From Acetobacter conturbans (GTDB lineage: Bacteria; Pseudomonadota; Alphaproteobacteria; Acetobacterales; Acetobacteraceae): a stretch of DNA of 64,000 nucleotides. The stretch covers positions 1 to 64,000 of the forward strand of contig NZ_WOSY01000005.1 in the NCBI RefSeq assembly GCF_011516755.1, written 5' to 3'. The position numbers and the translations under genes were made by a program. This document shows positions 1 to 64,000 of the stretch, one piece after another; within the stretch, counting starts at the first letter, position 1, and every line of letters begins with the position of its first letter. A model generated the notes under the pieces. It searched no databases. It was not told the DNA's origin and was given only the letters and a program-made list of their open reading frames with translations.

Positions 1-55
1 CACACAGATTGCAGATTTGTTGCAGCCCCGGAAATCCGCCACTTCCACACCAAAT

Positions 56-1372
56 TCAAACACCAGCAACACAACGCCCACTAACCCATGTGGCTAAAAT
101 GCAACGGTTATCGCCCAGGGTCATCAGCACGAACAGCAGCTCTTCAATGCTTTCACACCGGTCGCAGCGGTCACTGAGTAAGGGGAAGGCATGCGGATCG
201 AGCACGCACAGGTCGGCTTCCATGCCGGGTGCGATGGTGCCGATCCTGTCCTCCATATGCAGCGAGCGTGCCGCACCGGCCGTCGCCAGCCAGAGTGCCT
301 GCGCCGGATGCAGCGACCGGCCCGTCAGTTGGGCGACCTTGTAGGCCTCGCCCATCGTGCGGAGCTGGGAGAGCGATGTGCCTGCCCCGACATCCGTGCC
401 AAGGCCCACGCGCACAGGGCGTCGGGCATCAAGAGCATCGAACAGCCGGAAAAGACCGCTGCCGAGAAACAGGTTGGAGGTGGGGCAGTGCGCGAGGCTG
501 GCGTCGCTTTCATGACAGCGGCAGAATTCTCGTTCCCCGACATGGATGGCGTGGCCGAAAATACTGCGCCGACCGACCAGTCCGGCATGGTCATAGACAT
601 CGAGATAGGATGAGCGGTTCGGGAAGAGGCGCGCGACTTCCGCGATCTCACCGGTATTCTCGGCGAGATGGGTCTGCATGAAGAGCCCGTCATGGTCGCG
701 GAGCAGTTGTCCGGCGGCTTCAAGCTGTTCGGGTGTGCTGGTGATCGCGAAGCGCGGGGTCACGGCGTAAAGCAGCCGGTCGCGTCCGTGCCAGCGTGCG
801 ATCAGGGCGGCTGAGTCGTCATAGCCCGTGCGAACCGTATCGCGCAGGGTGTCCGGCGCATTGCGGTCCATCAGCACCTTTCCCGCGATCATGCGGGCAC
901 CAAGCCGTTCGGCCTCCGCGAAGAAGGCATCCACGGATTGCGGGTGGACCGTGCAGTAAACGGCGGCTGTCGTGGTGCCGGAACCGAGGAGTTCAGTGAG
1001 AAAGCGCCGGGCGACAGCCTGCGCCACCACCGGATCGGCGAACGTGGCTTCGACGGGAAAGACATACCGGTCGAGCCATTCGAGAAGCTGAGCGCCCCAT
1101 GAGGCAATCATCGGCAGTTGAGGATAATGGACGTGGGTGTCGATGAAGCCGGCGGAAATCAGGGCGTCGCCGTAATTCACGATGGTGGCGTTGTCCGGCA
1201 GGGAGGCGCGCAGGGCGGTCCAGTCACCGACATGTGTAATCAGACCGTTTTCCATCACGACCACGCCGTCCTCCTCCACGAGCAGCGCGTCGGACGGATT
1301 GCCCTCGAACGGATTGCCTCGGAAGGTCACGACGCGACCACGGAGAACTGTCGGCTGACTGGCTGGTGTCAC
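56..1372 (-). CDS. guaD: Guanine deaminase
   Basis: The 438-residue protein belongs to the metal-dependent amidohydrolase family and should hydrolyse guanine to xanthine and ammonia in cytoplasmic purine salvage. Visible motifs are the N-terminal metal site FIDTHVHYPQ near residue 75, QTHLAEN near 235, HAIHV near 275, the substrate-site segment AHCPTSNLFLGSG, and LGTDVGAGTSLS carrying the late metal-binding Asp. The length fits bacterial GuaD. The start is GTG with GAGGG a few bases upstream. It is transcribed away from the K+ channel gene. No xanthine dehydrogenase or purine transporter gene is beside it. Confidence 0.93.
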   Translation of the reverse strand: MTPASQPTVLRGRVVTFRGNPFEGNPSDALLVEEDGVVVMENGLITHVGDWTALRASLPDNATIVNYGDALISAGFIDTHVHYPQLPMIASWGAQLLEWLDRYVFPVEATFADPVVAQAVARRFLTELLGSGTTTAAVYCTVHPQSVDAFFAEAERLGARMIAGKVLMDRNAPDTLRDTVRTGYDDSAALIARWHGRDRLLYAVTPRFAITSTPEQLEAAGQLLRDHDGLFMQTHLAENTGEIAEVARLFPNRSSYLDVYDHAGLVGRRSIFGHAIHVGEREFCRCHESDASLAHCPTSNLFLGSGLFRLFDALDARRPVRVGLGTDVGAGTSLSQLRTMGEAYKVAQLTGRSLHPAQALWLATAGAARSLHMEDRIGTIAPGMEADLCVLDPHAFPLLSDRCDRCESIEELLFVLMTLGDNRCILATWVSGRCVAGV

Positions 1373-1506
1373 AGGGACCCTCTTATGTTCTGTAAGGACG
1401 CCGGGATGTTACGATGATGATATGACCATTCACGGTTCTTTGAAACGAAGGGGGACATGCACAAAGGTGCCGTAGTCGCGCCGGTTTCCGCCCGCTATGG
1501 GAAGGA

Positions 1507-2652
1507 ATGGGCGGTGCGGCCCGTTTTCCGCGCCTTTTCAGAATGAAAGAGGGCATGGTGAAGCGGATCTGGCGACGCCTCAATGATCAGCAGGCATCTT
1601 CTCCCCAGTCCCGGACATGGGGCCATGCGGGTGAACCGAAGCCGGACAGCGCCGGAGCCGAGCCGGACGCGCCTACATCCTCAACCCCCTCAGGTTCTGC
1701 GGATTCGAAGAAAAAGAGCCGCCATATTTCCACCCGGGAGGCGGTTCGCAGGTTCAGGTCTCATGCACAGGAAGACAGAAAGCATGAGGAGGTCGTCCGT
1801 GTCGGGCTGGAGGATGCGCTCTGGTCCGATCTCTATCACCACGCGCTGACGGCCAACTGGGTGACCTTCACGTTCTGGGCCGTCGTGTCCTACGTGGTGG
1901 TGAACCTCTTCTTCAGCATTCTGTATGCGCTGGTGCCCGGCGAGGTCACGGGACCGCATCCGCTGTCGTTCTGGGATCTGTTCTTTTTCAGCGTGCAGAC
2001 TCTTTCGACCGTCGGGTACGGCGGCATGACGCCGACGGGGATCGGCGCCAACATCATCGTGTCTTTCGAAGTGCTGCTCGGCATGATGATCAACGCGCTG
2101 GCGGCGGGCGCGGTTTTCGCCCGTATTGCCCGCCCGCGTGCACGCATCATTTTCAGCAACAAGGCGGTGATATCGGATGAATCAGGGGTGTCGGTGCTGT
2201 GCATCCGCATCGCCAACTGCCGTCGCAGCCTGATCCTGTCGGTTGATGTGGAGGTAGCGCTGTCGCGGCTGATCGTCACGCATGACGGGCATCTCGAGCG
2301 GCGTTTCGAGCCGCTGACGCTGGTGCAGGCGCATGTGCCGGTGTTGCGTTTCGCTTTTGTGCTGGCGCACGTGCTCACCGAGGCCAGCCCCCTGCACCGC
2401 CATTCTCTGGACGAGTTGAAGACGGAAGAGGCCGAGATCATCGTCACCGTCACGGGAACGGACGAGGCGATGGGCCAGACGGTGTTTGCGCGGACGGCCT
2501 ATGCGTTCGACAAGGTGATGCATAATCATCGCTTCGTGGACATCATCCATACCCGCCCCACGGGTGGGCTGGCGGTGGATTATTCGAAATTCCACGATGT
2601 CGAAGAGCATCTTTCGGGTGGATTGCATCCGGAAGAGAAAATCGTCGGCTGA
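1507..2652 (+). CDS. Inward-rectifier type (Kir-like) potassium channel
   Basis: The protein has the architecture of bacterial Kir channels: a polar N-terminal region of about 110 residues, a first membrane helix near residues 118-145, a pore helix and selectivity filter TVGYGG near residue 168, a second membrane helix, and a cytoplasmic beta-rich Kir domain to the C-terminus. It should mediate passive K+ flux across the inner membrane. The start is uncertain. ATG at 1507 has GGAAGGA very close, while in-frame ATGs at 1543 and 1555 would remove only disordered sequence. Family assignment rests on the filter and topology. A different two-TM K+ channel is less likely because of the long C-terminal beta domain. 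Confidence 0.85.
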   Translation: MGGAARFPRLFRMKEGMVKRIWRRLNDQQASSPQSRTWGHAGEPKPDSAGAEPDAPTSSTPSGSADSKKKSRHISTREAVRRFRSHAQEDRKHEEVVRVGLEDALWSDLYHHALTANWVTFTFWAVVSYVVVNLFFSILYALVPGEVTGPHPLSFWDLFFFSVQTLSTVGYGGMTPTGIGANIIVSFEVLLGMMINALAAGAVFARIARPRARIIFSNKAVISDESGVSVLCIRIANCRRSLILSVDVEVALSRLIVTHDGHLERRFEPLTLVQAHVPVLRFAFVLAHVLTEASPLHRHSLDELKTEEAEIIVTVTGTDEAMGQTVFARTAYAFDKVMHNHRFVDIIHTRPTGGLAVDYSKFHDVEEHLSGGLHPEEKIVG

Positions 2653-2784
2653 GAGCTGGACGTCGTGCTGTAGACGTTTGACCGTATTGATGTTTTTTTA
2701 TCAGTTTGCCTTTAAGGTGATGGGGATATTGCGTAGCATGTCCAGCCATTTGGCACCCGGTTACTTTTTGAGTATTGGCGCACG

Positions 2785-4287
2785 ATGAACTCTTCTCTCC
2801 CGTCCGTCGCGATCGCCCTGTTTGTCAAGAATGAGTTTTCTGACATTGCGGGCTGGATCGCCTGGCACATGGCGTTCGGGGTGAAGACTCTTTTCATATT
2901 CGAAGATCATTCATCGGACGGGACGTGGGAAATCATTCAGGCCGCGGCCAGATGCTACGATATTCGGGCCGTCCGCACGGACCCTGTGGCCCAGCCCGAT
3001 TTCTATCTGCGCCAGCGCGATAGTTTTCTGGCGGCGGCGGCGGAATGCCGGGGAAAATATGACTGGCTCGGTTTTCTGGATGGCGATGAATATCTCTATC
3101 TTCGTCACACCAGCAGCCTGCCGCAGTTTCTTGCCGGTATTCCCTCAGATGCGGCGGCCATTGCGTTCTCCTGGCGGATTTACGGCAGTTCCGACAAGGT
3201 GGTCCGTCCACGGGTGACGGCGGTCGAGGCGTTCACACAGCATTCGCGCGCGGAACTGGGCGACAACGAACTGGTCAAGAGTTTCGTGCGGCCTGAAAGG
3301 ATGGGGCAGACTTACCTCAATCCCCATGTGTTCGATGTCCCCGGCGAGGATTATGTGCGGCCCAATGGCGAGAGGGTGGAGCATCTGGTGCCGGTCCAGC
3401 CGGTCGACTGGTCGGATGCCTTCGTCATGCATTTCATCTGCCGCAGCATGGAGCATTATATCCAGCGCATAAAACGGCGCATGAACAGCGATCTGTCCGA
3501 CAGTCAGGGCGAGTGGCGGCGCTTCGATCACAATGATCTGACGGACTCCGAGCCGCTCCGGCTCCTCCCTGCGGTCCACAATGCCCTGCTTCCGATTTAC
3601 CGGGCCATGGTCGAGGATGCGATCACAACGCTGCGCCAGACCGCACCGCTTGAGCGTCATGCCGGCGAAGTTAAGGCGGAGATTGAAAAGCCGCGTATGG
3701 TCCGTGTGCGGTCACATCTCGAGACCTATCTGTATTTTGCTCCAGCCACGCAGGAGATCGTCAACGCCACGATGGGCGAGGCGGACACGCATGGACTGCT
3801 GCCTGTTTTCGGAGCCATGTTCCCGTCCACGCCCGATATGGTCACGTTCTTCCTGCCCGGCCATGCGGGACGCAATCTGAAATTCGCGGAAGATGACCGC
3901 GTATCCGATCAGCCGATCTACAGGCTTTACAGGCTGGAGTCCGGCGATACGGCACTGATGAATCCCATGAATGGCCTTTTCGCCTGTTTCATTCCCTCCA
4001 AAGAGGAGGAAGGTTACGGTCGTGTTGAGGTCAATCGCCATAAGATAAACGGCTGGGAACAGATGAAGCTGGAGGTTGTCCACGGCTTGGATTACCCCGA
4101 AAGCCGGTTCACGCTGCCATTTTCTCCGAACATGCGGACGGAAAGCCGCGAAATCCTTCAGTGGCTCGTTGCTGCGCCGGTCCCGCCGACGGTGAACGCC
4201 TTCCTGTGCATGATGTATGAGGTCGCGCCGTCCGTGCGTGAGGAAGTCAGTCGTCGCATACCGGGGTTGCTGTTTCCGTTCCTGTAA
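2785..4287 (+). CDS. Family 2-like glycosyltransferase
   Basis: The 500-residue protein starts with a nucleotide-sugar transferase fold: SVAIALFVKNE at the N-terminus, FEDHSSDGTWE near residue 40, and the metal-binding DGDEY at 99-103. This resembles the Glyco_tranf_2_4/GT92-like group that acts in surface polysaccharide or protein glycosylation. The C-terminal 220 residues have no motif I recognise. There is no signal peptide or clear membrane helix. The stop codon abuts the left inverted repeat of a MITE-like element, so the native C-terminus may have been altered by that insertion. Donor and acceptor cannot be told from sequence. Confidence 0.75.
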   Translation: MNSSLPSVAIALFVKNEFSDIAGWIAWHMAFGVKTLFIFEDHSSDGTWEIIQAAARCYDIRAVRTDPVAQPDFYLRQRDSFLAAAAECRGKYDWLGFLDGDEYLYLRHTSSLPQFLAGIPSDAAAIAFSWRIYGSSDKVVRPRVTAVEAFTQHSRAELGDNELVKSFVRPERMGQTYLNPHVFDVPGEDYVRPNGERVEHLVPVQPVDWSDAFVMHFICRSMEHYIQRIKRRMNSDLSDSQGEWRRFDHNDLTDSEPLRLLPAVHNALLPIYRAMVEDAITTLRQTAPLERHAGEVKAEIEKPRMVRVRSHLETYLYFAPATQEIVNATMGEADTHGLLPVFGAMFPSTPDMVTFFLPGHAGRNLKFAEDDRVSDQPIYRLYRLESGDTALMNPMNGLFACFIPSKEEEGYGRVEVNRHKINGWEQMKLEVVHGLDYPESRFTLPFSPNMRTESREILQWLVAAPVPPTVNAFLCMMYEVAPSVREEVSRRIPGLLFPFL

Positions 4288-4288
4288 G

Positions 4289-4449
4289 AGGCTGTTTCAA
4301 AAGCGCTCTGCTGAGCGCGACAGACCCTGAGGGTGTGTGCGACCGGCGTGGTTTTTTGAGCACTGAAGCGAAGCGGCCATGCGGGCCATGAGTATCGGAG
4401 CGAGGGAAACGCGCTGCGGATCGCCAGCAGAGAGCTTTTGAAACAGCCT
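4289..4449. mobile_element. MITE-like element with 25-bp terminal inverted repeats
   Basis: The left end AGGCTGTTTCAAAAGC (4289-4304, extending to 4313) and the right end (4425-4449) are inverted copies matching at 24 of 25 positions. The 161-bp interior has no coding capacity. TAAG occurs directly on both sides (4285-4288 and 4452-4455), which may be a short target duplication or chance, because the left copy overlaps a TAA stop codon. This is the shape of a non-autonomous transposable element. No transposase gene with matching ends is in the window. Confidence 0.6.
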
Positions 4450-4574
4450 TCTAAGCGGTCGGGCGGTCCTCCGGTGGCCGCCGAATGATGTCAGGGCGAC
4501 CGACGGACGCTTCGCGGCGAGCCGGGGCCGAGCTGTTCTGCTTTTGCCCCGTGCCGGTGGGGCTCAGGGGACGT

Positions 4575-5006
4575 TCACTCTTTCGTGTCCATGCCGCCCA
4601 TCCTGCACAATATCTCCCAGTGGTCGGCCGAAACGGGCACTACGGAAAGCCGTGACTGGCGCACCAGCGCAAGCTCTGACAGTTCCGGCGAGGCCTTGAT
4701 CTCGGCCAGCGTGACGGATCGCGGCATGGGGGCAACGGCCTTCATGTCCACGCACACCCATGCACCATTGTCCGCTGTCGGGTCAGGATAGGCCTCGCGG
4801 GCTATCTCGACGATGCCTACGATCTCGCGTCCCACGTTCGAATGATAGAAGAAGGCGAGATCACCTTGCTTCATGGTCGCAAGATTCTTCTTCGCCTGAT
4901 GGTTGCGCACGCCGGTCCACGGCTCGATATCATTGATAACCTGCTCATCCCACGAGAAGGCGTCAGGCTCGGATTTGACCAGCCAGTAGCTCCGGTCGGC
5001 GCTCAT
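4575..5006 (-). CDS. EVE domain-containing protein
   Basis: This small protein (143 residues) is almost entirely an EVE domain, the PUA-like fold related to YTH domains that is thought to bind modified bases. The signature is seen in YWLVKSEPDAFSW at the N-terminus, WTGVRNHQAKKNL near residue 30, and the GDLAFFYHSN segment near 48-57. The exact ligand and role in bacteria are unsettled. It overlaps the stop of the YciI gene upstream by ATGA, so the two are translationally coupled. Confidence 0.9.
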   Translation of the reverse strand: MSADRSYWLVKSEPDAFSWDEQVINDIEPWTGVRNHQAKKNLATMKQGDLAFFYHSNVGREIVGIVEIAREAYPDPTADNGAWVCVDMKAVAPMPRSVTLAEIKASPELSELALVRQSRLSVVPVSADHWEILCRMGGMDTKE

Positions 5007-5296
5007 TCGGCCAGTTGCCCGTCGCGGAATACGGTGCGCAGCGGGCGGATGATGACGCTCTCGAACAACCCGACCTTGGCGTAAGGGTCGCCAGCCGCGA
5101 AACCTTCGGCTTCGGCCTGATCCGCGACGTCCACCATGACCATGCTGCCGGAGGGCTTGCCGTCTGCTCCCATCATCGGTCCTGCGAACTGGATGCGTGA
5201 GGCGTAGGTTTTGAGATAGGCCAGATGATCCGGACGGGTGGCCGAGCGTGTTGGGAAGTGGCCCGGCTTGTCGGTGCAGATGATGGCGAACAGCAT
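5003..5296 (-). CDS. YciI family protein
   Basis: The 97-residue protein begins MLFAIICTDKPG and matches the YciI-like ferredoxin-fold family. It contains the central RPDHLAYLKTY with the family's conserved His and the LFESVIIRPL strand near the end. I chose the ATG at 5296 because GGAG lies about 7 bases upstream and homology begins there. A longer open frame upstream adds only low-complexity arginine-rich sequence. The biochemical role is not defined for most family members. It forms a two-gene unit with the EVE protein. Confidence 0.85.
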   Translation of the reverse strand: MLFAIICTDKPGHFPTRSATRPDHLAYLKTYASRIQFAGPMMGADGKPSGSMVMVDVADQAEAEGFAAGDPYAKVGLFESVIIRPLRTVFRDGQLAE

Positions 5297-5459
5297 GGAA
5301 GGTCTCCGTATTGAGATCAGGGAGGGCCGCCCATGCAAAGGGCGACCCGTGCCAACTCGCCCATGATAGTGTAGGAGGACAGCCCGCACGACCCCCGGCC
5401 CTGTCCGCGTCCCGACTTTCGCGCCATCTTTCGCGCGCGCGAACGGTGCGTCATAAAGG

Positions 5460-6296
5460 GTGACTTTATCCACTGGGCGCTCCGTACGCCCCGGCACGAA
5501 CGGATGGATCTTGAGCGCGACGCCGACACTGACAGAGCGGGCCGGAGCCCTGTTTCACCGCTATGCCAACCCCGGTCGCTTCCTGCGCCTCGGGGGGAGG
5601 CTCCAGCCCTGGCTGACCTGGTCTGCCCTGATCCTCACCGTGATCGGGCTGGGCTGGGGGCTGTTCTACGCGCCCGCCGACTGGCAGCAGGGAGACTCCG
5701 TCCGCATCATGTATGTGCATGTACCCTGCGCCTGGCTTGCGTCCTCGGGATACTTTGCGCTCGCGGTATGCTCCGTCCTGTCTCTGGTGTGGAAGCATCC
5801 GCTGGCCGATCTGGCGGCGGTGGAGATCGGCCCGGTGGGTGCCTGCGTGACGGCAACCTGTCTGGCGACGGGTTCCCTGTGGGGCAAGCCGATGTGGGGC
5901 ACATGGTGGGTGTGGGATGCGCGCCTGACCTCGGTGCTGGTGCTGTTCTTTCTCTATCTCGGCCATATCGCCCTGATCCACGCGTTTGACGACCAGCAAC
6001 GCGGGTATCGCGCCGCCGCTATTCTGGCGCTGGCCGGTGCGGTGGACCTGCCGATCATCAAGTTCAGCGTCCAGTGGTGGAATACGCTGCACCAGCCGGA
6101 CAGCATTACGCTGACCGGGGCTCCGACGATGTCGCACGCCATGCTCTGGCCGCTGTTCGTCTCCACCATAGGCTTCACGCTCGGTTTCGCGGCCATTGTC
6201 GTCGCCCGGCTGCGCGCGGGCGTGATGGAGAGCCGCATCCGAAGTCTGCTGTCGAGCCCGCGCCGGACCGCTTCACAGGCGGAGGCGTCCGCATGA
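5460..6296 (+). CDS. ccmC: Heme exporter / cytochrome c maturation protein CcmC
   Basis: CcmC is the inner-membrane protein that loads haem onto CcmE. The sequence shows about six membrane segments and the haem-handling tryptophan-rich motif WGTWWVWDARLTS near residues 153-165. Conserved periplasmic histidines are present in YVHVPCAW and NTLHQPDSI. The GTG at 5460 opens the frame. An in-frame TTG at 5511, preceded by GGATGG, would give a start closer to family length, so the N-terminus is uncertain by 17 residues. It is the first gene of a ccmCDEFGHI run and overlaps ccmD by ATGA. Confidence 0.93.
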   Translation: MTLSTGRSVRPGTNGWILSATPTLTERAGALFHRYANPGRFLRLGGRLQPWLTWSALILTVIGLGWGLFYAPADWQQGDSVRIMYVHVPCAWLASSGYFALAVCSVLSLVWKHPLADLAAVEIGPVGACVTATCLATGSLWGKPMWGTWWVWDARLTSVLVLFFLYLGHIALIHAFDDQQRGYRAAAILALAGAVDLPIIKFSVQWWNTLHQPDSITLTGAPTMSHAMLWPLFVSTIGFTLGFAAIVVARLRAGVMESRIRSLLSSPRRTASQAEASA

Positions 6297-6454
6297 CTCA
6301 TCTGCCTTATATATTGGCTGCCTACGGGCTGGCTGCCGGTTTCGCGGTGTTCCTGTCGGTGGGAGCCGCGCTGCGTCTGAAGCGCGATCGTGCCAGACTG
6401 GCAGCCCTTGAAGCGTCGCATGGTGGCCGGGGACGGCGGGGAGGAAACGCATGA
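6293..6454 (+). CDS. ccmD: Heme exporter protein CcmD
   Basis: This 53-residue protein starts inside the ccmC stop codon and overlaps ccmE by ATGA. It has one membrane helix (about residues 5-27) followed by the basic stretch LRLKRDRARLAALE and a Gly/Arg tail. That is the standard CcmD layout: a small inner-membrane protein that helps release haem-loaded CcmE from CcmABC. Position and topology carry the identification because the family has little sequence signature. Confidence 0.85.
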   Translation: MTHLPYILAAYGLAAGFAVFLSVGAALRLKRDRARLAALEASHGGRGRRGGNA

Positions 6455-6966
6455 AACGCAAGACGCGTCGTCTGTGGCTCGTCATCGCCTGCGTGGCCGG
6501 TCTCGGGACCGCCGCCGGGCTGACGCTTTCGGCCTTCTCCTCCAATATCCAGCTTTTCATGGCCCCGTCGCAGATCATGGCGAAGACCCCTGCGCCAGAC
6601 CGCACCATTCGTCTGGGTGGCATGGTCGTGGCCGGGTCCGTGAAGCGGGAGCGGCAGGGTGAGACGCCCATTAATATCTTTCAGGTGACGGACGGGCAGG
6701 CCGCCGTGACCGTCCGTTTCGAAGGTATTCTCCCGGACCTGTTCCGCGAAGGCCAGAGCGTGGTGGCCGTGGGAACGATGGACCCGGACAAGACCTTCAT
6801 GGCCTCCGAAGTGCTGGCCAAGCATGACGAGACCTACATGCCCAAGGAAGTGGCGGAAGCGTTGCAGAAATCCGGCAAATGGGACCCGAAATTCGGGCCT
6901 CCGCCTGATCCGGCAAGCTGGAACGCCATGACCGGCAAGGAAGTGGCGGCGGGCGGGAAGAAGTGA
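6451..6966 (+). CDS. ccmE: Cytochrome c maturation heme chaperone CcmE
   Basis: CcmE carries haem covalently in the periplasm and hands it to CcmF. The 171-residue protein has an N-terminal membrane anchor (about residues 8-29), an OB-fold beta domain with RLGGMVVAGSVKR and VRFEGILPDLFREGQ, and the haem-attachment motif LAKHDETYMP with His125 as the haem-linking residue. The C-terminal tail is flexible and Pro/Lys-rich. It overlaps ccmD, and a 163-bp spacer separates it from ccmF. Confidence 0.95.
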   Translation: MKRKTRRLWLVIACVAGLGTAAGLTLSAFSSNIQLFMAPSQIMAKTPAPDRTIRLGGMVVAGSVKRERQGETPINIFQVTDGQAAVTVRFEGILPDLFREGQSVVAVGTMDPDKTFMASEVLAKHDETYMPKEVAEALQKSGKWDPKFGPPPDPASWNAMTGKEVAAGGKK

Positions 6967-7052
6967 TGCTGCCTGTCAGTAAGTATTATGGAACTCTGCC
7001 TCGCTCTCTGGCGGCAGACACACCCTCCTGCCCTTTGTTTTATCGAATGAAT

Positions 7053-7100
7053 CGCTTCCAGAAGCATCGCTTCTGGTGGGGGTTCGTGGGCAGAGCGCCC
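7053..7100 (-). repeat. Degenerate dispersed hairpin element between ccmE and ccmF
   Basis: The spacer contains a perfect 8-bp hairpin (CCAGAAGC-ATC-GCTTCTGG, 7058-7076) and a GGGC/GCCC hairpin (7088-7100). Read on the minus strand this resembles the double-hairpin elements next to ilvD and next to the two-domain glycosyltransferase gene. It interrupts an otherwise gap-free ccm operon. It may attenuate ccmF transcription or simply be an inserted repeat. Confidence 0.4.
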
Positions 7101-7129
7101 GTCTTTTTCTCTCAGCAAAGCGAGGACGC

Positions 7130-9109
7130 ATGAGTCCGGAACTCGGCCGTTTTGCGCTGGCGCTGGCCTGCGTGTTTGCTCTTGCGCAGGCGATCCTGCC
7201 GATATGGGGAGCCCGGAGGCGTGACCGTCGCCTGATGGCCATCGCGCCGGGGCTGGCCATCGGTCAGCTTATCGCGCTGCTCGCATCGTTCCTCTGTCTC
7301 GTGAACGCGGCAGTGACCAACGATTTTTCGGTCTCAAACATCCTTGAGAACAGTTCTGTCACCAAGCCGCTGCTCTACAAGATCAGCGGCGTCTGGGGGA
7401 ATCATGAAGGGTCGGTTCTGCTCTGGACGCTGATTCTCGGCCTTTGCGGCGCGGCAGTCGCGGCCTTCGGACGCAACCTGCCGTCAGCACTGCGGGCGCG
7501 GGTGATCGGCGTGCTGGGCGGTGTGGCCGCCGGGTTCGAACTGTTCTGCCTCATCACATCCGATCCGTTCGATCGCGTGTGGCCTGCGCCGCTCGACGGG
7601 CAGGGCATGAACCCGCTGTTGCAGGACCCCGGCCTCGCCTTCCATCCGCCGATTCTCTACACCGGTTACGTCGGATTCGCCGTGCCCTTCGCCTTCGCCA
7701 TCGCGGCCCTCATGGAAGGGCGCGTCGATGCGGCATGGGGGCGCTGGGTGCGTCCGTGGGCTGTGGCGGCGTGGGCCTTCCTGACCTGCGGCATCGCCCT
7801 CGGGTCATGGTGGTCCTATTATGTGCTGGGCTGGGGCGGCTACTGGTTCTGGGATCCGGTGGAAAATGCCTCGCTGATCCCCTGGCTGTCCGGCACGGCG
7901 CTGATGCACTCCGCCATCGTGGTCGAGAAGCGCGAGGCGCTGAAGATCTGGACCGTCCTGCTGGCTATCGGCACGTTCTCCTTCTCGTTGTCCGGCACGT
8001 TTCTCGTGCGCTCGGGCATCCTCAACTCGGTCCATGCTTTTGCACAGGACCCGGCGCGCGGCATTTTCATCCTTGCCCTGCTGGGCGTGGTGATTGGCGG
8101 TTCGCTGGCGCTGTTCGCGTGGCGCGCTCCCTCGCTGACGACAGGCGGTCTGTTCGCTCCGGTCTCGCGTGAAGGCTCGCTGGTTCTGAACAACATCCTG
8201 CTCTGCTCGATCTGCGCCGTGGTGCTGACCGGCACGATGTATCCTCCCTTCATGTCCCTGCTGTTCGGCAAGACGATCTCGGTCGGCAAGCCGTTCTTCG
8301 ATGCAGCGACGATTCCGCTGGCCATTCCGCTGTTCATCTTCATGGGCTTCGGACCGATGCTGCCGTGGAAACGGGCGCAGTTGTGGCCGGTCATGAAACG
8401 TCTGTGGGTGGCTGCACTGGCGACGCTGGCCGCGTTCGCGGTGACGATGATCGGTCTCTCCGGCCTGCTGCCGATCCTGTGTGCGACGCTGGCTGTGTGG
8501 GTTATCACGTCCAGCCTGACCGACCTCGCCGGTCGGCTGGGGCTGTTTCGCGTGTCGCTTGGTCAAAGCTTCCAGCGGGCGAAATCCCTGCCACGCTCCG
8601 CGTTCGGCGCGGGACTGGCCCATATTGGGGTTGGTGTGAGTGTGCTGGGGCTGGCGGTGATGTCGCAGGCCCAGCACAAGATCGTCGAGGTGCATGTCGG
8701 GCAGAGCGAGCAGCTTGCGGGATATGAATGGACGCTGACCGGCGTGCGGAATGTTCCCGGTCCCAATTATACGGCGATGGAGGCGACCATCGAGATCCGT
8801 CATGACGGTCATCTCGTGACGGTGATGCATCCTTCCAAGCGCAGCTTCAACACGCAGAACCAAACGACCACCGAAGTGTCGATCCATACCAACGGTCTGG
8901 CGGATCTCTATGGAGTGATCGGGGACAAGCATGGGCCGGACGACAATCCGACCTATGTTCTGCGTTTGCATTATAATCCGCTGGCGCCGTGGATGTGGTT
9001 CGGGGCGCTGATCATGGCGATGGGCGGGGCGTTGTCTCTCTCCGACCGCCGTATGCGTGTGGGCGCTCCGAGGCGCGCCGTGGCTTCTGACGTGGTGGCA
9101 GCAGAATGA
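7130..9109 (+). CDS. ccmF: Heme lyase CcmF
   Basis: CcmF, with CcmH, ligates haem from CcmE to apocytochrome c in the inner membrane. The 659-residue protein is polytopic and carries the early conserved GVWGNHEGSVLLW, the WWD-domain motif GGYWFWDPVENASLIPWL, and a periplasmic region near the C-terminus. The start at 7130 has GAGGA just upstream and gives MSPELGRF. A longer frame from a GTG at 7076 would read through the hairpin repeat and is unlikely. The stop overlaps the ccmG start by ATGA. Confidence 0.96.
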   Translation: MSPELGRFALALACVFALAQAILPIWGARRRDRRLMAIAPGLAIGQLIALLASFLCLVNAAVTNDFSVSNILENSSVTKPLLYKISGVWGNHEGSVLLWTLILGLCGAAVAAFGRNLPSALRARVIGVLGGVAAGFELFCLITSDPFDRVWPAPLDGQGMNPLLQDPGLAFHPPILYTGYVGFAVPFAFAIAALMEGRVDAAWGRWVRPWAVAAWAFLTCGIALGSWWSYYVLGWGGYWFWDPVENASLIPWLSGTALMHSAIVVEKREALKIWTVLLAIGTFSFSLSGTFLVRSGILNSVHAFAQDPARGIFILALLGVVIGGSLALFAWRAPSLTTGGLFAPVSREGSLVLNNILLCSICAVVLTGTMYPPFMSLLFGKTISVGKPFFDAATIPLAIPLFIFMGFGPMLPWKRAQLWPVMKRLWVAALATLAAFAVTMIGLSGLLPILCATLAVWVITSSLTDLAGRLGLFRVSLGQSFQRAKSLPRSAFGAGLAHIGVGVSVLGLAVMSQAQHKIVEVHVGQSEQLAGYEWTLTGVRNVPGPNYTAMEATIEIRHDGHLVTVMHPSKRSFNTQNQTTTEVSIHTNGLADLYGVIGDKHGPDDNPTYVLRLHYNPLAPWMWFGALIMAMGGALSLSDRRMRVGAPRRAVASDVVAAE

Positions 9110-9702
9110 ACAGTGAAGAAGTCTCTCCGGGCGACGACAGGAAGTCCGTGACCCGGCGGCGTCTGCTGCTGGGCGTGCCGATGGTCGGCGCCGGCGTGTG
9201 TGGCGTCGCATTCTGGAAAATGCTGTCGGGCATGCAGGCCGGGTCTTTCAACCCGCATGACATCAACGCCCCCGTGACGGGTCGCCCGGTGCCGGACTTC
9301 ACACTGCCGGATCAGCCGCCGGGCACGGGCTTTGCTGCGGCTGACCTGAAAGCGCTGACCGCGCCGGTTCTGGTGAACTTCTTTGCTTCATGGTGCATTC
9401 CGTGCATCGCGGAAATGGAGGCGCTTCTGGCGCTTCAGAAGCACCTGCCGATCTGGGGCATCGCCTACAAGGACAAGATTGAGAACGCGACGGGGCTGCT
9501 CAAGCACGCCGGGAACCCGTACTCGCGCATCGGCAGTGATCGGAACGGACGCGTGGCGATCGACTGGGGTGTGTCCGGCGTGCCGGAGAGCTTCCTGATC
9601 GCGCCCGGAGGTCTGATCGTCTGGCATAGCGCGGCGGGTCTGGATAACAGCGAGGTGCGTGACGGCCTGAATGCCGCGCTGAAAGCCGTGGGCGGCCGAT
9701 GA
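9106..9702 (+). CDS. ccmG: Thiol:disulfide interchange protein CcmG/DsbE
   Basis: This periplasmic membrane-anchored thioredoxin reduces the apocytochrome c or CcmH disulfide before haem ligation. The 198-residue protein has an N-terminal anchor (about residues 21-42), preceded by the basic TRRR, and a thioredoxin fold with active site WCIPC at 96-100. It also has the family's GVSGVPESF cis-Pro loop. The usual CcmG active site is WCxPC, so the motif is intact. The gene overlaps ccmF and ccmH by 4 bases at each end. Confidence 0.95.
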   Translation: MNSEEVSPGDDRKSVTRRRLLLGVPMVGAGVCGVAFWKMLSGMQAGSFNPHDINAPVTGRPVPDFTLPDQPPGTGFAAADLKALTAPVLVNFFASWCIPCIAEMEALLALQKHLPIWGIAYKDKIENATGLLKHAGNPYSRIGSDRNGRVAIDWGVSGVPESFLIAPGGLIVWHSAAGLDNSEVRDGLNAALKAVGGR

Positions 9703-10169
9703 ACAGGCTTCTCCGGACGGGTCTTGCCGGGGCGATGGTGGTCTTGCTGTCGGCGCCGGTTGTTGCGCTTGCGGTCGATGATCCGTCTGAGATGCTGTCG
9801 GACCCGAAGCAGGAATCGCGGGCGGAAGCCATTGGCGCCCAGCTCCGCTGTCTGGTCTGCCAGAATGAATCCATCGAGGACAGCGGTGCCACTCTGGCCC
9901 GGGATCTGCGCACGGTGGTGCGTGAGCATGTGGCGAAGGGCGAGAGCAACCAGCAGGTCATCGACTGGATGGTGGCGCGCTACGGTAATTTTATCCGCCT
10001 CAGCCCTCCGGTGACGGTGGCGACCCTGCTTCTGTGGGGCATGCCCGTGCTGGCGCTGATCATGGGACTTGTCGCGGCGGCGCTGGCCTTCCGCCGCCGC
10101 CGTTCAGGTCCTGCGCCATTGAGCGAGGCCGAACAGACGCGGCTGAAGGAGTTGAGCGATGGCCACTGA
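9699..10169 (+). CDS. ccmH: Cytochrome c-type biogenesis protein CcmH
   Basis: The 156-residue protein has a cleavable signal peptide ending near the ALA-V motif, the redox motif LRCLVCQ with Cys51 and Cys54, the following NESIEDS, and one C-terminal membrane helix. This is the short CcmH/CcL2 type that handles apocytochrome thiols with CcmG and CcmF. The frame overlaps ccmG by ATGA. Confidence 0.94.
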   Translation: MNRLLRTGLAGAMVVLLSAPVVALAVDDPSEMLSDPKQESRAEAIGAQLRCLVCQNESIEDSGATLARDLRTVVREHVAKGESNQQVIDWMVARYGNFIRLSPPVTVATLLLWGMPVLALIMGLVAAALAFRRRRSGPAPLSEAEQTRLKELSDGH

Positions 10170-10190
10170 CTGTTTTTTTGGGTGTGACGC

Positions 10191-10919
10191 ATGATCTGGC
10201 CCGGTATCGCTTTTCTGAGTGTGCTTACGCTGCTGCCTGCGGGTGTCACGGTGTGGCGTCGGAGTGCCGCGCGTGATGAACGAAGCGCCGCGCTGGAGCT
10301 CCACGAGGCGCAACTGGTCGAACTCGACCGCGACCTCGATGTCGGCATGATCGTGCCTTCCGAGCACGGCATTGCGCGGCTTGAAATCCAGCGACGCATT
10401 CTGGTGGCGGATCAGGCTCCGGCTGTGATGGTGGACCGGGCGGCGCGGACACGGATCGCCATCGCTCTGGCGCTGATTCCGATGTTCGCCGTCGCCCTTT
10501 ACCTGACGGGCGGACATCCCGGCTTCCCGGCCCAGCCGCTCAAGCCACGTCTGGAAGCCATGGCCGCCCGCGACGCGAAAGCGGGTAAGGTCATCGACCA
10601 GTTGAAGGATGCGCTCGCGAAGATGCCGGCGGACGATCCGAGCCTGAGGCAGGGCTACATCCTGCTCGGGCAGGCGGAAGCGTCGCGCGGTCATGATAAG
10701 GGAGCGGCCGATGCGTGGCGCAAGGCGCTGGCGCTGGAGTTCCAGCCCGATCTGGCGATTCAGCTTGCTGAAGAGCAGGTCCGGGTGGACGGGCATATCA
10801 GCGCGGAGAGTCTGGCGCTCTATCAGCGGGCACTGGAAGCCGCGCCGAAAGACGCTCCATGGCGTCAGGCGGTGGAACAGCGCATCGCACAGGGCGAGCA
10901 TGAGCAGGAACAGCCCTGA
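10191..10919 (+). CDS. ccmI: c-type cytochrome biogenesis protein CcmI
   Basis: The protein (242 residues) has an N-terminal helix, a cytoplasmic coiled-coil-like segment with REL-type pattern (residues 25-70), a second membrane helix (about 86-104), and a periplasmic helical TPR-like region (SLRQGYILLGQAEASRG and the repeat after it). This is the CcmI/CycH arrangement that chaperones apocytochrome c. It closes the ccm operon. The TPR part is shorter than in many CcmI proteins. Confidence 0.85.
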   Translation: MIWPGIAFLSVLTLLPAGVTVWRRSAARDERSAALELHEAQLVELDRDLDVGMIVPSEHGIARLEIQRRILVADQAPAVMVDRAARTRIAIALALIPMFAVALYLTGGHPGFPAQPLKPRLEAMAARDAKAGKVIDQLKDALAKMPADDPSLRQGYILLGQAEASRGHDKGAADAWRKALALEFQPDLAIQLAEEQVRVDGHISAESLALYQRALEAAPKDAPWRQAVEQRIAQGEHEQEQP

Positions 10920-11047
10920 GGGATGCTGTTCGGAACATGAAGAGCGGCCGCCGGTGAAGAGCTTTTCGAGCGGCTCTGTTACAGGACTGTAAGCTGCCGG
11001 ACGCTTGCCGGGTGAACTGCTTTCCGTGCAGTGTTCTGCGCCTTGCC

Positions 11048-11067
11048 GGGAGAATGTCGTGTCTCCC
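11048..11067 (+). terminator. Weak hairpin between ccmI and metX
   Basis: GGGAGA and TCTCCC pair across an 8-base loop. There is no T-run, so this is a weak candidate for the ccm operon end or a metX leader structure. The rest of the 208-bp spacer shows no SAM-II riboswitch signature. Confidence 0.25.
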
Positions 11068-11127
11068 CGTTCTTGATCCGGTCGATTTTGGCCTTTATGT
11101 GGCGGTAATCCTTGGAAGTTCCGGTTT

Positions 11128-12345
11128 ATGGACCAGATTGTCAGTGCGCCCACTGTTGAGCATACAAGCGCGGTTTTCCCCGAAGGAGTGACGCTCGACT
11201 GCGGAACCGTTCTGGCCCCCGTCGAGATCGCCTACCGCACTTACGGCACGCTCTCGGCGAAGCGGGACAACGCCATCCTCATCTGTCACGCGCTGACGGG
11301 TGATCAGTATGTTGCAGAGACACATCCCCTCACCGGGAAGCCCGGCTGGTGGTCGCGGATGGTCGGGTCGGGAAAGCCGATCGATACGGACAGGTTCTTT
11401 GTGATCTGTTCGAACGTGCTGGGTGGCTGCATGGGGTCCACGGGGCCCCGTTCACCACGCCCGGTGACAGGCGGCGGAACGCCCGATGCCCCGGAACCTT
11501 GGGGAACCGATTTTCCACCGATCACCATCCGCGACATGGTGCGGAGCCAGCATCGTCTGGTGAAGCATCTGGGTATTGACCGGCTGTTTGCCGTCGTGGG
11601 CGGCTCCATGGGCGGAATGCAGGTGCTTGAGTGGGCGGCGACCTATCCGGAGATGGTGTTCGCGGCCGTGCCGATCGCCACGGCACCGTTTCACTCTGCC
11701 CAGAATATCGCCTTCAACGAGGTCAGTCGTCAGGCGATATTCGCCGATCCGGACTGGCATGGTGGCCGCTACTGGGAAACGGGCGCGATTCCGGCCCGTG
11801 GTCTCGCCGTCGCGCGGATGATGGCGCACATCACCTATCTCTCGGAAGAGGCTTTGACCCGGAAGTTCGGGCGTCGGGTCAGGCCGTGCAACGACACGAC
11901 AGGCAAGGCAGCCGGAACGCTTTCGACGTTCGGTGATATTTTTGAGGTCGAATCCTATCTCAGGCATCAGGGTTCGACATTCGTCCGACGTTTCGATGCC
12001 AACTCCTACCTCACCATCACGCGTGCAATGGATTGGATGGATCTGGGGCAGGAGCATGACGGCGAGTATGCCGGGCCGTTCGTCGGCACAGGCACGCGGT
12101 TCTGCGTGATCAGCTTTTCATCGGACTGGCTGTTTCCCACCTCACAGTCGCGGATCATCGTGCATGCCCTGACGCGGGCTGCGGCCAACGTGTCCTTTGT
12201 CGAGATCGAGAGCGACAAGGGGCACGACGCGTTTCTGCTGGACGAGCCGGATTTCGACCGGACGGTGAGGGGTTTTCTCAGCGGTGCGGCTGAACATGCC
12301 GGGCTCTCTCGCCGGGCTGCGCAGGAGGGCACACATGCGTCTTGA
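11128..12345 (+). CDS. metX: Homoserine O-acyltransferase MetX
   Basis: MetX activates homoserine by acylation (normally acetyl-CoA) in the first committed step of methionine synthesis. The alpha/beta-hydrolase fold is seen in [12 protein letters not shown], the GPRSPRP and [10 protein letters not shown] signatures, the nucleophile motif GGSMGGMQ (Ser160), and GHDAFLLD with the catalytic His near the end. The acyl donor cannot be told from sequence with certainty, because some MetX proteins use succinyl-CoA. It overlaps metW by 11 bases, the conserved alphaproteobacterial metXW pair. Confidence 0.95.
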
Positions 12346-12940
12346 TCAGCGTCTGATCGCCGACATGATTACACCCGGCACCCGCGTCATGGATATTGGC
12401 AGCGGGGATGGCACGCTGATCGACCATCTGTTCCGCACACGTGGATGCGATGCGCGGGGGATCGAAATCGACATGGAGGAGGTGACGCGTTCCGTGGCGC
12501 ACGGGCTGCCTGTCGTGCATGGGGATGCGGATCACGATCTGGCCCATTATCCCGATGACAGTTTCGATTACGTGGTGCTTCAGCGTACGTTGCAGGCTGT
12601 CGAACGTCCGCGTGAGGTTCTGCGGCAGATGCTGCGTATCGGCCGTTATGCCATCGTGTCTTTTCCGAATTTCGGCCACTGGGAAATGCGGCTGAAGCTG
12701 CTTTTCAGTGGCAGGATGCCGAACACGGCCGTCTGGCACACGCCATGGTACGCCACGCCGAACATCCATCCCTGCACGATCAGGGATTTTCTCGCCCTGT
12801 GCGATGAGGATGGTTACCGCGTTCATGAATGGATGGCGATTGACGAAGACGGCGACAGAGCGCCCTGGCGTCGTTCGATCCGGCTTGCAAACATATTTGG
12901 AGAACAGGCGCTTTTCCGTCTCGGCAAAGGAAATGTGTGA
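12335..12940 (+). CDS. metW: Methionine biosynthesis protein MetW
   Basis: The 201-residue protein is a class I SAM-methyltransferase fold protein of the MetW family. It shows [15 protein letters not shown] near residue 18, the [13 protein letters not shown] segment, and [12 protein letters not shown], which is highly characteristic of MetW. It works with MetX in methionine synthesis, but its catalytic role is unclear. The start has GGAGGG just upstream and lies inside the metX reading frame end. Confidence 0.94.
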
Positions 12941-13838
12941 GGCGCGTACTCTGTTGGTCGCGATAGACGGCGGTGCGACAAAAACACTTCTGAGGATTGT
13001 GACGCCTGACGGAGACGTCCTCGGTGAAGGGCGGAGCGGCCCGGCCAACATCGCAACGGATACGGAGCAGGCGGCCCGGTCGATCCGTGCAGCGTTTGAT
13101 CAGGCCATTTTTACTGCGGAACTGACGGAAGATGTCTGGCGTGGTGCGTTCACATGGGTCGCGGCTGCTGGGCTGGCTGGTGCCGAGGTGGCTGGATGCA
13201 GCGACAGAATTCGTGATCTTTGCGAATTTTTAACGGTTTTTGACGTTCGGACGGATGCCTATACATCCTGCCTTGGTGCTCATGGTGGCCGGGATGGCGC
13301 AATTGTTGCGATTGGCACAGGTAGCGTCGGTTTTGCAATTCGCGGCGAGCAAACTCACCGGGTTGGAGGCTGGGGTTTTCCGCAGGGAGATGAAGGCGGC
13401 GGAGCGCATATCGGGCTGAAGGCGCTCCGTCATATGCTGTGGGTGGCGGATGGACGCACGGCGGAGACGGAGCTCGCGCGTGATGTTTGTCGCTACATCA
13501 GGGACGCAGGCGGTGATCCGCTGACGTGGGGCATCGGGGCTTCAGCAACGAAATTCGCGCTTCTGACACCAATCGTAACAAATGCGGCGCAAAAAGAGTG
13601 TAAAATTGCTTTAGGAATTCTGGATTATGCAGCGTCAAACATAGAGGTGATTGCCAACACTCTTTTGCAGGGAGAGGATTTTTCTTCCCTGAAACTGGCA
13701 TTTCTGGGAGGGTTGAGTCCGGTTCTTATGCCGCGACTTTCAAAAACTCTCAGCGACAGGATTGTTTTTCCTGAAGGATCTTCTCTTGACGGTGCGACTG
13801 CATTGGTTCGTAAGGTAATGGAGCATCGCAGGGCGTAA
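12933..13838 (+). CDS. BadF/BadG/BcrA/BcrD-type ATPase (N-acetylglucosamine kinase-like)
   Basis: The 301-residue protein is an ASKHA-fold sugar-kinase-like ATPase. Motifs are VAIDGGATKTLLRI (phosphate 1), a WVAAAGLAGAE segment near residue 70, AIVAIGTGSVGFA (phosphate 2), and GWGFPQGDEGGGAHIG, typical of the GlcNAc-kinase branch. It probably phosphorylates an amino sugar such as GlcNAc for cell-wall recycling. The start overlaps the metW stop and has AAAGGA upstream. The 3' third is visibly more AT-rich than its neighbours. Confidence 0.85.
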   Translation: MCEARTLLVAIDGGATKTLLRIVTPDGDVLGEGRSGPANIATDTEQAARSIRAAFDQAIFTAELTEDVWRGAFTWVAAAGLAGAEVAGCSDRIRDLCEFLTVFDVRTDAYTSCLGAHGGRDGAIVAIGTGSVGFAIRGEQTHRVGGWGFPQGDEGGGAHIGLKALRHMLWVADGRTAETELARDVCRYIRDAGGDPLTWGIGASATKFALLTPIVTNAAQKECKIALGILDYAASNIEVIANTLLQGEDFSSLKLAFLGGLSPVLMPRLSKTLSDRIVFPEGSSLDGATALVRKVMEHRRA

Positions 13839-14069
13839 CAGACACGGTTTCCGGAAAAAGAAAACTGAAAGATTTTTTACTGTACCGAGGAATTTTTGTC
13901 AGGCGCATCACTTCAAGCTTGAGTCACCTGCGGAAATAATGTAGGGACAGTACTGTTTTTCAAGGCGGTCTATTAACAAAAAGACTAAAAAGACCGTATA
14001 TCAGTGTGTTACAGGTTTCACGATCAACGGGGTGGTCACTGTCAACTCAAGGATGACAGGCTGATATTG
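13839..14069. other. Spacer upstream of the RhlE-like helicase gene
   Basis: This AT-rich spacer has no gene I can support before the small leader ORF. It contains several A- and T-rich stretches and the segment GACTAAAAAGACCG. It probably holds the promoter and a long 5' leader of the helicase transcript, as is common for DEAD-box helicase genes. No perfect long hairpin was found. Confidence 0.4.
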
Positions 14070-14171
14070 ATGATCGGCGGACCAGAAACTGTTGTGCGGG
14101 ACTGGCTGAAAGGCAAGAACTGCATGAACTTTACTCCGTACGCATCCCAAAGAGGTGTCTTCACTCAATGA
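14070..14171 (+). CDS. Candidate 33-codon leader ORF overlapping the helicase start
   Basis: The frame ATG ATC GGC GGA encodes 33 residues (MIGGPETVVRDWLKGKN at its N-terminus). It ends with a TGA that overlaps the helicase ATG as ATGA. An AGG lies about 9 bases before its start. The helicase's own ribosome binding site, AAGAGGTG, lies inside the small frame. The layout is what translational coupling or attenuation would need, but the frame is short and could be chance. Confidence 0.35.
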   Translation: MIGGPETVVRDWLKGKNCMNFTPYASQRGVFTQ

Positions 14172-15472
14172 CCACGTTTGCCGATCTCCAGCTTGCCGAA
14201 CCCTTGCTGCGGGCTCTTACCGAAGAAGGTTACACAGAACCGACGCCCATTCAGGCGCAGTCCATTCCGCACCTTCTGGCCGGTCGTGATCTGCTGGGTC
14301 TTGCGCAGACGGGTACGGGCAAGACGGCCGCTTTCGCGCTGCCGATCCTTCAGCATCTCCTGACTCATCGTCGCCCTGCCACCCCCAAGGGTCCCCGCGT
14401 TCTGGTGCTGGCTCCCACACGGGAACTGGCGTCGCAGATCGATGAGAGCTTCAAGGCGTATGCCCGTCACATGAAGCTGACGCATGCCGTCATCTTCGGC
14501 GGTGTTGGGCAGGGGCGTCAGGTCGAGGCCATGCGGCGCGGCGTTGATGTTCTCGTTGCGGCTCCCGGTCGTCTGCTCGATCTCATGGGGCAGGGTTTCA
14601 TTGATCTGCGGGATCTTGAAGTCCTCGTCCTTGATGAAGCCGACCGTATGCTGGACATGGGTTTTGTCCGTGACATCCGGCGCATTGTCGCGGTGCTCCC
14701 GAAGGATCGCCAGACGCTACTGTTTTCCGCGACGATGCCGCACAGTATCACTGAGTTGGCGAACAGCCTGCTGCGTGATCCTGCCAAGGTTGAGGTGACG
14801 CCGCCGTCGAGCACGGTCGATCGTATCCGGCAGGCGGTGATGTTCGTGGAGTCCGACCACAAGAAGGACGCCCTTCTTCTTCTGCTCAACTCGCCCAAGG
14901 TTGTTCGCGCCGTCGTCTTCACGCTGATGAAGCATGAAGCCAACAAGGTAACCGAATTCCTGAACAAGCATGGCATCACGGCTGAAGCCATTCACGGCAA
15001 TAAGTCACAGGGTGCGCGTGAGCGGGCAATGAGCGGGTTCCGTTCGGGAGCTGTGAAGGTGCTCGTTGCGACCGATATTGCGGCACGTGGTATTGATGTC
15101 GATGACGTCTCGCATGTCTTCAATTATGACCTCCCGAATATCCCCGAGAGCTATGTTCACCGCATCGGTCGTACAGCGCGCGCGGGCCGTGAGGGCTGGG
15201 CCGTATCGTTCTGTGATTCCGAACAGCGCGCGTGGCTGAAGGATATCGAGCGCACGATCGGCAAAAGCGTTCCCGTGGTCAGGGATCATCCCTATCATTC
15301 AGATGCTGCCGAGAATTCGACGATGCGGCCTCCCGTTCTGGGTGGCGGCGGTGGTCGTGGCCGGGGCGGCCCGCCTCGCGGCGGGAATGGTGGTAATGGC
15401 GGCCGCCGGAGTGGCGGCGGCGGCGGCGGTGGCGGCGGTGGTCGTCCTTCAGGAACGCGCCGGGTCGCATAA
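14168..15472 (+). CDS. rhlE: DEAD-box ATP-dependent RNA helicase, RhlE-like
   Basis: The 434-residue protein has the full set of DEAD-box motifs: the Q motif region FADLQLAEPLL...TPIQAQSIP, AQTGTGKT, APTRELASQI, VLDEADRMLDMGF, LLFSATMP, VATDIAARGIDV and HRIGRTARAG. It ends in an Arg/Gly tail with a long glycine run (about residues 395-428), usual for RNA annealing and ribosome-assembly helicases of the RhlE group. It should unwind structured RNA in ribosome biogenesis, mRNA decay or cold adaptation. It is monocistronic, with a strong terminator 26 bases after the stop. Confidence 0.93.
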   Translation: MTTFADLQLAEPLLRALTEEGYTEPTPIQAQSIPHLLAGRDLLGLAQTGTGKTAAFALPILQHLLTHRRPATPKGPRVLVLAPTRELASQIDESFKAYARHMKLTHAVIFGGVGQGRQVEAMRRGVDVLVAAPGRLLDLMGQGFIDLRDLEVLVLDEADRMLDMGFVRDIRRIVAVLPKDRQTLLFSATMPHSITELANSLLRDPAKVEVTPPSSTVDRIRQAVMFVESDHKKDALLLLLNSPKVVRAVVFTLMKHEANKVTEFLNKHGITAEAIHGNKSQGARERAMSGFRSGAVKVLVATDIAARGIDVDDVSHVFNYDLPNIPESYVHRIGRTARAGREGWAVSFCDSEQRAWLKDIERTIGKSVPVVRDHPYHSDAAENSTMRPPVLGGGGGRGRGGPPRGGNGGNGGRRSGGGGGGGGGGRPSGTRRVA

Positions 15473-15497
15473 TTTCTGAAACTCCCACGGTTTCAGA

Positions 15498-15544
15498 ACG
15501 GGCAGTTCAGACTCGCATGATGCGATCCTGAACCGCCCGTTTTT
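15498..15544 (+). terminator. Rho-independent terminator of the rhlE-like gene
   Basis: ACGGGCAGTTCAG pairs with CTGAACCGCCCGT, with an inner TCGCA/TGCGA stem and a run of five Ts. This is the strongest terminator in the window. Confidence 0.92.
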
Positions 15545-15587
15545 ATATTGTGGATGATTTGTCACGCTCGTGTGGCATAAGACGATC

Positions 15588-16070
15588 ATGAGCAAGACTA
15601 CGCCTGCGACAGCCTTTTTGCGTCGTGCCGAAATCCCCTTCGAGACCCTTCTGTATGATTACGACCCTTCGGTTGAGAAGTTGGGAGTTCATGCAGCCGC
15701 GGCAGTGAATGAGCCTCCCGAGCGGGTTTTCAAAACCCTGATGACGGATGTGGATGGAAAGCCGGTATGTGCGGTGATCCCCGTCGCGCGGGAACTGAGC
15801 CTGAAAAAGCTGGCCACGGCATGCTCTGGCAAAATCGCGAAAATGATGAAACCCGCCGATGCGGAACGGGTGACCGGCTACAGAGTCGGGGGGATCAGTC
15901 CCTTCGGAGGGCGCAAGGTGGTTCCGACGTTTGTGGCGCAGGAAGTGCTGGAGCAGCCTTATATTCTGTTGAATGGCGGAGGGCGTGGCGTTCAGGTGAA
16001 GCTTGCCGTGCCTGATGCTCTTGCTGTGATGAATGGGCGGACTGCCGATCTTCTGGCGGTAATCAGCTGA
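15588..16070 (+). CDS. ybaK: Cys-tRNA(Pro)/Cys-tRNA(Cys) deacylase YbaK
   Basis: The 160-residue protein is a YbaK/EbsC editing domain that hydrolyses mischarged Cys-tRNA(Pro). Characteristic are the catalytic-lysine region RVFKTLMTDVDGKP near residue 45, the conserved VIPVARELSLKKLA, and the GYRVGGISPFGGRK loop. I take the ATG at 15588. A GTG six codons upstream adds no homology. Confidence 0.92.
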   Translation: MSKTTPATAFLRRAEIPFETLLYDYDPSVEKLGVHAAAAVNEPPERVFKTLMTDVDGKPVCAVIPVARELSLKKLATACSGKIAKMMKPADAERVTGYRVGGISPFGGRKVVPTFVAQEVLEQPYILLNGGGRGVQVKLAVPDALAVMNGRTADLLAVIS

Positions 16071-16076
16071 CTCTCA

Positions 16077-16106
16077 ATGTTTCGTTTCTATAAAGAAATG
16101 AAACAT
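16077..16106 (+). terminator. Hairpin downstream of ybaK
   Basis: ATGTTTCGTTTCT and AGAAATGAAACAT form a near-perfect stem with a 4-base loop, six bases after the ybaK stop. It is followed by a T-rich tract (ATTGTTTTATTTT), consistent with a terminator. Confidence 0.75.
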
Positions 16107-16317
16107 ATTGTTTTATTTTCATCATGTTTTTCGTTTCGCTGCATTAAACTAAAATATTTCAGTCTATATTGGATGAAATATTGATGCTGTATCCTGATAA
16201 ATAACGCTTCAAGACGCCCGATTTTGGTGTGGAGACGGATATTTTCTCTCTTTGCCGGACAGGGTGATGATCAAACACGCTGCTCCGGCTTTCTTATAAG
16301 AACTGGAGAGAGGCGTT

Positions 16318-17073
16318 TTGACTGGCCAGAATTTTGATGCCTGCCTTGATTTTGTACGGACGGCTGAGGGTGGATATACGGATGATCCCAAGGATCCTGG
16401 AAACTGGCTTCAGGATGAGAAGGGACGCAAGGACGTCCTGATCGGCAGTCGTTACGGAGTATCCGCGCCGATGCTCGCGGCGTGGATGCGACCGAAAAAC
16501 ATTACAGCCGACACGATGCGGGATCTTGATCTTGAGACGTTCGATGCGATCGCGCGCTCAAGATTCTGGAACCCGCTTGCTTGTTCCGCCTTGCCGGCGG
16601 GGCTGGATCTGATGATTTTCGACTTCGGCTGGAACTGTGGCATCCAGAGTTCGGCAGCGCTGCTGCAGCGGATGCTGGGGGTGACGATGGATGGAATCAT
16701 TGGACCGCATACGCTTGCCGCGCTCGCGCAGGCAGATGTGGCGGATATTCTTCCCCAGATCGACCCGGACAATCTGACCCTCCTTCATGCCCGCCTTGGG
16801 CTGCCTCCCAGCAGTGGGATTGGTCAGGAGGTCAAGCGTGCTCTGGCGCGTCAGCAGGCCATGGGAATGCTGCTTGTCCTTGTGCTGTCCAGCATGCAGG
16901 AGCGCGAGTACCGGATCCGGTCCGGCTTCCGGCGGTGGGGGCGCGGCTGGCTCGCCCGGACGAAGCGGCGTACGGAAACCGCGCTTGCTCTCGTCACGGC
17001 TGCCGCGGGCCGGGATACAGCTGATTCTCTGTTCTGGGGTATTCCGCGATCCGGGGATGCTGCCCAGTCCTGA
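16318..17073 (+). CDS. Glycoside hydrolase 108 type lysozyme (phage-like N-acetylmuramidase)
   Basis: The 251-residue protein has the GH108 catalytic signature EGGYTDDPKDPGN with the catalytic Glu near residue 17, then FWNPLACSALP and IFDFGWNCG. A peptidoglycan-binding-like segment RMLGVTMDGIIGPHTLAAL follows. The end region RSGFRRWGRGWL is common in phage-type muramidases. It should cleave the glycan backbone of peptidoglycan. There is no signal peptide at the N-terminus, so export would need another route. The start is TTG with GGAGAGAGG close upstream. No other phage structural genes are nearby. Confidence 0.82.
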   Translation: MTGQNFDACLDFVRTAEGGYTDDPKDPGNWLQDEKGRKDVLIGSRYGVSAPMLAAWMRPKNITADTMRDLDLETFDAIARSRFWNPLACSALPAGLDLMIFDFGWNCGIQSSAALLQRMLGVTMDGIIGPHTLAALAQADVADILPQIDPDNLTLLHARLGLPPSSGIGQEVKRALARQQAMGMLLVLVLSSMQEREYRIRSGFRRWGRGWLARTKRRTETALALVTAAAGRDTADSLFWGIPRSGDAAQS

Positions 17074-17110
17074 TTTGACGGAGGGGCTTGATTCTCGTCA
17101 TGATACAGTA

Positions 17111-17482
17111 ATGACAGTGTATTCACCCGGCGCAGCAGAAAGTCTCGCTCCTTTGTTGAACGAAAGTGCGGCGGGGGAAGGTGAAATCTCATCGCCTGAA
17201 GCCACACGGGAGCGTGCCTTCCAGATCGGACGTCTTGCAACCCAATGTACAGCAGCGGTCGTCGCCGGGAATCGGGAAGACGTCATAAAGAGCAGCGCCG
17301 GATTTGTGGAAGGTCTGCTGAATCTCTGGGCCGATCAGGGTGTGGATCCGGCAGCCGTATGGGTTGAACTTCATTGTCGGACCGAAATGGGAGAGCTGTG
17401 TTTTCAGCTCAGCCGGGTTCCCGGACGCCTGAAAAAACGGCGTGCGGGAGCCTGGCGTATCGCGACAAGCAAATTGCCCTGA
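17111..17482 (+). CDS. HisE/MazG-like small protein
   Basis: The 123-residue protein has a helical pattern resembling phosphoribosyl-ATP pyrophosphohydrolase (HisE) or MazG-like proteins, seen in GRLATQCTAAVVAGNREDVIK and the LLNLWADQGVDPAAVWVEL helices. The acidic EExxE-type metal-binding residues expected of the active enzymes are not evident, so any catalytic role is doubtful. It lies 37 bases after the lysozyme gene in the same direction and has a good terminator after it. The family assignment is tentative. Confidence 0.55.
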   Translation: MTVYSPGAAESLAPLLNESAAGEGEISSPEATRERAFQIGRLATQCTAAVVAGNREDVIKSSAGFVEGLLNLWADQGVDPAAVWVELHCRTEMGELCFQLSRVPGRLKKRRAGAWRIATSKLP

Positions 17483-17543
17483 CTCTTCCGGTCACGTTCT
17501 TCAAAGCCTTTTTTGATACAGGCCTTTGTCCCTGAAAATGCTC

Positions 17544-17567
17544 CGCCCCGGAGTGGGGCGCTTTTTT
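17544..17567 (+). terminator. Rho-independent terminator
   Basis: CGCCCC and GGGGCG pair across a 5-base loop and are followed by C and six Ts. It ends the lysozyme/HisE-like transcription unit. Confidence 0.88.
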
Positions 17568-17861
17568 CAGAAGGGCAGATTTCAAGCGTTTATTGCCCGA
17601 TATTCCTGCTGTGGCTTCCCCTCCGGGTTTGCGGCTCTGAATGTCCAGCAGGGTGCTCCGTCCGTGTTCGGATATGGAACTGAATTTCCTCTCGCGGCGC
17701 ATGTTCGTGTAAGGGCAGTTCTCCGGTCTTAAGAGGCTGTTCAGTTCTGACCGGCAAGGCAGGGGTGATGATGCTGTTTCGACAAGAGAAATTGCCGTGC
17801 CGTCCTGCCGCAGGGTCTGTTGTGACGCTCCGGAATGTGCGGGTGGCCTGAGCAGAGACCG
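17568..17861. other. Spacer upstream of cvpA without a supported gene
   Basis: About 290 bases between the terminator and cvpA. I see no convincing coding frame, riboswitch or RNA gene. It presumably contains the cvpA-purF promoter. The segment GAGGCTGTTCAGTTCTGACC at 17733-17752 resembles an element end only over its first nine bases and has no partner. Confidence 0.4.
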
Positions 17862-18521
17862 ATGAGTTTTTTTTCCATCCTCTCGGATCATGTTCCGGAC
17901 TGGGCCTCAATTCAGAGGGCTGGCGGCGCCGCCGTGAAAGTCGTGGAACGGAATCCGACTTCCATCCCCGCTCTTACGGTGGAGGGGGTGCTGATCCTGT
18001 CCGTCCTCACCGGTCTGCGGCGTGGGTTCTCCCGGGAAGTTCTGGGGATCGCCTGCTGGATTGGCGCGGCTTTCATCGCCGCGACATATCATCACAACGT
18101 AGCCCTGCGGGTGTTTTCGGGACTGGACTCGCAGGAGTTGGCCGACGGTCTCGCGTTCGGAATCCTGTTTCTTGGCGGCCTTGTGGCCGGGGCGATGGCG
18201 TCCGGTGTGTTCGTGCGTCTGATCCGTATGTCGCCGCTGGGAGGCATGGATCGTCTTCTGGGAGCCGGTTTCGGCGGTTTGCGGGGCGCCGTGCTGATCG
18301 TGACATTCTATCTGATGAGCAACTGGGCCATTACAACCGGGGCCGGGGCTTCCCATATGGAGAAAAGCGGGAGTGCAGGGAGTGATATTACGGTCGCGCT
18401 GTCCCATATGGCATCCATAATAGCGAGATTCGTGCCTCCAGACCTTGCACACGACGCCCGCTCGCGTCATGACCTGCGCGGGCCGGATGCGCCCGGCGAG
18501 GCTTACCCAGAGAACCCCTGA
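17862..18521 (+). CDS. cvpA: CvpA family membrane protein
   Basis: This inner-membrane protein (219 residues) has four hydrophobic segments and the CvpA pattern: VEGVLILSVLTGLRRGFSRE near the N-terminus, followed by GIACWIGAAF and the MSPLGGMDRLLGAGFGGLRG signature. CvpA homologues often sit beside purF, as here, 50 bases upstream. They have been linked to colicin V production and envelope functions. The start is the ATG with MSFFSIL. The C-terminal 30 residues are polar. Confidence 0.88.
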   Translation: MSFFSILSDHVPDWASIQRAGGAAVKVVERNPTSIPALTVEGVLILSVLTGLRRGFSREVLGIACWIGAAFIAATYHHNVALRVFSGLDSQELADGLAFGILFLGGLVAGAMASGVFVRLIRMSPLGGMDRLLGAGFGGLRGAVLIVTFYLMSNWAITTGAGASHMEKSGSAGSDITVALSHMASIIARFVPPDLAHDARSRHDLRGPDAPGEAYPENP

Positions 18522-18571
18522 GACCAGCGCGCCCGGACTGCGCGGTGGAGGCGGGGGAAGGATGAAAACTG

Positions 18572-20071
18572 ATGTCCGAACCGCTTTCTCTCCGGCAGAC
18601 GACGGTGACCACTCACCCCTGGGCCGACGACCAGCAGGAGGGGGATGACAAGTTCCACGAGGAATGCGCGGTCTTCGGCACCTGGAATGTCGCCGACGCC
18701 TCGCCCATCACGGCACTGGGACTGCATGCCCTCCAGCATCGCGGACAGGAAGCGTCGGGCATTGTCAGCTACGACGGACAGAAATTTTCCTCTCATCGCG
18801 GCTTGGGTCTTGTCGGCGATGTTTTCCACGACACCCGCATCATGGCCGGGCTGCCAGGCGACTGCTCGGTGGGGCACAACCGATACTCCACCACTGGCGA
18901 CACACTTCTGCGGAACGTGCAGCCTCTCTTCGCCGAATTTGAATTTGGTGGTCTCGCGGTCGCCCATAACGGCAACCTGACGAACGCGCATGGCCTGCGC
19001 CGGGCGCTCATCCGGCGCGGTTGCCTGTTTCAGTCCACCACGGACACTGAGGTCTTTGTCCATCTGATCGCCATCTCGCTCTACGCGACGGTGGAAGATC
19101 GCCTGATCGACGCGCTGAAGCAGGTTCAGGGCGCTTATTCCCTCGTCGTCCTGTCGCGTGAGGCCCTGATGGGCGTGCGCGACCCGATGGGCGTGCGTCC
19201 GCTGGTGCTGGGTAAGCTGCCCGGCGCGGCCAACGATGCAAGCGGCTGGGTGCTGGCGTCGGAAAGCTGCGGCCTCGATATCGTCGGCGCGGAATTCGTG
19301 CGCGACGTCGAGCCGGGCGAACTGGTCATCATCGATAAGGACGGCGTGCGCTCCGTCAAGCCGTTCGCGCCCGAGCGGTCCGGCTTCTGCGTGTTCGAAT
19401 ACATCTATTTCGCTCGTCCGGACTCGGTGCTTGACGGCATGCCCGTCTACAATGTCCGCAAGCAGATCGGTGTGGAACTGGCACGCGAGAGCGCGATAGA
19501 GGCGGACGTCGTGGTGCCGGTGCCGGATTCAGGTGTCCCGTCGGCCATGGGCTATGCGCAGGAAAGTGGCATTCCCTTCGAACTGGGCATCATCCGCAAT
19601 CACTATGTGGGGCGCACCTTCATCGAGCCGACGGACCAGATCCGTAACCTCGGCGTGCGCATGAAACATTCCGCCAACAAACCCACGATCAACGGCAAGC
19701 GCGTCATTCTCGTGGATGATTCGATCGTGCGCGGAACCACGTCCCGCAAGATCGTGGATATGGTTCGGGCCGCGGGTGCGACGGAAGTCCACATGCGGAT
19801 TTCCTCGCCGCCGACCAAACATTCCTGCTTTTACGGCATCGACACCCCCGAGCGCAGCAAGCTCCTCGCCGCCCAGCACGATGTGGCGACGATGGCGGAA
19901 CTGATTGGCGTCGACAGTCTCGCCTTCATCTCGTTCGATGGCCTGTATCGGGCCCTCGGCCACGAGAAGCGTGATGCGGAGCGTGGCCGGTATTGCGACG
20001 CCTGTTTTACCGGTGAATATCCCATTCCCCTCGTGGATCACGATGCGGAATTCGGCGTCGGCACAGCCTGA
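18572..20071 (+). CDS. purF: Amidophosphoribosyltransferase
   Basis: PurF makes 5-phosphoribosylamine from PRPP and glutamine, the first step of purine synthesis. The N-terminal glutaminase domain begins with nucleophile Cys32 in EECAVFG, after a 31-residue leader that is probably removed to free the cysteine. Also seen are HRGQEASGI, GHNRYSTTG and AHNGNL. The PRTase domain has VVPVPDSG and the PRPP loop VILVDDSIVRGTTS. C-terminal cysteines (YGIDTP region and YCDACF) suggest an Fe-S cluster type enzyme. Confidence 0.96.
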   Translation: MSEPLSLRQTTVTTHPWADDQQEGDDKFHEECAVFGTWNVADASPITALGLHALQHRGQEASGIVSYDGQKFSSHRGLGLVGDVFHDTRIMAGLPGDCSVGHNRYSTTGDTLLRNVQPLFAEFEFGGLAVAHNGNLTNAHGLRRALIRRGCLFQSTTDTEVFVHLIAISLYATVEDRLIDALKQVQGAYSLVVLSREALMGVRDPMGVRPLVLGKLPGAANDASGWVLASESCGLDIVGAEFVRDVEPGELVIIDKDGVRSVKPFAPERSGFCVFEYIYFARPDSVLDGMPVYNVRKQIGVELARESAIEADVVVPVPDSGVPSAMGYAQESGIPFELGIIRNHYVGRTFIEPTDQIRNLGVRMKHSANKPTINGKRVILVDDSIVRGTTSRKIVDMVRAAGATEVHMRISSPPTKHSCFYGIDTPERSKLLAAQHDVATMAELIGVDSLAFISFDGLYRALGHEKRDAERGRYCDACFTGEYPIPLVDHDAEFGVGTA

Positions 20072-20128
20072 ACCGCGAGATTCTGCGGCGGGATAGCAAC
20101 CCTGCCATAGCGCGCGCGTAGAAGCATC

Positions 20129-21175
20129 ATGCTGACACGACGGCTTGGCCTTGATCTGCCGATCTTCCAGGCGCCGATGGCGGGTGTCGCCACGCCCGAG
20201 CTGGCTGCAGCTGTGTCGGAAGCCGGAGGTCTCGGCAATCTGGGACTGGGTGCGATGAGCGTCGGGGAGGCGCGAAGCGCCATCCGGGCCACCCGTGCCC
20301 TGACCGGACGGCCATTCGGCGTCAACCTGTTCTGCCACAAGCCTGAGACACCCGATCTGGCCACCCTCACCAATTGGCTGGAGTGGCTGCGCCCGGAGTT
20401 CAGCCAGTTCGGCGTTGCCCCACCAGCGTCCCTGCGGCCTGTCTATCCCTCATTTCTCGACAATACGGGCATGCTGGAGATGCTGCTGGAAGAGCGGCCC
20501 GCGATGGTCAGCTTCCATTTCGGACTGCCTTCAACCGAGGTGATCCGGACGATGCGGCGTGCGGGAATACAGCTTGTCGTCAGCGTGACCAGCCCGGAAG
20601 AGGCCGTGCAGGCTTCTGCCGCCGGCGTCGATGCCCTCATTGTGCAGGGCTACGAAGCAGGCGGTCATCGTGGCCTGTTCGATCCCGACGGAAAAGACCG
20701 CAAGCTCGGCACGCGTCCCTTGCTGGCGGCGGTGCAGGCCGTTTCCTCCCTGCCACTCATCGCGGCTGGCGGGGTGATGACCGGATCGGATGTCGCCGCC
20801 ATGCTGGAAGCCGGAGCAATCGCGGCTCAGCTCGGCACCGCCTTCGTGACGTGCGAGGAAAGCGCGGCAAGTCCCGCATGGCGCGCCGCACTGGCGGACG
20901 ACGCGCGGCCCGAAACGGTGATGGTGAGGGCGATTTCCGGTCGTCCTGCGCGCGGGCTCAGAGGCCGCTTCGCCGAACTGGAAGAGCAGCCCGACTGCCC
21001 CCGTATTCCGCCCTATCCGTATGCCTATGACGCTGCACGACAGCTTGCGACCCTTGCGTCTGCTGTCGGCAATACGGACTATGCGGCCTTCTGGGCAGGC
21101 GCCAACGTGGCGGGTGTGCGCCCCATGCCCGCAGCCCGGCTTGTCACTGTGCTGGGGCAGGAAGCCGGTCTGTAA
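20129..21175 (+). CDS. Nitronate monooxygenase (NPD family)
   Basis: The 348-residue FMN-dependent TIM-barrel protein has PIFQAPMAGVATPELAAAV at the N-terminus, GLGNLGLGAMS, IVQGYEAGGHRG with the catalytic-type His, and IAAGGVMTGSDVAAML plus AAQLGTAF in the FMN phosphate region. It is a 2-nitropropane dioxygenase/nitronate monooxygenase homologue and should oxidise nitronates such as propionate-3-nitronate. Some relatives act on other substrates. It starts 57 bases after purF. Confidence 0.88.
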   Translation: MLTRRLGLDLPIFQAPMAGVATPELAAAVSEAGGLGNLGLGAMSVGEARSAIRATRALTGRPFGVNLFCHKPETPDLATLTNWLEWLRPEFSQFGVAPPASLRPVYPSFLDNTGMLEMLLEERPAMVSFHFGLPSTEVIRTMRRAGIQLVVSVTSPEEAVQASAAGVDALIVQGYEAGGHRGLFDPDGKDRKLGTRPLLAAVQAVSSLPLIAAGGVMTGSDVAAMLEAGAIAAQLGTAFVTCEESAASPAWRAALADDARPETVMVRAISGRPARGLRGRFAELEEQPDCPRIPPYPYAYDAARQLATLASAVGNTDYAAFWAGANVAGVRPMPAARLVTVLGQEAGL

Positions 21176-21315
21176 TCAGCGGAGACGGCCCGTCGCAGAG
21201 AGAGCCGCGGCCGCCGTGGGGTGGACGGCGTTATCAGAATGTTGAATATCCGTTATCTTGATAGCCCGGACGCAAGAAGAAATCTGAAGTAGGCCGGGGG
21301 CAGCAAAGATGGATC

Positions 21316-22476
21316 ATGGCGGCTGACACAACAGACAACGAAACGTTCCTGACCCTGCCGATCGGGAAGACCTCTGACTTCGCGCTGGAGGATTTCGCCG
21401 ACAACCATCAGGCCATGAACTATTTCCACAAGCATGGCGCCGGAACCGTCGAGCACGCCTTCGCGCTGGCCAATATCCTGCACATGCACAAGCTGGTGAA
21501 GGAAGCCGCCTATTTCTATGGGCTTGCCTTCAACCTGCATTCCAAGCATCCCCGCGAATTTCCGCTTGCCTCCTCGCTGCTTCAGGCGCGCCTGCTCTGC
21601 CTGCTCAAGGCGGGAATGAGCCCGCCGGAGGACGAGCTGGAGCAGCTGCGCAGGCTGTCCCAGCCGATTTACGACTATATTCTTGGGATCGAGATTGCCT
21701 GGCGCCAGCATGACCCCCAGGCCGCTCTGGAGCGCATGGGAAACTGTTTCGAGGCCTTCCACACAGGGGAGGAGGTTGATGTGCTCTACCTTGAGACGGC
21801 GCTTTCAGTGCTGCCCAAGGCAAAAGCGATCTCCCGCCCGGCTGAAGAGCAGATCATTCCACCGTCCATCTGCATGTACTGGGATGGTAATCCGCCGGAA
21901 GAGGTGACGGAGAACTACGCCTATCACCGCGAGCTGGAAGCGTTCGACGTCCAGATGTTCAACCGTGAGTCAGCGGCGGAGTGGCTTTATGACCGCTACG
22001 GCCGTGAAGCGCAGGATGTCTTTCTGCAGGCCCGCCATCCGGCCGAGGCCGCGGATTTTCTCCGTGTGCATGTGATTCAGGAGCAGGGCGGCTGGTGGCT
22101 GGACGCCGATATCCGCATTGTCGCGCCGGAAGTGCTGGAAGCCTACGCCGCCAAAAGGCCGTCTCATCTGTTCTTCGTGACGGACAATTATTACGTCCAT
22201 AACGATTTCTTCGGCAGTCGTCGCAACAGCCCCATCCTGGCCGACTGCATGCTGTCCCTCTACCGGAACAGCTACCTCTTCAAGGACCTCTACATCGCCT
22301 ACAAGACCGGGCCGGGCGTGTTCAATCGCGCGCTCAACCGCCGCCTGCATACGTCGTTCAAGACAGGCAAGCCGTTCGATCCCGGCGTGGTCGTCCTGCG
22401 GGCTCCCGAGTTCGACAGCATCATTCAGGACATGGACATGGCCTACAAAAAGGGTGGCAACTGGCACGCGGCCTGA
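21316..22476 (+). CDS. DXD-type sugar transferase (Gly_transf_sug family) with helical N-terminal region
   Basis: The 386-residue protein has about 185 residues of helical, TPR-like sequence (ALANILHMHKLVKEAAYFYG). A glycosyltransferase domain starting at PPSICMYWDGNPPEEV follows. The diagnostic motif AEAADFLRVHVIQEQGGWW with LDAD marks the OCH1/TcdA-like DXD superfamily, where the Asp pair binds the metal-nucleotide sugar. The substrate is unknown. There is no signal peptide. A hairpin follows the stop. Confidence 0.85.
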   Translation: MAADTTDNETFLTLPIGKTSDFALEDFADNHQAMNYFHKHGAGTVEHAFALANILHMHKLVKEAAYFYGLAFNLHSKHPREFPLASSLLQARLLCLLKAGMSPPEDELEQLRRLSQPIYDYILGIEIAWRQHDPQAALERMGNCFEAFHTGEEVDVLYLETALSVLPKAKAISRPAEEQIIPPSICMYWDGNPPEEVTENYAYHRELEAFDVQMFNRESAAEWLYDRYGREAQDVFLQARHPAEAADFLRVHVIQEQGGWWLDADIRIVAPEVLEAYAAKRPSHLFFVTDNYYVHNDFFGSRRNSPILADCMLSLYRNSYLFKDLYIAYKTGPGVFNRALNRRLHTSFKTGKPFDPGVVVLRAPEFDSIIQDMDMAYKKGGNWHAA

Positions 22477-22484
22477 GTGTTTTA

Positions 22485-22505
22485 CTTCAGGGCACATCCC
22501 TGAAG
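22485..22505 (+). terminator. Hairpin after the DXD sugar transferase gene
   Basis: CTTCAGGG and CCCTGAAG pair perfectly across CACAT, starting nine bases after the stop codon. No T-run follows, so efficiency is uncertain. Confidence 0.5.
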
Positions 22506-22704
22506 ACGGCCAGAACCGGGTCTTTGGAAACCGTTATGGGGCACAGGCACCACCGGACCATGTGGGGGAATGGGGCTGAGCCTCATGAATCTCCATCCAT
22601 CGACTGACGCGTCCTGTTTTTCAGGCTATAGAGCAGCCATATCGAAAGGGACGCGCAGTCTTTGCGTGTGCCTCACTCTGTTTTCAGATCGGAAAGAATA
22701 TCTC

Positions 22705-24567
22705 ATGGCCGGTTACCGTTCCCGCACCACAACCCACGGCCGCAACATGGCCGGCGCACGCAGCCTCTGGCGCGCCACGGGCATGACGGACGCGGATTTC
22801 GGTAAGCCGATTATCGCCGTGGCCAACTCCTTCACGCAGTTCGTCCCCGGCCATGTCCACCTGAAAGACCTCGGTCAGCTCGTCTGCGAGGCTATCGCGG
22901 AAGCGGGCGGCGTCGGGCGCGAGTTCAACACCATCGCGGTCGATGACGGCATCGCCATGGGTCACGGCGGCATGCTCTACAGCCTCCCCTCGCGCGAACT
23001 GATCGCCGACGCCGTGGAATACATGGTCAACGCCCACTGCGCCGACGCGCTGGTCTGCATCAGCAACTGCGACAAGATCACGCCCGGCATGCTGATGGCC
23101 GCCATGCGCCTGAACATCCCTGTCGTGTTCGTCTCCGGTGGTCCGATGGAAGCCGGTCACGTCAAGGACGGCGAGATCGACAAGGCCATTGATCTGGTCT
23201 CCTCCATGGTTGCCGCCGCAGCACCCGGCGTCACGCAGGAAGAGTCCGACATCATCGAACGGTCAGCCTGCCCGACCTGCGGCTCCTGCTCCGGCATGTT
23301 CACCGCCAACTCGATGAACTGCCTGACCGAAGCGCTCGGCCTGTCGCTTCCGGGCAACGGCAGCCTCCTCGCCACGCATGCCGACCGTCGCGAACTGTTC
23401 ATGAATGCTGGCAGGCTCGTCGTCGATCTGGCCAAACGCTATTACGAGCAGGGCGACAGCAGCGTCCTGCCGCGTTCCATCGCCACGTTCGAGGCGTTCG
23501 AGAATGCCATGACCGTCGATATCGCCATGGGTGGCTCGACCAACACGGTGCTCCATCTCCTCGCCGCCGCGCATGAGGGTGAGGTGCCGTTCACCATGGC
23601 CGATATCGACCGTCTCTCCCGCCGTGTGTCGAATCTCTGCAAGGTCGCGCCGTCCAAGGCCGACGTGCACATGGAAAACGTCCATCGTGCCGGTGGCGTG
23701 CAGGCCATCATGGGCGAACTCGACCGCATGAACCTGCTGCATCACGACCTCCCCATGGTTCACGCCAAAAGCGTGGCCGAGGCGCTGGCGCAGTGGGATA
23801 TCGGTGGCAAGACCGCGACCGACGAGGCCCGCACCTTCTACAAGGCTGCACCCGGCGGTGTCCGCACCACGCAGGCTTTCTCGCAGGCCAGCCGCTACAA
23901 GGAACTGGATCTCGACCGCGAAAAGGGCGCGATCCGTTCCGGCGACCATGCATTCAGCAAAGAAGGTGGTCTCGCCGTTCTCTATGGCAACATCGCCGAG
24001 GACGGGGCCATTGTGAAGACCGCCGGTGTGGCGGAGGGTCTGCTGACCTTCTCCGGTCCCGCCCGTGTCTTCGAAAGTCAGGATGCTGCCGTGTCCGCCA
24101 TTCTCGGTGACCGCATCAAGGCCGGTGACGTGGTGGTGATCCGTTACGAAGGGCCGAAGGGTGGTCCGGGTATGCAGGAAATGCTCTATCCGACGTCCTA
24201 TCTGAAGTCGAAGGGCCTTGCGGAATCCTGTGCGCTGATCACGGACGGTCGGTTCTCCGGCGGCAGTTCGGGCCTGTCCATAGGCCACATTTCGCCGGAA
24301 GCGGCCGAGGGCGGCGAGATTGGTCTGATCGAAGATGGCGACACCATCGAAATCAACATCCCGAGCCGCGTGCTCCGGGTTGCGCTGCCAGAATCCGAGC
24401 TGTCAGCTCGTCGCCAGAAGATGGATGATCGGGGTGTCGAGGCATGGAAACCGGTGCGTGACCGCGTGGTCTCCACGGCGCTCAAGGCTTACGCGGCGCT
24501 GACGACCAGTGCTGCGCGTGGCGCGGTGCGTGATCTGGCGCAGCTGGATCGACGCTCTTCGCGGTGA
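22705..24567 (+). CDS. ilvD: Dihydroxy-acid dehydratase
   Basis: IlvD dehydrates 2,3-dihydroxy-isovalerate and its homologue in valine, isoleucine and leucine synthesis. The 620-residue length matches the family. Visible are [12 protein letters not shown] and [19 protein letters not shown], with cysteines expected to ligate the Fe-S cluster, plus [13 protein letters not shown], and the C-terminal [20 protein letters not shown] take the ATG at 22705, with GGAAAGA upstream and MAGYRSRTT at the family's N-terminus, instead of a longer frame from 22570. It is the last conserved gene before the accessory island. Confidence 0.96.
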
Positions 24568-24578
24568 GATGAGGGATA

Positions 24579-24610
24579 GCAGGGCTCTGCCCTGCACCCG
24601 CCAAAGGCGG
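24579..24610 (+). repeat. Double GC hairpin downstream of ilvD (dispersed element, probable terminator)
   Basis: GCAGGGC-TCT-GCCCTGC (24579-24595) is followed by CCGCC-AAA-GGCGG (24598-24610). The first hairpin and the following bases align with the element at 27054-27070 read on the minus strand. It sits 11 bases after ilvD and marks the left edge of the island. Confidence 0.6.
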
Positions 24611-24974
24611 TGCCTTTGGGAACCGGGTAAATGGTAGGGCGGGCTTGGGCAGGGAAAGCGAAGGTGCTGTGTTCAGAGGTATATTTCGCGAAGCTAGACA
24701 TAAATCGTCCGCAATTCCAGAAAACCAACGGCACTATCTGGGCGGCGTGCCGCATATAGCCACGTTTTCGGATCTGTACCGAGGTACACGGTAGGCTGCG
24801 CGAACTCGCGGACAAACGACGCCGGTTCGGCTAGGCATCCCGATGCCTGCATATTCGAGAAATGCACCTAGTCTAAGTTGTCAGGCTACACTAAACGTCG
24901 CCACTGCCTCAGCGCGGCAACACGATAAGGCGGAACGAATTATTCGATCGCAGTGCAATAGAGCGGGAGGGGGA
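24611..24974. other. Island spacer upstream of the Panacea gene
   Basis: About 360 bases with no supported gene. The base composition and codon patterns look less biased than in the surrounding genes. It contains the palindrome TGTACC-GA-GGTACA at 24775-24788, a possible operator for the downstream pair. No integrase, tRNA or attachment repeat was found. Confidence 0.4.
24775..24788. promoter_or_regulatory. 14-bp palindrome upstream of the Panacea-domain gene
   Basis: TGTACC and GGTACA are perfect inverted arms around GA, about 190 bases before the proposed start codon. It is a plausible repressor site for the gene pair, but could be chance. Confidence 0.3.
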
Positions 24975-25592
24975 ATGATGAATGCGCCATATGACCCTCG
25001 TGCGGTAGCAAATAAACTATTGGACATCGCTGATGTTCTCGCGGGCGAAGCTATGCCGATAACGCCCCTCGCGTTGCAGAAGCTGCTCTTCTTTGTCCAT
25101 GCGCGATACCTTAAGGAAAGCGGCGGCATCCCAGCTGTCAGAGGAGCGTTCGAGGCTTGGCAGTATGGCCCCGTTCACCCCGCTGTATACAAAGCATTCA
25201 GTGGCTACGGGCGTGATCCTATCACAAGCCGCGTCGAAGGAAAGAATGTCGTCACGGGCCAGCCTCTTCCACTTGAAATGCCCAATGACCCAATGCTGCA
25301 GAAGATCATTGGTCAAGTACTTATAAGCTTCGGTAATTTACCAGCATCTGCTCTGGTCCGCTTGTCTCACCAAGTTGGTGGAGCATGGGATACAATATGG
25401 AAAAAAATCCAGCTCGGAGACGCGATTACTAGGCAAATACCAGATAGCGTGACTCTGTCATGCGGACGTTCTATGTTTGTTGTCACGGCCAACGACGAAA
25501 GCAGCGAATCCACGCATGTCGAAGATGAAGATCTCCCTCCCGAATATCGAAATAGCAACTTTGGGCGCACTAGGACGTGGGGAGAAACGTGA
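24975..25592 (+). CDS. Panacea-domain (DUF4065/SocA-like) protein, candidate antitoxin
   Basis: The 205-residue protein carries a Panacea domain over about residues 8-150. Signatures are PLALQKLLFFVHARYL, FEAWQYGPVHPAVYKAF, and the late LSHQVGGAWDTIW. Known Panacea proteins include SocA, a proteolytic adaptor antitoxin, and antitoxins that neutralise many unrelated toxins encoded next to them. The gene has a strong ribosome site (GGGAGGGGG) before a double ATG. The next gene starts inside its 3' end in another frame. Codon use is less GC-biased than in the flanking genes, which suggests transfer. An antitoxin role is inferred from family and layout, not shown. Confidence 0.82.
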   Translation: MMNAPYDPRAVANKLLDIADVLAGEAMPITPLALQKLLFFVHARYLKESGGIPAVRGAFEAWQYGPVHPAVYKAFSGYGRDPITSRVEGKNVVTGQPLPLEMPNDPMLQKIIGQVLISFGNLPASALVRLSHQVGGAWDTIWKKIQLGDAITRQIPDSVTLSCGRSMFVVTANDESSESTHVEDEDLPPEYRNSNFGRTRTWGET

Positions 25593-26256
25593 CAAGGCAA
25601 TACGAGCATTCCGGGCAGGGCGGCCTCCATTTACATATGAAGCGCTTCGTAAGTCGTTAAGTGATGTTTTGCATATCGTTGCGCCATTAGGCTTCAACAT
25701 GCCGCCAGTGCCTTGGGCCACAATCGAGAAAACTGTCCTTGATAGATGCACAAAAAGAAAAAACGAAAAATCTTACAATGTAGCCAAAGCAAAGGCATTA
25801 TACGAATTCCGCAAGCGCACCGACATACGGTTCCTGCCCCATCAAATTTCGTCTTCGTTGATACTCCCCAATGACAATCGCATAGTGTTTTGGAGCGATA
25901 TGATCGCTATTGTCGATGGACGTCCTCTGCTACCGTTTTTCGACTTGCGTTCCTCCACTGGGCTTCAATCTGATAGATCCAGACAGATCGCGATGAGTAT
26001 TCAGCATAGAGTGGCGATTGAGCAAGATGCCGATCTTGATCAGAGTGGCACGAGGCCAGCTATCATCCAGATTGCCGGGTCCATGAAAGATGGTTTCACT
26101 CCGCACCTGATCGAGACTTGCCTCCAGCCTCTTCTATCGATGAGCAATATCCAAGAAATAGTGCTCGAAGTGTGGGATGATATAGTTCGTGTTAGCAGTG
26201 AAGATCAGGGATACGACAAGCGAACTGGTACGGGTGGTTTATTCGACCTTATCTAG
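25516..26256 (+). CDS. Unrecognised protein overlapping the Panacea gene, candidate toxin partner
   Basis: I do not recognise this 246-residue protein. It begins MSKMKISLPNIEIA, with a basic helical N-terminal half rich in Lys/Arg (CTKRKNEKSYNVAKAKALYEFRKR). A beta-rich segment follows, IVFWSDMIAIVDGRPLLPFFDLR, near residues 120-150, and then an acidic C-terminal part. No signal peptide or membrane helix is visible. It overlaps the Panacea gene by 77 bases in another frame, which implies coupled translation. Toxins paired with Panacea antitoxins are very diverse, so novelty is expected. In-frame ATGs at 25516 and 25525 are both possible starts. Confidence 0.65.
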   Translation: MSKMKISLPNIEIATLGALGRGEKRDKAIRAFRAGRPPFTYEALRKSLSDVLHIVAPLGFNMPPVPWATIEKTVLDRCTKRKNEKSYNVAKAKALYEFRKRTDIRFLPHQISSSLILPNDNRIVFWSDMIAIVDGRPLLPFFDLRSSTGLQSDRSRQIAMSIQHRVAIEQDADLDQSGTRPAIIQIAGSMKDGFTPHLIETCLQPLLSMSNIQEIVLEVWDDIVRVSSEDQGYDKRTGTGGLFDLI

Positions 26257-26579
26257 CGCTGTCCCCCCTCGAATGCCAGTTAAGGTCCCTTTCCGCTGCT
26301 CTGATCACCCAGTCCGCACGCGTCGTATAGCCCTACTAGCTTACACGTCTTTGCGATGGAGTGTAGGCTTATCAGTCATTGCCTATGATTTCGAAAGTTG
26401 TAGCCTGGGAGGCTTGTGCCAGATGATTTGAAATTGTGTTCGGGGTGCGAAATGGCCAGCATGTCCGGCTAAATTACATCGAGCGCTCGCCACTTTTTAT
26501 ACATCGTGGAAGGCAGTAAGGAGACGTCTGCTTGTCGGTCATGGTTTTTGCGGGCTGTATGTCTAGCTTGACAGTGCTT
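26257..26579. other. Island spacer between the Panacea pair and the broken phosphatase gene
   Basis: About 320 bases of intermediate GC. I find no supported coding frame on either strand, no terminator with a clear T-run, and no insertion-sequence end. It may be decayed accessory DNA. Confidence 0.4.
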
Positions 26580-26909
26580 TCAGTCGATAGGGAGATAGTG
26601 ACCGAGCCTTGTTTGAAGCATCTTGGCTAGTCTTGGGTCCATGAAGTCGAACTCGTCAGGTATATCCAGACCAATCAATCGTTTGCCACTCAGTGACACA
26701 CGAAATCGCTTCTGTCCCTTGAAGCGATGCGCCTTCTCCATGACCACGATCACATCGACCCACACCCCCAGTTCGGATGTGAGGGGATTCTCGGTATCGT
26801 TATTCGTCCCCGAGGAAGCAACTTAAAGGCTTGGCCGAGAAGAGAAAATTTCCTCGGCGGTAGGGCTGCGAAGGCGGTTTTGACTGCACACGAACACGAC
26901 ATTTTTCAT
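26580..26909 (-). pseudogene. Low-molecular-weight protein tyrosine phosphatase family gene, interrupted by an in-frame stop
   Basis: Read from the ATG at 26909, the frame gives MKNVVFVCSQNRLRSPTAEE, the short LMW-PTP-like type with the P-loop CSQNRLRS. Codon 29 is TAA (26825-26823). The same frame then continues to 26580 with VASSGTNN, IVVMEKAHR, and LDIPDEFDFMDPRL, which are the rest of the family's roughly 110-residue domain. AAGGA lies seven bases before the start. A single base change from GAA or similar would restore the protein. The gene is therefore a nonsense pseudogene unless the base is a sequencing error or the stop is suppressed. Confidence 0.82.
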
Positions 26910-27053
26910 GCGGGAATCCTTGGCAGTAAGCTACACATTAATATTGCAGCGACTGCTATTGGGAACTAAGTATTCCAGCCCAAACAGTCAGTAATATATA
27001 AACAATACTACCATTATTCGGGATGAAGGGGACTGTGTTTCCTTCCGGGGAGA

Positions 27054-27070
27054 GCGGGGCAGCGCCCCGC
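27054..27070 (-). repeat. GC hairpin downstream of the two-domain glycosyltransferase gene (dispersed element, probable terminator)
   Basis: GCGGGGC and GCCCCGC form a perfect stem around AGC, 18 bases beyond the stop of the minus-strand gene. On the minus strand it aligns with the hairpin after ilvD. It marks the right edge of the island in opposite orientation. Confidence 0.6.
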
Positions 27071-27088
27071 AGAGCTTTTACCAAGGGG

Positions 27089-29503
27089 CTACTCAGCAGC
27101 CAAAGCTCCCAACAATACCTCTCCAAACCGCTCCGGCGAATACCCGTCCGCAACAAGAGCCTTTCCCGCATCCGACCGCACCCGCCACAGCGCATCATCT
27201 CCAAGTAACGCCACCAACGCCTCGGCAAACACATCCGCTGTATCAGCCACAGCAACCGCACTCTCCAGTCCCGCGATCCCCTCAGCCCCAACCGGCGTGG
27301 TGACGAGCGGCAGACCGTAGTGCAGCGCTTCCAGCACCTTGTTCTTGACGCCAGCACCGAAACGCAGCGGCACGGCGGCGACGCGGGCGGTGGCGTAGAG
27401 CCGTGCCAGTTCTTCGTCGGAGATAAAACCGGTGACGGTCACATCGGGACCAGCCAAAGCTCGGACTTCGGCGGCGGGTTTTGATCCGGCGAGAATCAGC
27501 CGCGCGTTCGGCACGCGCAGCCGAACTTTCGGCATGATCTCGCGCACCAGCCAGAGGGCGGCATCGACATTCGGGGGATGACCGAAGCCGCCGACGAACA
27601 GGATGGTCGCGCCCGGTGTGACGGGTCTCGCAGTGCGGTCCGGGGTGAAGCAGAACGGCACGATGGCGTGCGGTCGTGCGGTCGGGGCGAGTTCGCGGAC
27701 GAGATCGACTTCGTATTGCGATAAATAGAGTACCGAATGAAACTGCGGCCAGAGCCATGTTTCCAGTCGCCGCATGGTGAGCGCCTCCTGACGGATCTGC
27801 GTGTCACCCGTCACCTCCGCTTCGCGTTCCAGCCGCAGGAAGTGAATATCGTGGCCGTAATAGGAGCGTCGTGCGTCGGTGTTGAGTACCGCATCCGGCA
27901 GGAAAGCGCGGGCAATGGTCGGGCGCATGATCATGACATGGTCGAGATCAGAGCCGTTCTCCGCGACCCACTCCGCGAAACTGTGCGGGTCGGTCTCGTC
28001 GATGATCTCCACGCCCAGCCGTTCGAGGGGGTGGGAATAGGTGTTGCGCTGGCGGTTCTCAGGCCAGAATTTTACCAGCCATCCGGCATTACACAGAGCA
28101 TGGATCACGCACATCGTGGCGCGGGAGCCGGCGTCGCGGTCGGGTTCCGGCACGTAATGATCGATGATGAGGATCGTCTGTCGACCGTGCGCGTGTGACG
28201 CGGCGCGGAGGAAGTGCGTTGCGGGCGGGAAATGCTCTGCTTCCAGCGCGTCGCGCCAGCGTTCCAGCATCAGGGCCCGGTTGCGACCCTGATACGCCTT
28301 TACGCCGCTGGTCTCGTCCGTCCCGTGCGAAACGCCTTCATGGTGGATGACCACCGAACCGGGCTCGAACACCACACGCAGACCGGAAGCACGGACACGG
28401 AAAGCGAGGTCTGTGTCCTCGTAATAGGCCGGGGCGAAGGCTTCATCGAATCCGCCGAGGGACTCGAACAGGTCACGGCGCAGCATGATCGATGCGCCGG
28501 AGATGTAGTCCACGTCGCGCGAATAGCTGTAGACGGCCCGGTTCGGGTGCGGATCGTTGCGTCCGAAATTCCAGCCGGAGGCGTCGTTCCAGATAATGCC
28601 GCCTGCTTCCTGCAACCGTCCGTCCGGATAGAGCAGTTTCGAACCGGTCAGGCCGATGCCGCCATCCGTTTGCAGACGAGCCAGCAGGGCGTCGAACGTG
28701 CCGGGCAGCACTTCCGTATCGTTATTCAGCAGATGGAGATACGTCCCCGCGGCAGTCTTCGCGGCCTCGTTGCAGTTCTTCAGGAAGCCGAGATTTTCGG
28801 ATCGCTCGATCAGCACCAGCCCCATGACGGCACGCAGTTCGGCGATGTCCGGATCGCCTGAGGCGTCTTCCGCCACGATCACCTCGTAAGGGCAGGATGG
28901 TGGGTGGCGCAGGATCGAACGCAGGCAGCGTAGCGTGACCGGAACCTGTCCGTAACTCGGGATGACGATGCTCAGAACGGGATAGGCATGGCGCGGGAAA
29001 CTGATGGCTGCCAGCGTTTCCTTGCGATGACCGCGACGGCTTTGTCCCCGGCGTGAGGAAGGCTGAGGCAGCGTTTCCGCAGGGGAAGGGATCTCTTCCT
29101 GGTGGGGAATATCCGCCTTCAGTTCCGTCTGTTTCCGGCGATACATCCGCAGGCGGTCGGGGAACTGACCGGTCGCCAGCCACCAGCAGGATTTTGTGGA
29201 GACGCGGAGTGCGCGTGCCAGCCGTGGTGTGTGTTCCAGCGCCGTGCGGGCAGGCCATGTCAGCCGCCAGAACGTGCTGCTTTCATAGGCTTCCACATCC
29301 CGTCGGAGGGCGGCAATCGTGGTTTCGGATGTCTTGTCCTGCGCACGGAGCCGGTCGATCTCGTCTTGCAACTGGCGTAAATCGGGATGGGCGGGGGAGC
29401 GGTCAGGAGAACGGGACACGGTGGACTCTTGCCTCGACGACGGAAATTCAGGCTTCCACCCTGCGTCCCGTGAGGAGGGCGATGGGGAGGAGCGCTGTTG
29501 CAT
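27089..29503 (-). CDS. Two-domain glycosyltransferase (GT2-like plus GT4-like)
   Basis: The 804-residue protein has an N-terminal coiled-coil region (LQDEIDRLRAQDK, about residues 45-75). A GT2 domain follows from about residue 175, with VLSIVIPSYGQ, IVAEDASGD, HLLNNDTEV (the DxD-equivalent) and FYED-type YYEDTDLAFR. A second domain runs from about residue 440 to the end, with ILIIDHYVPEPDRD and the GT4 region VPLRFGAGVKNKVLEALHYG. Such fusions build O-antigen or exopolysaccharide chains. Sugar specificity cannot be read. It borders the island and is followed by a GC hairpin. Confidence 0.9.
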   Translation of the reverse strand: MQQRSSPSPSSRDAGWKPEFPSSRQESTVSRSPDRSPAHPDLRQLQDEIDRLRAQDKTSETTIAALRRDVEAYESSTFWRLTWPARTALEHTPRLARALRVSTKSCWWLATGQFPDRLRMYRRKQTELKADIPHQEEIPSPAETLPQPSSRRGQSRRGHRKETLAAISFPRHAYPVLSIVIPSYGQVPVTLRCLRSILRHPPSCPYEVIVAEDASGDPDIAELRAVMGLVLIERSENLGFLKNCNEAAKTAAGTYLHLLNNDTEVLPGTFDALLARLQTDGGIGLTGSKLLYPDGRLQEAGGIIWNDASGWNFGRNDPHPNRAVYSYSRDVDYISGASIMLRRDLFESLGGFDEAFAPAYYEDTDLAFRVRASGLRVVFEPGSVVIHHEGVSHGTDETSGVKAYQGRNRALMLERWRDALEAEHFPPATHFLRAASHAHGRQTILIIDHYVPEPDRDAGSRATMCVIHALCNAGWLVKFWPENRQRNTYSHPLERLGVEIIDETDPHSFAEWVAENGSDLDHVMIMRPTIARAFLPDAVLNTDARRSYYGHDIHFLRLEREAEVTGDTQIRQEALTMRRLETWLWPQFHSVLYLSQYEVDLVRELAPTARPHAIVPFCFTPDRTARPVTPGATILFVGGFGHPPNVDAALWLVREIMPKVRLRVPNARLILAGSKPAAEVRALAGPDVTVTGFISDEELARLYATARVAAVPLRFGAGVKNKVLEALHYGLPLVTTPVGAEGIAGLESAVAVADTADVFAEALVALLGDDALWRVRSDAGKALVADGYSPERFGEVLLGALAAE

Positions 29504-29542
29504 CAGCCATACAGGCGGACGCGGTCGAGGGGAATGGAAGGC

Positions 29543-29962
29543 TCAGCTCAGAGCGGCGACTTCCGGCATCCGTGCAGTCAGTTCCAGTTCGATTTCCACT
29601 TCGGGACGATCGAACTGTTCCACGACGAGCACGGTGGTCGCGGGTCTGTTGTCGCCGAGCATGTCACTGACGAATGAGCCGCATGTCGAGAGGTGGCCGA
29701 CATTCTTGACGAGATAGGTCACGCGCACGACGTCACGCAGCGATGCGCCTTTCGTGGAGAGCATCGCATCTCCGGCACAGAAGGCGAGGCGACACTGATC
29801 GGCGATGCGGGCGGGGAAACGTCCGGAGCGGCGATCATAGCCCCTGAGATGTTTCAGGCGCAGGTTCTGGCGTGACTGTTCACAGGTAGGCTGGTCCATC
29901 TCGAATCGGGGCAGGGGCTCGGTAAGATCGTTTTCACGTCTTGTTGCCAATGCTGCTTCCAT
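29543..29962 (-). CDS. RidA/YjgF family protein
   Basis: The protein (139 residues) matches the RidA family in its second half: GASLRDVVRVTYLV, then DNRPATTVLVVEQF with the conserved Arg of the ligand pocket, and VEIELELTA at the end. True RidA deaminates reactive 2-aminoacrylate-type imines. This member has a longer N-terminus and belongs to a less characterised subgroup, so the reaction is uncertain. The start at 29962 has AAAGGGCG upstream. A longer start at 29998 is possible. It is divergent from the PTS operon. Confidence 0.8.
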   Translation of the reverse strand: MEAALATRRENDLTEPLPRFEMDQPTCEQSRQNLRLKHLRGYDRRSGRFPARIADQCRLAFCAGDAMLSTKGASLRDVVRVTYLVKNVGHLSTCGSFVSDMLGDNRPATTVLVVEQFDRPEVEIELELTARMPEVAALS

Positions 29963-30097
29963 TCGGATCGCCCTTTCACGGTGACACAAAATTGTCATAA
30001 TCTGAAAGGGCTTGCAAAGAAAGATGTTTCTTCAGGGAAACGCTGTCAGAGCGTAATGATTTCAGTAATTGCATGTTGGTGGAGAAGCCTGCGGGAG

Positions 30098-30571
30098 ATG
30101 ACTGTGAGCGAGGAAAGATCCGTCAGGCGCTTCCATGCCAGTTGCGCGGCGCGGCGCGGGAAGGGAGTGCTGCTGTTCGGACCGTCCGGCACGGGCAAGT
30201 CCGATCTCCTCCTCCGGCTCATGGCGCGCGGATATGCTCTGGTGGCCGATGACAGGGTGGAAATGACAGCCGGGATGGCGCGTGCGCCCATGCGTTTGCG
30301 TGGCCTGATCGAAGTCCGGGGATGGGGGATTGTGCGCTGCCCTTTCGTGGCGGAAGCCCCCGCCGTTCTCGCGGTGAGACTTCTCCGTGAAAGTGAGGTC
30401 GCGCCCCGCCTGCCTGCAGAAGGCGGCACTCACCCGGAAACCGGGCTCCCGGTGCTATATCTGGATGGCATGATGGCGTCCGCGCCCGAGCGGATCGATA
30501 TCGCCCTGGACTGCCTGGAAGAGCGAGCCTTTCTTGTGCCGCAGAGCGCCATGTTGGCCAGCGATGACTGA
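30098..30571 (+). CDS. hprK: HPr kinase/phosphorylase, short alphaproteobacterial type
   Basis: The 157-residue protein corresponds to the C-terminal catalytic domain of HprK only, as in many alphaproteobacteria. It has the P-loop LLFGPSGTGKSDLLL, VADDRVEM (catalytic Asp region), the LRGLIEVRGWGI signature and the ending VPQSAM. It should phosphorylate Ser53 of the HPr encoded downstream and reverse that reaction. The N-terminus is uncertain: ATG at 30098 fits the family, and ATG at 30056 would add 14 residues. It opens the hprK-rapZ-EIIA-ptsH-ptsI cluster. Confidence 0.92.
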   Translation: MTVSEERSVRRFHASCAARRGKGVLLFGPSGTGKSDLLLRLMARGYALVADDRVEMTAGMARAPMRLRGLIEVRGWGIVRCPFVAEAPAVLAVRLLRESEVAPRLPAEGGTHPETGLPVLYLDGMMASAPERIDIALDCLEERAFLVPQSAMLASDD

Positions 30572-30742
30572 AGACGACAAAAATGTGTCAGAGGGACGCC
30601 AGAGTCTGATATGGTCTGACGCATAATGTGTTGATGGGTGTCCCATTCAGGGATCCCGCTCGGCCAGACAGGGCCGCCGAAAACTGTCGGATGGCCCGGT
30701 CGGGTGTTTTTCTCTTCTTCATCAGGGTGCTTGTCGGGTTCA

Positions 30743-31810
30743 ATGGTGACGCCTCAGACTGCCGAAGATGTTCCGCCACGCCAGATCCTGCTCGTCACGG
30801 GTCTGTCGGGCGCAGGAAAGTCGTCGATTCTGCGGATTCTCGAAGATCTCGGGCATGAGGTGATCGATAATCCTCCGCTCGGGATGCTCGACGAGATCGT
30901 GGCGCGCGGGGACCGACCCATTGCCGTGGGCGTGGATTCCCGCACGCGGGGATTCGATGCTTCCGCCGTGCTGGAGGCGTTGGCGCGGTTGCGGATGAAT
31001 CCTCATCTGCGTGCCGAACTGCTCTATGCCACCGCCGACAAGACGACGCTTTTGCAGCGCTATACCGCCACTCGCCGAAGGCACCCGCTGGCCCCGCACG
31101 GCAGCGTCAAGGAAGGTATCGACGCCGAAAACCAGCTCACGGCCCGGTTGCGGGCGAATGCCGATCTGGTGATCGATACGTCAGACCTCTCGGCCCCCGA
31201 ACTACGGCGGCTGGTCGAGACGCGCTTCGGGACATGGCAGAGTGGCCCTGACGAAGGGCTGACGGTCGTGCTGATGTCCTTCGCCTTTCCGGCAGGACTG
31301 CCCCGCGAAGCGGATATGGTGTTTGACGCACGGTTCCTGAGAAATCCGCATTATGAATCCGAACTGGCCCCGCAGACCGGCCTTGATCGCCCCGTCGCGG
31401 CCTATGTCGAGGCCGATCCCGACTATGAGCCTTTTCTGGAGCAGATTCTCGGCATGCTCAGGCTGGTCATTCCCCGCTTCGTGCAGGAAGGAAAGAAATA
31501 CGCGACGATTGCAGTCGGGTGTTCCGGCGGCCGTCATCGCTCGGTGACCCTGGTCGAGGCTCTCGGTCACAAACTGGCCGACCCGGCGGAAGGGATTGGC
31601 GGCGAAGGACCGATTGCGGTCGTGCATCGGGAACTGGCACGTCAGGGCATCGCCGGACCGGGGGCCGCCGCTTGGCGCTGGGCAAGAAAACCCGTCGACA
31701 AGCCGGACGAACGGGATACGGGCCTTGAGGAAAAACTGATGAAAGCGGCAGGAGCCGGACTGGCAGAAGATGACGCATCGTCACGGTCCATGGCGCGGGA
31801 AAATTCATGA
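30743..31810 (+). CDS. rapZ: RNase adapter protein RapZ family
   Basis: The 355-residue protein has Walker A GLSGAGKSSILRILEDLG, the LDSR-like GVDSRTRGFD, a TRRRHPL segment, and the C-terminal VGCSGGRHRSVTLVE, all RapZ/YvcJ hallmarks. In enterobacteria RapZ controls GlmS through small-RNA decay. In alphaproteobacteria it sits with PTS genes and its target is less clear. The length exceeds the usual 285 residues because of a C-terminal tail of about 50 residues. The start at 30743 is chosen because homology begins shortly after it. The stop overlaps the next gene by ATGA. Confidence 0.93.
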   Translation: MVTPQTAEDVPPRQILLVTGLSGAGKSSILRILEDLGHEVIDNPPLGMLDEIVARGDRPIAVGVDSRTRGFDASAVLEALARLRMNPHLRAELLYATADKTTLLQRYTATRRRHPLAPHGSVKEGIDAENQLTARLRANADLVIDTSDLSAPELRRLVETRFGTWQSGPDEGLTVVLMSFAFPAGLPREADMVFDARFLRNPHYESELAPQTGLDRPVAAYVEADPDYEPFLEQILGMLRLVIPRFVQEGKKYATIAVGCSGGRHRSVTLVEALGHKLADPAEGIGGEGPIAVVHRELARQGIAGPGAAAWRWARKPVDKPDERDTGLEEKLMKAAGAGLAEDDASSRSMARENS

Positions 31811-32328
31811 TTGGTATTGTGTTGGTGACGCAGGGTGCACTGGGCGTCGCGCTGCGTGAAACGCTCGAGCATGTTGTTGGCATGCAGGAACGGCTGGCGA
31901 CGGTGAGTGTCGGGGCCGATGACGACCTTGTTGCGCGGCGCGAGGAACTGGAATCGTGTGTTGCGGCAGTCGATGACGGCGATGGCGTGATGCTGGTGAC
32001 CGACATGTTCGGCAGCACGCCCTCCAATCTGGCGGTGGCGATGATGGAACCCTGCCGGATCGAGGTGCTTGGGGGCGCCAATCTTCCCATGCTGGTGAAG
32101 CTGGTGCAGATGCGCGATCTGCATACGCTCGAAGAGTGCGCGAGCGCTGCGGAAATGGCGGCGCACAAATATATCAGCCGCGCCTCCCATCTTCCTGCAC
32201 AATGTCTGGACGGTGCCCGTCGGTGTTCCGAAAAAGCGGGCGCCGATAAAATTCACCCGTTTCAGCTTCGTCCTGAGCCGCTTCAGGCCCCGAGCACCTC
32301 GCTCCTCCGTAAAGTCGCGGCAGGATGA
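31807..32328 (+). CDS. PTS EIIA mannose-type domain protein lacking the phospho-accepting histidine
   Basis: The first 130 residues match EIIA-Man: GIVLVTQGALG, TLEHVVG, VMLVTDMFGSTPSN and GANLPMLVKLVQM. The active-site motif is normally T-H-G, with the histidine that takes the phosphate from HPr. Here codon 9 is CAG, giving T-Q-G. The Asp in VTDMFG is kept. The protein also has a 45-residue C-terminal extension with no family similarity. It probably cannot be phosphorylated in the usual way and may act as a fixed-state regulator or be decaying. It is coupled to rapZ and to ptsH by 4-base overlaps. Confidence 0.85.
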   Translation: MIGIVLVTQGALGVALRETLEHVVGMQERLATVSVGADDDLVARREELESCVAAVDDGDGVMLVTDMFGSTPSNLAVAMMEPCRIEVLGGANLPMLVKLVQMRDLHTLEECASAAEMAAHKYISRASHLPAQCLDGARRCSEKAGADKIHPFQLRPEPLQAPSTSLLRKVAAG

Positions 32329-32636
32329 AGGAAGGAAGCGAGGGAGCCGTCACGCGTAACGTGACGATTGTTAACGCCAAGGGACTGCACGCGCGGGCTT
32401 CCGCCAAATTCGTTGCTCAGGCCGAGAAGTGGGCTGCGGACGTGACGGTGGGTTATGGCGATGAAACCGTTTCTGCCTGCTCCATCATGGGATTGATGCT
32501 GCTGGGCGCGGGGGTGGGCGCGACAGTCACCCTCTCCGCGACGGGCGTTCAGGCTCAGGAGGCAGTCGAGGCTCTTGCCGCTCTCGTGGCCGCAGGGTTT
32601 AGCGAGAATGACGGAGCGCTCGCCAGAGCGGGCTGA
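32325..32636 (+). CDS. ptsH: Phosphocarrier protein HPr
   Basis: The 103-residue HPr has the EI-dependent phosphorylation site His22 in AKGLHARASAKF. The HprK site is Ser53 in ACSIMGLMLLGA. Both sites are intact, in contrast to the EIIA gene just before it. The stop lies within or just before the EI reading frame. Its role is probably regulatory, because no sugar permease of the PTS is encoded in this cluster. Confidence 0.95.
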   Translation: MKEGSEGAVTRNVTIVNAKGLHARASAKFVAQAEKWAADVTVGYGDETVSACSIMGLMLLGAGVGATVTLSATGVQAQEAVEALAALVAAGFSENDGALARAG

Positions 32637-34506
32637 CGGGGATGGCATGCAGGCTCATCGCGGTTCTTCAGGTCAGAGTGGCGAGAATGCCGCCAGGGTA
32701 ACACGGTCACGCCTGTCCGTTGATGTGAGCGGAGAGCGGGTTCTGAAAGGCGAGCCTGTCGGTTCGGGTTTCGCTATCGGCCCCGCCTTTATCGCCGGGG
32801 AAGCCCCTGCGATTGAACCCGGAAGTCGTCTTTCCCACTTGTCGCGGGAAGAGGAACTGAGCCGTTTTCATGAGGCGGTGGAGCGTTCCATCGCGCAGTT
32901 ACGAAAACTCCAGCATCGGATCGCGCGTCTCCCCGAGGAAAGTCAGGTCGAGATCGGTCCGCTGCTGGAGGTCTATCAGCGCATGCTGGGGCCGTCGCGG
33001 TTGCAGAAAGGCGTCCTGAGTCGTCTTGAAGAAGGTCTGACGGCTGAAGCCGCTGTTCAGGAGGCGACGGAAGAGCTGGCTGGCCTGATGGTCGCGACGC
33101 CAGATGAAAATGGCCTGACCGGTGAAGATGCCGCCGCCGCTGAACGCCGTGCGGGTGAATTCCGTGAAATCGGGCGTCGGCTGATCCGCAATCTCGGGCG
33201 CGAACCCTTTCTGTCGCTTGCGGCGATGCCCGATGGCGCAATTCTGGTGGCGGAGACGCTTCGGCCTGCCGATGCCGCCATGATCGACCCCGCGCGCGTG
33301 GTTGCCGTCGTGCTGGAGGATGGGGGTACGACCGGTCATACAGCCATCATGTTGCGTGCGCTCGGAGTGCCTGCGGTCCTTGCCGTCGCCGGGGTGCTGG
33401 ATCACATGCATGATGGTGTCACGCTGGTGGTGGACGGCTATGCCGGTACCGTGACCGTCGATCCCTCGGCGCGAACTTTGAGGCAGGCACGGAAGCAGGT
33501 CGCGGCCTATGTTCAGGAACGGCAGCAACTGGGTCGTATGCGGCGGCTGGCGTCCCGCATGGCGAGCGGCGAGAAAATCGTTTTGCAGGCCAATCTTGAA
33601 CTCCCTGCCGAATTGCCGCTGATCGCCCAGTCGGGTGCTGCCGGGATTGGTCTTCTGCGCACGGAGTTCCTGTTCATCAACGCCGAGACGTTGCCGGACG
33701 AAGCGGCGCAGTATGACATCTACGCTGCCATCGTTTCGACCATGGGCGCGGACACAACGACCATCCGTGTGCTCGACTGGGGTGGCGAGAAGCAGGCCGA
33801 AGCGCTGGCGCGCGCAGGGATTGCCGGACGTGATGTGGTGAATCCGGCTCTGGGCCTGCGAGGAATCCGGCTCCTTCTGGAACACCCGGAATTGCTGGAA
33901 ACGCAGTTTTCTGCAATTTTGCGCGCCGCCGCAAAAGGGCCTGTACGCGTTTTGCTGCCCATGGTGACTGTCGCTTCCGAGATCATTGCCGCACGGGAGA
34001 TTTATGACCGGGTGGCGCGGCGGCTGAAACGCAAGGGGATCGACATCGGAGAGTCGTTGCCTCCGCTCGGCATCATGATCGAGACCCCTGCAGCCGCTCT
34101 GACGGCGGGTGTACTGGCCCAGTATGCGGATTTTCTGGCTATCGGTTCCAACGATCTGACGATGTATCTTCTGGCAGCCGATCGGGCCTCTTCGGAAGTG
34201 GCGGCGCTGTATAATCCCCTGCATCCGGCGGTGCTGAGGATGATTGGCGATATCGTCATGGCAGGTCTGATGGAGCGCTGTCCGGTGTCGCTGTGTGGAG
34301 AAATCGCAAGTGACACGGCCCTGACACCTCTGCTGATCGGGCTGGGGTGTCGCTCATTCTCCATGTCCGCTTCGGCCGTGCCGCGCGTGAAGCAGGTGAT
34401 CCGTAGTCTCGACTACGATGCCTGTCGCCAGTTGGCGCGGAGAGTTCTGGCGGAAACCGATGCAGAGGGCATCCACAAGCAACTGAAAAGATTTCGTACG
34501 GTGTAG
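32608..34506 (+). CDS. ptsI: PTS enzyme I (phosphoenolpyruvate-protein phosphotransferase)
   Basis: The EI protein has the HPr-binding N-domain, the phospho-His motif GGTTGHTAIMLRALG (His244 with this start), and the PEP-binding C-domain. In the C-domain are GLLRTEFLF, IMIETPAAALTA, LAIGSNDLTMYLLAADR and the catalytic Cys in SLCGEIASD. It transfers phosphate from PEP to HPr. The N-terminal 40 residues before RVLKGEPVGSG are poorly conserved, and ATGs at 32575, 32608 and 32647 are all possible starts. It is the last gene of the operon, with a hairpin after the stop. Confidence 0.94.
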   Translation: MTERSPERADGDGMQAHRGSSGQSGENAARVTRSRLSVDVSGERVLKGEPVGSGFAIGPAFIAGEAPAIEPGSRLSHLSREEELSRFHEAVERSIAQLRKLQHRIARLPEESQVEIGPLLEVYQRMLGPSRLQKGVLSRLEEGLTAEAAVQEATEELAGLMVATPDENGLTGEDAAAAERRAGEFREIGRRLIRNLGREPFLSLAAMPDGAILVAETLRPADAAMIDPARVVAVVLEDGGTTGHTAIMLRALGVPAVLAVAGVLDHMHDGVTLVVDGYAGTVTVDPSARTLRQARKQVAAYVQERQQLGRMRRLASRMASGEKIVLQANLELPAELPLIAQSGAAGIGLLRTEFLFINAETLPDEAAQYDIYAAIVSTMGADTTTIRVLDWGGEKQAEALARAGIAGRDVVNPALGLRGIRLLLEHPELLETQFSAILRAAAKGPVRVLLPMVTVASEIIAAREIYDRVARRLKRKGIDIGESLPPLGIMIETPAAALTAGVLAQYADFLAIGSNDLTMYLLAADRASSEVAALYNPLHPAVLRMIGDIVMAGLMERCPVSLCGEIASDTALTPLLIGLGCRSFSMSASAVPRVKQVIRSLDYDACRQLARRVLAETDAEGIHKQLKRFRTV

Positions 34507-34512
34507 GTGGGT

Positions 34513-34535
34513 GTGTTTTCAGAATCTGAAAACAC
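34513..34535 (+). terminator. Terminator-like hairpin after ptsI
   Basis: GTGTTTTCAG and CTGAAAACAC pair perfectly across AAT, six bases after the stop. The T-run is within the stem, so it is of moderate strength. Confidence 0.65.
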
Positions 34536-34604
34536 TATGATCACGGACGGGATGCCGGAACCGATGACCTGTCAGGGTGCAGGCTCTTGCAAAAGGCACC
34601 TCTG

Positions 34605-34638
34605 AAAAAGGAAAAGGGCAACCAGCAGGTCGCCCTTT
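34605..34638 (-). terminator. Terminator of the His-rich secreted protein gene
   Basis: On the minus strand AAAGGGCGACC pairs with GGTTGCCCTTT (two mismatched positions) and runs into TTTCCTTTTTC. Confidence 0.7.
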
Positions 34639-34663
34639 CCGCAAAACGTCTAACGGCAGCAGA

Positions 34664-34927
34664 TTAGTTGTTGCTGCTGCTGTCGTTGTTGTTTTCGTGA
34701 CGATCGCCATGACCTTCACGATCACCATGGCCGCTGTTGCCATTGCTGTCGCTGTTATTGTTGCTGCTGTCGCCGCTTTCCTGATTCCGGTCGTGGTGCT
34801 TGCCATGACCCTTATGGCTGTGCTTGCCATCCTGCTGCTGGGAATCGCTCGAGGAGCTGTCATCGGCATGCGCCATGACAGGAAGTGCGAAACCCATAGC
34901 GGCGATAAGAAGCATTGCTTTTTTCAT
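34664..34927 (-). CDS. Small secreted His/Asn/Ser/Asp-rich protein
   Basis: The 87-residue protein has a clear signal peptide (MKKAMLLIAAMGFALPVMAHA). A fully low-complexity mature part follows: a serine/aspartate stretch, KHSHKGHGKHHDRN, and repeats of GHGD/REGHGDRHE between Asn/Ser-rich linkers. I know no family for it. The histidine clusters suggest periplasmic metal binding, but that is inference. AGAAGGGA lies at good distance upstream of the ATG, and terminators lie on both sides, so it is an independent real gene. A long open frame on the opposite strand is its shadow. Confidence 0.75.
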   Translation of the reverse strand: MKKAMLLIAAMGFALPVMAHADDSSSSDSQQQDGKHSHKGHGKHHDRNQESGDSSNNNSDSNGNSGHGDREGHGDRHENNNDSSSNN

Positions 34928-34991
34928 TTTAAATCCCTTCTGCTGACCCGTCTGTCAGACCACGGGAAAGCTAAGTGGGGATTAAGGCCTG

Positions 34992-35019
34992 AAAAAGACC
35001 CCTCTTGTGGGAAAGGGGT
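34992..35019 (-). terminator. Terminator of the TctC-like gene
   Basis: On the minus strand ACCCCT pairs with AGGGGT across a 10-base loop and is followed by CTTTTT. It lies between the TctC-like gene and the His-rich protein gene, which share direction. Confidence 0.65.
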
Positions 35020-35167
35020 ATGCGTTCTTGATGAATTGACCAGAAGAACGCCGAAAAACCGGCCTCTTTTCCGATTGTTGATATGTAAGGAGACTATTTG
35101 TTTCTTACGGTTGCATTCGAGGTATGAAAATGAAAAGGAGAATTGGCTTCTTTTTCTTGATTGTGCC

Positions 35168-36379
35168 TCACCGGACGGGCGGGGCAGTCTGACCGGTCGG
35201 CCAGAAAGGTGAGTTCAGCGCGATCCACCGGCGAAGGGCCAGGATGCCGGAAAGTTCCGGGGTAAGCTGGCTGTAGAATCCGGAAATGTCGGCGCTTGCC
35301 ACCACGTTGAGGTGGTTTGTCCGTGCCGTAGCCTGCACGGCGGCCTGTTCGGCGGTCATCTGGGACGCGTGACGCCACAGGGCTGCGCTTGCGGGTGCCG
35401 TCAGCATCTGCAGGACAAGGGCTGCGTCCAGTGCTGCCGCATGGGCCGTTGCCTGATAAGCCGGGAAGAGCGGATGTCTTTCCACATGCTGCCTGACAAT
35501 GTCGGGCCTTCTCGTGAAATCAAGGTCCATGTCGCCCGTGCACGTCGCATGGGAGAAAAGAATTTCGAAACCTTCCGCCTTGAGGGCCGCCAGTGTCTCA
35601 GGGGTCGCGACCTGCGGCGGAAGCTGGACCGCGTCCACCGTGCCTTTCCGCAAGGCCGCCAGAGAGGCTTCCGACGTGGCCAGCCCGCTGACCGGGATCA
35701 CGTTCATGGACAGCATCGTCAGAGCCAGAAGGGTGGGCAGTTCGATACCCGTGGGTGAGGTGACGGCTACCCGGACCGGATGATTCTGGAAGAAGGCGCG
35801 AAGGGAGCGTTTGAACTCCAGCCGTCCCACGACGACGGGCGCGCCAGAGGCGAGGAAAACCGGAATCCAGCGTTGATAATCGAAATGGACCCGGGAATCG
35901 CCGCAAAGCGCGGCAATGACGGCAGACCCTGAAATCAGCAGGGCAGTGCCGCCCGTCTGTGAGTCGAACAGGTTCGCCCCCGTGACGCCGTCCTGTCCGG
36001 CCACGGGCCGCAGGTTGATCGGGGCGTGCGCGGGCAGCGCGGTTTGCAGGGCGGGCGCGAGGAGGGGTGCCCATCGGGCCGGCCCGGTCCCCGTGTTTCC
36101 GGCGATGATGAGGGTGGGGGCTACAACATCTCCAGCCAGAACGGATGTGGAGGCCGCGTGAATGAGGAAGGCATCCTGAGGATCTGTGGCGAAAGCCCGG
36201 TTCCGCGCAAGGAAGGGCAGGCTCGCCGCGCCGCCAAGCACGGACCGCAGGATTCCCCGCCGTGTAAAACTGCGATGCTGACGGGAGTGTGGACCTGTCC
36301 TCGGACCGGGGGCTGAAGCTGACAAGACGAAGCGGGCTCCTTTACGCGATTTCACGACCTGTCTGCGGAATGAATGCAA
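35168..36379 (-). CDS. Tat-exported TctC/Bug-like substrate-binding protein
   Basis: The 403-residue protein has a twin-arginine-type leader RSFTRRGILRS followed by a hydrophobic stretch ending AFAT near residue 65. The mature part resembles the Bug/TctC family of periplasmic binding proteins, for example PTLIIAGNTGTGPARWAPLL near the start and AVTSPTGIELPTLLAL in the middle. These bind small carboxylates, often for a TctAB transporter, but no tctA or tctB lies nearby. The n-region of about 40 residues is unusually long, so a later start is possible. It ends 30 bases from hemF. Confidence 0.65.
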   Translation of the reverse strand: MHSFRRQVVKSRKGARFVLSASAPGPRTGPHSRQHRSFTRRGILRSVLGGAASLPFLARNRAFATDPQDAFLIHAASTSVLAGDVVAPTLIIAGNTGTGPARWAPLLAPALQTALPAHAPINLRPVAGQDGVTGANLFDSQTGGTALLISGSAVIAALCGDSRVHFDYQRWIPVFLASGAPVVVGRLEFKRSLRAFFQNHPVRVAVTSPTGIELPTLLALTMLSMNVIPVSGLATSEASLAALRKGTVDAVQLPPQVATPETLAALKAEGFEILFSHATCTGDMDLDFTRRPDIVRQHVERHPLFPAYQATAHAAALDAALVLQMLTAPASAALWRHASQMTAEQAAVQATARTNHLNVVASADISGFYSQLTPELSGILALRRWIALNSPFWPTGQTAPPVR

Positions 36380-36409
36380 CCAAATGGTTAAGGATAATCC
36401 GTGGCGGCT

Positions 36410-37339
36410 TTACGGCCATTTCACCTCTGGCGGCATGCTCATGAGGATCGCCTCTGTATTGCCGCCGGTCTTGAGCCCGAAAAGAGTGCCCCGGTCGTGC
36501 AGGAGATTGAACTCCACATAGCGTCCCCGCCGTATAAGCTGCGCTTCCCGCTGTTCCGGCGTCCACTCTTCCATCATGCGGTGGCGGATGATCGCCGGAT
36601 AAGTCTCCAGAAAGGCCAGCCCGACGTCTCTGGTGAAGGCGAAATCCATCATGGGATCGCCACTGTGCAGGCGATCGTAGAAAATGCCGCCAAGACCACG
36701 CGGCTCCATCCGGTGCGGAAGATAGAAATATTTGTCGCACCATGCCTTGAAGCGCGGATAATACTCCGGGTCATGCTTCTCGCAGGAGAGACGGAAGCCA
36801 TCATGAAAAGCGGCTGCGTCATCCTGTGCCGCTTCGCTTTCCGGAAACATGGGGGTGATGTCGCCGCCACCGCCGAACCAGCCCTGCGTGGTGACGATCA
36901 TGCGCGTGTTGAAGTGCGCCGCCGGCACGAGGGGGCTGCACAGATGGGCGACAAGACTGATCCCCGCAGCGAAGAAGCGCGGATCTTCGGAGGCGCCGGG
37001 AATTGACTTGCGGAATTCCGGGCTGAATTCACCCGTGACGGCCGAGACATTCACGCCGACTTTCTCGAAAACACGGCCTCGCATGGTGCTCATCACACCG
37101 CCGCCTTCGGTATGTGCATCATCGTCGGCGGCGCGTGCCCAGGCGGTGCGTTCGAACCGGCCCGCCGCCATGCTCCGCCCCGGCAGGGTGGGCGCGTTAC
37201 GGGTGACGGCCTCATCCTCGATGGCCTCGAACGCCGCGCAGATCCGGTCCCGCAGAGATTCGAACCATTGCCGCGCCTCCGACCGGAGGGCTTCATAATG
37301 CCGGGCGTCGGCGGAGGAAGGATGCGAGGCTTCAGCCAT
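36410..37339 (-). CDS. hemF: Oxygen-dependent coproporphyrinogen III oxidase
   Basis: HemF converts coproporphyrinogen III to protoporphyrinogen IX using O2. The 309-residue protein has the family signatures [43 protein letters not shown] and the C-terminal [19 protein letters not shown] separate anaerobic enzyme, HemN, is encoded at 44.6-45.9 kb, so this organism can make haem with or without oxygen. ATG at 37339 follows GGAGA at about 10 bases. ATG at 37366 would add nine residues. Confidence 0.95.
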
Positions 37340-37545
37340 GGCCGGATTGTCTCCTGATGCTGTCATTCTTGTATGATCGATCCTCCGGCCGGGCGATCAT
37401 GGGGCTGGGTTCCGGATGATGGCTGCCGGAAATAAGGCCAAGGGGTGCGACATCCCTCGCGCCTTTGCAAGCCTCGGGACGCTTTTGCGCGGAAGGTTAA
37501 GGATGGTTTCTGGTCGCGGCCCTCTTTCAGATTGACCTGAAATAG

Positions 37546-37560
37546 GAACCTATATAGAAC
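37546..37560. promoter_or_regulatory. LexA-binding SOS box upstream of lexA
   Basis: GAAC-CTATATA-GAAC is an exact match to the alphaproteobacterial SOS box GAAC-N7-GAAC. It ends 49 bases before the lexA ATG, so lexA is most likely autoregulated. Confidence 0.85.
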
Positions 37561-37609
37561 AAAGTTGAGATTCCATACAGATCGTGAACACGGACAGGGG
37601 ACAGAATCG

Positions 37610-38302
37610 ATGCTTACCCGCAAACAGCATGAACTGCTGCTGTTCATCGATTCCTATCTGGGCCGCACCGGTTTTTCTCCTTCGTTCGATGAGATGAAAG
37701 ATGCGCTCGGTCTGAAATCGAAGTCCGGTATTCACCGCCTGATTTCAGGTCTGGAAGAACGCGGGTTCATCCAGCGTCGTCATAACCGTGCCCGCGCCCT
37801 TGAGGTGCTGCGTCTGCCGGAATCGATTCAACCGTCCGCCCCGCATCGGTCCCTGAATGTGATCAAGGGGGATTTCTCCCAGCGGCTGCCCGGTGTGAAG
37901 ACCGGCGATGCGGCGGCTTCCGTCAGTCTGCCCCTCTATGGTCGAATCGCTGCCGGTCTGCCGATCGAGGCGTTGCAGGATCAGAGTTCCCATATTGAAG
38001 TGCCGGCGGTCCTGCTTGGTCAGGGTGAACATTACGCGCTGGAAGTGGCGGGTGATTCCATGATCGACGCCGGGATTCTCGATGGAGATACCGTCATCAT
38101 CCGTCGGGGCGAGATCGCCGAGAATGGCAAGATCGTCGTCGCCCTGATCGACGATGCCGAAGTGACGCTCAAGCGTCTGCGCAAGCGTGGCAACACTGTC
38201 GCGCTTGAAGCGGCGAATCAGGCGTATGAAACACGCATTGTGCCCACTGAACGTCTGAAGATTCAGGGTCAGCTTGTGGGGCTTCTGCGTCGCTATCACT
38301 GA
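37610..38302 (+). CDS. lexA: SOS regulon transcriptional repressor LexA
   Basis: The 230-residue protein has the winged-helix N-domain [14 protein letters not shown] with [23 protein letters not shown], the autocleavage site Ala115-Gly116, catalytic Ser150 in GDSM, and Lys188 in the TLKRL segment. RecA-stimulated self-cleavage relieves repression of DNA-repair genes. The ATG at 37610 is preceded by AGGGGAC. An SOS box lies upstream. No other SOS gene is next to it. Confidence 0.96.
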
Positions 38303-38351
38303 CGGGCGCTGAAAACTTCGGCCGTCTGGGCTGAAGAAGGAGAGCCGAGCC

Positions 38352-39281
38352 ATGAAAATCGTCATCGACACGGACCCCGGACAGGACGACGCGCTGACCA
38401 TTCTTCTGGCGCTCGCAAGCCCGGAAATCGAACTGCTCGGCGTGACCACGGTCGCTGGCAATGTCGGTGTCAGGCAGGCGACGATCAATGCTCTGAAAAC
38501 AATGGAACTGGCGGGTCGACCGGATGTGCCGGTTCATGCGGGCGCCGAGCGCCCCCTGCTGCGCCCTCTCGTCAACGCCACGCATGTGCACGGGCGTACG
38601 GGATTTGAAGGCGTCGACCTTCCGGACCCGACGATAGAAGCAGCGCCCGGGCACGCGGTGGATTTTCTCATCCGTACAGTCATGGGCAACGCACCCGGCG
38701 CGATCACGATCTGCGCCATCGGGCCGATGACCAACATAGCGCTCGCTCTGTCACGTGAACCCGCATTGCGTGAACGGATCGGTCGTATCGTCACCATGTC
38801 GGGCGCCTTTTCGGAGGTCGGGAACATCACACCCACCGCCGAATTCAACATCTATGTTGACCCCCATGCCGCCGCCATCGTGCTGGAGTCCGGTATCCCC
38901 GTCACCATGTTGCCGCTGGATGTGACCCACACGCTGCACACCAGTGATGCGCGACTGGCCCGTTTCGCGGCGCTTCCCAATCGTGTGGGCCCGGTCGTGG
39001 CCGATTGGCTGCGTTTTGAGAAACGGTTCGAAGCCACGAAATACGGCACCGATGGTGGTCCGCTGCATGATCCCAATACGGTGCTCTGGCTTTTGCAGCC
39101 TGATCTTTATCGCGGTCGCGAAGTGAATGTGCAGGTCGAGACCGGCAGCGAACTGACGATGGGCATGACGGTGGTGGACTGGTGGGGCATCACGAAGCGC
39201 CCCGCCAATGTCCTGTTCCTGCGGGAATGCGACGTCGATGCCGCCTATGACCTCATCACGGAGAGACTGGCGCGTTTCTGA
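38352..39281 (+). CDS. Inosine-uridine type nucleoside hydrolase
   Basis: The 309-residue protein has the calcium-binding aspartate cluster DTDPGQDDALTILLAL at the N-terminus. Further family features are the AGNV loop, HGRTGFEG, the GPMTNIALAL segment, EFNIYVDPHAA, and the late His-Asp in PLHDPNTV. It should split ribonucleosides into base and ribose in purine/pyrimidine salvage, working with guanine deaminase in the same pathway. GAAGGAGAG lies before the start. It is convergent with metC, 15 bases away. Confidence 0.93.
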   Translation: MKIVIDTDPGQDDALTILLALASPEIELLGVTTVAGNVGVRQATINALKTMELAGRPDVPVHAGAERPLLRPLVNATHVHGRTGFEGVDLPDPTIEAAPGHAVDFLIRTVMGNAPGAITICAIGPMTNIALALSREPALRERIGRIVTMSGAFSEVGNITPTAEFNIYVDPHAAAIVLESGIPVTMLPLDVTHTLHTSDARLARFAALPNRVGPVVADWLRFEKRFEATKYGTDGGPLHDPNTVLWLLQPDLYRGREVNVQVETGSELTMGMTVVDWWGITKRPANVLFLRECDVDAAYDLITERLARF

Positions 39282-39296
39282 ACGGCGGGACCGACG

Positions 39297-40514
39297 TCAG
39301 AGACGCCGGAACCCCTCCCGAAGATCGGCGATCAGATCCGCCTCGTCATCCAGACCGATGGCAAGCCGGAAGGCTGGTCCCGCAGGCAGCGCGCCGTTCA
39401 TTGAGCGTGAAATTCCGCCGGTTGTCGGCAGGACGAGGCTTTCATAGCCGCCCCATGAGGCGCCGATGCCGAAGCGGGTCAGGCTGTTCACCATCCGCTC
39501 CATGGCCGCCCGGTCAAAGGAGGCGTTCAGCACCACGGTGAAGAGCGGGCCCGCACCCGTGAAATCGCGCTCCCAGAACTCATGGCCCGGACATTCCGGG
39601 AATGGCGGATACAGGATTTGCGCCACGTCCGGCTGTTCTTTCAGCCACTGCGCGACCCGCCATGTCGTGCGGGCCTGCCTCGCAAGCCGCACGCCCATGG
39701 TGCGGAGTCCGCGCAGGGTCAGCCAGCACTCGTCCGGTCCCGCCAGTTGTCCGAGCTGGATCGCGGCGTCGCGCAGCATCTGCCAGTCATCTTCCGTGGC
39801 GACGGTGATCGCTCCCAGAATGACGTCCGAATGGCCGCCCGGATATTTGGTCAGCGCCTGAATGGAGACATCCACACCATGGTCGAAGGGCATGAAAATG
39901 CCGAAACCCCATGTGTTGTCGAGCAGAAGCCGCGCCCCGCCGTCATGCGCCACGGACGCCAGCATTGAGATGTCCTGAACCTCGAACGTATGGCTGCCCG
40001 GACTTTCTGCGAAGACGACCTGCGTGTTGGGACGCATGAGCGCCCGCAGTCCGTCGGCGGAAATCATCGGCTCGTAATAGGTGGTCTCGACACCGAAACG
40101 GCGGAGCATCGTGTCAGCGAAGCGGCGGGTAGGACCGTAACAGGAATCGGGAATCAGACAGTGACCGCCGGAACTGGTCCAGGTCAGCAGGGTCGTCGTG
40201 CAGGCGGCGAGCCCCGATGAGACGATCTGGGTATCGCGTCCGCCTTCGATGACGGCGATGACACGCTCCAGATCATGCTGCACCGGCGAGCCCATCGCGC
40301 CATAGATGGCCGTGTGCTCGTAGCGTTCGGCTCCCACTCGGCGCATGGTGTCGAGATCGGGAAACAGCATTGTCGATCCGCGGGAGACCGGCGCGTTGAC
40401 CAGCGTTCCTGTCTGCCGGAATGAATCGTCATGAGGATCGGGGCGACCGAGCCGTATGAGAAGCGCGTTCAGGCGCTCCCAGCCCGCAGCGACCCTCTCT
40501 TCCCCTGTTGTCAT
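39297..40514 (-). CDS. metC: Cystathionine beta-lyase-type PLP enzyme
   Basis: The 405-residue protein is a Cys/Met-metabolism PLP-dependent enzyme. It has PVSRGSTMLFPDL at the N-terminus, SSGLAACTTTLL, ESPGSHTFEVQD, LLDNTWGFG, the PLP lysine in QALTKYPGGHSDV, and a C-terminal SWGGYESLV that fits cystathionine beta-lyase. It should cleave cystathionine to homocysteine, pyruvate and ammonia. The ATG overlaps the sseA stop as ATGA. A longer upstream frame is a shadow of sseA. Confidence 0.92.
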   Translation of the reverse strand: MTTGEERVAAGWERLNALLIRLGRPDPHDDSFRQTGTLVNAPVSRGSTMLFPDLDTMRRVGAERYEHTAIYGAMGSPVQHDLERVIAVIEGGRDTQIVSSGLAACTTTLLTWTSSGGHCLIPDSCYGPTRRFADTMLRRFGVETTYYEPMISADGLRALMRPNTQVVFAESPGSHTFEVQDISMLASVAHDGGARLLLDNTWGFGIFMPFDHGVDVSIQALTKYPGGHSDVILGAITVATEDDWQMLRDAAIQLGQLAGPDECWLTLRGLRTMGVRLARQARTTWRVAQWLKEQPDVAQILYPPFPECPGHEFWERDFTGAGPLFTVVLNASFDRAAMERMVNSLTRFGIGASWGGYESLVLPTTGGISRSMNGALPAGPAFRLAIGLDDEADLIADLREGFRRL

Positions 40515-41383
40515 TGCTTCTGTTCCTGTGTTGCGCCCGTTTTTTCGATGGGTGCGCCCTCCGTCGCGGCCCACTCCGCCCATGAGCCGTCATAAAGCGC
40601 CACGTTGGTGAAACCGGCAATCGTCGCCCCTACCACGATGGCGGCCGCCGTCATGCCGGAGCCGCAGGTCGCGATGAGTGGGGTGCCGGACGTGCTGGCT
40701 CCGGCAGCGGCGAAGCGGGCTCTCAGGATTTCAGGGGGCAGAAAGTGTTTCTTGGTGTCCAGTAATTCGCTGAAAGGAATGCTTCCGGCTTCCGGCATGT
40801 GCCCGGACGAAAGACCGGGGCGCGGTTCCGGTGCCGTGCCGTTAAAACGGCCAGCCGAACGGGCGTCGAGAATGAGTGAGCCATCCGGTTTGGCGCAGAG
40901 CATCAGCATGTCGCCAAGGCCCCGGATGCAGGAGACTGTCAGGCGCGGCATATAGGAGGCGGCAGTGGGAACGGACGGTGCGCCCTCCTCAATCCTGCTG
41001 CTGCTTTCGCGCCATGCGGGAAGGCCCCCATCGAGAATGAACACCTGCTCATGGCCGAACAGCCGCAGGAGCCACCATGCGCGGCAGGACGAGGCGATAT
41101 TACCCTGATCGTAAAAGACGACCGGCTGTTCGCGCGTCAGGCCAAGCTCACCCGCCAGACGCGCGAAGCGTCCGGCGGAAGGTGCCATATGAGGAAGCGA
41201 CTGTTCCGGATCGGAAAACAGTTCGATGTCGAACCGTCTCGCACCTGGCAGGCGTTCTCTCAGAAAGGTCGCGTCGGGATCGGTCTGTTCGCCGGGAAGT
41301 CTTGCAGTCGCGTCAAGAACGGTGACTTCACCGCGTGCGAGGCGCGCCTGCAAGGTTTTGGCAGATATAAGGGGCTGGATCAC
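40511..41383 (-). CDS. sseA: 3-mercaptopyruvate sulfurtransferase
   Basis: The 290-residue protein has two rhodanese domains. The second carries the active-site loop CGSGMTA, a minor variant of the CGSGVTA of SseA. The first domain has the inactive DQGNIASSCRAWWLLRLFGH region. It should transfer sulfur from 3-mercaptopyruvate to thiols or cyanide. It is co-transcribed with metC in a small sulfur amino-acid unit. Confidence 0.92.
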   Translation of the reverse strand: MIQPLISAKTLQARLARGEVTVLDATARLPGEQTDPDATFLRERLPGARRFDIELFSDPEQSLPHMAPSAGRFARLAGELGLTREQPVVFYDQGNIASSCRAWWLLRLFGHEQVFILDGGLPAWRESSSRIEEGAPSVPTAASYMPRLTVSCIRGLGDMLMLCAKPDGSLILDARSAGRFNGTAPEPRPGLSSGHMPEAGSIPFSELLDTKKHFLPPEILRARFAAAGASTSGTPLIATCGSGMTAAAIVVGATIAGFTNVALYDGSWAEWAATEGAPIEKTGATQEQKQ

Positions 41384-41425
41384 GGACTCGACTCCTCTCC
41401 GCAGCGTGCGAAGAGGAGGACTGAA

Positions 41426-42298
41426 TCACTGGATGGCGTGCTGTGCAAGCAGGTTGCGCAGACGTTCCGCAGCTTCCTGACCCTTCAGCGATTCCGCCCA
41501 CAGCACTTCGATCACGCGCTGATGGGCATTCACCGCTTCCGGGGCGCTGGTGACCAGCGAAACACCCGTTGTTGCGGACGGGGATGTGTCGCAACGAAAG
41601 GGGTTGATCGCCAGCATCATACGCTCGCGCCCGCGCATGAGGATGCAGTTGGTTGTGCTTTCCATTTCGGAGAGCAGGCTGAACTGCAAACCGATCGGGC
41701 CAGCCTCGATCATTTCCACGATCCGACCGATTTCCATGGCGGCGACCTTGCGGGCGGCCGTCCGGAGTTCGTCGGACATGATGATCGCGTCGCCAACGCC
41801 TTTCTGGAGGAAACGCTCGATCGTCTGCTCACTGAGCATTGTGATCATTGTCGGGCGACGGAGGCGATAGGCTTCCTTGCGCGATGCGAAAATTTCCAGA
41901 TGCTGCGCGACAAGCTGCGTATCCGATGCCTGTGCGGCGATCGCCTGCGCCAGAACAGAATCGTATTCCGCTGATGTCACCAGATATGCGACGGGGTCGA
42001 TGATCTGGAGAATCTGATCGGCTTCTTCCTCGACCTGACGGACGCGTTCAAAAAAGCTGAGGGGACGACTGTAATATTCGACCCCTATGCCCAGAAGCGT
42101 CAGCGGGGAAACCTTTAAAAGTTCCGCCAGTCGTTGAACCGTATCGAGCTTGATGACTTCGCCTTTTTCATACCGGTAGAGGGCAGCACGAGAAACGCCA
42201 AGACGGGCGGCAATCTCATCAGCTCTCATTCCGGATTCAAGACGAAAAGCACGCAGCTGCTGTCCGATCTCACTCAGACGCATAGTCACAGCAGCCAT
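41426..42298 (-). CDS. XRE family transcriptional regulator with a large C-terminal domain
   Basis: The 290-residue protein has an N-terminal helix-turn-helix over about residues 10-62: QQLRAFRLESGMRADEIAARLGVSRAALYRYEKGE and following. A helical domain of about 200 residues follows that I cannot assign. It has no Cys-rich or cupin motif, so ligand sensing is unknown. The ATG at 42298 has AAGGAACGA upstream and opens right before MRLSEIGQQ. A long upstream frame extends far past the AT-rich promoter region and is not the start. It is divergent from the AI-2E operon. Confidence 0.88.
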   Translation of the reverse strand: MAAVTMRLSEIGQQLRAFRLESGMRADEIAARLGVSRAALYRYEKGEVIKLDTVQRLAELLKVSPLTLLGIGVEYYSRPLSFFERVRQVEEEADQILQIIDPVAYLVTSAEYDSVLAQAIAAQASDTQLVAQHLEIFASRKEAYRLRRPTMITMLSEQTIERFLQKGVGDAIIMSDELRTAARKVAAMEIGRIVEMIEAGPIGLQFSLLSEMESTTNCILMRGRERMMLAINPFRCDTSPSATTGVSLVTSAPEAVNAHQRVIEVLWAESLKGQEAAERLRNLLAQHAIQ

Positions 42299-42405
42299 TC
42301 CGTTCGTTCCTTGAGACGTTCGTTGCTTGGAGGGGCTATTCGTCAATAATACGTTAATATGACTGGATGTAAAGTATCTATATTTTGACACATCGTTGCA
42401 GCGCA

Positions 42406-42594
42406 ATGCTGGGCTTACAGGACGGAAAGGTATGGTTACGTATTTTGGTGTCGGTCGTTGCCATGACAGGTGGAAGCGTGACACTGATCGGAGTGATTGT
42501 GTCTCCGGTTCCGGCGAACCGCCTGCCTGATCCTTTTCAGTCATCAGATGTTCAGCCGGGGATGGAGCCGCGCGCGGAAGCCGGAGCGTCATGA
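42406..42594 (+). CDS. Small single-pass membrane protein upstream of the AI-2E permease gene
   Basis: The 62-residue frame has one hydrophobic segment (about WLRILVSVVAM through LIGVIV) and a polar Pro/Glu C-terminus. Its TGA overlaps the next gene's ATG as ATGA, which supports a real coupled gene. I know no family for it. The ribosome site of the first ATG is weak, and a later start near 42448-42463 is possible. Confidence 0.5.
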   Translation: MLGLQDGKVWLRILVSVVAMTGGSVTLIGVIVSPVPANRLPDPFQSSDVQPGMEPRAEAGAS

Positions 42595-43658
42595 ACGCCG
42601 AACGACTCATTACCGGGCTGTTGATCCTTGGCGTTGCCTATGGATGCGTGATCGTCGCGGCCCCCTTTCTGACCGCCATTCTGTGGGCCGGAATCCTGAC
42701 CTACGTGACCTGGCCGATCCTGCGGCGTCTCCGGCGCTACATGGGGCCTGCGGCTGCGGCAGTGTGCATGATGCTGCTGAGTTCGATCTGCATCGTGGTG
42801 CCTATCGTGGCCATCGCCTCCAAAGCCGTTGCAGACGCGCCACAGGCGGTGACCAGTGTCACGGACGCGCTTCTGCCCAACCTTCACCTGCCACCCATTC
42901 CGCCATGGCTCGGAAAGATTCCCCTTGTCGGCGACGAAATTACGCGAGGGTGGGAAAAAACCGGAAAGGATCTCGGGCATCTCGGCCAGAGCCTGCGGCC
43001 GTATGCTGGTGACATCGCCCAGTCCGTCATCTCCGTTCTCGTGCAACTGGCGAGCGGTGGTCTGAATCTTGCGATGGCGCTGTTCATAGCGTTCTTTTTC
43101 TGGCTGAGTGGTGATTCGCTGGGTCGCACCATCCAGCAACTCATCGGCCGCGTCGCGGGACGGCAGGCGGATCGCATTCTGCGCATTGTGGGGGGAACTG
43201 TTCGGGGCACAGTGTACGGCGTGCTCGGAACCGCGCTGATTCAGGGAATCCTGACGGGGTTCGGCTTCTGGATGGTGCGTGTGCCCGAACCGCTCCTGTT
43301 CGGCACGCTTGCATCGCTGCTGTCGGTGCTGCCGCTGGGAGCCCCTCTCGTGTGGATTCCGGCGGCGATCTGGCTTGCCGTCACCCATCACCTCTGGAAA
43401 GGTGTGGCGCTGGCGCTCTATGGCACGATTTTCATTTCGGGCGCGGATCACGTCATTCGCCCGATCTTCATCTCCCGGGGCGCACAACTGCCCTATCTGC
43501 TCACCCTCATTGGTGTCATCGGCGGTGTGCTGGAGTTCGGTGGCCTCGGAATCTTTCTGGGGCCCGTGCTGCTTGCGGTCGGTTTCACGCTGACGGTTGA
43601 ATTTGCTGCCGGTCGCGTCGCCGATCCGGCAGGATACAAGGACACACGGGATCCATGA
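42591..43658 (+). CDS. AI-2E family transporter
   Basis: The 355-residue inner-membrane protein has about eight membrane helices: two near the N-terminus, a soluble stretch with LPPIPPWLGKIPLVGDE, and the conserved second half with GTVRGTVYGVLGTALIQG, FGTLASLLSVLPLGAPLVW, FISGADHVIRPIFIS and EFGGLGIFLGPVLLAV. This is the YdiK/PerM-like permease family. Family members export varied solutes or act in Na+/H+ antiport, so the substrate is unknown. It overlaps the next gene by ATGA. Confidence 0.9.
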   Translation: MNAERLITGLLILGVAYGCVIVAAPFLTAILWAGILTYVTWPILRRLRRYMGPAAAAVCMMLLSSICIVVPIVAIASKAVADAPQAVTSVTDALLPNLHLPPIPPWLGKIPLVGDEITRGWEKTGKDLGHLGQSLRPYAGDIAQSVISVLVQLASGGLNLAMALFIAFFFWLSGDSLGRTIQQLIGRVAGRQADRILRIVGGTVRGTVYGVLGTALIQGILTGFGFWMVRVPEPLLFGTLASLLSVLPLGAPLVWIPAAIWLAVTHHLWKGVALALYGTIFISGADHVIRPIFISRGAQLPYLLTLIGVIGGVLEFGGLGIFLGPVLLAVGFTLTVEFAAGRVADPAGYKDTRDP

Positions 43659-44422
43659 TCGCCACACTGAAGAACAGACCTCTTCTGAAACTTGTCCGGC
43701 GCCGTCGTCCACGATTTCATTCCACCGTCAGGCTTGCCGGTGGTCAGTCCTCCGAGGCCGAGATCAGGATCATAAGCTGGAACCTGCTTCATAGTGTGGG
43801 GGCCAGCGTGCGCGACGTGCTGGCGCTGCTTGAGCGGGAAAAACCCGATCTTCTGCTGATGCAGGAAGCCACGCAGGACATCGACCATCTGCCGGACCTT
43901 GTGGGCGGATACTATGCCCGTTCTCCGCTGCCCGGTCGCATTCACGGCGTGGCCTGCTGGAGCCGGGAGCCCTTTTCACGGGCTCCCCGGACCTGCGTCA
44001 TTCCATCGGGCATGATCGTAAAGCGCATCGCACAGATCATTCGCCTGCCCGGCATCACGGTGGCGAATGTTCATCTTTCCCACGGGCAGATCATGAACCG
44101 TCGGCAACTCCGGCGACTGGCTGGGGTTCTGCCTGCACCCGCTGCTATTCTGGGAGATTTCAATCTTGTCGGCCCGACGCTCGTACCGGGTTTCATGGAT
44201 GTAGGCCCGCGTTCACCGACCCATCGGATGGTCGATCTTGTGCCCATCCGGATCGACCGGTGTCTCATTCGTGGCGCGGTCTGCCAAAGTTCACGAGTGC
44301 TTCCTGTGTTCGCGTCCGATCACCGGCCCATCATGGTGACGCTGAAACCAGATGCATCGGTGCTACGGGCTGGTCCCGAAATGCCTTTTCAGCCGTCATA
44401 CCTTTCGCTGCCGCGGGTATAA
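43655..44422 (+). CDS. Endonuclease/exonuclease/phosphatase family protein
   Basis: The 255-residue protein has an EEP fold: IISWNLLHS (metal-binding Asn), LLLMQEATQDI (Glu), ANVHLSHG, ILGDFNLVGP (Asp/Asn), and the C-terminal ASDHRPI with the catalytic Asp-His pair. It could act on phosphodiesters of nucleic acids or lipids. The N-terminal RRRRPR stretch is basic, and there is no clear signal peptide. It forms an operon with the AI-2E permease gene. Confidence 0.88.
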   Translation: MIATLKNRPLLKLVRRRRPRFHSTVRLAGGQSSEAEIRIISWNLLHSVGASVRDVLALLEREKPDLLLMQEATQDIDHLPDLVGGYYARSPLPGRIHGVACWSREPFSRAPRTCVIPSGMIVKRIAQIIRLPGITVANVHLSHGQIMNRRQLRRLAGVLPAPAAILGDFNLVGPTLVPGFMDVGPRSPTHRMVDLVPIRIDRCLIRGAVCQSSRVLPVFASDHRPIMVTLKPDASVLRAGPEMPFQPSYLSLPRV

Positions 44423-44540
44423 AACCCGGAGATGCCGGGCTGGGATCGCCCGTTCGGTGAAGAAAATGGCAGGTAATTTTTAGAAGAAATGAAAACGGGT
44501 TGCTGCGTCGTTCAGCGGCCCGGAAGCCGTTCGCTGCAAT

Positions 44541-44564
44541 GCAGGGGAGATCAACTTCCCCTGC
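44541..44564 (-). terminator. Hairpin at the end of the ompW-hemN operon
   Basis: GCAGGGGA and TCCCCTGC are perfect arms around GATCAACT, two bases beyond the hemN stop. No T-run follows. Confidence 0.6.
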
Positions 44565-44565
44565 G

Positions 44566-45930
44566 TCAGATCGCGCGTGAATGCTGTGCGGGGCCTGCGC
44601 CTTGCGTGGGCAGGTAACGATCGAATACGGCGGCGACGTTGCGGATGAAAGGACGACCTGCCTGTGTCAGGGTCACCCTGTCGCCCGACAGCGTCACAAG
44701 GCCATCCAGAGCGAACTGGGTCAGGCGTTCTCGTTCGGCAGCATAGTCATCCGGCCCGAAAGCACCGAGGTCGACAGCCAGATCGCACATCAGCCGCTCG
44801 ATCAGGGCTCCGCGTGTGCGGTCGTCGTCGGAACAGGCCACGCCGCGCGCGACGGGGAGGGCCTGGCTTTCCGCAAGAGCCTTGCCGTAGGCAGCAGCGC
44901 TGACGATATTCTGCGTGAAGCCGCCCGGAAGGGATGAGATGGCCGACGCGCCGATCCCGACAAGGGAATGTCCCTGATCGACGGTGTATCCCTGAAAGTT
45001 GCGCCGGAGTATTCCGTCGCGCGCAGCCTGCGCCATCGGATCGTGCGGCAGGGCGTAATGATCGAGACCGACGGGCTGGTACCCGGCGGCGCAGAGGGTG
45101 CGGTCGATCATGTCTCGCTGCGCGAGGCGGGCGTCCCGGTCAGGCAGCGCGTCTGAAGGCATGACCTGCTGACGCTTCGCTTTCCATGGCACATGGGCAT
45201 AGCCGAAAACGGCCAGACGATCCGGGCGCAGGGAGGCGGTTCTCAGTGCCGTATCCCGCACGCTATCCGTCGTCTGGTAAGGCAGGCCGTAGATCAGGTC
45301 GATATTGACGCTTGCCAGACCTGCCGCCCGCAATGCTGTGACGCAGGATTCCGTTTGCTCAAAACTCTGGATGCGGCCACAGGCTTTCTGCACGGCCGGA
45401 TCAAGATCCTGCACCCCGAGACTACCGCGCGTGAATCCGAGATCTCCGAGAAAATGCGCCATTGCGGGCGTGAAATGACGCGGATCAAGCTCAATGCTGA
45501 TCTCGGCGTCCGCCCGGATGTCGAACAGGAGATGCAGTGTGTCGAAAAGTGCCCGGAAGGTCGCTTCCGGCAGGGTGGTGGGGGTGCCTCCACCGAACTG
45601 GAGATGTGCAACAGGTTGTCTGCCGGTCCCGGATGTGGGGATCAGGTCTGCGACGCGGTGGAGTTCGTCTTCAAGAAGCTTGCCGTAAGCTTCGCGTGTC
45701 GTTTCGCTGCGCATGACCGAGGTGTTGCAGCCACAGAAACCGCAGAGTTCGTCGCAGAAGGGAACATGCAGATACAGCGAAAGCGCCTCACCGGCCGGAA
45801 TATCTTCCAGCCAGCGGGACGCTTCCGCAGGTCCGACCGCATCGGAAAACCGGACGGCGGTCGGGTAACTCGTGTAACGCGGCAGGTTGCCGTCATACCG
45901 CTCAAGTAGTGACGGCGATGCCGCGTCCAT
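44566..45930 (-). CDS. hemN: Oxygen-independent coproporphyrinogen III dehydrogenase
   Basis: This radical-SAM enzyme converts coproporphyrinogen III to protoporphyrinogen IX without oxygen. The 454-residue length matches E. coli HemN. The cluster motif is in YLHVPFCDELCGFCGC, with CxxxCxxCxC. Also present are HLQFGGGTPTTL and VNIDLIYGLPYQT, and the GIGASAISSLPGGF region near the C-terminus. It starts 3 bases after the ompW stop, so both are likely transcribed from the FNR-box promoter upstream of ompW. Confidence 0.95.
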   Translation of the reverse strand: MDAASPSLLERYDGNLPRYTSYPTAVRFSDAVGPAEASRWLEDIPAGEALSLYLHVPFCDELCGFCGCNTSVMRSETTREAYGKLLEDELHRVADLIPTSGTGRQPVAHLQFGGGTPTTLPEATFRALFDTLHLLFDIRADAEISIELDPRHFTPAMAHFLGDLGFTRGSLGVQDLDPAVQKACGRIQSFEQTESCVTALRAAGLASVNIDLIYGLPYQTTDSVRDTALRTASLRPDRLAVFGYAHVPWKAKRQQVMPSDALPDRDARLAQRDMIDRTLCAAGYQPVGLDHYALPHDPMAQAARDGILRRNFQGYTVDQGHSLVGIGASAISSLPGGFTQNIVSAAAYGKALAESQALPVARGVACSDDDRTRGALIERLMCDLAVDLGAFGPDDYAAERERLTQFALDGLVTLSGDRVTLTQAGRPFIRNVAAVFDRYLPTQGAGPAQHSRAI

Positions 45931-45932
45931 GA

Positions 45933-46754
45933 TCAGAACCGGTAAGCGATACCAGCGGAGACCACTGTCGGGTCGAGAGATTCGTGCACACGACCGCGCA
46001 GCGATCCCGAGCTGTTCTGCGCCCACGCGTGCATGCGGGAGAAGACCTGCTTCACGTCAGCGTTGAAGAACCAGTTGCCGACGATCTGATAATCGAAACC
46101 GACATTGACGAGCGGGCCGCCGGTAAAGCCGGAGTTCAGCTTCGTCAGACCAAGAGCTCCTGACCCCTTCATGTTGTAGAACCACTGAAGGTCAGCGCCG
46201 ACACCCACATACGGGTTGAAGCGCTTGTGCGGACGGAAATGCCACGTGAAGGTCAGAGCAGGCGGCAGAACCCATGCCTTGCCGAGATCCGTCTTGTGCT
46301 GGCCAGCAATGCCGGCAAGCTCACCACCGTTTGCGGACACTTCGTGACGCGTGCTGGTGGCAATCAGATCAACGGCGATGTTGTCCGTGAGGAAGTATTC
46401 GAAGGTCAGCTCAGGCATCGCGCTGTTGGTCGTCGATACGTGCGTGCCGACCATACGGGCACCATTGACGCTGACGCGGCTGTCACGATCCTGCGGCAGG
46501 ACGCCGGCGCCGGACAGGCGGATCATGAAGTCACCTTTGCCCAGACCGATCTTGGTGCTGGCGCATGTCTCGAAGATGCCGCAACGACCGCCGTGTGTCC
46601 GCGGGGGCGCCATGGGAGCAGCAACCGGAGCATTCACATAAGCGGTCCCGGCCGGAGCGGGTGCGGCAGCGGTGGTGACCTGAGCGTGAGCCGTGCCACA
46701 CAGGGCGCTGGCGGCGAGAAGCGCGGCAGCCAGGAAGGAGCGGGACTTCGTCAT
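45933..46754 (-). CDS. ompW: OmpW family outer-membrane protein
   Basis: The 273-residue protein has a signal peptide (FLAAALLAASALCGTAHA). An Ala/Pro-rich linker follows, then an eight-stranded beta-barrel with MIRLSGAGVLPQD near residue 77, ELTFEYFLTDNIAVDLIA, NPYVGVGADLQWFYN, and the terminal GIAYRF ending in Phe, needed for outer-membrane insertion. OmpW forms a narrow hydrophobic channel. An FNR box 67 bases upstream explains anaerobic control known for ompW in other bacteria. Confidence 0.93.
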   Translation of the reverse strand: MTKSRSFLAAALLAASALCGTAHAQVTTAAAPAPAGTAYVNAPVAAPMAPPRTHGGRCGIFETCASTKIGLGKGDFMIRLSGAGVLPQDRDSRVSVNGARMVGTHVSTTNSAMPELTFEYFLTDNIAVDLIATSTRHEVSANGGELAGIAGQHKTDLGKAWVLPPALTFTWHFRPHKRFNPYVGVGADLQWFYNMKGSGALGLTKLNSGFTGGPLVNVGFDYQIVGNWFFNADVKQVFSRMHAWAQNSSGSLRGRVHESLDPTVVSAGIAYRF

Positions 46755-46821
46755 GGGGTTTCTATCTCATTTGCAGATGTAATCTGATGCCGCTGAAACC
46801 ACACCCTTTTCATCGCGGGCG

Positions 46822-46835
46822 TTGATCTGGATCAA
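46822..46835. promoter_or_regulatory. FNR box upstream of ompW-hemN
   Basis: TTGAT-CTGG-ATCAA is an exact match to the FNR/Anr consensus TTGAT-N4-ATCAA. It overlaps the stop codon of the upstream minus-strand gene and lies about 74 bases before the ompW ATG by its centre. Confidence 0.88.
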
Positions 46836-47347
46836 GTGGGGGTAACTTCCGCCGGGGTGATGTTTTTATGCAACAGAATCGCCTCCCCTGCGTAACCGGA
46901 CGAACACAGTCCGAAAATGGTGGCGGGATCTGGGCGCGAGAGGTGGATTCGCGTTGCCGTGCAGCCCAGTTCTGCGGCCAGTCCGGAGAGTTCGTGGATG
47001 AGCGCCAGCGTGACGGGGCCGCTTGATCCCATTGTGATCACCACCACCCGATAGACACACAGAACGCGCCACGCGCCCGATTGCGGGGCTTCGACCCGGT
47101 AGAAAGCAATGCCACAAGGCCCCGGCCTGCCACTGTAACGTGCGAGAATCGCCCCGTTTTTCTGGTGCGTTTCCGGGATGGTCAGACGTCGCGCACGGCG
47201 CGTCCACCGCGCAAGCGTGAGCCCTGGCTCCCCCATGGCCACCAGCGGGAAGACGATCGGCACGTCCGCCCGGACCATGGGCGTGACCAGAATGGCGGGG
47301 ATATTCTCGGCCTCGTTCACTCGCTCCCGCGTCCCCTGAGATGTCAT
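46832..47347 (-). CDS. Uncharacterised protein next to fnr, weakly GNAT-like
   Basis: The 171-residue protein has a mixed alpha/beta pattern. Its end, ELSGLAAELGCTATRIHL followed by a GYAGEAILLHKNI segment, resembles the last helix-strand units of GNAT acetyltransferases, but the acetyl-CoA loop is not clear. The ATG at 47347 is chosen because upstream sequence in the same frame lacks a good ribosome site and would cross the fnr promoter. It is divergent from fnr, with an FNR-like site between them. I cannot name its function. Confidence 0.6.
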   Translation of the reverse strand: MTSQGTRERVNEAENIPAILVTPMVRADVPIVFPLVAMGEPGLTLARWTRRARRLTIPETHQKNGAILARYSGRPGPCGIAFYRVEAPQSGAWRVLCVYRVVVITMGSSGPVTLALIHELSGLAAELGCTATRIHLSRPDPATIFGLCSSGYAGEAILLHKNITPAEVTPT

Positions 47348-47386
47348 GACACGTTGTGCGGTGCCGGGATGTCGTGTGAGACTGCA

Positions 47387-47400
47387 ATGATGTAAATCAA
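47387..47400. promoter_or_regulatory. FNR-like box between the divergent genes and fnr
   Basis: ATGAT-GTAA-ATCAA differs from the FNR consensus in one base. It lies in the region between fnr and the gene on the other strand, which suggests FNR control of one or both. Confidence 0.65.
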
Positions 47401-47511
47401 CCCACGCATTCGTTCCCGGGGGGTGTGATCCGCAATCAATCCGGCTAAGGAGACGACTCGGGCTTGACCAGACAAAGACGAGCATTCCCTGAGCGTGAGC
47501 AGGATAAGGCC

Positions 47512-48282
47512 ATGGCACCATCTTCCCTGCCCGAAGGGCAACCCGCACTCCGCCCGCGACGCCTCGTCATAGCGGGCATGGAAGGCTGCACGGGATGCGC
47601 CGTCTGTGAGGTGCGTGCACGCGGAATCTGCAGTGCCCTGAACGATCAGGAACTGGAGCAGCTGGCGCGCGCAGCCGTGCGTGTCACCATGCCGCCGGGG
47701 CGGGTGTTCGTTGAGGAGGGGGCGAAGGCCGACGCGTTCTTCAACATCACCGCCGGGACCGCCAAGCTGTTCAAGTCACTGCCGGATGGTCGTCGCCAGA
47801 TCACCGGCTTTGTCGGGGTCGGTCATTTTCTCGGACTTGCGGTGTCGGACCGTTACGCCTTCGGGGCCGAGGCCATTGATCAGGTCAAGGTGTGCCGTTT
47901 CTCGCGCGAACGTCTTGAAATGGTGGTCGAGGAATTTCCCCGGCTGGAACGACGTCTGCTCAGCGAGGCGGCCAACGAACTGGTCGCCGCACAGGAGCAG
48001 ATGCTGCTTCTCGGACGCAAGACGGCCCGCGAGCGGGTGGCGAGTTTTCTGTACGAACAGCTTCTCGACGGATACGGGAACGACATCCCATCCGGCGCGA
48101 AACTGCATTTCCCCATGACCCGCGCGGATATCGCCGATTTTCTCGGCCTGACCGTGGAGACCGTCAGCCGCACGCTCAGCGGCCTGCGGCGTGACGGTCT
48201 CCTGGCGATGGGAGCCGGTCACGAAATCAGCGTGATGGCACCCGCTCGCCTCCAGGCCATCGCTAAAGGAGAGGAAGGCTAA
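47512..48282 (+). CDS. fnr: FNR/CRP-family oxygen-sensing transcription regulator
   Basis: The 256-residue protein has the N-terminal cysteine pattern for a [4Fe-4S] cluster (Cys26, Cys29, Cys32, Cys40 in GCTGCAVC through GICSAL). A further Cys near residue 124 in VKVCRFSRERL corresponds to the internal FNR ligand. The cNMP-like domain and the DNA-binding helix with VETVSRTLSGLR (E-xx-S-R type) match FNR sites. The start with AGGATAAGG is at 47512. A TTG at 47464 would add 16 residues. It should activate ompW-hemN under low oxygen. Confidence 0.94.
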   Translation: MAPSSLPEGQPALRPRRLVIAGMEGCTGCAVCEVRARGICSALNDQELEQLARAAVRVTMPPGRVFVEEGAKADAFFNITAGTAKLFKSLPDGRRQITGFVGVGHFLGLAVSDRYAFGAEAIDQVKVCRFSRERLEMVVEEFPRLERRLLSEAANELVAAQEQMLLLGRKTARERVASFLYEQLLDGYGNDIPSGAKLHFPMTRADIADFLGLTVETVSRTLSGLRRDGLLAMGAGHEISVMAPARLQAIAKGEEG

Positions 48283-48317
48283 TCACAGCCTTTACTCTAT
48301 GAACATCTGACGGTTTT

Positions 48318-49073
48318 TCAGGTGGTCGTGGAGGCCTGGAGTTCATCCACCAGTTGGTCCAGATCTTCGGCGCGCGGAGAGACACCCTTCAGTGTCGTCC
48401 AGTTCTGGCGTGAAATCAGGCCATAGGCTTCGTCGCAGTTGGCCGCGAAGAACTCATACGACATGCGACGGGGCGCACCCCATGTGTTGAGATACAGCCA
48501 CGCGTCGTCATAGCCGTGAATCCATACGGCATGACCGCCCGCGATGCGGTTGTCAGCCGTCGGGTCAACCACCCAGTCTCCATCCGTCGAACAGGCATAT
48601 TCCGGCAGCGAGAGGCCGATATACAGCCCTCCAAGCATCGCGATGGCCCGATGGACCGAAACGGTGTCCTTCGGATCGACGTAGCCAAAGGCCGTCAGAT
48701 AGTCGCGGGTCTGGCCGGGCCGTTCATAGCCCTGCCGACACCAGCGCGACAGAACATCGACTTCCACGCCACCCTGATCCGTTGCCGACTGGCCGGGGAC
48801 ATATCCGGATTCCGCGCTGTAGTTCGCCACCACTTCACCGTCGGCGAGCGTGATCGGAGTCAGCGCCGCGCCCGTCCATGTGCGGATGGCGGAGGCAACG
48901 GAGACCTGCGTGCAACAGCCAAGTGTGTCGTTGCACCACATCGGCCAGATGGCGGTCGGCGCCCAGTTCACGGACGGCGGCGGAGCCGGCAGCCGAAAGC
49001 TGAGGGGGGCGGCAAGGCGGTAGGTTCTGGGGTCCAGACGCGCGGGCTTTTTGCCCAGCTTGCGCTGCGTCAT
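48318..49073 (-). CDS. Papain-like (C1-fold) cysteine peptidase family protein
   Basis: The 251-residue protein resembles papain-like peptidases. A Cys lies in LGCCTQVSVASAI near residue 55, His in AGGHAVWIHGYD, and Asn in YLNTWG, in the order of the Cys-His-Asn catalytic set. No signal peptide or propeptide is visible, so its site of action is unclear. It starts at ATG 49073 after GGAGAA. It is convergent with fnr. Some phage and type VI effectors have this fold, but nothing nearby supports either role. Confidence 0.7.
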   Translation of the reverse strand: MTQRKLGKKPARLDPRTYRLAAPLSFRLPAPPPSVNWAPTAIWPMWCNDTLGCCTQVSVASAIRTWTGAALTPITLADGEVVANYSAESGYVPGQSATDQGGVEVDVLSRWCRQGYERPGQTRDYLTAFGYVDPKDTVSVHRAIAMLGGLYIGLSLPEYACSTDGDWVVDPTADNRIAGGHAVWIHGYDDAWLYLNTWGAPRRMSYEFFAANCDEAYGLISRQNWTTLKGVSPRAEDLDQLVDELQASTTT

Positions 49074-49154
49074 ATTGCTTGATTCTCCACTGTTGAGCAT
49101 GTGGAGAACGATATCTGTCCCCTCATTGGCGAGGTGACACGAAGTGAGCGCCGA

Positions 49155-49180
49155 GAATGCCCGTCCCATGCAGGGCATTC
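49155..49180. other. Inverted repeat upstream of the papain-like gene
   Basis: GAATGCCC and GGGCATTC are perfect 8-base arms around GTCCCATGCA, 80 bases before the peptidase gene. It may be a regulator site or a leader hairpin. Confidence 0.35.
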
Positions 49181-49202
49181 GTTTACGCGCCAATGGGACG
49201 AG

Positions 49203-49245
49203 GGCGGATGTCAGGTCAGACCGTCCGGGCCGCCTGACATCCGCC
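49203..49245 (-). terminator. Strong hairpin after mtnP
   Basis: GGCGGATGTCAGG and CCTGACATCCGCC are perfect 13-base arms around 17 bases, starting six bases past the mtnP stop. No T-run follows on the minus strand. The stem strength suggests a terminator or mRNA-stabilising structure. Confidence 0.6.
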
Positions 49246-49251
49246 AGTCAG

Positions 49252-50151
49252 TTAGTGATCGCTGAGAACCCGCTCGGCGATCACCTCAAGCTTGGCGAGA
49301 AGAGCCGGATTCCGCTTGTCCGGAGCCGTGATCAAAGCGTGCTCCAGAGCACGGTCACATCCGGCCGGGCACAGGCCGCGCGGTTTGCCCAGCGTCGGGA
49401 TCATCGTCTTGATGAGTGAACGGGCGTGCTCGGCATTCTGGTGCATCACCTTGATCACCGCATCGACTGTCACGCTGTCATGGTCCTGATGCCAGCAGTC
49501 GTAATCGGTCACCATCGCGACGGTCGCGTAACAGATCTCCGCTTCCCGGGCGAGTTTGGCTTCGGGCATGTTGGTCATGCCGATCACCGCACATCCCCAG
49601 CTGCGATAAAGCTCGCTCTCCGCGCGGGTGGAGAACTGCGGGCCTTCCATCACCAGATAGGTGCCGCCCCGCGTGTGCGGGATGCCGAGTTGCTTCAGTT
49701 TCTGTTCGGCCACATCGCCGATACGCGGACAGACAGGATCGGCGACCGACACATGGGCCACGCAGCCGGTGTCGAAGAAGCTTTTCTCACGGGCAAAGCT
49801 GCGGTCGATGAACTGATCGACGATGACGAAATGGCCGGGTGGAAGCTCCTCACGCAGGGAACCGACAGCTGAAAGCGAGATGATGTCCGTCACCTCCGCG
49901 ATCTTCATCGCCGCGATGTTGGCGCGATAATTCAGACGAGACGGCGGGATCGGGTGGCCGCGACCGTGACGGGGCAGGAATACGCAGCGCACCCCGTTCA
50001 GCGTGCCGAACAGCAGTTCATCGGAGGGCGAGCCCCAGGGTGTTTCGACCCGGCGCCATTCCTTGTTCTCAAGACCGGCGATGTCATACAGCCCCGAGCC
50101 GCCGATGATGCCGATAACCGGTTGGACCGCATGGGCGGGACTAGTGGACAT
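49252..50151 (-). CDS. mtnP: S-methyl-5'-thioadenosine phosphorylase
   Basis: The 299-residue protein is a purine-nucleoside phosphorylase family member of the MTAP type. It shows IGIIGGSGLYDI, FLPRHGRGHPIPPSRLNYRAN (phosphate site), MEGPQFSTRAESE, and GMTNMPEAKLAREAEICY with the base-binding Asp later in VTDYDCWH. It cleaves methylthioadenosine to adenine and methylthioribose-1-phosphate in sulfur salvage. It overlaps the end of cytochrome c1 by 11 bases. Confidence 0.95.
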   Translation of the reverse strand: MSTSPAHAVQPVIGIIGGSGLYDIAGLENKEWRRVETPWGSPSDELLFGTLNGVRCVFLPRHGRGHPIPPSRLNYRANIAAMKIAEVTDIISLSAVGSLREELPPGHFVIVDQFIDRSFAREKSFFDTGCVAHVSVADPVCPRIGDVAEQKLKQLGIPHTRGGTYLVMEGPQFSTRAESELYRSWGCAVIGMTNMPEAKLAREAEICYATVAMVTDYDCWHQDHDSVTVDAVIKVMHQNAEHARSLIKTMIPTLGKPRGLCPAGCDRALEHALITAPDKRNPALLAKLEVIAERVLSDH

Positions 50152-50902
50152 GAGACCAGATTCTCCGTTTCAGAATAAAAAGCAGCACAATGAGAAATAG
50201 CAGATAGATCAGCACGCGGACACCGGTTCGATGACGTTCCGCCAGATGCGGCTGCCCCACCCACGCCAGAAAAATGGTGACATCCCGCGCTTCCTGCTCC
50301 ACGGACGCGGCCGTCCCATCCTCGTAATGAACGTCACCGCCATGCAGGGGTGGTTTCATCGCAATGACACGGCCAGCGGCGAAACGGTTATAGAACAGCC
50401 CCGGTGGCACGGGCACACCCGCCGGTGGTGCGGAATATCCGGTCAGAAGCGCGTAGATCCGGTCTGGCCCTCCCGGATAGATCAGAGCCTGGCGCGCCAG
50501 ATCCGGCACCATCACTCCCTCCTTGACGCCCACCGGACGCACCGGCGTGGGGAACGCATCGTCCGGCAGTCCATGCCGGTATTTCGGTGCGCCTGACAGA
50601 TCCCGTCCCGCCCGGATTTCATAGCCGGCCGCAAGGGCCTGCACCGCTTCCGGCTCAAGCCCCATGCCTGCCAGATCGCTGAAATGGACATGCTTCAGGC
50701 CATGACAGGACGCGCAGACCTGCTCATAGACAAGATAGCCGCGCTGGACGGCGGCAAGATCGAAATTGCCGAGCGCGCCCTCAAAACTCCAGTGCTGCGG
50801 CGGCGCGTGGTCGTGATCGGGAGGAGTGGCACCCGCCGGTGCACCAAAGGTGAGTCCTGCAAGCAGGATCGCGAGCATGAAGCGAGCAGGCCACGTCTTC
50901 AC
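50141..50902 (-). CDS. petC: Cytochrome c1 subunit of the bc1 complex
   Basis: The 253-residue protein has a signal peptide (LAILLAGLTFGAPAGA). The haem-binding CASCH sits in YEQVCASCHGLKHV near residue 65. Also visible are the PDL motif in VPDLARQA, the axial-Met region VIAMKPPL, and the C-terminal anchor helix. It accepts electrons from the Rieske protein and donates to cytochrome c. It is coupled to petB by ATGA. Its haem attachment would need the ccm genes at 5.5-10.9 kb. Confidence 0.95.
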   Translation of the reverse strand: MKTWPARFMLAILLAGLTFGAPAGATPPDHDHAPPQHWSFEGALGNFDLAAVQRGYLVYEQVCASCHGLKHVHFSDLAGMGLEPEAVQALAAGYEIRAGRDLSGAPKYRHGLPDDAFPTPVRPVGVKEGVMVPDLARQALIYPGGPDRIYALLTGYSAPPAGVPVPPGLFYNRFAAGRVIAMKPPLHGGDVHYEDGTAASVEQEARDVTIFLAWVGQPHLAERHRTGVRVLIYLLFLIVLLFILKRRIWSHVH

Positions 50903-52110
50903 GAGACGTCTTTCAGAGCTGCTTTTTCACGGCGGGAGAGCAACGGCATCAGCACGAGGAAATGGAAGAAATAAAACAGCGCGGCACACCGTGCGATGAG
51001 AAGCCAGTTTCCTTCCACATGATGGCTGCCCGCATACCCAAGCAGGACAAATGCCACGACGAGCCCCATCATGGAAGCCCGATAGAGCGGTCGTTGGCGG
51101 GCTGAGCGCACGGGCGACGTATCGAGCCAGGGCACGAAAAACAGCACCAGAACCGCCCCTGCGGACGCCACGAGTCCACCGAATTTGAACGGGATGGCCT
51201 GCAGGATTCCGAAAAACGGCAGGAAATACCATTCGGGTTCGATGCTGGTCGGCGTGTGGAGCGGATTGGCGGGGCGGTAATTTGCCGTTTCGATGATGAG
51301 ATCGGGGAACAGGAACATCACCGCTGCCAATACAAGGGCAAAGACGGCCACGCCGCAGGCATCCTTGATCGCGAAATAGGGGGTGAAGGGCAGGGAGCCT
51401 TTCCTGTCAGGCTCGACACCGTCGGGATTTCCGGACCCCGCGATATGGACGGTGGCCACATGCACGCCCACCACGGCAAGGATGGCGAAGGCCAGTGTGA
51501 AATGCAGGACGAACAGATGATGGATTGTCCCATCGCCGGGCTGGTTGCCGTCGAGAAACACACGCTCCAGAAATGGACCGATGACCGGGATCGAGGCCAG
51601 CGCCTGACCGGCAATATCCGCTCCCCAGTAGGACATCTGGCCCCATGGCAGGACATAGCCAGCAAACGCCGTGACCATCGTCATCGCCAGCAGCAGAATC
51701 CCGAACAGCCAGACCAGTTCGCGGGGCTTTTTGTAGGAGCCGTAATAAAGCCCCCGGAAGAGATGAAGATAAAGCGCACCGAGAAACAGGCTTGCGCCCG
51801 CCATATGCATCGAGCGGATCAGCCAGCCTGAAGGCACGCGCCGTTCAATGGCCTCAATGGAGGCGAACGCCCCGGCTGCCGTCGGCGTGTAGTTCATCGC
51901 CAGAACCAGACCCGACAGAAGCATGAGCAGCAGAACCGCCGACAGCATTGCGCCAACGGTCCACAGGACATTGGCTGAACGCGGCATGGGAAAGCGTCCG
52001 AACTGCACGGACAGGAAGCGTCCGACCGGTAGTCGCCGTTCCAGCCATGTGCCGGGTGGGGCGTCCACGTCGTCGCTGTCCGTTTCGGTGGATGACGGAC
52101 CCGTCATCAT
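50899..52110 (-). CDS. petB: Cytochrome b subunit of the bc1 complex
   Basis: The 403-residue protein has eight membrane helices. Both pairs of haem-ligating histidines are present (SMHMAGASLFLGALYLH and LFVLHFTLAFAILAVVGVH). RGLYYGSY and the Qo-site EPEWYFLPF (the PEWY motif) also match. It oxidises ubiquinol. The Rieske iron-sulfur gene, petA, which normally sits just upstream, is absent; the gene upstream is threonine aldolase. Confidence 0.95.
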   Translation of the reverse strand: MMTGPSSTETDSDDVDAPPGTWLERRLPVGRFLSVQFGRFPMPRSANVLWTVGAMLSAVLLLMLLSGLVLAMNYTPTAAGAFASIEAIERRVPSGWLIRSMHMAGASLFLGALYLHLFRGLYYGSYKKPRELVWLFGILLLAMTMVTAFAGYVLPWGQMSYWGADIAGQALASIPVIGPFLERVFLDGNQPGDGTIHHLFVLHFTLAFAILAVVGVHVATVHIAGSGNPDGVEPDRKGSLPFTPYFAIKDACGVAVFALVLAAVMFLFPDLIIETANYRPANPLHTPTSIEPEWYFLPFFGILQAIPFKFGGLVASAGAVLVLFFVPWLDTSPVRSARQRPLYRASMMGLVVAFVLLGYAGSHHVEGNWLLIARCAALFYFFHFLVLMPLLSRREKAALKDVS

Positions 52111-52182
52111 CTCTCCTTCGGCTGTCCGTCTTCCCCTAGTTCACTTGAAGCCGGAGGTCCACAGAGCCTTGCAGGAGAGCGT

Positions 52183-53298
52183 TCATTCACCCGAAGCGAG
52201 CGCCTCCAGAAGCGCGTCCACATCCGCGTGTTGCATGTGATAGCTGGTCACGAACCGCACCAGCGTTCCATGCACTCCCGGAGGCGCTGTCCGGCGGAGA
52301 AAAATGAAACCGGACACTTCCAGTGCCTGTACCAGTGCTTCCGGCAGGATGGCGAACACCTCGTTCGCCTGCGTCTCGAAAGGCAGCATCGCGCCGGGAT
52401 GACGCAGGAGGCCACGGGCCAGCCGTCCGGCCATTTCGTTGGCGTGACGGGCATTGCGCAGCCACAGATCGCCTTCAAACCACGCCAGAAGCTGGGCGCT
52501 CAGAAACCGCTGCTTGGACCAGAGGTGCCCCGCCCGCTTGATCCGCCTTTCCATGTCCTCAGCCAGCCCCGTATCGAACATGACCACCAGATCAGCGGCG
52601 AGGGCACCACTTTTGGTCGCTCCGAGCGAGAGAATGTCCACACCGGCGCGCCAGGTGGCGTCGGCCGGCGAGCAGCCCAGATGCGCCAGTGCATTGCCGA
52701 ACCGTGCGCCATCCATATGGACGCCCATGCCCGCGTCATGAGCGAGCGTCGTGAGTTCGACAAGCTGGTCAAGGCTGTAGACAGTGCCCCATTCCGTCGC
52801 CTGCGACAGGCTGAGCGCCGCCGGACGGCTAAGCCTGCGGCCCCCCGCCTGCACTTCCGCGATGGTACGCGCCAGCATGGCCGGGCTCATGCGTCCGTCC
52901 GGAGATGGGATGGGACAGAGCTTCGCGCCGCTGGTGAAGAGTTCCGGCGCGCTGCATTCACGCCCGAAGATGTGGGCGCTCTCATCACACAGGATCGCAC
53001 CCCACGGCGGAGACAGGGCGGACAGCGCCAGACCGTTTGCCGCCGTGCCGGTCGCGACCGGAAACACGCGCACCTCCGCCTCGAACACTTCGGCAGCGCG
53101 GGCCTCAAGCTGCGCCGTCCAGGCATCGTCACCATGAGCGGGCGCGTCGCCCACATTGGCCTGTGTGATGGCAGCAAGAATCTCCGGGCAGACAGGTCCC
53201 ACATTGTCGCTCATGAAGTTCGTGCGTATACGCTGCGACCCAGTGTCGTCAGCGGACAGCGTCTCACTGCACGGCGGTGTCTGAGCAGTCTGTTCCAT
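52183..53298 (-). CDS. ltaE: Low-specificity threonine aldolase
   Basis: The 371-residue PLP-dependent enzyme cleaves L-threonine to glycine and acetaldehyde. It has [12 protein letters not shown] near the N-terminus, the [12 protein letters not shown] phosphate-binding region, [11 protein letters not shown] with the cofactor-binding Asp, and the PLP lysine in [11 protein letters not shown]. The ATG at 53298 has AGGAGGC directly upstream. It is divergent from folD, so glycine/one-carbon genes are adjacent. Confidence 0.92.
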
Positions 53299-53359
53299 GT
53301 CGCCTCCTGCCAGGCTGATACGATCTGTCCATTCTAGCACCAGAGGAAGACCAAGCCCA

Positions 53360-54298
53360 ATGTCCGAGCAGACCTCCCCCGAAACAGCAGGCGCAAAGCT
53401 GATCGACGGTAAGGCCTTCGCCAGAAACCTGCGCGAGCAGACCCGGCTGGAAGTCACCGCTTTCCATGAGAAGCATGCTGTAACACCGGGTCTGGCTGTC
53501 GTGCTGGTCGGTAATGATCCGGCGAGCGAGGTCTATGTCCGCAACAAGGCGCTGGAAACCCACCACGTCGGGATGCGCTCCTTCATGCATATGCTCCCGG
53601 AAACGACCTCGGAGGCATCCCTCCTGAAGCTGATCGACCGGCTGAACGATGATCCCGAGATCCACGGCATTCTCGTGCAGTTGCCGCTGCCGAAGCACAT
53701 AGACCCGCACCGTATCACCAACGCCATTTCGCCGAACAAAGACGTGGACGGTCTGGGTGAGGTCAATGCCGGACGGCTGAGCGTCGGGCTGCCGGGCATT
53801 ATTCCCTGCACACCGCTGGGCTGCCTGATGCTGCTCAAGTCTGAGCTTGGCGACCTGCGGGGGCTCAATGCCACGGTCATCGGCGCATCCAATCTCGTCG
53901 GCAAGCCGATGGCGCTGCTGCTGCTCAACGAAGGCTGCACGGTGTCGGTCGGTCATATCGACACGAAGGAGCCTGCGGCACTGGCGCGTTCCGCCGACAT
54001 TCTCATCGTGGCCACAGGAAAGAACGGACTGGTGAAGCACGACTGGGTGAAGCCCGGTGCGACGGTGATCGATGTCGGCATCACCCGCGTGCCGACCGCG
54101 AACGGCAAGACGAAGCTGGTCGGTGATGTGGCGTTTGCTGAAGTTGCCCCGATCGCCGGTCGCATCACGCCGGTTCCGGGGGGCGTCGGCCCGATGACCA
54201 TCGCCTGTCTGTTGCGCAACACCCTGAAAGCGGCACGAATGAGTGTGGGCGACAAGGGTTGCAAGGAAAGCGGCCAGAAGAACTGGCTGCCTTACTGA
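53360..54298 (+). CDS. folD: Methylenetetrahydrofolate dehydrogenase/cyclohydrolase
   Basis: The 312-residue FolD interconverts methylene-, methenyl- and formyl-THF. Motifs are [16 protein letters not shown] with the catalytic Lys in [28 protein letters not shown], the NADP site [12 protein letters not shown], and [15 protein letters not shown]. The start has AGAGGAAG upstream. The C-terminal tail of about 20 residues ([17 protein letters not shown]) is longer than usual. Confidence 0.96.
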
Positions 54299-54314
54299 CG
54301 ACGGAAAGTTCTCC

Positions 54315-55583
54315 TTATCCGTCGAACGCTGCCACCGCCGTCGCAAAACTCGGCGCCAGTGGCAGTAACGGATTCAGGGTTGCCTGCCAGGCGTGATAGA
54401 GGTCGGCTTTTCCGGGATAAATGACCTCTGACGCATGGTTGTCGGCGTCCAGTTCCTGCCGCCAGCCGCCTTTTTCACGGTCGATCATGTTCAGGTCGAT
54501 GAAATCCCAGATCCTGCGATACCATGTTTCATAGCGGGCATGGCCGGTGCGTTTGAGCAGGGCTGCGGCCGCTGTCAGTGCCTCGCCCTGACACCAGTGC
54601 GGCTTGTTCCGCACAACCGGCTCCAGCTCGAAATCGACGGTATAGAGCATGCCCCCGGTTTCGCTGCGGTTCCAGCCTGCCTTCATGCCTGCTTCGAAAA
54701 GACTGATCGCGTCCGTCAGCAGCCATGCGGGCGCAGTGCCGTTCTGCCGTAACAGTGCGGCTTCCAGCTTCAGCAGCAGGTGTGACCATTCCACGAAATG
54801 TCCGGGCGTCATGCCGAACGGACGCAAATCGTCCGTCGGCCTGTCGTGATTATAGTCCCGGAGACAGGTCCAGCTTCTGTTGAAATGTTCTGGCACGGCA
54901 TAGCCGTTTTCACGACCGAGATGATGAATGAAGCGTTCGGGAACGCGGAGCGCGCGGGCACGCCACACCGGAGCATCCAGCACATCGGCGACTGCCATGC
55001 AGGCTTCAACCGCATGCATGTTGGAGTTCGCGCCCCGGTAGTCCTCTTCATCGCACCAGTCCTGAGCAAAGCTTTCCCTGAAAACACCTTCTTCTTCGCT
55101 CCAGAAGTGAGTCTCCCAGATTTCCAGCGCCTCTGTCAGCAATGCTTCTGCCCCTCTGACGGCGGCCACGCACGCGGAGGCGGCGGCGAGTACCACGAAA
55201 GCATGCAGGTAGTTCTGTTTGCGCCTGTCCTGCGCAGAGGCAAGATCAGAGGGGAGAGCCGTCCACCAGCCACCATTCTGCGGATCCCGCAAGGCATCGT
55301 TCAGGGCATCAATTCCATGTTCAGCAAGCGGCAGGCATCCCGGCACTCCACGCATGGTGGCAATAGCATAAACATGGGTCATACGGGCTGTGACGACCGT
55401 ATCCGGACGGGCATCGGCAGGGAGTTTCCCCTCATTATCGAGAGGCCCGAAGCCTGTTGTCATACGCGAGGTTTTTGAGAAATCCAGAAGGCGAAAACCC
55501 TGATGATCCAGCCAGCGACGATGCACCGACCTTCGTATCCAGCTTGACGCTGGCAGCATCAGTGATGGAAGCGCCTCAGCCAT
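54315..55583 (-). CDS. AGE-family sugar isomerase/epimerase
   Basis: The 422-residue protein is an alpha/alpha-barrel of the N-acylglucosamine 2-epimerase (AGE) family, close to the mannose/aldose-ketose isomerase (YihS-like) branch. Typical are RMTHVYAIATM, GGWWTAL, YLHAFVVLAAAS, NSNMHAVEACMA with active-site His, PGHFVEWSHLLLKLE, and HWCQGEALTAA. It probably isomerises mannose, fructose or a similar sugar. It overlaps the SDR gene by 8 bases. The exact substrate is open. Confidence 0.85.
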   Translation of the reverse strand: MAEALPSLMLPASSWIRRSVHRRWLDHQGFRLLDFSKTSRMTTGFGPLDNEGKLPADARPDTVVTARMTHVYAIATMRGVPGCLPLAEHGIDALNDALRDPQNGGWWTALPSDLASAQDRRKQNYLHAFVVLAAASACVAAVRGAEALLTEALEIWETHFWSEEEGVFRESFAQDWCDEEDYRGANSNMHAVEACMAVADVLDAPVWRARALRVPERFIHHLGRENGYAVPEHFNRSWTCLRDYNHDRPTDDLRPFGMTPGHFVEWSHLLLKLEAALLRQNGTAPAWLLTDAISLFEAGMKAGWNRSETGGMLYTVDFELEPVVRNKPHWCQGEALTAAAALLKRTGHARYETWYRRIWDFIDLNMIDREKGGWRQELDADNHASEVIYPGKADLYHAWQATLNPLLPLAPSFATAVAAFDG

Positions 55584-56436
55584 TGATGATCATGCCGCCA
55601 TTGACGTGCAATGTCTGGCCGGTGACATAGCTGGAATCGTCGCTGGCCAGATAGACATACGCTGGCCCCAGTTCACACGGTTCGCCACATCGCTCCATAG
55701 GCGTATCCTTGCCAAGGTTCGCAACGGCTTCAGGGTCCACCGGTCCCCAACTGGCGGGCTGAAGCGGGGTCCAGACCGGGCCGGGCGCCACGGCGTTCAC
55801 ACGGATCTTTTTCCCGGCAAGCTGAAGGGCCAGTGCGCGCGTGAAGCCCATTTCAGCGCTTTTGGTGGTGGTGTAGGCGACGAGGGATTTATTCCCCGCG
55901 AAAGCGTTTATGGACGACGTCGAGATAATCGAAGCGCCAGAATTGAGATGTTTCAGGGCTGCACGGGTTATATAGAAATAGCCATTGATATTGACGTCCA
56001 TGTGCCGCTGCCAGACCTCATCGGTAATGTCGGTCAGGTCGAGGCTGACATATTGCACGCCGGCATTATTCACGAGGATATCCAGTCCCCCGAGATCGGA
56101 GACGGCCTTTTCCACGGCTTCATTGCAGAAAGAGCTGGATGCAACGTCGCCTGCGATGAGAACGGCTTTGCGTCCCTCCGCTTCTATCAGACGAGCCGTT
56201 TCCTGCGCATCTTCATGTTCTTCAAGATAGATAATGGCCACATCGGCGCCTTCACGCGCAAAATGCAGGGCAGCCGCACGTCCGATCCCACTGTCGCCAC
56301 CTGTAATAAGGGCTTTTTTCCCGGTGAGCTTACCACTGCCTTTGTAGCCCGGACGAATATGGATGGCAGGTGGCGTCATTTTGCCTTCCACACCGGGCTG
56401 ATGATCCTGACTCTGGGGTGGAATAGTGAGAGACAT
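55576..56436 (-). CDS. SDR family oxidoreductase (YghA-like)
   Basis: The 286-residue protein is a short-chain dehydrogenase. It has the cofactor site ALITGGDSGIGRAAAL, NNAGVQY, the catalytic Ser in SIISTSSINA, YTTTK with Tyr and Lys, and the VNAVAPGPVWTPLQP tail. It belongs to the YghA/GsiB-like group with an N-terminal extension. The substrate is unknown. Location beside aco genes hints at an acetoin, diacetyl or sugar alcohol link, but that is inference. Confidence 0.9.
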   Translation of the reverse strand: MSLTIPPQSQDHQPGVEGKMTPPAIHIRPGYKGSGKLTGKKALITGGDSGIGRAAALHFAREGADVAIIYLEEHEDAQETARLIEAEGRKAVLIAGDVASSSFCNEAVEKAVSDLGGLDILVNNAGVQYVSLDLTDITDEVWQRHMDVNINGYFYITRAALKHLNSGASIISTSSINAFAGNKSLVAYTTTKSAEMGFTRALALQLAGKKIRVNAVAPGPVWTPLQPASWGPVDPEAVANLGKDTPMERCGEPCELGPAYVYLASDDSSYVTGQTLHVNGGMIING

Positions 56437-56541
56437 GGTTAGTTCCCCTGCGTTCGTGTCAACGTCACAGGGAAACCAACGGAAGGAGGCGGAGAAGGTT
56501 CCTGCAGGATACTCAGTCGGATCGGGAAACAGAAGTCTGTT

Positions 56542-57678
56542 TCAGCTATTTCCTGAATCCAGAAAATTTTTGATCGCCTTGTTCACGTCTGGTGATTTTT
56601 CCAGTTGCGGCATATGGCCCGTATCCGGATAACGGATGACCGTCACGGCATCGGGCAGGTCTTCCGAGCCTGCAACCGACAGGATTTCATCCTGTTCGCC
56701 CCAGAGAACCTGAACCGGCCCGGAATATGTTTCCAGAACAGATCTCAGCGGGAAAGCCTGCCTGCCATCGTGGAAGTTCGTTTCCGCGATGGTTTTGAGA
56801 GCCGGAATGACCCCGTCGAGACGCTTGTAACGAATGATGCTTTCGATCATCTGACGCGTAATCAGCGATTTGTCATGCACGAGCTGTTGCAGGACAGGTT
56901 CCAGCGTCTTGCGACGATCGGCTTCGATGAAGCCGTTGATGAATGTCATGCTGATGTCTTGACCAAGCCCGGCAGGCGCGATCAGTGTCAGCGACGCCAC
57001 GAGATCTGGGTGGGTTTTCGCCAGTTCGAGAGCAATGGCTCCACCGAGCGAATGGCCCGCGACATGAACGCGCTGAAGATCAAGAACCTCGGCCAGAGCA
57101 GCGACAGTCGTCGCGAAAGACACAGGACTGCCGTCCCCCACGTCCTTTGATGATTCGCCGTGTCCTGGCAGATCGAAAGCGATGACGCGGCGTGTTTCGG
57201 TAAGGGCAGGCTGGGTCATCATCCAGTTCGTCAGATCACCACCGAAGCCGTGAATCAGCAGTAAGGGTATGCCATCATGCTGAGAACCGCTTTCCTGAAC
57301 AGAAATTTTCAGGTTTTCGACTTCTGTAACCTTGCGCGTGGGCTCGTCATTTCCAGCGCTTCCGCTGTCATCGGAGATGAAGCTTTCATTGAAACGGCTG
57401 ATAAAGGCGTCGATGTCACTGTCGGGGACGTCCGCATCGGCAAGAATACCGATCAGCGCACCAACGGGAAGCATCTCTCCTTCCGGAGCAACCTGCCGCC
57501 TGAGCACGCCAGCCGCCGGACTTTCATAGCCATTTGTGATCTTGCTTGTTTCGATATCAGCAATTTCATCACCAGCTTTTACTGTAGCTCCAACCGGAGT
57601 GCTCCAGCTTGCCAGTTTGCCTTCCGTCATCGCCAGTCCGAATTTCGGCATGGTGATCGGCGTAATGGTTTCGCTCAT
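56542..57678 (-). CDS. acoC: Acetoin dehydrogenase E2 (AcoC): lipoyl domain fused to an alpha/beta hydrolase
   Basis: The 378-residue protein has an N-terminal lipoyl domain with the modified Lys in IETSKITNG (about residue 46). A flexible linker follows, then an alpha/beta hydrolase fold with IHGFGGDLTNW, the nucleophile AGHSLGGAIALELA, and a late GHMPQLE with the catalytic His. This is the AcoC arrangement, not the classical E2 trimer core. It transfers the acetyl group in acetoin cleavage to acetaldehyde and acetyl-CoA. It starts 3 bases after acoB. Confidence 0.93.
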   Translation of the reverse strand: MSETITPITMPKFGLAMTEGKLASWSTPVGATVKAGDEIADIETSKITNGYESPAAGVLRRQVAPEGEMLPVGALIGILADADVPDSDIDAFISRFNESFISDDSGSAGNDEPTRKVTEVENLKISVQESGSQHDGIPLLLIHGFGGDLTNWMMTQPALTETRRVIAFDLPGHGESSKDVGDGSPVSFATTVAALAEVLDLQRVHVAGHSLGGAIALELAKTHPDLVASLTLIAPAGLGQDISMTFINGFIEADRRKTLEPVLQQLVHDKSLITRQMIESIIRYKRLDGVIPALKTIAETNFHDGRQAFPLRSVLETYSGPVQVLWGEQDEILSVAGSEDLPDAVTVIRYPDTGHMPQLEKSPDVNKAIKNFLDSGNS

Positions 57679-57681
57679 GGG

Positions 57682-58710
57682 TCAGACCTCCTCTTTCACG
57701 CGATAGGCGGCAACGGACCGCACTGCCGCTTCAATCTTTTCCACGCTGGGCAAATAGAGATTTTCAAGAATCGTGGCGAAGGGCACTGGCGTGTGCGGGG
57801 GCACGACACGCCGGATCGGTGCTTTCAGGGCATCGAACGCCTCTTCCGCGACCAGTGCCGCCACATCGGTGGCCAGGTTGCAGCGCGGGCTGGATTCGTC
57901 CACGATCACAAGACGTCCAGTATCCGCCACGCAATCGAGAATTGTCCCGCTGTCCAGAGGAGATGTCGTGCGTGGGTCGATGACCGTGCAGGAAATACCT
58001 TCCTTCTCAAGACGGTCGGCCGCCTGATTGGCGAAACCCACCATGCGTCCAAAGGCAACGATCGTGACATCATTCCCCTCGCGCGTCAGGTTCGCTTCCC
58101 CGAACGGGATGGTGTAAGGGTCGTCCGGAACATCTTCCTCTTCGTCATACATGACCTTGTTTTCAAGGAAGATTACAGGATCATCATCGCGGATCGCTTG
58201 GATGAGTAGCCCTTTCGCCTCATAGGGCGATGATGGCACGACCACTTTCAGGCCGGGAATATGGGTGAACAGCGGATAGAGGGCCTGACTGTGCTGCGCG
58301 GCGGCGTTGAAACCGGCGCCATACATCGCCCGGATCACCAGAGGTGTCCGCGCTTTTCCACCGAACATGTAGCGGAATTTCGCGGCCTGATTCATGATCT
58401 GATCGAGACAGCAGCCGACAAAATCAACAAACATCAGCTCTGCAACCGGTCGCAGGCCCGTCGCCGCGGCACCGGCGGCAGCGCCAATATAGGAGGCTTC
58501 GCTGATCGGTGTATCGAGAACCCGGTCCTCCCCGAATTCAGTCAGTAATCCCTTGGTGACACCCAGAACACCACCCCACGCATCTTGCACGCCGGATGTG
58601 CCGCCGCGTCCGCCCGCCACGTCCTCACCCATGATGATCACGCGCGGATCACGACGCATTTCCTGCCGGAGCGCCTCGTTGATCGCCTGCCGAAAGCTCT
58701 TTTTGCTCAT
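57682..58710 (-). CDS. acoB: Acetoin dehydrogenase E1 beta subunit
   Basis: The 342-residue protein is a transketolase-like beta subunit: FRQAINEALRQEM, MGEDVAGGRGG, PISEASYIGAAAGAAATG with the TPP-activating Glu, FVDFVGCCLDQI, AQHSQALYPLFTHIPGL, and DPRTTSPLD in the C-terminal domain. With AcoA it forms the TPP-dependent E1 that cleaves acetoin. The short intergenic gaps show an operon. Confidence 0.93.
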   Translation of the reverse strand: MSKKSFRQAINEALRQEMRRDPRVIIMGEDVAGGRGGTSGVQDAWGGVLGVTKGLLTEFGEDRVLDTPISEASYIGAAAGAAATGLRPVAELMFVDFVGCCLDQIMNQAAKFRYMFGGKARTPLVIRAMYGAGFNAAAQHSQALYPLFTHIPGLKVVVPSSPYEAKGLLIQAIRDDDPVIFLENKVMYDEEEDVPDDPYTIPFGEANLTREGNDVTIVAFGRMVGFANQAADRLEKEGISCTVIDPRTTSPLDSGTILDCVADTGRLVIVDESSPRCNLATDVAALVAEEAFDALKAPIRRVVPPHTPVPFATILENLYLPSVEKIEAAVRSVAAYRVKEEV

Positions 58711-58739
58711 TGGTCTTTTTCCTTTTCTGCAGAATGAAA

Positions 58740-59705
58740 TCAGTAGGAGACGTAAACATCTCTTGTGAGGTCTTCTGCTTCCGGCAAAGGGGCTTTCTTC
58801 GCGGCAACGACGGCAGCATCGATCTCGTTTTTCACCGCCGCATCGATCTCGTCCAGAACGGAGGCTTCCAGAAGGCTTACATCGGCGGCTCTCTGTCTGA
58901 ATTTTACAAGGCAGTCGCGTTCAGAACGCTCTTTCGTAACTTCGCCATTGACGCGATAGCTCATGGCATCCCCTTCGAAATGGCCATACCAGCGGGCAAG
59001 ATGGACGTGCAGCATGGCTGGTCCCTTGCCGGAACGTGCATGGGAAATCGCTTCCTCGGCCGCTTCGTAAACCGCGAAAAAATCCGTCCCGTCGCACTCG
59101 AAATAAGGCATTCCGAAACCCGCCGCGCGGTCCTTCTGGGTGCCCGCACAAGCATATGACGATCCGGTGGCCTCGCCATAGCCGTTGTCCTCGACAACGA
59201 ATACCGCCGGCAGATGCCACACCGTTGCGAGGTTGAGGCTTTCCAGCGTGCTGCCTTCATTTGAGGCGCCGTCACCGTAAAAAGCTACGGCAACACCGTT
59301 ATCTTTCAGGAGTTTGTGTGAAAGTGCCGCGCCGCAGATCAGGGGAGGTCCGCCGCCGACGATCCCGTTCGCTCCCAGCATGCCCAGCGACAGATCGGCG
59401 ATATGCATCGATCCACCCTTGCCGCGGCACACACCGGTCCGGCGTCCGTAGATTTCCGCCATCATGCCGTCTACAGCGACACCTTTTGCAATGCAGTGTC
59501 CGTGTCCGCGATGTGTGCTGGCGATCGTGTCGGTCTTCCCCAGATGCGCACAGACACCCACGCCTGACGCTTCCTCACCACAATAGAGATGCACGAAGCC
59601 GGGAATTTCCCCGGTCGCGAATTCGACGTGCAGACGCTCCTCGAATTCCCGGATCGTGCGCATGGCCTGATAGGAGCGTGTCAGGATATCTCTTGAAATC
59701 TGCAT
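58740..59705 (-). CDS. acoA: Acetoin dehydrogenase E1 alpha subunit
   Basis: The 321-residue protein has the E1-alpha signatures FVHLYCGEEASGVGV, STHRGHGHCIAKG, GRRTGVCRGKGGSMHI, and the TPP-binding motif YGDGASNEG ending in NLATVWHLP. The start lies in a run of three ATGs after AGAGG. The third ATG gives the best spacing. No E3 (lipoamide dehydrogenase) gene is in the cluster. A divergent AcoR-like gene lies upstream. Confidence 0.93.
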   Translation of the reverse strand: MQISRDILTRSYQAMRTIREFEERLHVEFATGEIPGFVHLYCGEEASGVGVCAHLGKTDTIASTHRGHGHCIAKGVAVDGMMAEIYGRRTGVCRGKGGSMHIADLSLGMLGANGIVGGGPPLICGAALSHKLLKDNGVAVAFYGDGASNEGSTLESLNLATVWHLPAVFVVEDNGYGEATGSSYACAGTQKDRAAGFGMPYFECDGTDFFAVYEAAEEAISHARSGKGPAMLHVHLARWYGHFEGDAMSYRVNGEVTKERSERDCLVKFRQRAADVSLLEASVLDEIDAAVKNEIDAAVVAAKKAPLPEAEDLTRDVYVSY

Positions 59706-59802
59706 CATCATCCTCTGCCTTGGCTGGCTGCGCACCCTGGCGCGCTGTGATGAGGAGCAAAGCGATCCCGGAAGGGAAACGGTAAGAGGGCTTTGCGCAC
59801 CG

Positions 59803-59818
59803 GTCACGCGTACGTGAC
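59803..59818. promoter_or_regulatory. Palindrome in the aco regulatory region
   Basis: GTCACG and CGTGAC are perfect arms around CGTA. It lies between acoA and its regulator gene, a possible second operator. Confidence 0.4.
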
Positions 59819-59832
59819 GGATACGAAGGCAG

Positions 59833-59854
59833 ACTGTCGCGTTGTTGCGACAGT
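59833..59854. promoter_or_regulatory. Inverted repeat in the aco regulatory region, candidate AcoR-like site
   Basis: ACTGTCGC and GCGACAGT are perfect 8-base arms around GTTGTT, about 40 bases upstream of the regulator gene. It is a strong candidate binding site for the divergent AcoR-like protein. Confidence 0.6.
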
Positions 59855-59893
59855 TTCCTCATTCCGGGGGGCTCTGAAGGAGACCGAAACGTC

Positions 59894-60814
59894 ATGACCG
59901 AACCGGTTCTCGTATCCGCTGACCGCCTTGCCATGCTGCCCGTTGGGCTGCGCGCTTCATGGATACGGTGTGCCTCGACCTACACGATTCCACCCGGCAG
60001 CAAGGGAGCGATGACCTCCCTGTGCGGTGCGGAACTGCGGCAGGCCTGCTCACGCATGGGCACGCTCATGAAGATCGCGGAACCGGAGCTGGATCGACTT
60101 CATGGCATCGTTTCGACGCTGGATTATACAGTGTTGCTTGCGGACACGGATGGCATTGTCCTCGCGCGCAGAGGCGATATGCCGCAGGCTCCCGGTCACA
60201 GGCGCTGGCATCTGTGGCCCGGAGCCTGCTGGGCGGAAAAGATGGTGGGCACGAACGGGATCGGCACCTGTCTTGCTGAAGGGCGTCCCGTCAGCGTGCA
60301 CATGGATCAGCACTGGCGTCTCGCCCTGCGTTATCTTGCCTGTTCAGCGGTGCCTTTTTACGGTCCCGATGGCCGTATGGCCGGGGCGCTCGATGTCAGT
60401 TCCACGCGACCAGATCCGGAAGGGCGCGTCGCGGTGATGATGGAGGCGGTGCTGGTCGATGCGGCGCGGCGGATCGAACGGTGCAGTTTTCTGCAAGCCT
60501 ATCGCTCTCAGACCATCGTATTGCTGGGAGAGGGAGGGGATGTATCCCTGCCGATGGTGGCGCTGGACGAAGCAAGGGTCGTGGTCGGCGCGACGTTCGC
60601 CGCCCGGCAGATGCTGAAACTCGGTGAAGGGAGCCGCAATATCTGCTTCGATCTCGGGACCCGCGGACGGGGGGTGCCGGATTTTCAGGAGGCGGAGCGC
60701 ACGGTGGTCGAGGGAGCGCTGGCCATGTCGGGCGGCAAGGTCGCACCTGCCGCACGGCTGCTGGGAGTTAGCCGTTCAACCCTGCACCGGAAGATCAGAG
60801 CGATGCAGGCGTGA
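59894..60814 (+). CDS. AcoR-like regulator with GAF and Fis-type HTH domains but no AAA+ domain
   Basis: The 306-residue protein resembles AcoR at both ends. About residues 60-195 form a GAF-like sensor (MVGTNGIGTCLAEGRPV and GRMAGALDVSST). The C-terminus is a Fis-type helix-turn-helix (ALAMSGGKVAPAARLLGVSR). The central sigma-54-activating AAA+ domain of about 230 residues is missing, so no GAFTGA motif or Walker boxes are present. It thus cannot activate sigma-54 RNA polymerase in the usual way. It lies divergent from acoABC and probably binds the inverted repeats between them. Confidence 0.85.
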   Translation: MTEPVLVSADRLAMLPVGLRASWIRCASTYTIPPGSKGAMTSLCGAELRQACSRMGTLMKIAEPELDRLHGIVSTLDYTVLLADTDGIVLARRGDMPQAPGHRRWHLWPGACWAEKMVGTNGIGTCLAEGRPVSVHMDQHWRLALRYLACSAVPFYGPDGRMAGALDVSSTRPDPEGRVAVMMEAVLVDAARRIERCSFLQAYRSQTIVLLGEGGDVSLPMVALDEARVVVGATFAARQMLKLGEGSRNICFDLGTRGRGVPDFQEAERTVVEGALAMSGGKVAPAARLLGVSRSTLHRKIRAMQA

Positions 60815-60852
60815 GGCTCGTAGCTTCTGCCGCCAGCCTCACATGGAAAAGA

Positions 60853-62136
60853 TTACTCCAGACGTTCAAGGCCACCCATATAGGGCCGCAGCACAGGCGG
60901 CACGGTAACGCTGCCATCTTCGTTCTGCCAGTTCTCCATGACCGCGATTAGTGTGCGCCCGACTGCGAGGCCGGAGCCGTTCAGCGTGTGCAGGAAGACG
61001 GGTGCCTTCTGATCCGGAGCACGATAGCGGGCGTTCATGCGGCGTGCCTGAAAGTCCTTCGTGTTCGAGCAGGATGAAATCTCCCGCCATGCCTGCTGGC
61101 CCGGAACCCATGCTTCCAGATCGAACGTCTTGGCTGCGCCGAAACCCGTGTCACCCGCGCAGAGCAGCATCCGGCGATAGGGAATTTCCAGAAGCTCCAA
61201 CACCTTTTCAGCACAACGGGTCATGCGCTCATGCTCCGCCTCGCTCTCATCCGGCGCGGTCACGGAAACCATTTCCACTTTCTCGAACTGGTGCTGACGC
61301 AGCATACCGCGCACGTCGCGTCCGGCTGAACCGGCTTCCGAGCGGAAACAGAGGGAGAGCGCCGTCATGCGCATCGGCAACAGGGACGCATCGAGAATAT
61401 CGCCCATGATGGTGGCGGTCAGTGGCACTTCCGCCGTCGGCACCAGCCAGCGACCGTCATCCGTGTGAAAGGACTGGTCGGCGAATTTAGGCAGCTTGTC
61501 GGTGCCATACATCGCCGCTTCGTTCACCAGAACCGGCACCTGCGTTTCCGTGTAGCCGTGCTCGTTCACATGCAGGTCGAGCATGAACTGGCCGAGTGCT
61601 CGCGCCAGACGCGCGACACCGCCGCGTAGCAGGACGAAGCGCGCGCCCGACAGTTTCGTCGCCGTGGCGAAGTCCATCTGCGGCTGGCCATTCTGCTGCA
61701 TGGCCTCACCGAGTTCGAAATGCTGCTTCGGCGTGAAGGAAAAGGCTTTCGGCTCGCCCCACTGTTTCACCTGCACATTCGCCGTCTCATCAGGGCCAGC
61801 CGGTACAGACGCATCAAGGCGGTTGGGCAGTATTTCGAGAGCAGCTTTGGCTTCGGCATCAAGGGACTGGGCGCGGGATTCCAGCGCCTCCATCTCCTCA
61901 CGCAGCCGGATGGCTTCGGATTCCTGAACGGCGCTGTCACCCTTGTTGCGCTTGATCGTCCCGATTTCCTTGGCCAGCGCGTTCCGCCGTGTCTGCTTCT
62001 CCTGCAGCGCCGTCTGGGCCGCCCGACGTTCCTCGTCGAGTGTCAGCACTCTCTCCGCCACAGGCTCCATGCCACGACGGGCCAGATCGGCATCAAAACC
62101 GGCGGGATCGGCGCGCAGGGTGCGAAGGTCGTGCAT
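60853..62136 (-). CDS. serS: Seryl-tRNA synthetase
   Basis: The 427-residue class II synthetase charges tRNA-Ser. It has an N-terminal long coiled-coil arm (about residues 30-110), motif 2 with [28 protein letters not shown], and motif 3 in [22 protein letters not shown] is typical of SerRS. Its start codon shares a base with the tatC stop (TGATG). Confidence 0.96.
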
Positions 62137-62948
62137 CAGGAAGCCTCTTTCTCTTCAGTCTTGGCCTCTTCCGTCAGAGGCGCCTTTTTCGGCTGCACAA
62201 GTCGCGCCGAGATAATGGAAATTTCGTAAAGTATGACGAGCGGGATCGCGAGGCCCGTCTGGGTGATCACATCCGGCGGCGTCAGGATCGCGGCGGCGAC
62301 AAAGGCTCCGACGATGGCGTAACGGCGGAATTTCTTGAGTTGCTCGGAGGTCACGAGGCCGACCATCGCCAGCAGCGTGAGCGCCACCGGTAGCTCGAAC
62401 GCGATGCCGAACGCCATGATCAGCTTCATCACCAGTGTCAGATATTCCGACACCTTGGCCTGAAGTTCGATCTGAAGACTGTCCGCGCCGCCATTGGTCT
62501 GAAAGGACAGGAAGAACTTCCACGCCATCGGGAAGATGAAATAATAGGCCAGCGCCGCGCCGAGCAGGAACAGAAGCGGCGTTGCGATCAGGAATGGCGC
62601 GAAAGCACGCTTTTCCGAACGGTAAAGGCCCGGTGCGATGAACATCCAGAGCTGGGTGGAAATCATCGGGAAGGAGATGAACGCCGCCCCGAAGGCCGCT
62701 ACCCGGATATAGGTGAAGAACGCCTCATAAAGCGCCGTGTAGATCAGGTGCGGCTGTTCGCCCTTCTGGCGCATGATGTCGCCGAGCGGGCGTGCGAGGA
62801 ACAGATAGATATCCTGCGCATAATGGTAGCAGACGGCAAAGGCGATGGCGAAGGTCGCGGCGGACCAGATCAGGCGGCGGCGCAGTTCGATCAGATGATC
62901 GAGCAACGGCATCGGTTCGTCGTGAATCGGATCTTCGCTGCTCGTCAC
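62136..62948 (-). CDS. tatC: Sec-independent protein translocase TatC
   Basis: The 270-residue protein has six membrane helices. It carries the TatC N-terminal [13 protein letters not shown] with the signal-binding Glu, the conserved FLFPLA-like region of the first loop, and FSPMIST-type segments ([26 protein letters not shown]). TatC recognises twin-arginine leaders, such as that of the TctC-like protein at 35.2-36.4 kb. It overlaps tatB by 4 bases. Confidence 0.95.
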
Positions 62949-63550
62949 GACGCGTCGTTCCTCGGCTGGCTGGCATCAGTGGTGAAGGGCGAGACCCTGT
63001 GGTGGCCATGCAGGACCCGTGAAGGCGGCAGGATGGCTGGCGTGCGCAGGCGTGGCCATGCGGCAGCCACACGGCGGGCGATGGACGGCGGCACGATCGC
63101 GGGTGCGGAGCCGGGGATTTCGTCGCCAGTGGGAAGCGGCGCGATTCCGAGCGGAGAGGACGTGACAGCCTCGCGCGGAGGGGGCGGCAGGATGTCCAGT
63201 GCACCGGTGGATTCAGGAGCAGGCAGGGAAGGGGTCTTGCTGTCGAATGGACGCGAGGTCAGCGCCGGATCGTCCAGCGTCCGGCGCAGGCCGCCGTCAT
63301 TGTCGATGGTGCGCAGGATCTGGTCGCGGACATTCAGAGAGCGGAGCTGGCGCACGTGATCGCGCACCTCGCCGAGATCGGCCTCGCGCACCATCTCGTC
63401 CACGTGGCCCTGAAAATCCGTGGCCAGCCTGCGGGCCTTCTTCACCACTTTCGCCACGGACCGGATGGCGGCAGGCATGTCCTTCGGTCCGATGACCAGA
63501 AGCGCCACCACCCCGATCAGCGCGAATTCCGACCAGGCAAAATCAAACAT
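62945..63550 (-). CDS. tatB: Sec-independent protein translocase TatB
   Basis: The 201-residue protein starts with MFDFAWSEFALIGVVALLVIGPKDMP, the TatB membrane helix and hinge. An amphipathic helix follows (AIRSVAKVVKKARRLATDFQ), then a long Pro-rich tail. I chose the ATG at 63550 because homology begins there. The upstream frame has no such pattern. A tatA gene is not found between tatB and scpB, although it often sits there. Confidence 0.93.
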   Translation of the reverse strand: MFDFAWSEFALIGVVALLVIGPKDMPAAIRSVAKVVKKARRLATDFQGHVDEMVREADLGEVRDHVRQLRSLNVRDQILRTIDNDGGLRRTLDDPALTSRPFDSKTPSLPAPESTGALDILPPPPREAVTSSPLGIAPLPTGDEIPGSAPAIVPPSIARRVAAAWPRLRTPAILPPSRVLHGHHRVSPFTTDASQPRNDAS

Positions 63551-63778
63551 CGTTCCCGCCGGCAGCCACCGCGCCATCCCATCCGATCCGACCGCCGGAT
63601 GGAGCATGGAGACACGAACATACACATGAAGGGGACAGACCTATCACGACCTAACCATGCTGCAAAACCGGGAGAGACAACACGCGCCCCGACCCTGTCG
63701 TGCCCCTCGGCAACGGGCTTTCAATCAACGGGCGAACAGGAAGCCGGCAGCGCTCCCATAATGGGTAATGGACTGGAA

Positions 63779-64000
63779 TCATTCGTTGTCCGGTGTCGCC
63801 TCTTCTTCAACAATCACCCCATCCTGCTCTTCCACCGGTTGCGACGGGCGCAGGGCCAGCAGGTCAATGCCATTCTCGAAGGGTTTTTTCGGGGAGGTCG
63901 GCATGTCGCCCATCAGTTCCTCCCGGCGCGGCAGGTCATTCAGGCTTTTCAGACCGAAATGGCGCAGGAAGTCGGGCGTGGTGCCCCACAGAACGGGCCG
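63779..64000 (-). CDS. scpB: Segregation and condensation protein ScpB, C-terminal part
   Basis: The last 73 codons of an open frame enter from the window edge. RPVLWGTTPDFLRHFGLKSL and NDLPRREEL are the end of the second winged-helix domain of ScpB. A poorly conserved acidic tail follows. ScpB works with SMC and ScpA in chromosome segregation. The N-terminal part lies outside the window. The scpB-tatB-tatC-serS order is common in this family of bacteria. Confidence 0.92.
   Translation of the reverse strand, partial: RPVLWGTTPDFLRHFGLKSLNDLPRREELMGDMPTSPKKPFENGIDLLALRPSQPVEEQDGVIVEEEATPDNE

Follow-up and report, generated by a model that had tools for sequence, protein, structure and literature searches.

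A probable SocAB toxin-antitoxin pair with a predicted clamp-directed toxin in an accessory segment of Acetobacter conturbans

Two overlapping genes of Acetobacter conturbans, lying within the 64,000-nucleotide stretch of DNA that we analysed (hereafter the window), probably form a SocAB toxin-antitoxin pair whose toxin is directed at the sliding clamp, making the locus a further member of a rarely found family. The first protein, encoded by a Panacea-domain antitoxin gene we call socA (24975..25592, + strand), matches Pfam SocA_Panacea (PF13274) at 50.7 bits (cut-off 25.7) and NCBIfam NF047745 SocA_antitoxin at 214.5 bits (cut-off 190); its partner, the predicted toxin of socB (25516..26256, + strand, 246 aa), matches NCBIfam NF047746 SocB_toxin at 223.5 bits (cut-off 210) over positions 1-228 of a 228-position profile. 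Both NCBIfam entries are curated models of 'equivalog' type for SocAB, a type VI system, and the partner, which had at first been taken for an unrecognised gene, thus belongs to a named family. The GPV motif, invariant in an alignment of SocA sequences (n=7), is present in the window's Panacea domain, and the C-terminus of this SocA is longer than in most aligned relatives. Across the whole genome, SocB, SocA and Panacea were each matched just once. The closest species-named SocB relative is from Acetobacter aceti (64% identity), relatives P0074 and P0080 are named by NCBI 'type VI toxin-antitoxin system SocB family DNA replication inhibitor toxin', and database entries of SocB relatives carry PF26318. 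SocB gave no significant match in PADLOC or in a copy of Pfam without PF26318 (best E 0.054 and 0.13), and a PDB sequence search returned no match for SocA and only chance-level matches for SocB (best E 0.2).

Both frames are open over their full length, and GGGAGGGGG lies directly 5' of the socA start (ATG 24975 or 24978). The two genes overlap in different frames on the + strand by 77 bases (25516..25592) if socB begins at ATG 25516, or by 68 bases if the in-frame ATG 25525 is its true start; no clear ribosome-binding site for socB was seen at either ATG. The socB frame is not a product of chance, because it yields a full-length match to a curated family and has the A. aceti homologue described above. 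GC content is 0.48-0.52 across the four 500-base steps of 25000-26999, 0.576 in the step preceding 25000, and 0.59-0.67 in the rest of 20000-31999. Frames, Pfam and GC thus agree with the initial annotation of a Panacea gene overlapping a 246-residue protein by 77 bases, in another frame, within an AT-richer stretch. Overlap was present in 55 of 71 SocAB loci measured, mostly of 8-29 bases with the longest at 64, so that the overlap in the window is ordinary in kind, if long by the standards of the family.

SocAB counts as type VI through the delivery of the toxin SocB to ClpXP by the antitoxin SocA. The window SocB would consist of a small RecB/Cas4-type PD-(D/E)XK domain, probably catalytically dead, with a flexible C-terminal clamp-binding tail; in free SocB this tail would fill the hydrophobic cleft of DnaN, the sliding clamp, and so block replication, while SocA, the product of the overlapping gene upstream, would bind SocB and hand it to ClpXP. 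Genes for ClpX (659 bits) and DnaN (267 bits) are carried by the host genome. In Caulobacter, as described in the passages cited, SocB blocks the clamp and ClpXP degrades it, SocA serving as the adaptor (PMC7566177, PMC5422525), and by analogy neutralisation in A. conturbans would proceed through ClpXP rather than by plain binding. A possible but distinctly less favoured arrangement is a type II system, in which SocA binds SocB directly without proteolysis and SocB still blocks the clamp: the Panacea antitoxins for which assays are given in the cited part of PMC8832971 neutralised their toxins in E. coli without ClpXP and Lon, and its authors favour direct binding. Against this stand the ClpXP-mediated degradation in the Caulobacter pair and the scores of the two window proteins, which clear the models dedicated to SocA and SocB and not just the Panacea one. 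The type II arrangement differs from our main reading of a SocAB pair with a clamp-directed toxin in the neutralising step only, and the likelihoods attached to the two overlap.

Like Caulobacter crescentus SocAB, the window pair passes the curated SocA and SocB models (a likeness drawn at the level of the models), has its antitoxin gene directly upstream of the toxin gene, and encodes a toxin with a clamp-motif-like sequence; it differs in its host, its 68-77-base overlap, its tail without Q and its long SocA C-terminus. A control genome of Caulobacter vibrioides gave no match to NF047746, NF047745 or PF13274; it is without any Panacea protein, and the silence of the SocB model there is therefore uninformative.

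The window SocB ends TGTGGLFDLI, near the QL(S/D)LF clamp motif but without its Q, and we propose GGLFDLI (26233..26253, + strand) as the clamp-binding peptide. Bacterial clamp binders carry QL(S/D)LF at the C-terminus, as a motif that may be quite variable, and SocB binds the clamp cleft through the usual clamp-binding motif, according to the review PMC9690074, whose passage on SocB leaves the position of the motif unstated. Tails across SocBs are variable, mostly containing a hydrophobic pair or FxF (GPLFD, GPLI, NPFGF, GDLFG), with QGDLFD, QFDLFA, QDDLFA and QGTMFP among divergent members; Q-type motifs occur in 9 of 77 SocBs. Two loci of the genus of G801, presumed to be Caulobacter given that P0006 bears the name Caulobacter sp. 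RL271, have DPDQPDFFDD and EDQPDLPFSP near the SocB end; the latter, at which the divergent SocB of locus L125 ends, is close to the textbook clamp-binding motif.

Conservation of the tail was gauged with patterns picked after the tails had been seen. Of 41 representatives below 60% identity, 33 have [LMF][FIL] somewhere in their final 7 residues, against a mean of 3.4 (maximum 11) in 2000 shuffles of the last 20 residues and a mean of 7.0 (maximum 16) in random internal stretches; when a wider pattern is sought in the final 8 residues, 52 of 66 representatives have it, with shuffles giving a mean of 7.3 and a maximum of 17 (1000 shuffles). In both AlphaFold models of SocB the tail falls in the low-confidence end. 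We infer that this tail is the clamp ligand of the window SocB. If so, natural clamp-blocking tails in many variants would offer a ready ligand set for studies of the bacterial clamp cleft. RipA of Streptococcus pneumoniae is likewise a toxin of a toxin-antitoxin system aimed at the hydrophobic pocket of the clamp, although the cited part of PMC12795458 describes it as having no sequence or structural homology to SocB.

The best matches of the two SocB AlphaFold models, at modest scores, are PD-(D/E)XK nucleases of the RecB/AddB/Cas4 type, and SocB is predicted to adopt a fold of the RecB/Cas4 kind. None of the 50 members of set A5 produced a Pfam hit to nucleases at E 1, so this fold is a claim from structure prediction. 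We propose a remnant of the nuclease site at D128...D143-L-R145 (25897..25950, + strand, codons D128-R145), in which K has changed to R. The placement follows strand order, sequence spacing and the secondary structure of the model rather than a residue-level structural alignment, and uses the spacing that we take MGME1 to have, by which D143-L-R145 corresponds to (D/E)-x-K, and D128 to the first aspartate. With R at the inferred lysine position, the window SocB departs from the active-site pattern D...(D/E)-x-K. Of 66 SocB representatives, 53 have an acidic residue at position 143 and 21 have D at position 128, while position 145 holds R in 58, K in 1 and W in 7; the 7 with W at 145 have no acid at 143 or 128, and two members with Q-type motifs (L076, L080) read FSFWRS at the proposed site. 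A dead enzyme would be the simplest reading of such a site.

We judge it unlikely that SocB is instead a nuclease still active, recruited to the replication fork through its clamp tail and doing damage by cleavage rather than by competition. The predicted fold speaks for cleavage, the window SocB retains D128...D143-x-R145, and a single representative of the 66 (L056 3489-4199, Hyphomonas oceanitis) still shows D...D-x-K, the pattern canonical for nuclease sites; the prevalence of R at the lysine position, the scarcity of D at 128, the W-bearing members without acids and the FSFWRS sequences all argue against it. SocB is thus probably a dead nuclease scaffold bearing a clamp-binding tail, to judge from the models and column counts, resembling RecB/AddB/Cas4/Dna2-type nucleases in predicted fold and differing from them in an inferred lysine that is mostly R, a first D that is mostly lost, and a short clamp-like tail. 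This offers a testable picture of SocB action, in which the body of the protein has a nuclease fold, a short clamp-binding tail forms its extreme end, and a cut point would separate clamp binding from the remainder of the protein.

A nuclease-fold SocB would also suggest an origin for clamp-blocking toxins. We give roughly even chances to a history in which SocBs are former repair or replication nucleases of the RecB/Cas4 kind turned clamp blockers, their site decayed and their C-terminal hook kept, with some branches perhaps still cutting at the fork. In the literature searched, a search that left the founding SocAB paper outside, we found no earlier report of a conserved clamp-like tail in SocB and none tying SocB to Cas4 or to a nuclease fold; the tail and fold points may already be in print.

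The pair sits, by comparison of genome sequences, on a small accessory insert (24570..27124), bounded by similarity breaks against same-genus stretches and lying between a gene we take to be ilvD and a gene assigned by domain matches as a glycosyltransferase. DNA similarity ends at 24554-24569, at the end of the presumed ilvD, in all 6 same-genus stretches, and returns at 27125 or 27270, inside the glycosyltransferase gene, in 2 of them. In a further stretch (L110) similarity on the glycosyltransferase side does not begin until 28127 and runs in orientation opposite to ilvD, and in the other 3 there was no match to that side within the stretch fetched. Between ilvD and the glycosyltransferase gene, in the place of socAB, L111 and L112 carry what we presume to be a catalase-like gene, making this a variable site. 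There is no tRNA gene within the window and no direct repeat of at least 14 bases in 24400-27200, and scanning 24560-27100 for promoters and terminators turned up fewer sites than shuffled sequence did. Carriage by phage or plasmid was considered and set aside, as a tblastn search with the window SocB against phage and plasmid collections came back empty at E 0.01.

Also in the segment, on the - strand, is a 61-residue ORF (26583-26765) that resembles a portion of protein-tyrosine-phosphatase-like proteins encoded in plasmid records. Its best match (55% identity) is to a Novosphingobium record without an annotated gene at that place, and among its best 5 matches are 2 annotated low-molecular-weight phosphatases and 1 protein-tyrosine-phosphatase; the ORF is short and has the look of a remnant. 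This phosphatase-like fragment, together with the absence of SocB from the 3 same-genus genomes listed in the family-genome search, could be read as signs that the SocAB copy is itself decayed and inactive, a reading to which we give little credence because both frames are full length and the GPV motif and tail are intact.

Counting the genome studied here, a SocB match was obtained in 6 of 385 genomes of the class, only 2 of these 6 (this genome among them) being above the NF047746 cut-off, and in 3 of 200 genomes of the family; the matches L006 and L007 from these searches are weak and partial. With 5 of 384 other class genomes sampled giving a match, the SocB family is rarely found. A Panacea-type ORF, judged by eye, lies directly upstream in all 6 SocB loci outside the window from the class and family searches, and likewise upstream of 3 more SocB loci that came from 249 genomes in the family to which a Caulobacteraceae metagenome-assembled genome belongs. 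A survey from the other side, starting from 80 named loci of the closest SocA relatives, found a SocB homologue downstream of SocA in 75 of the 79 with a testable frame behind SocA, or in 62 of the 79 with a smaller profile. Partner homologues usually found without a Panacea gene had been named at the outset as what would count against a pairing, and the opposite was seen.

Among more distant Panacea proteins the gene next door is often a different one; in the genus taken to be Caulobacter, 13 of 75 genomes are Panacea-positive and SocB stands at 4 of the 13 loci. The window locus resembles the PanAT pairs in its Panacea antitoxin with a GPV motif and its adjoining toxin, and SocB is cluster T10 in the PanAT survey; it may differ in neutralisation, the PanATs assayed in the cited part of PMC8832971 being independent of ClpXP and Lon. 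That Panacea proteins partner many different toxins, as the same source describes, lends some room to the initial proposal of a toxin-antitoxin pair of a new type, but with both proteins above the curated SocA and SocB cut-offs we reject that proposal at the family level as scarcely credible. What stands of it is the toxin-antitoxin pair itself, a Panacea antitoxin beside a predicted toxin, by family membership and co-occurrence; what falls is the novelty, the pair matching the named type VI system SocAB. One relative, P0051, has Panacea and SocB domains in a single chain of 419 residues on a 1,623-base contig; it is either a natural fusion or a frameshift artefact, and on account of the latter possibility was left out of the analysis.
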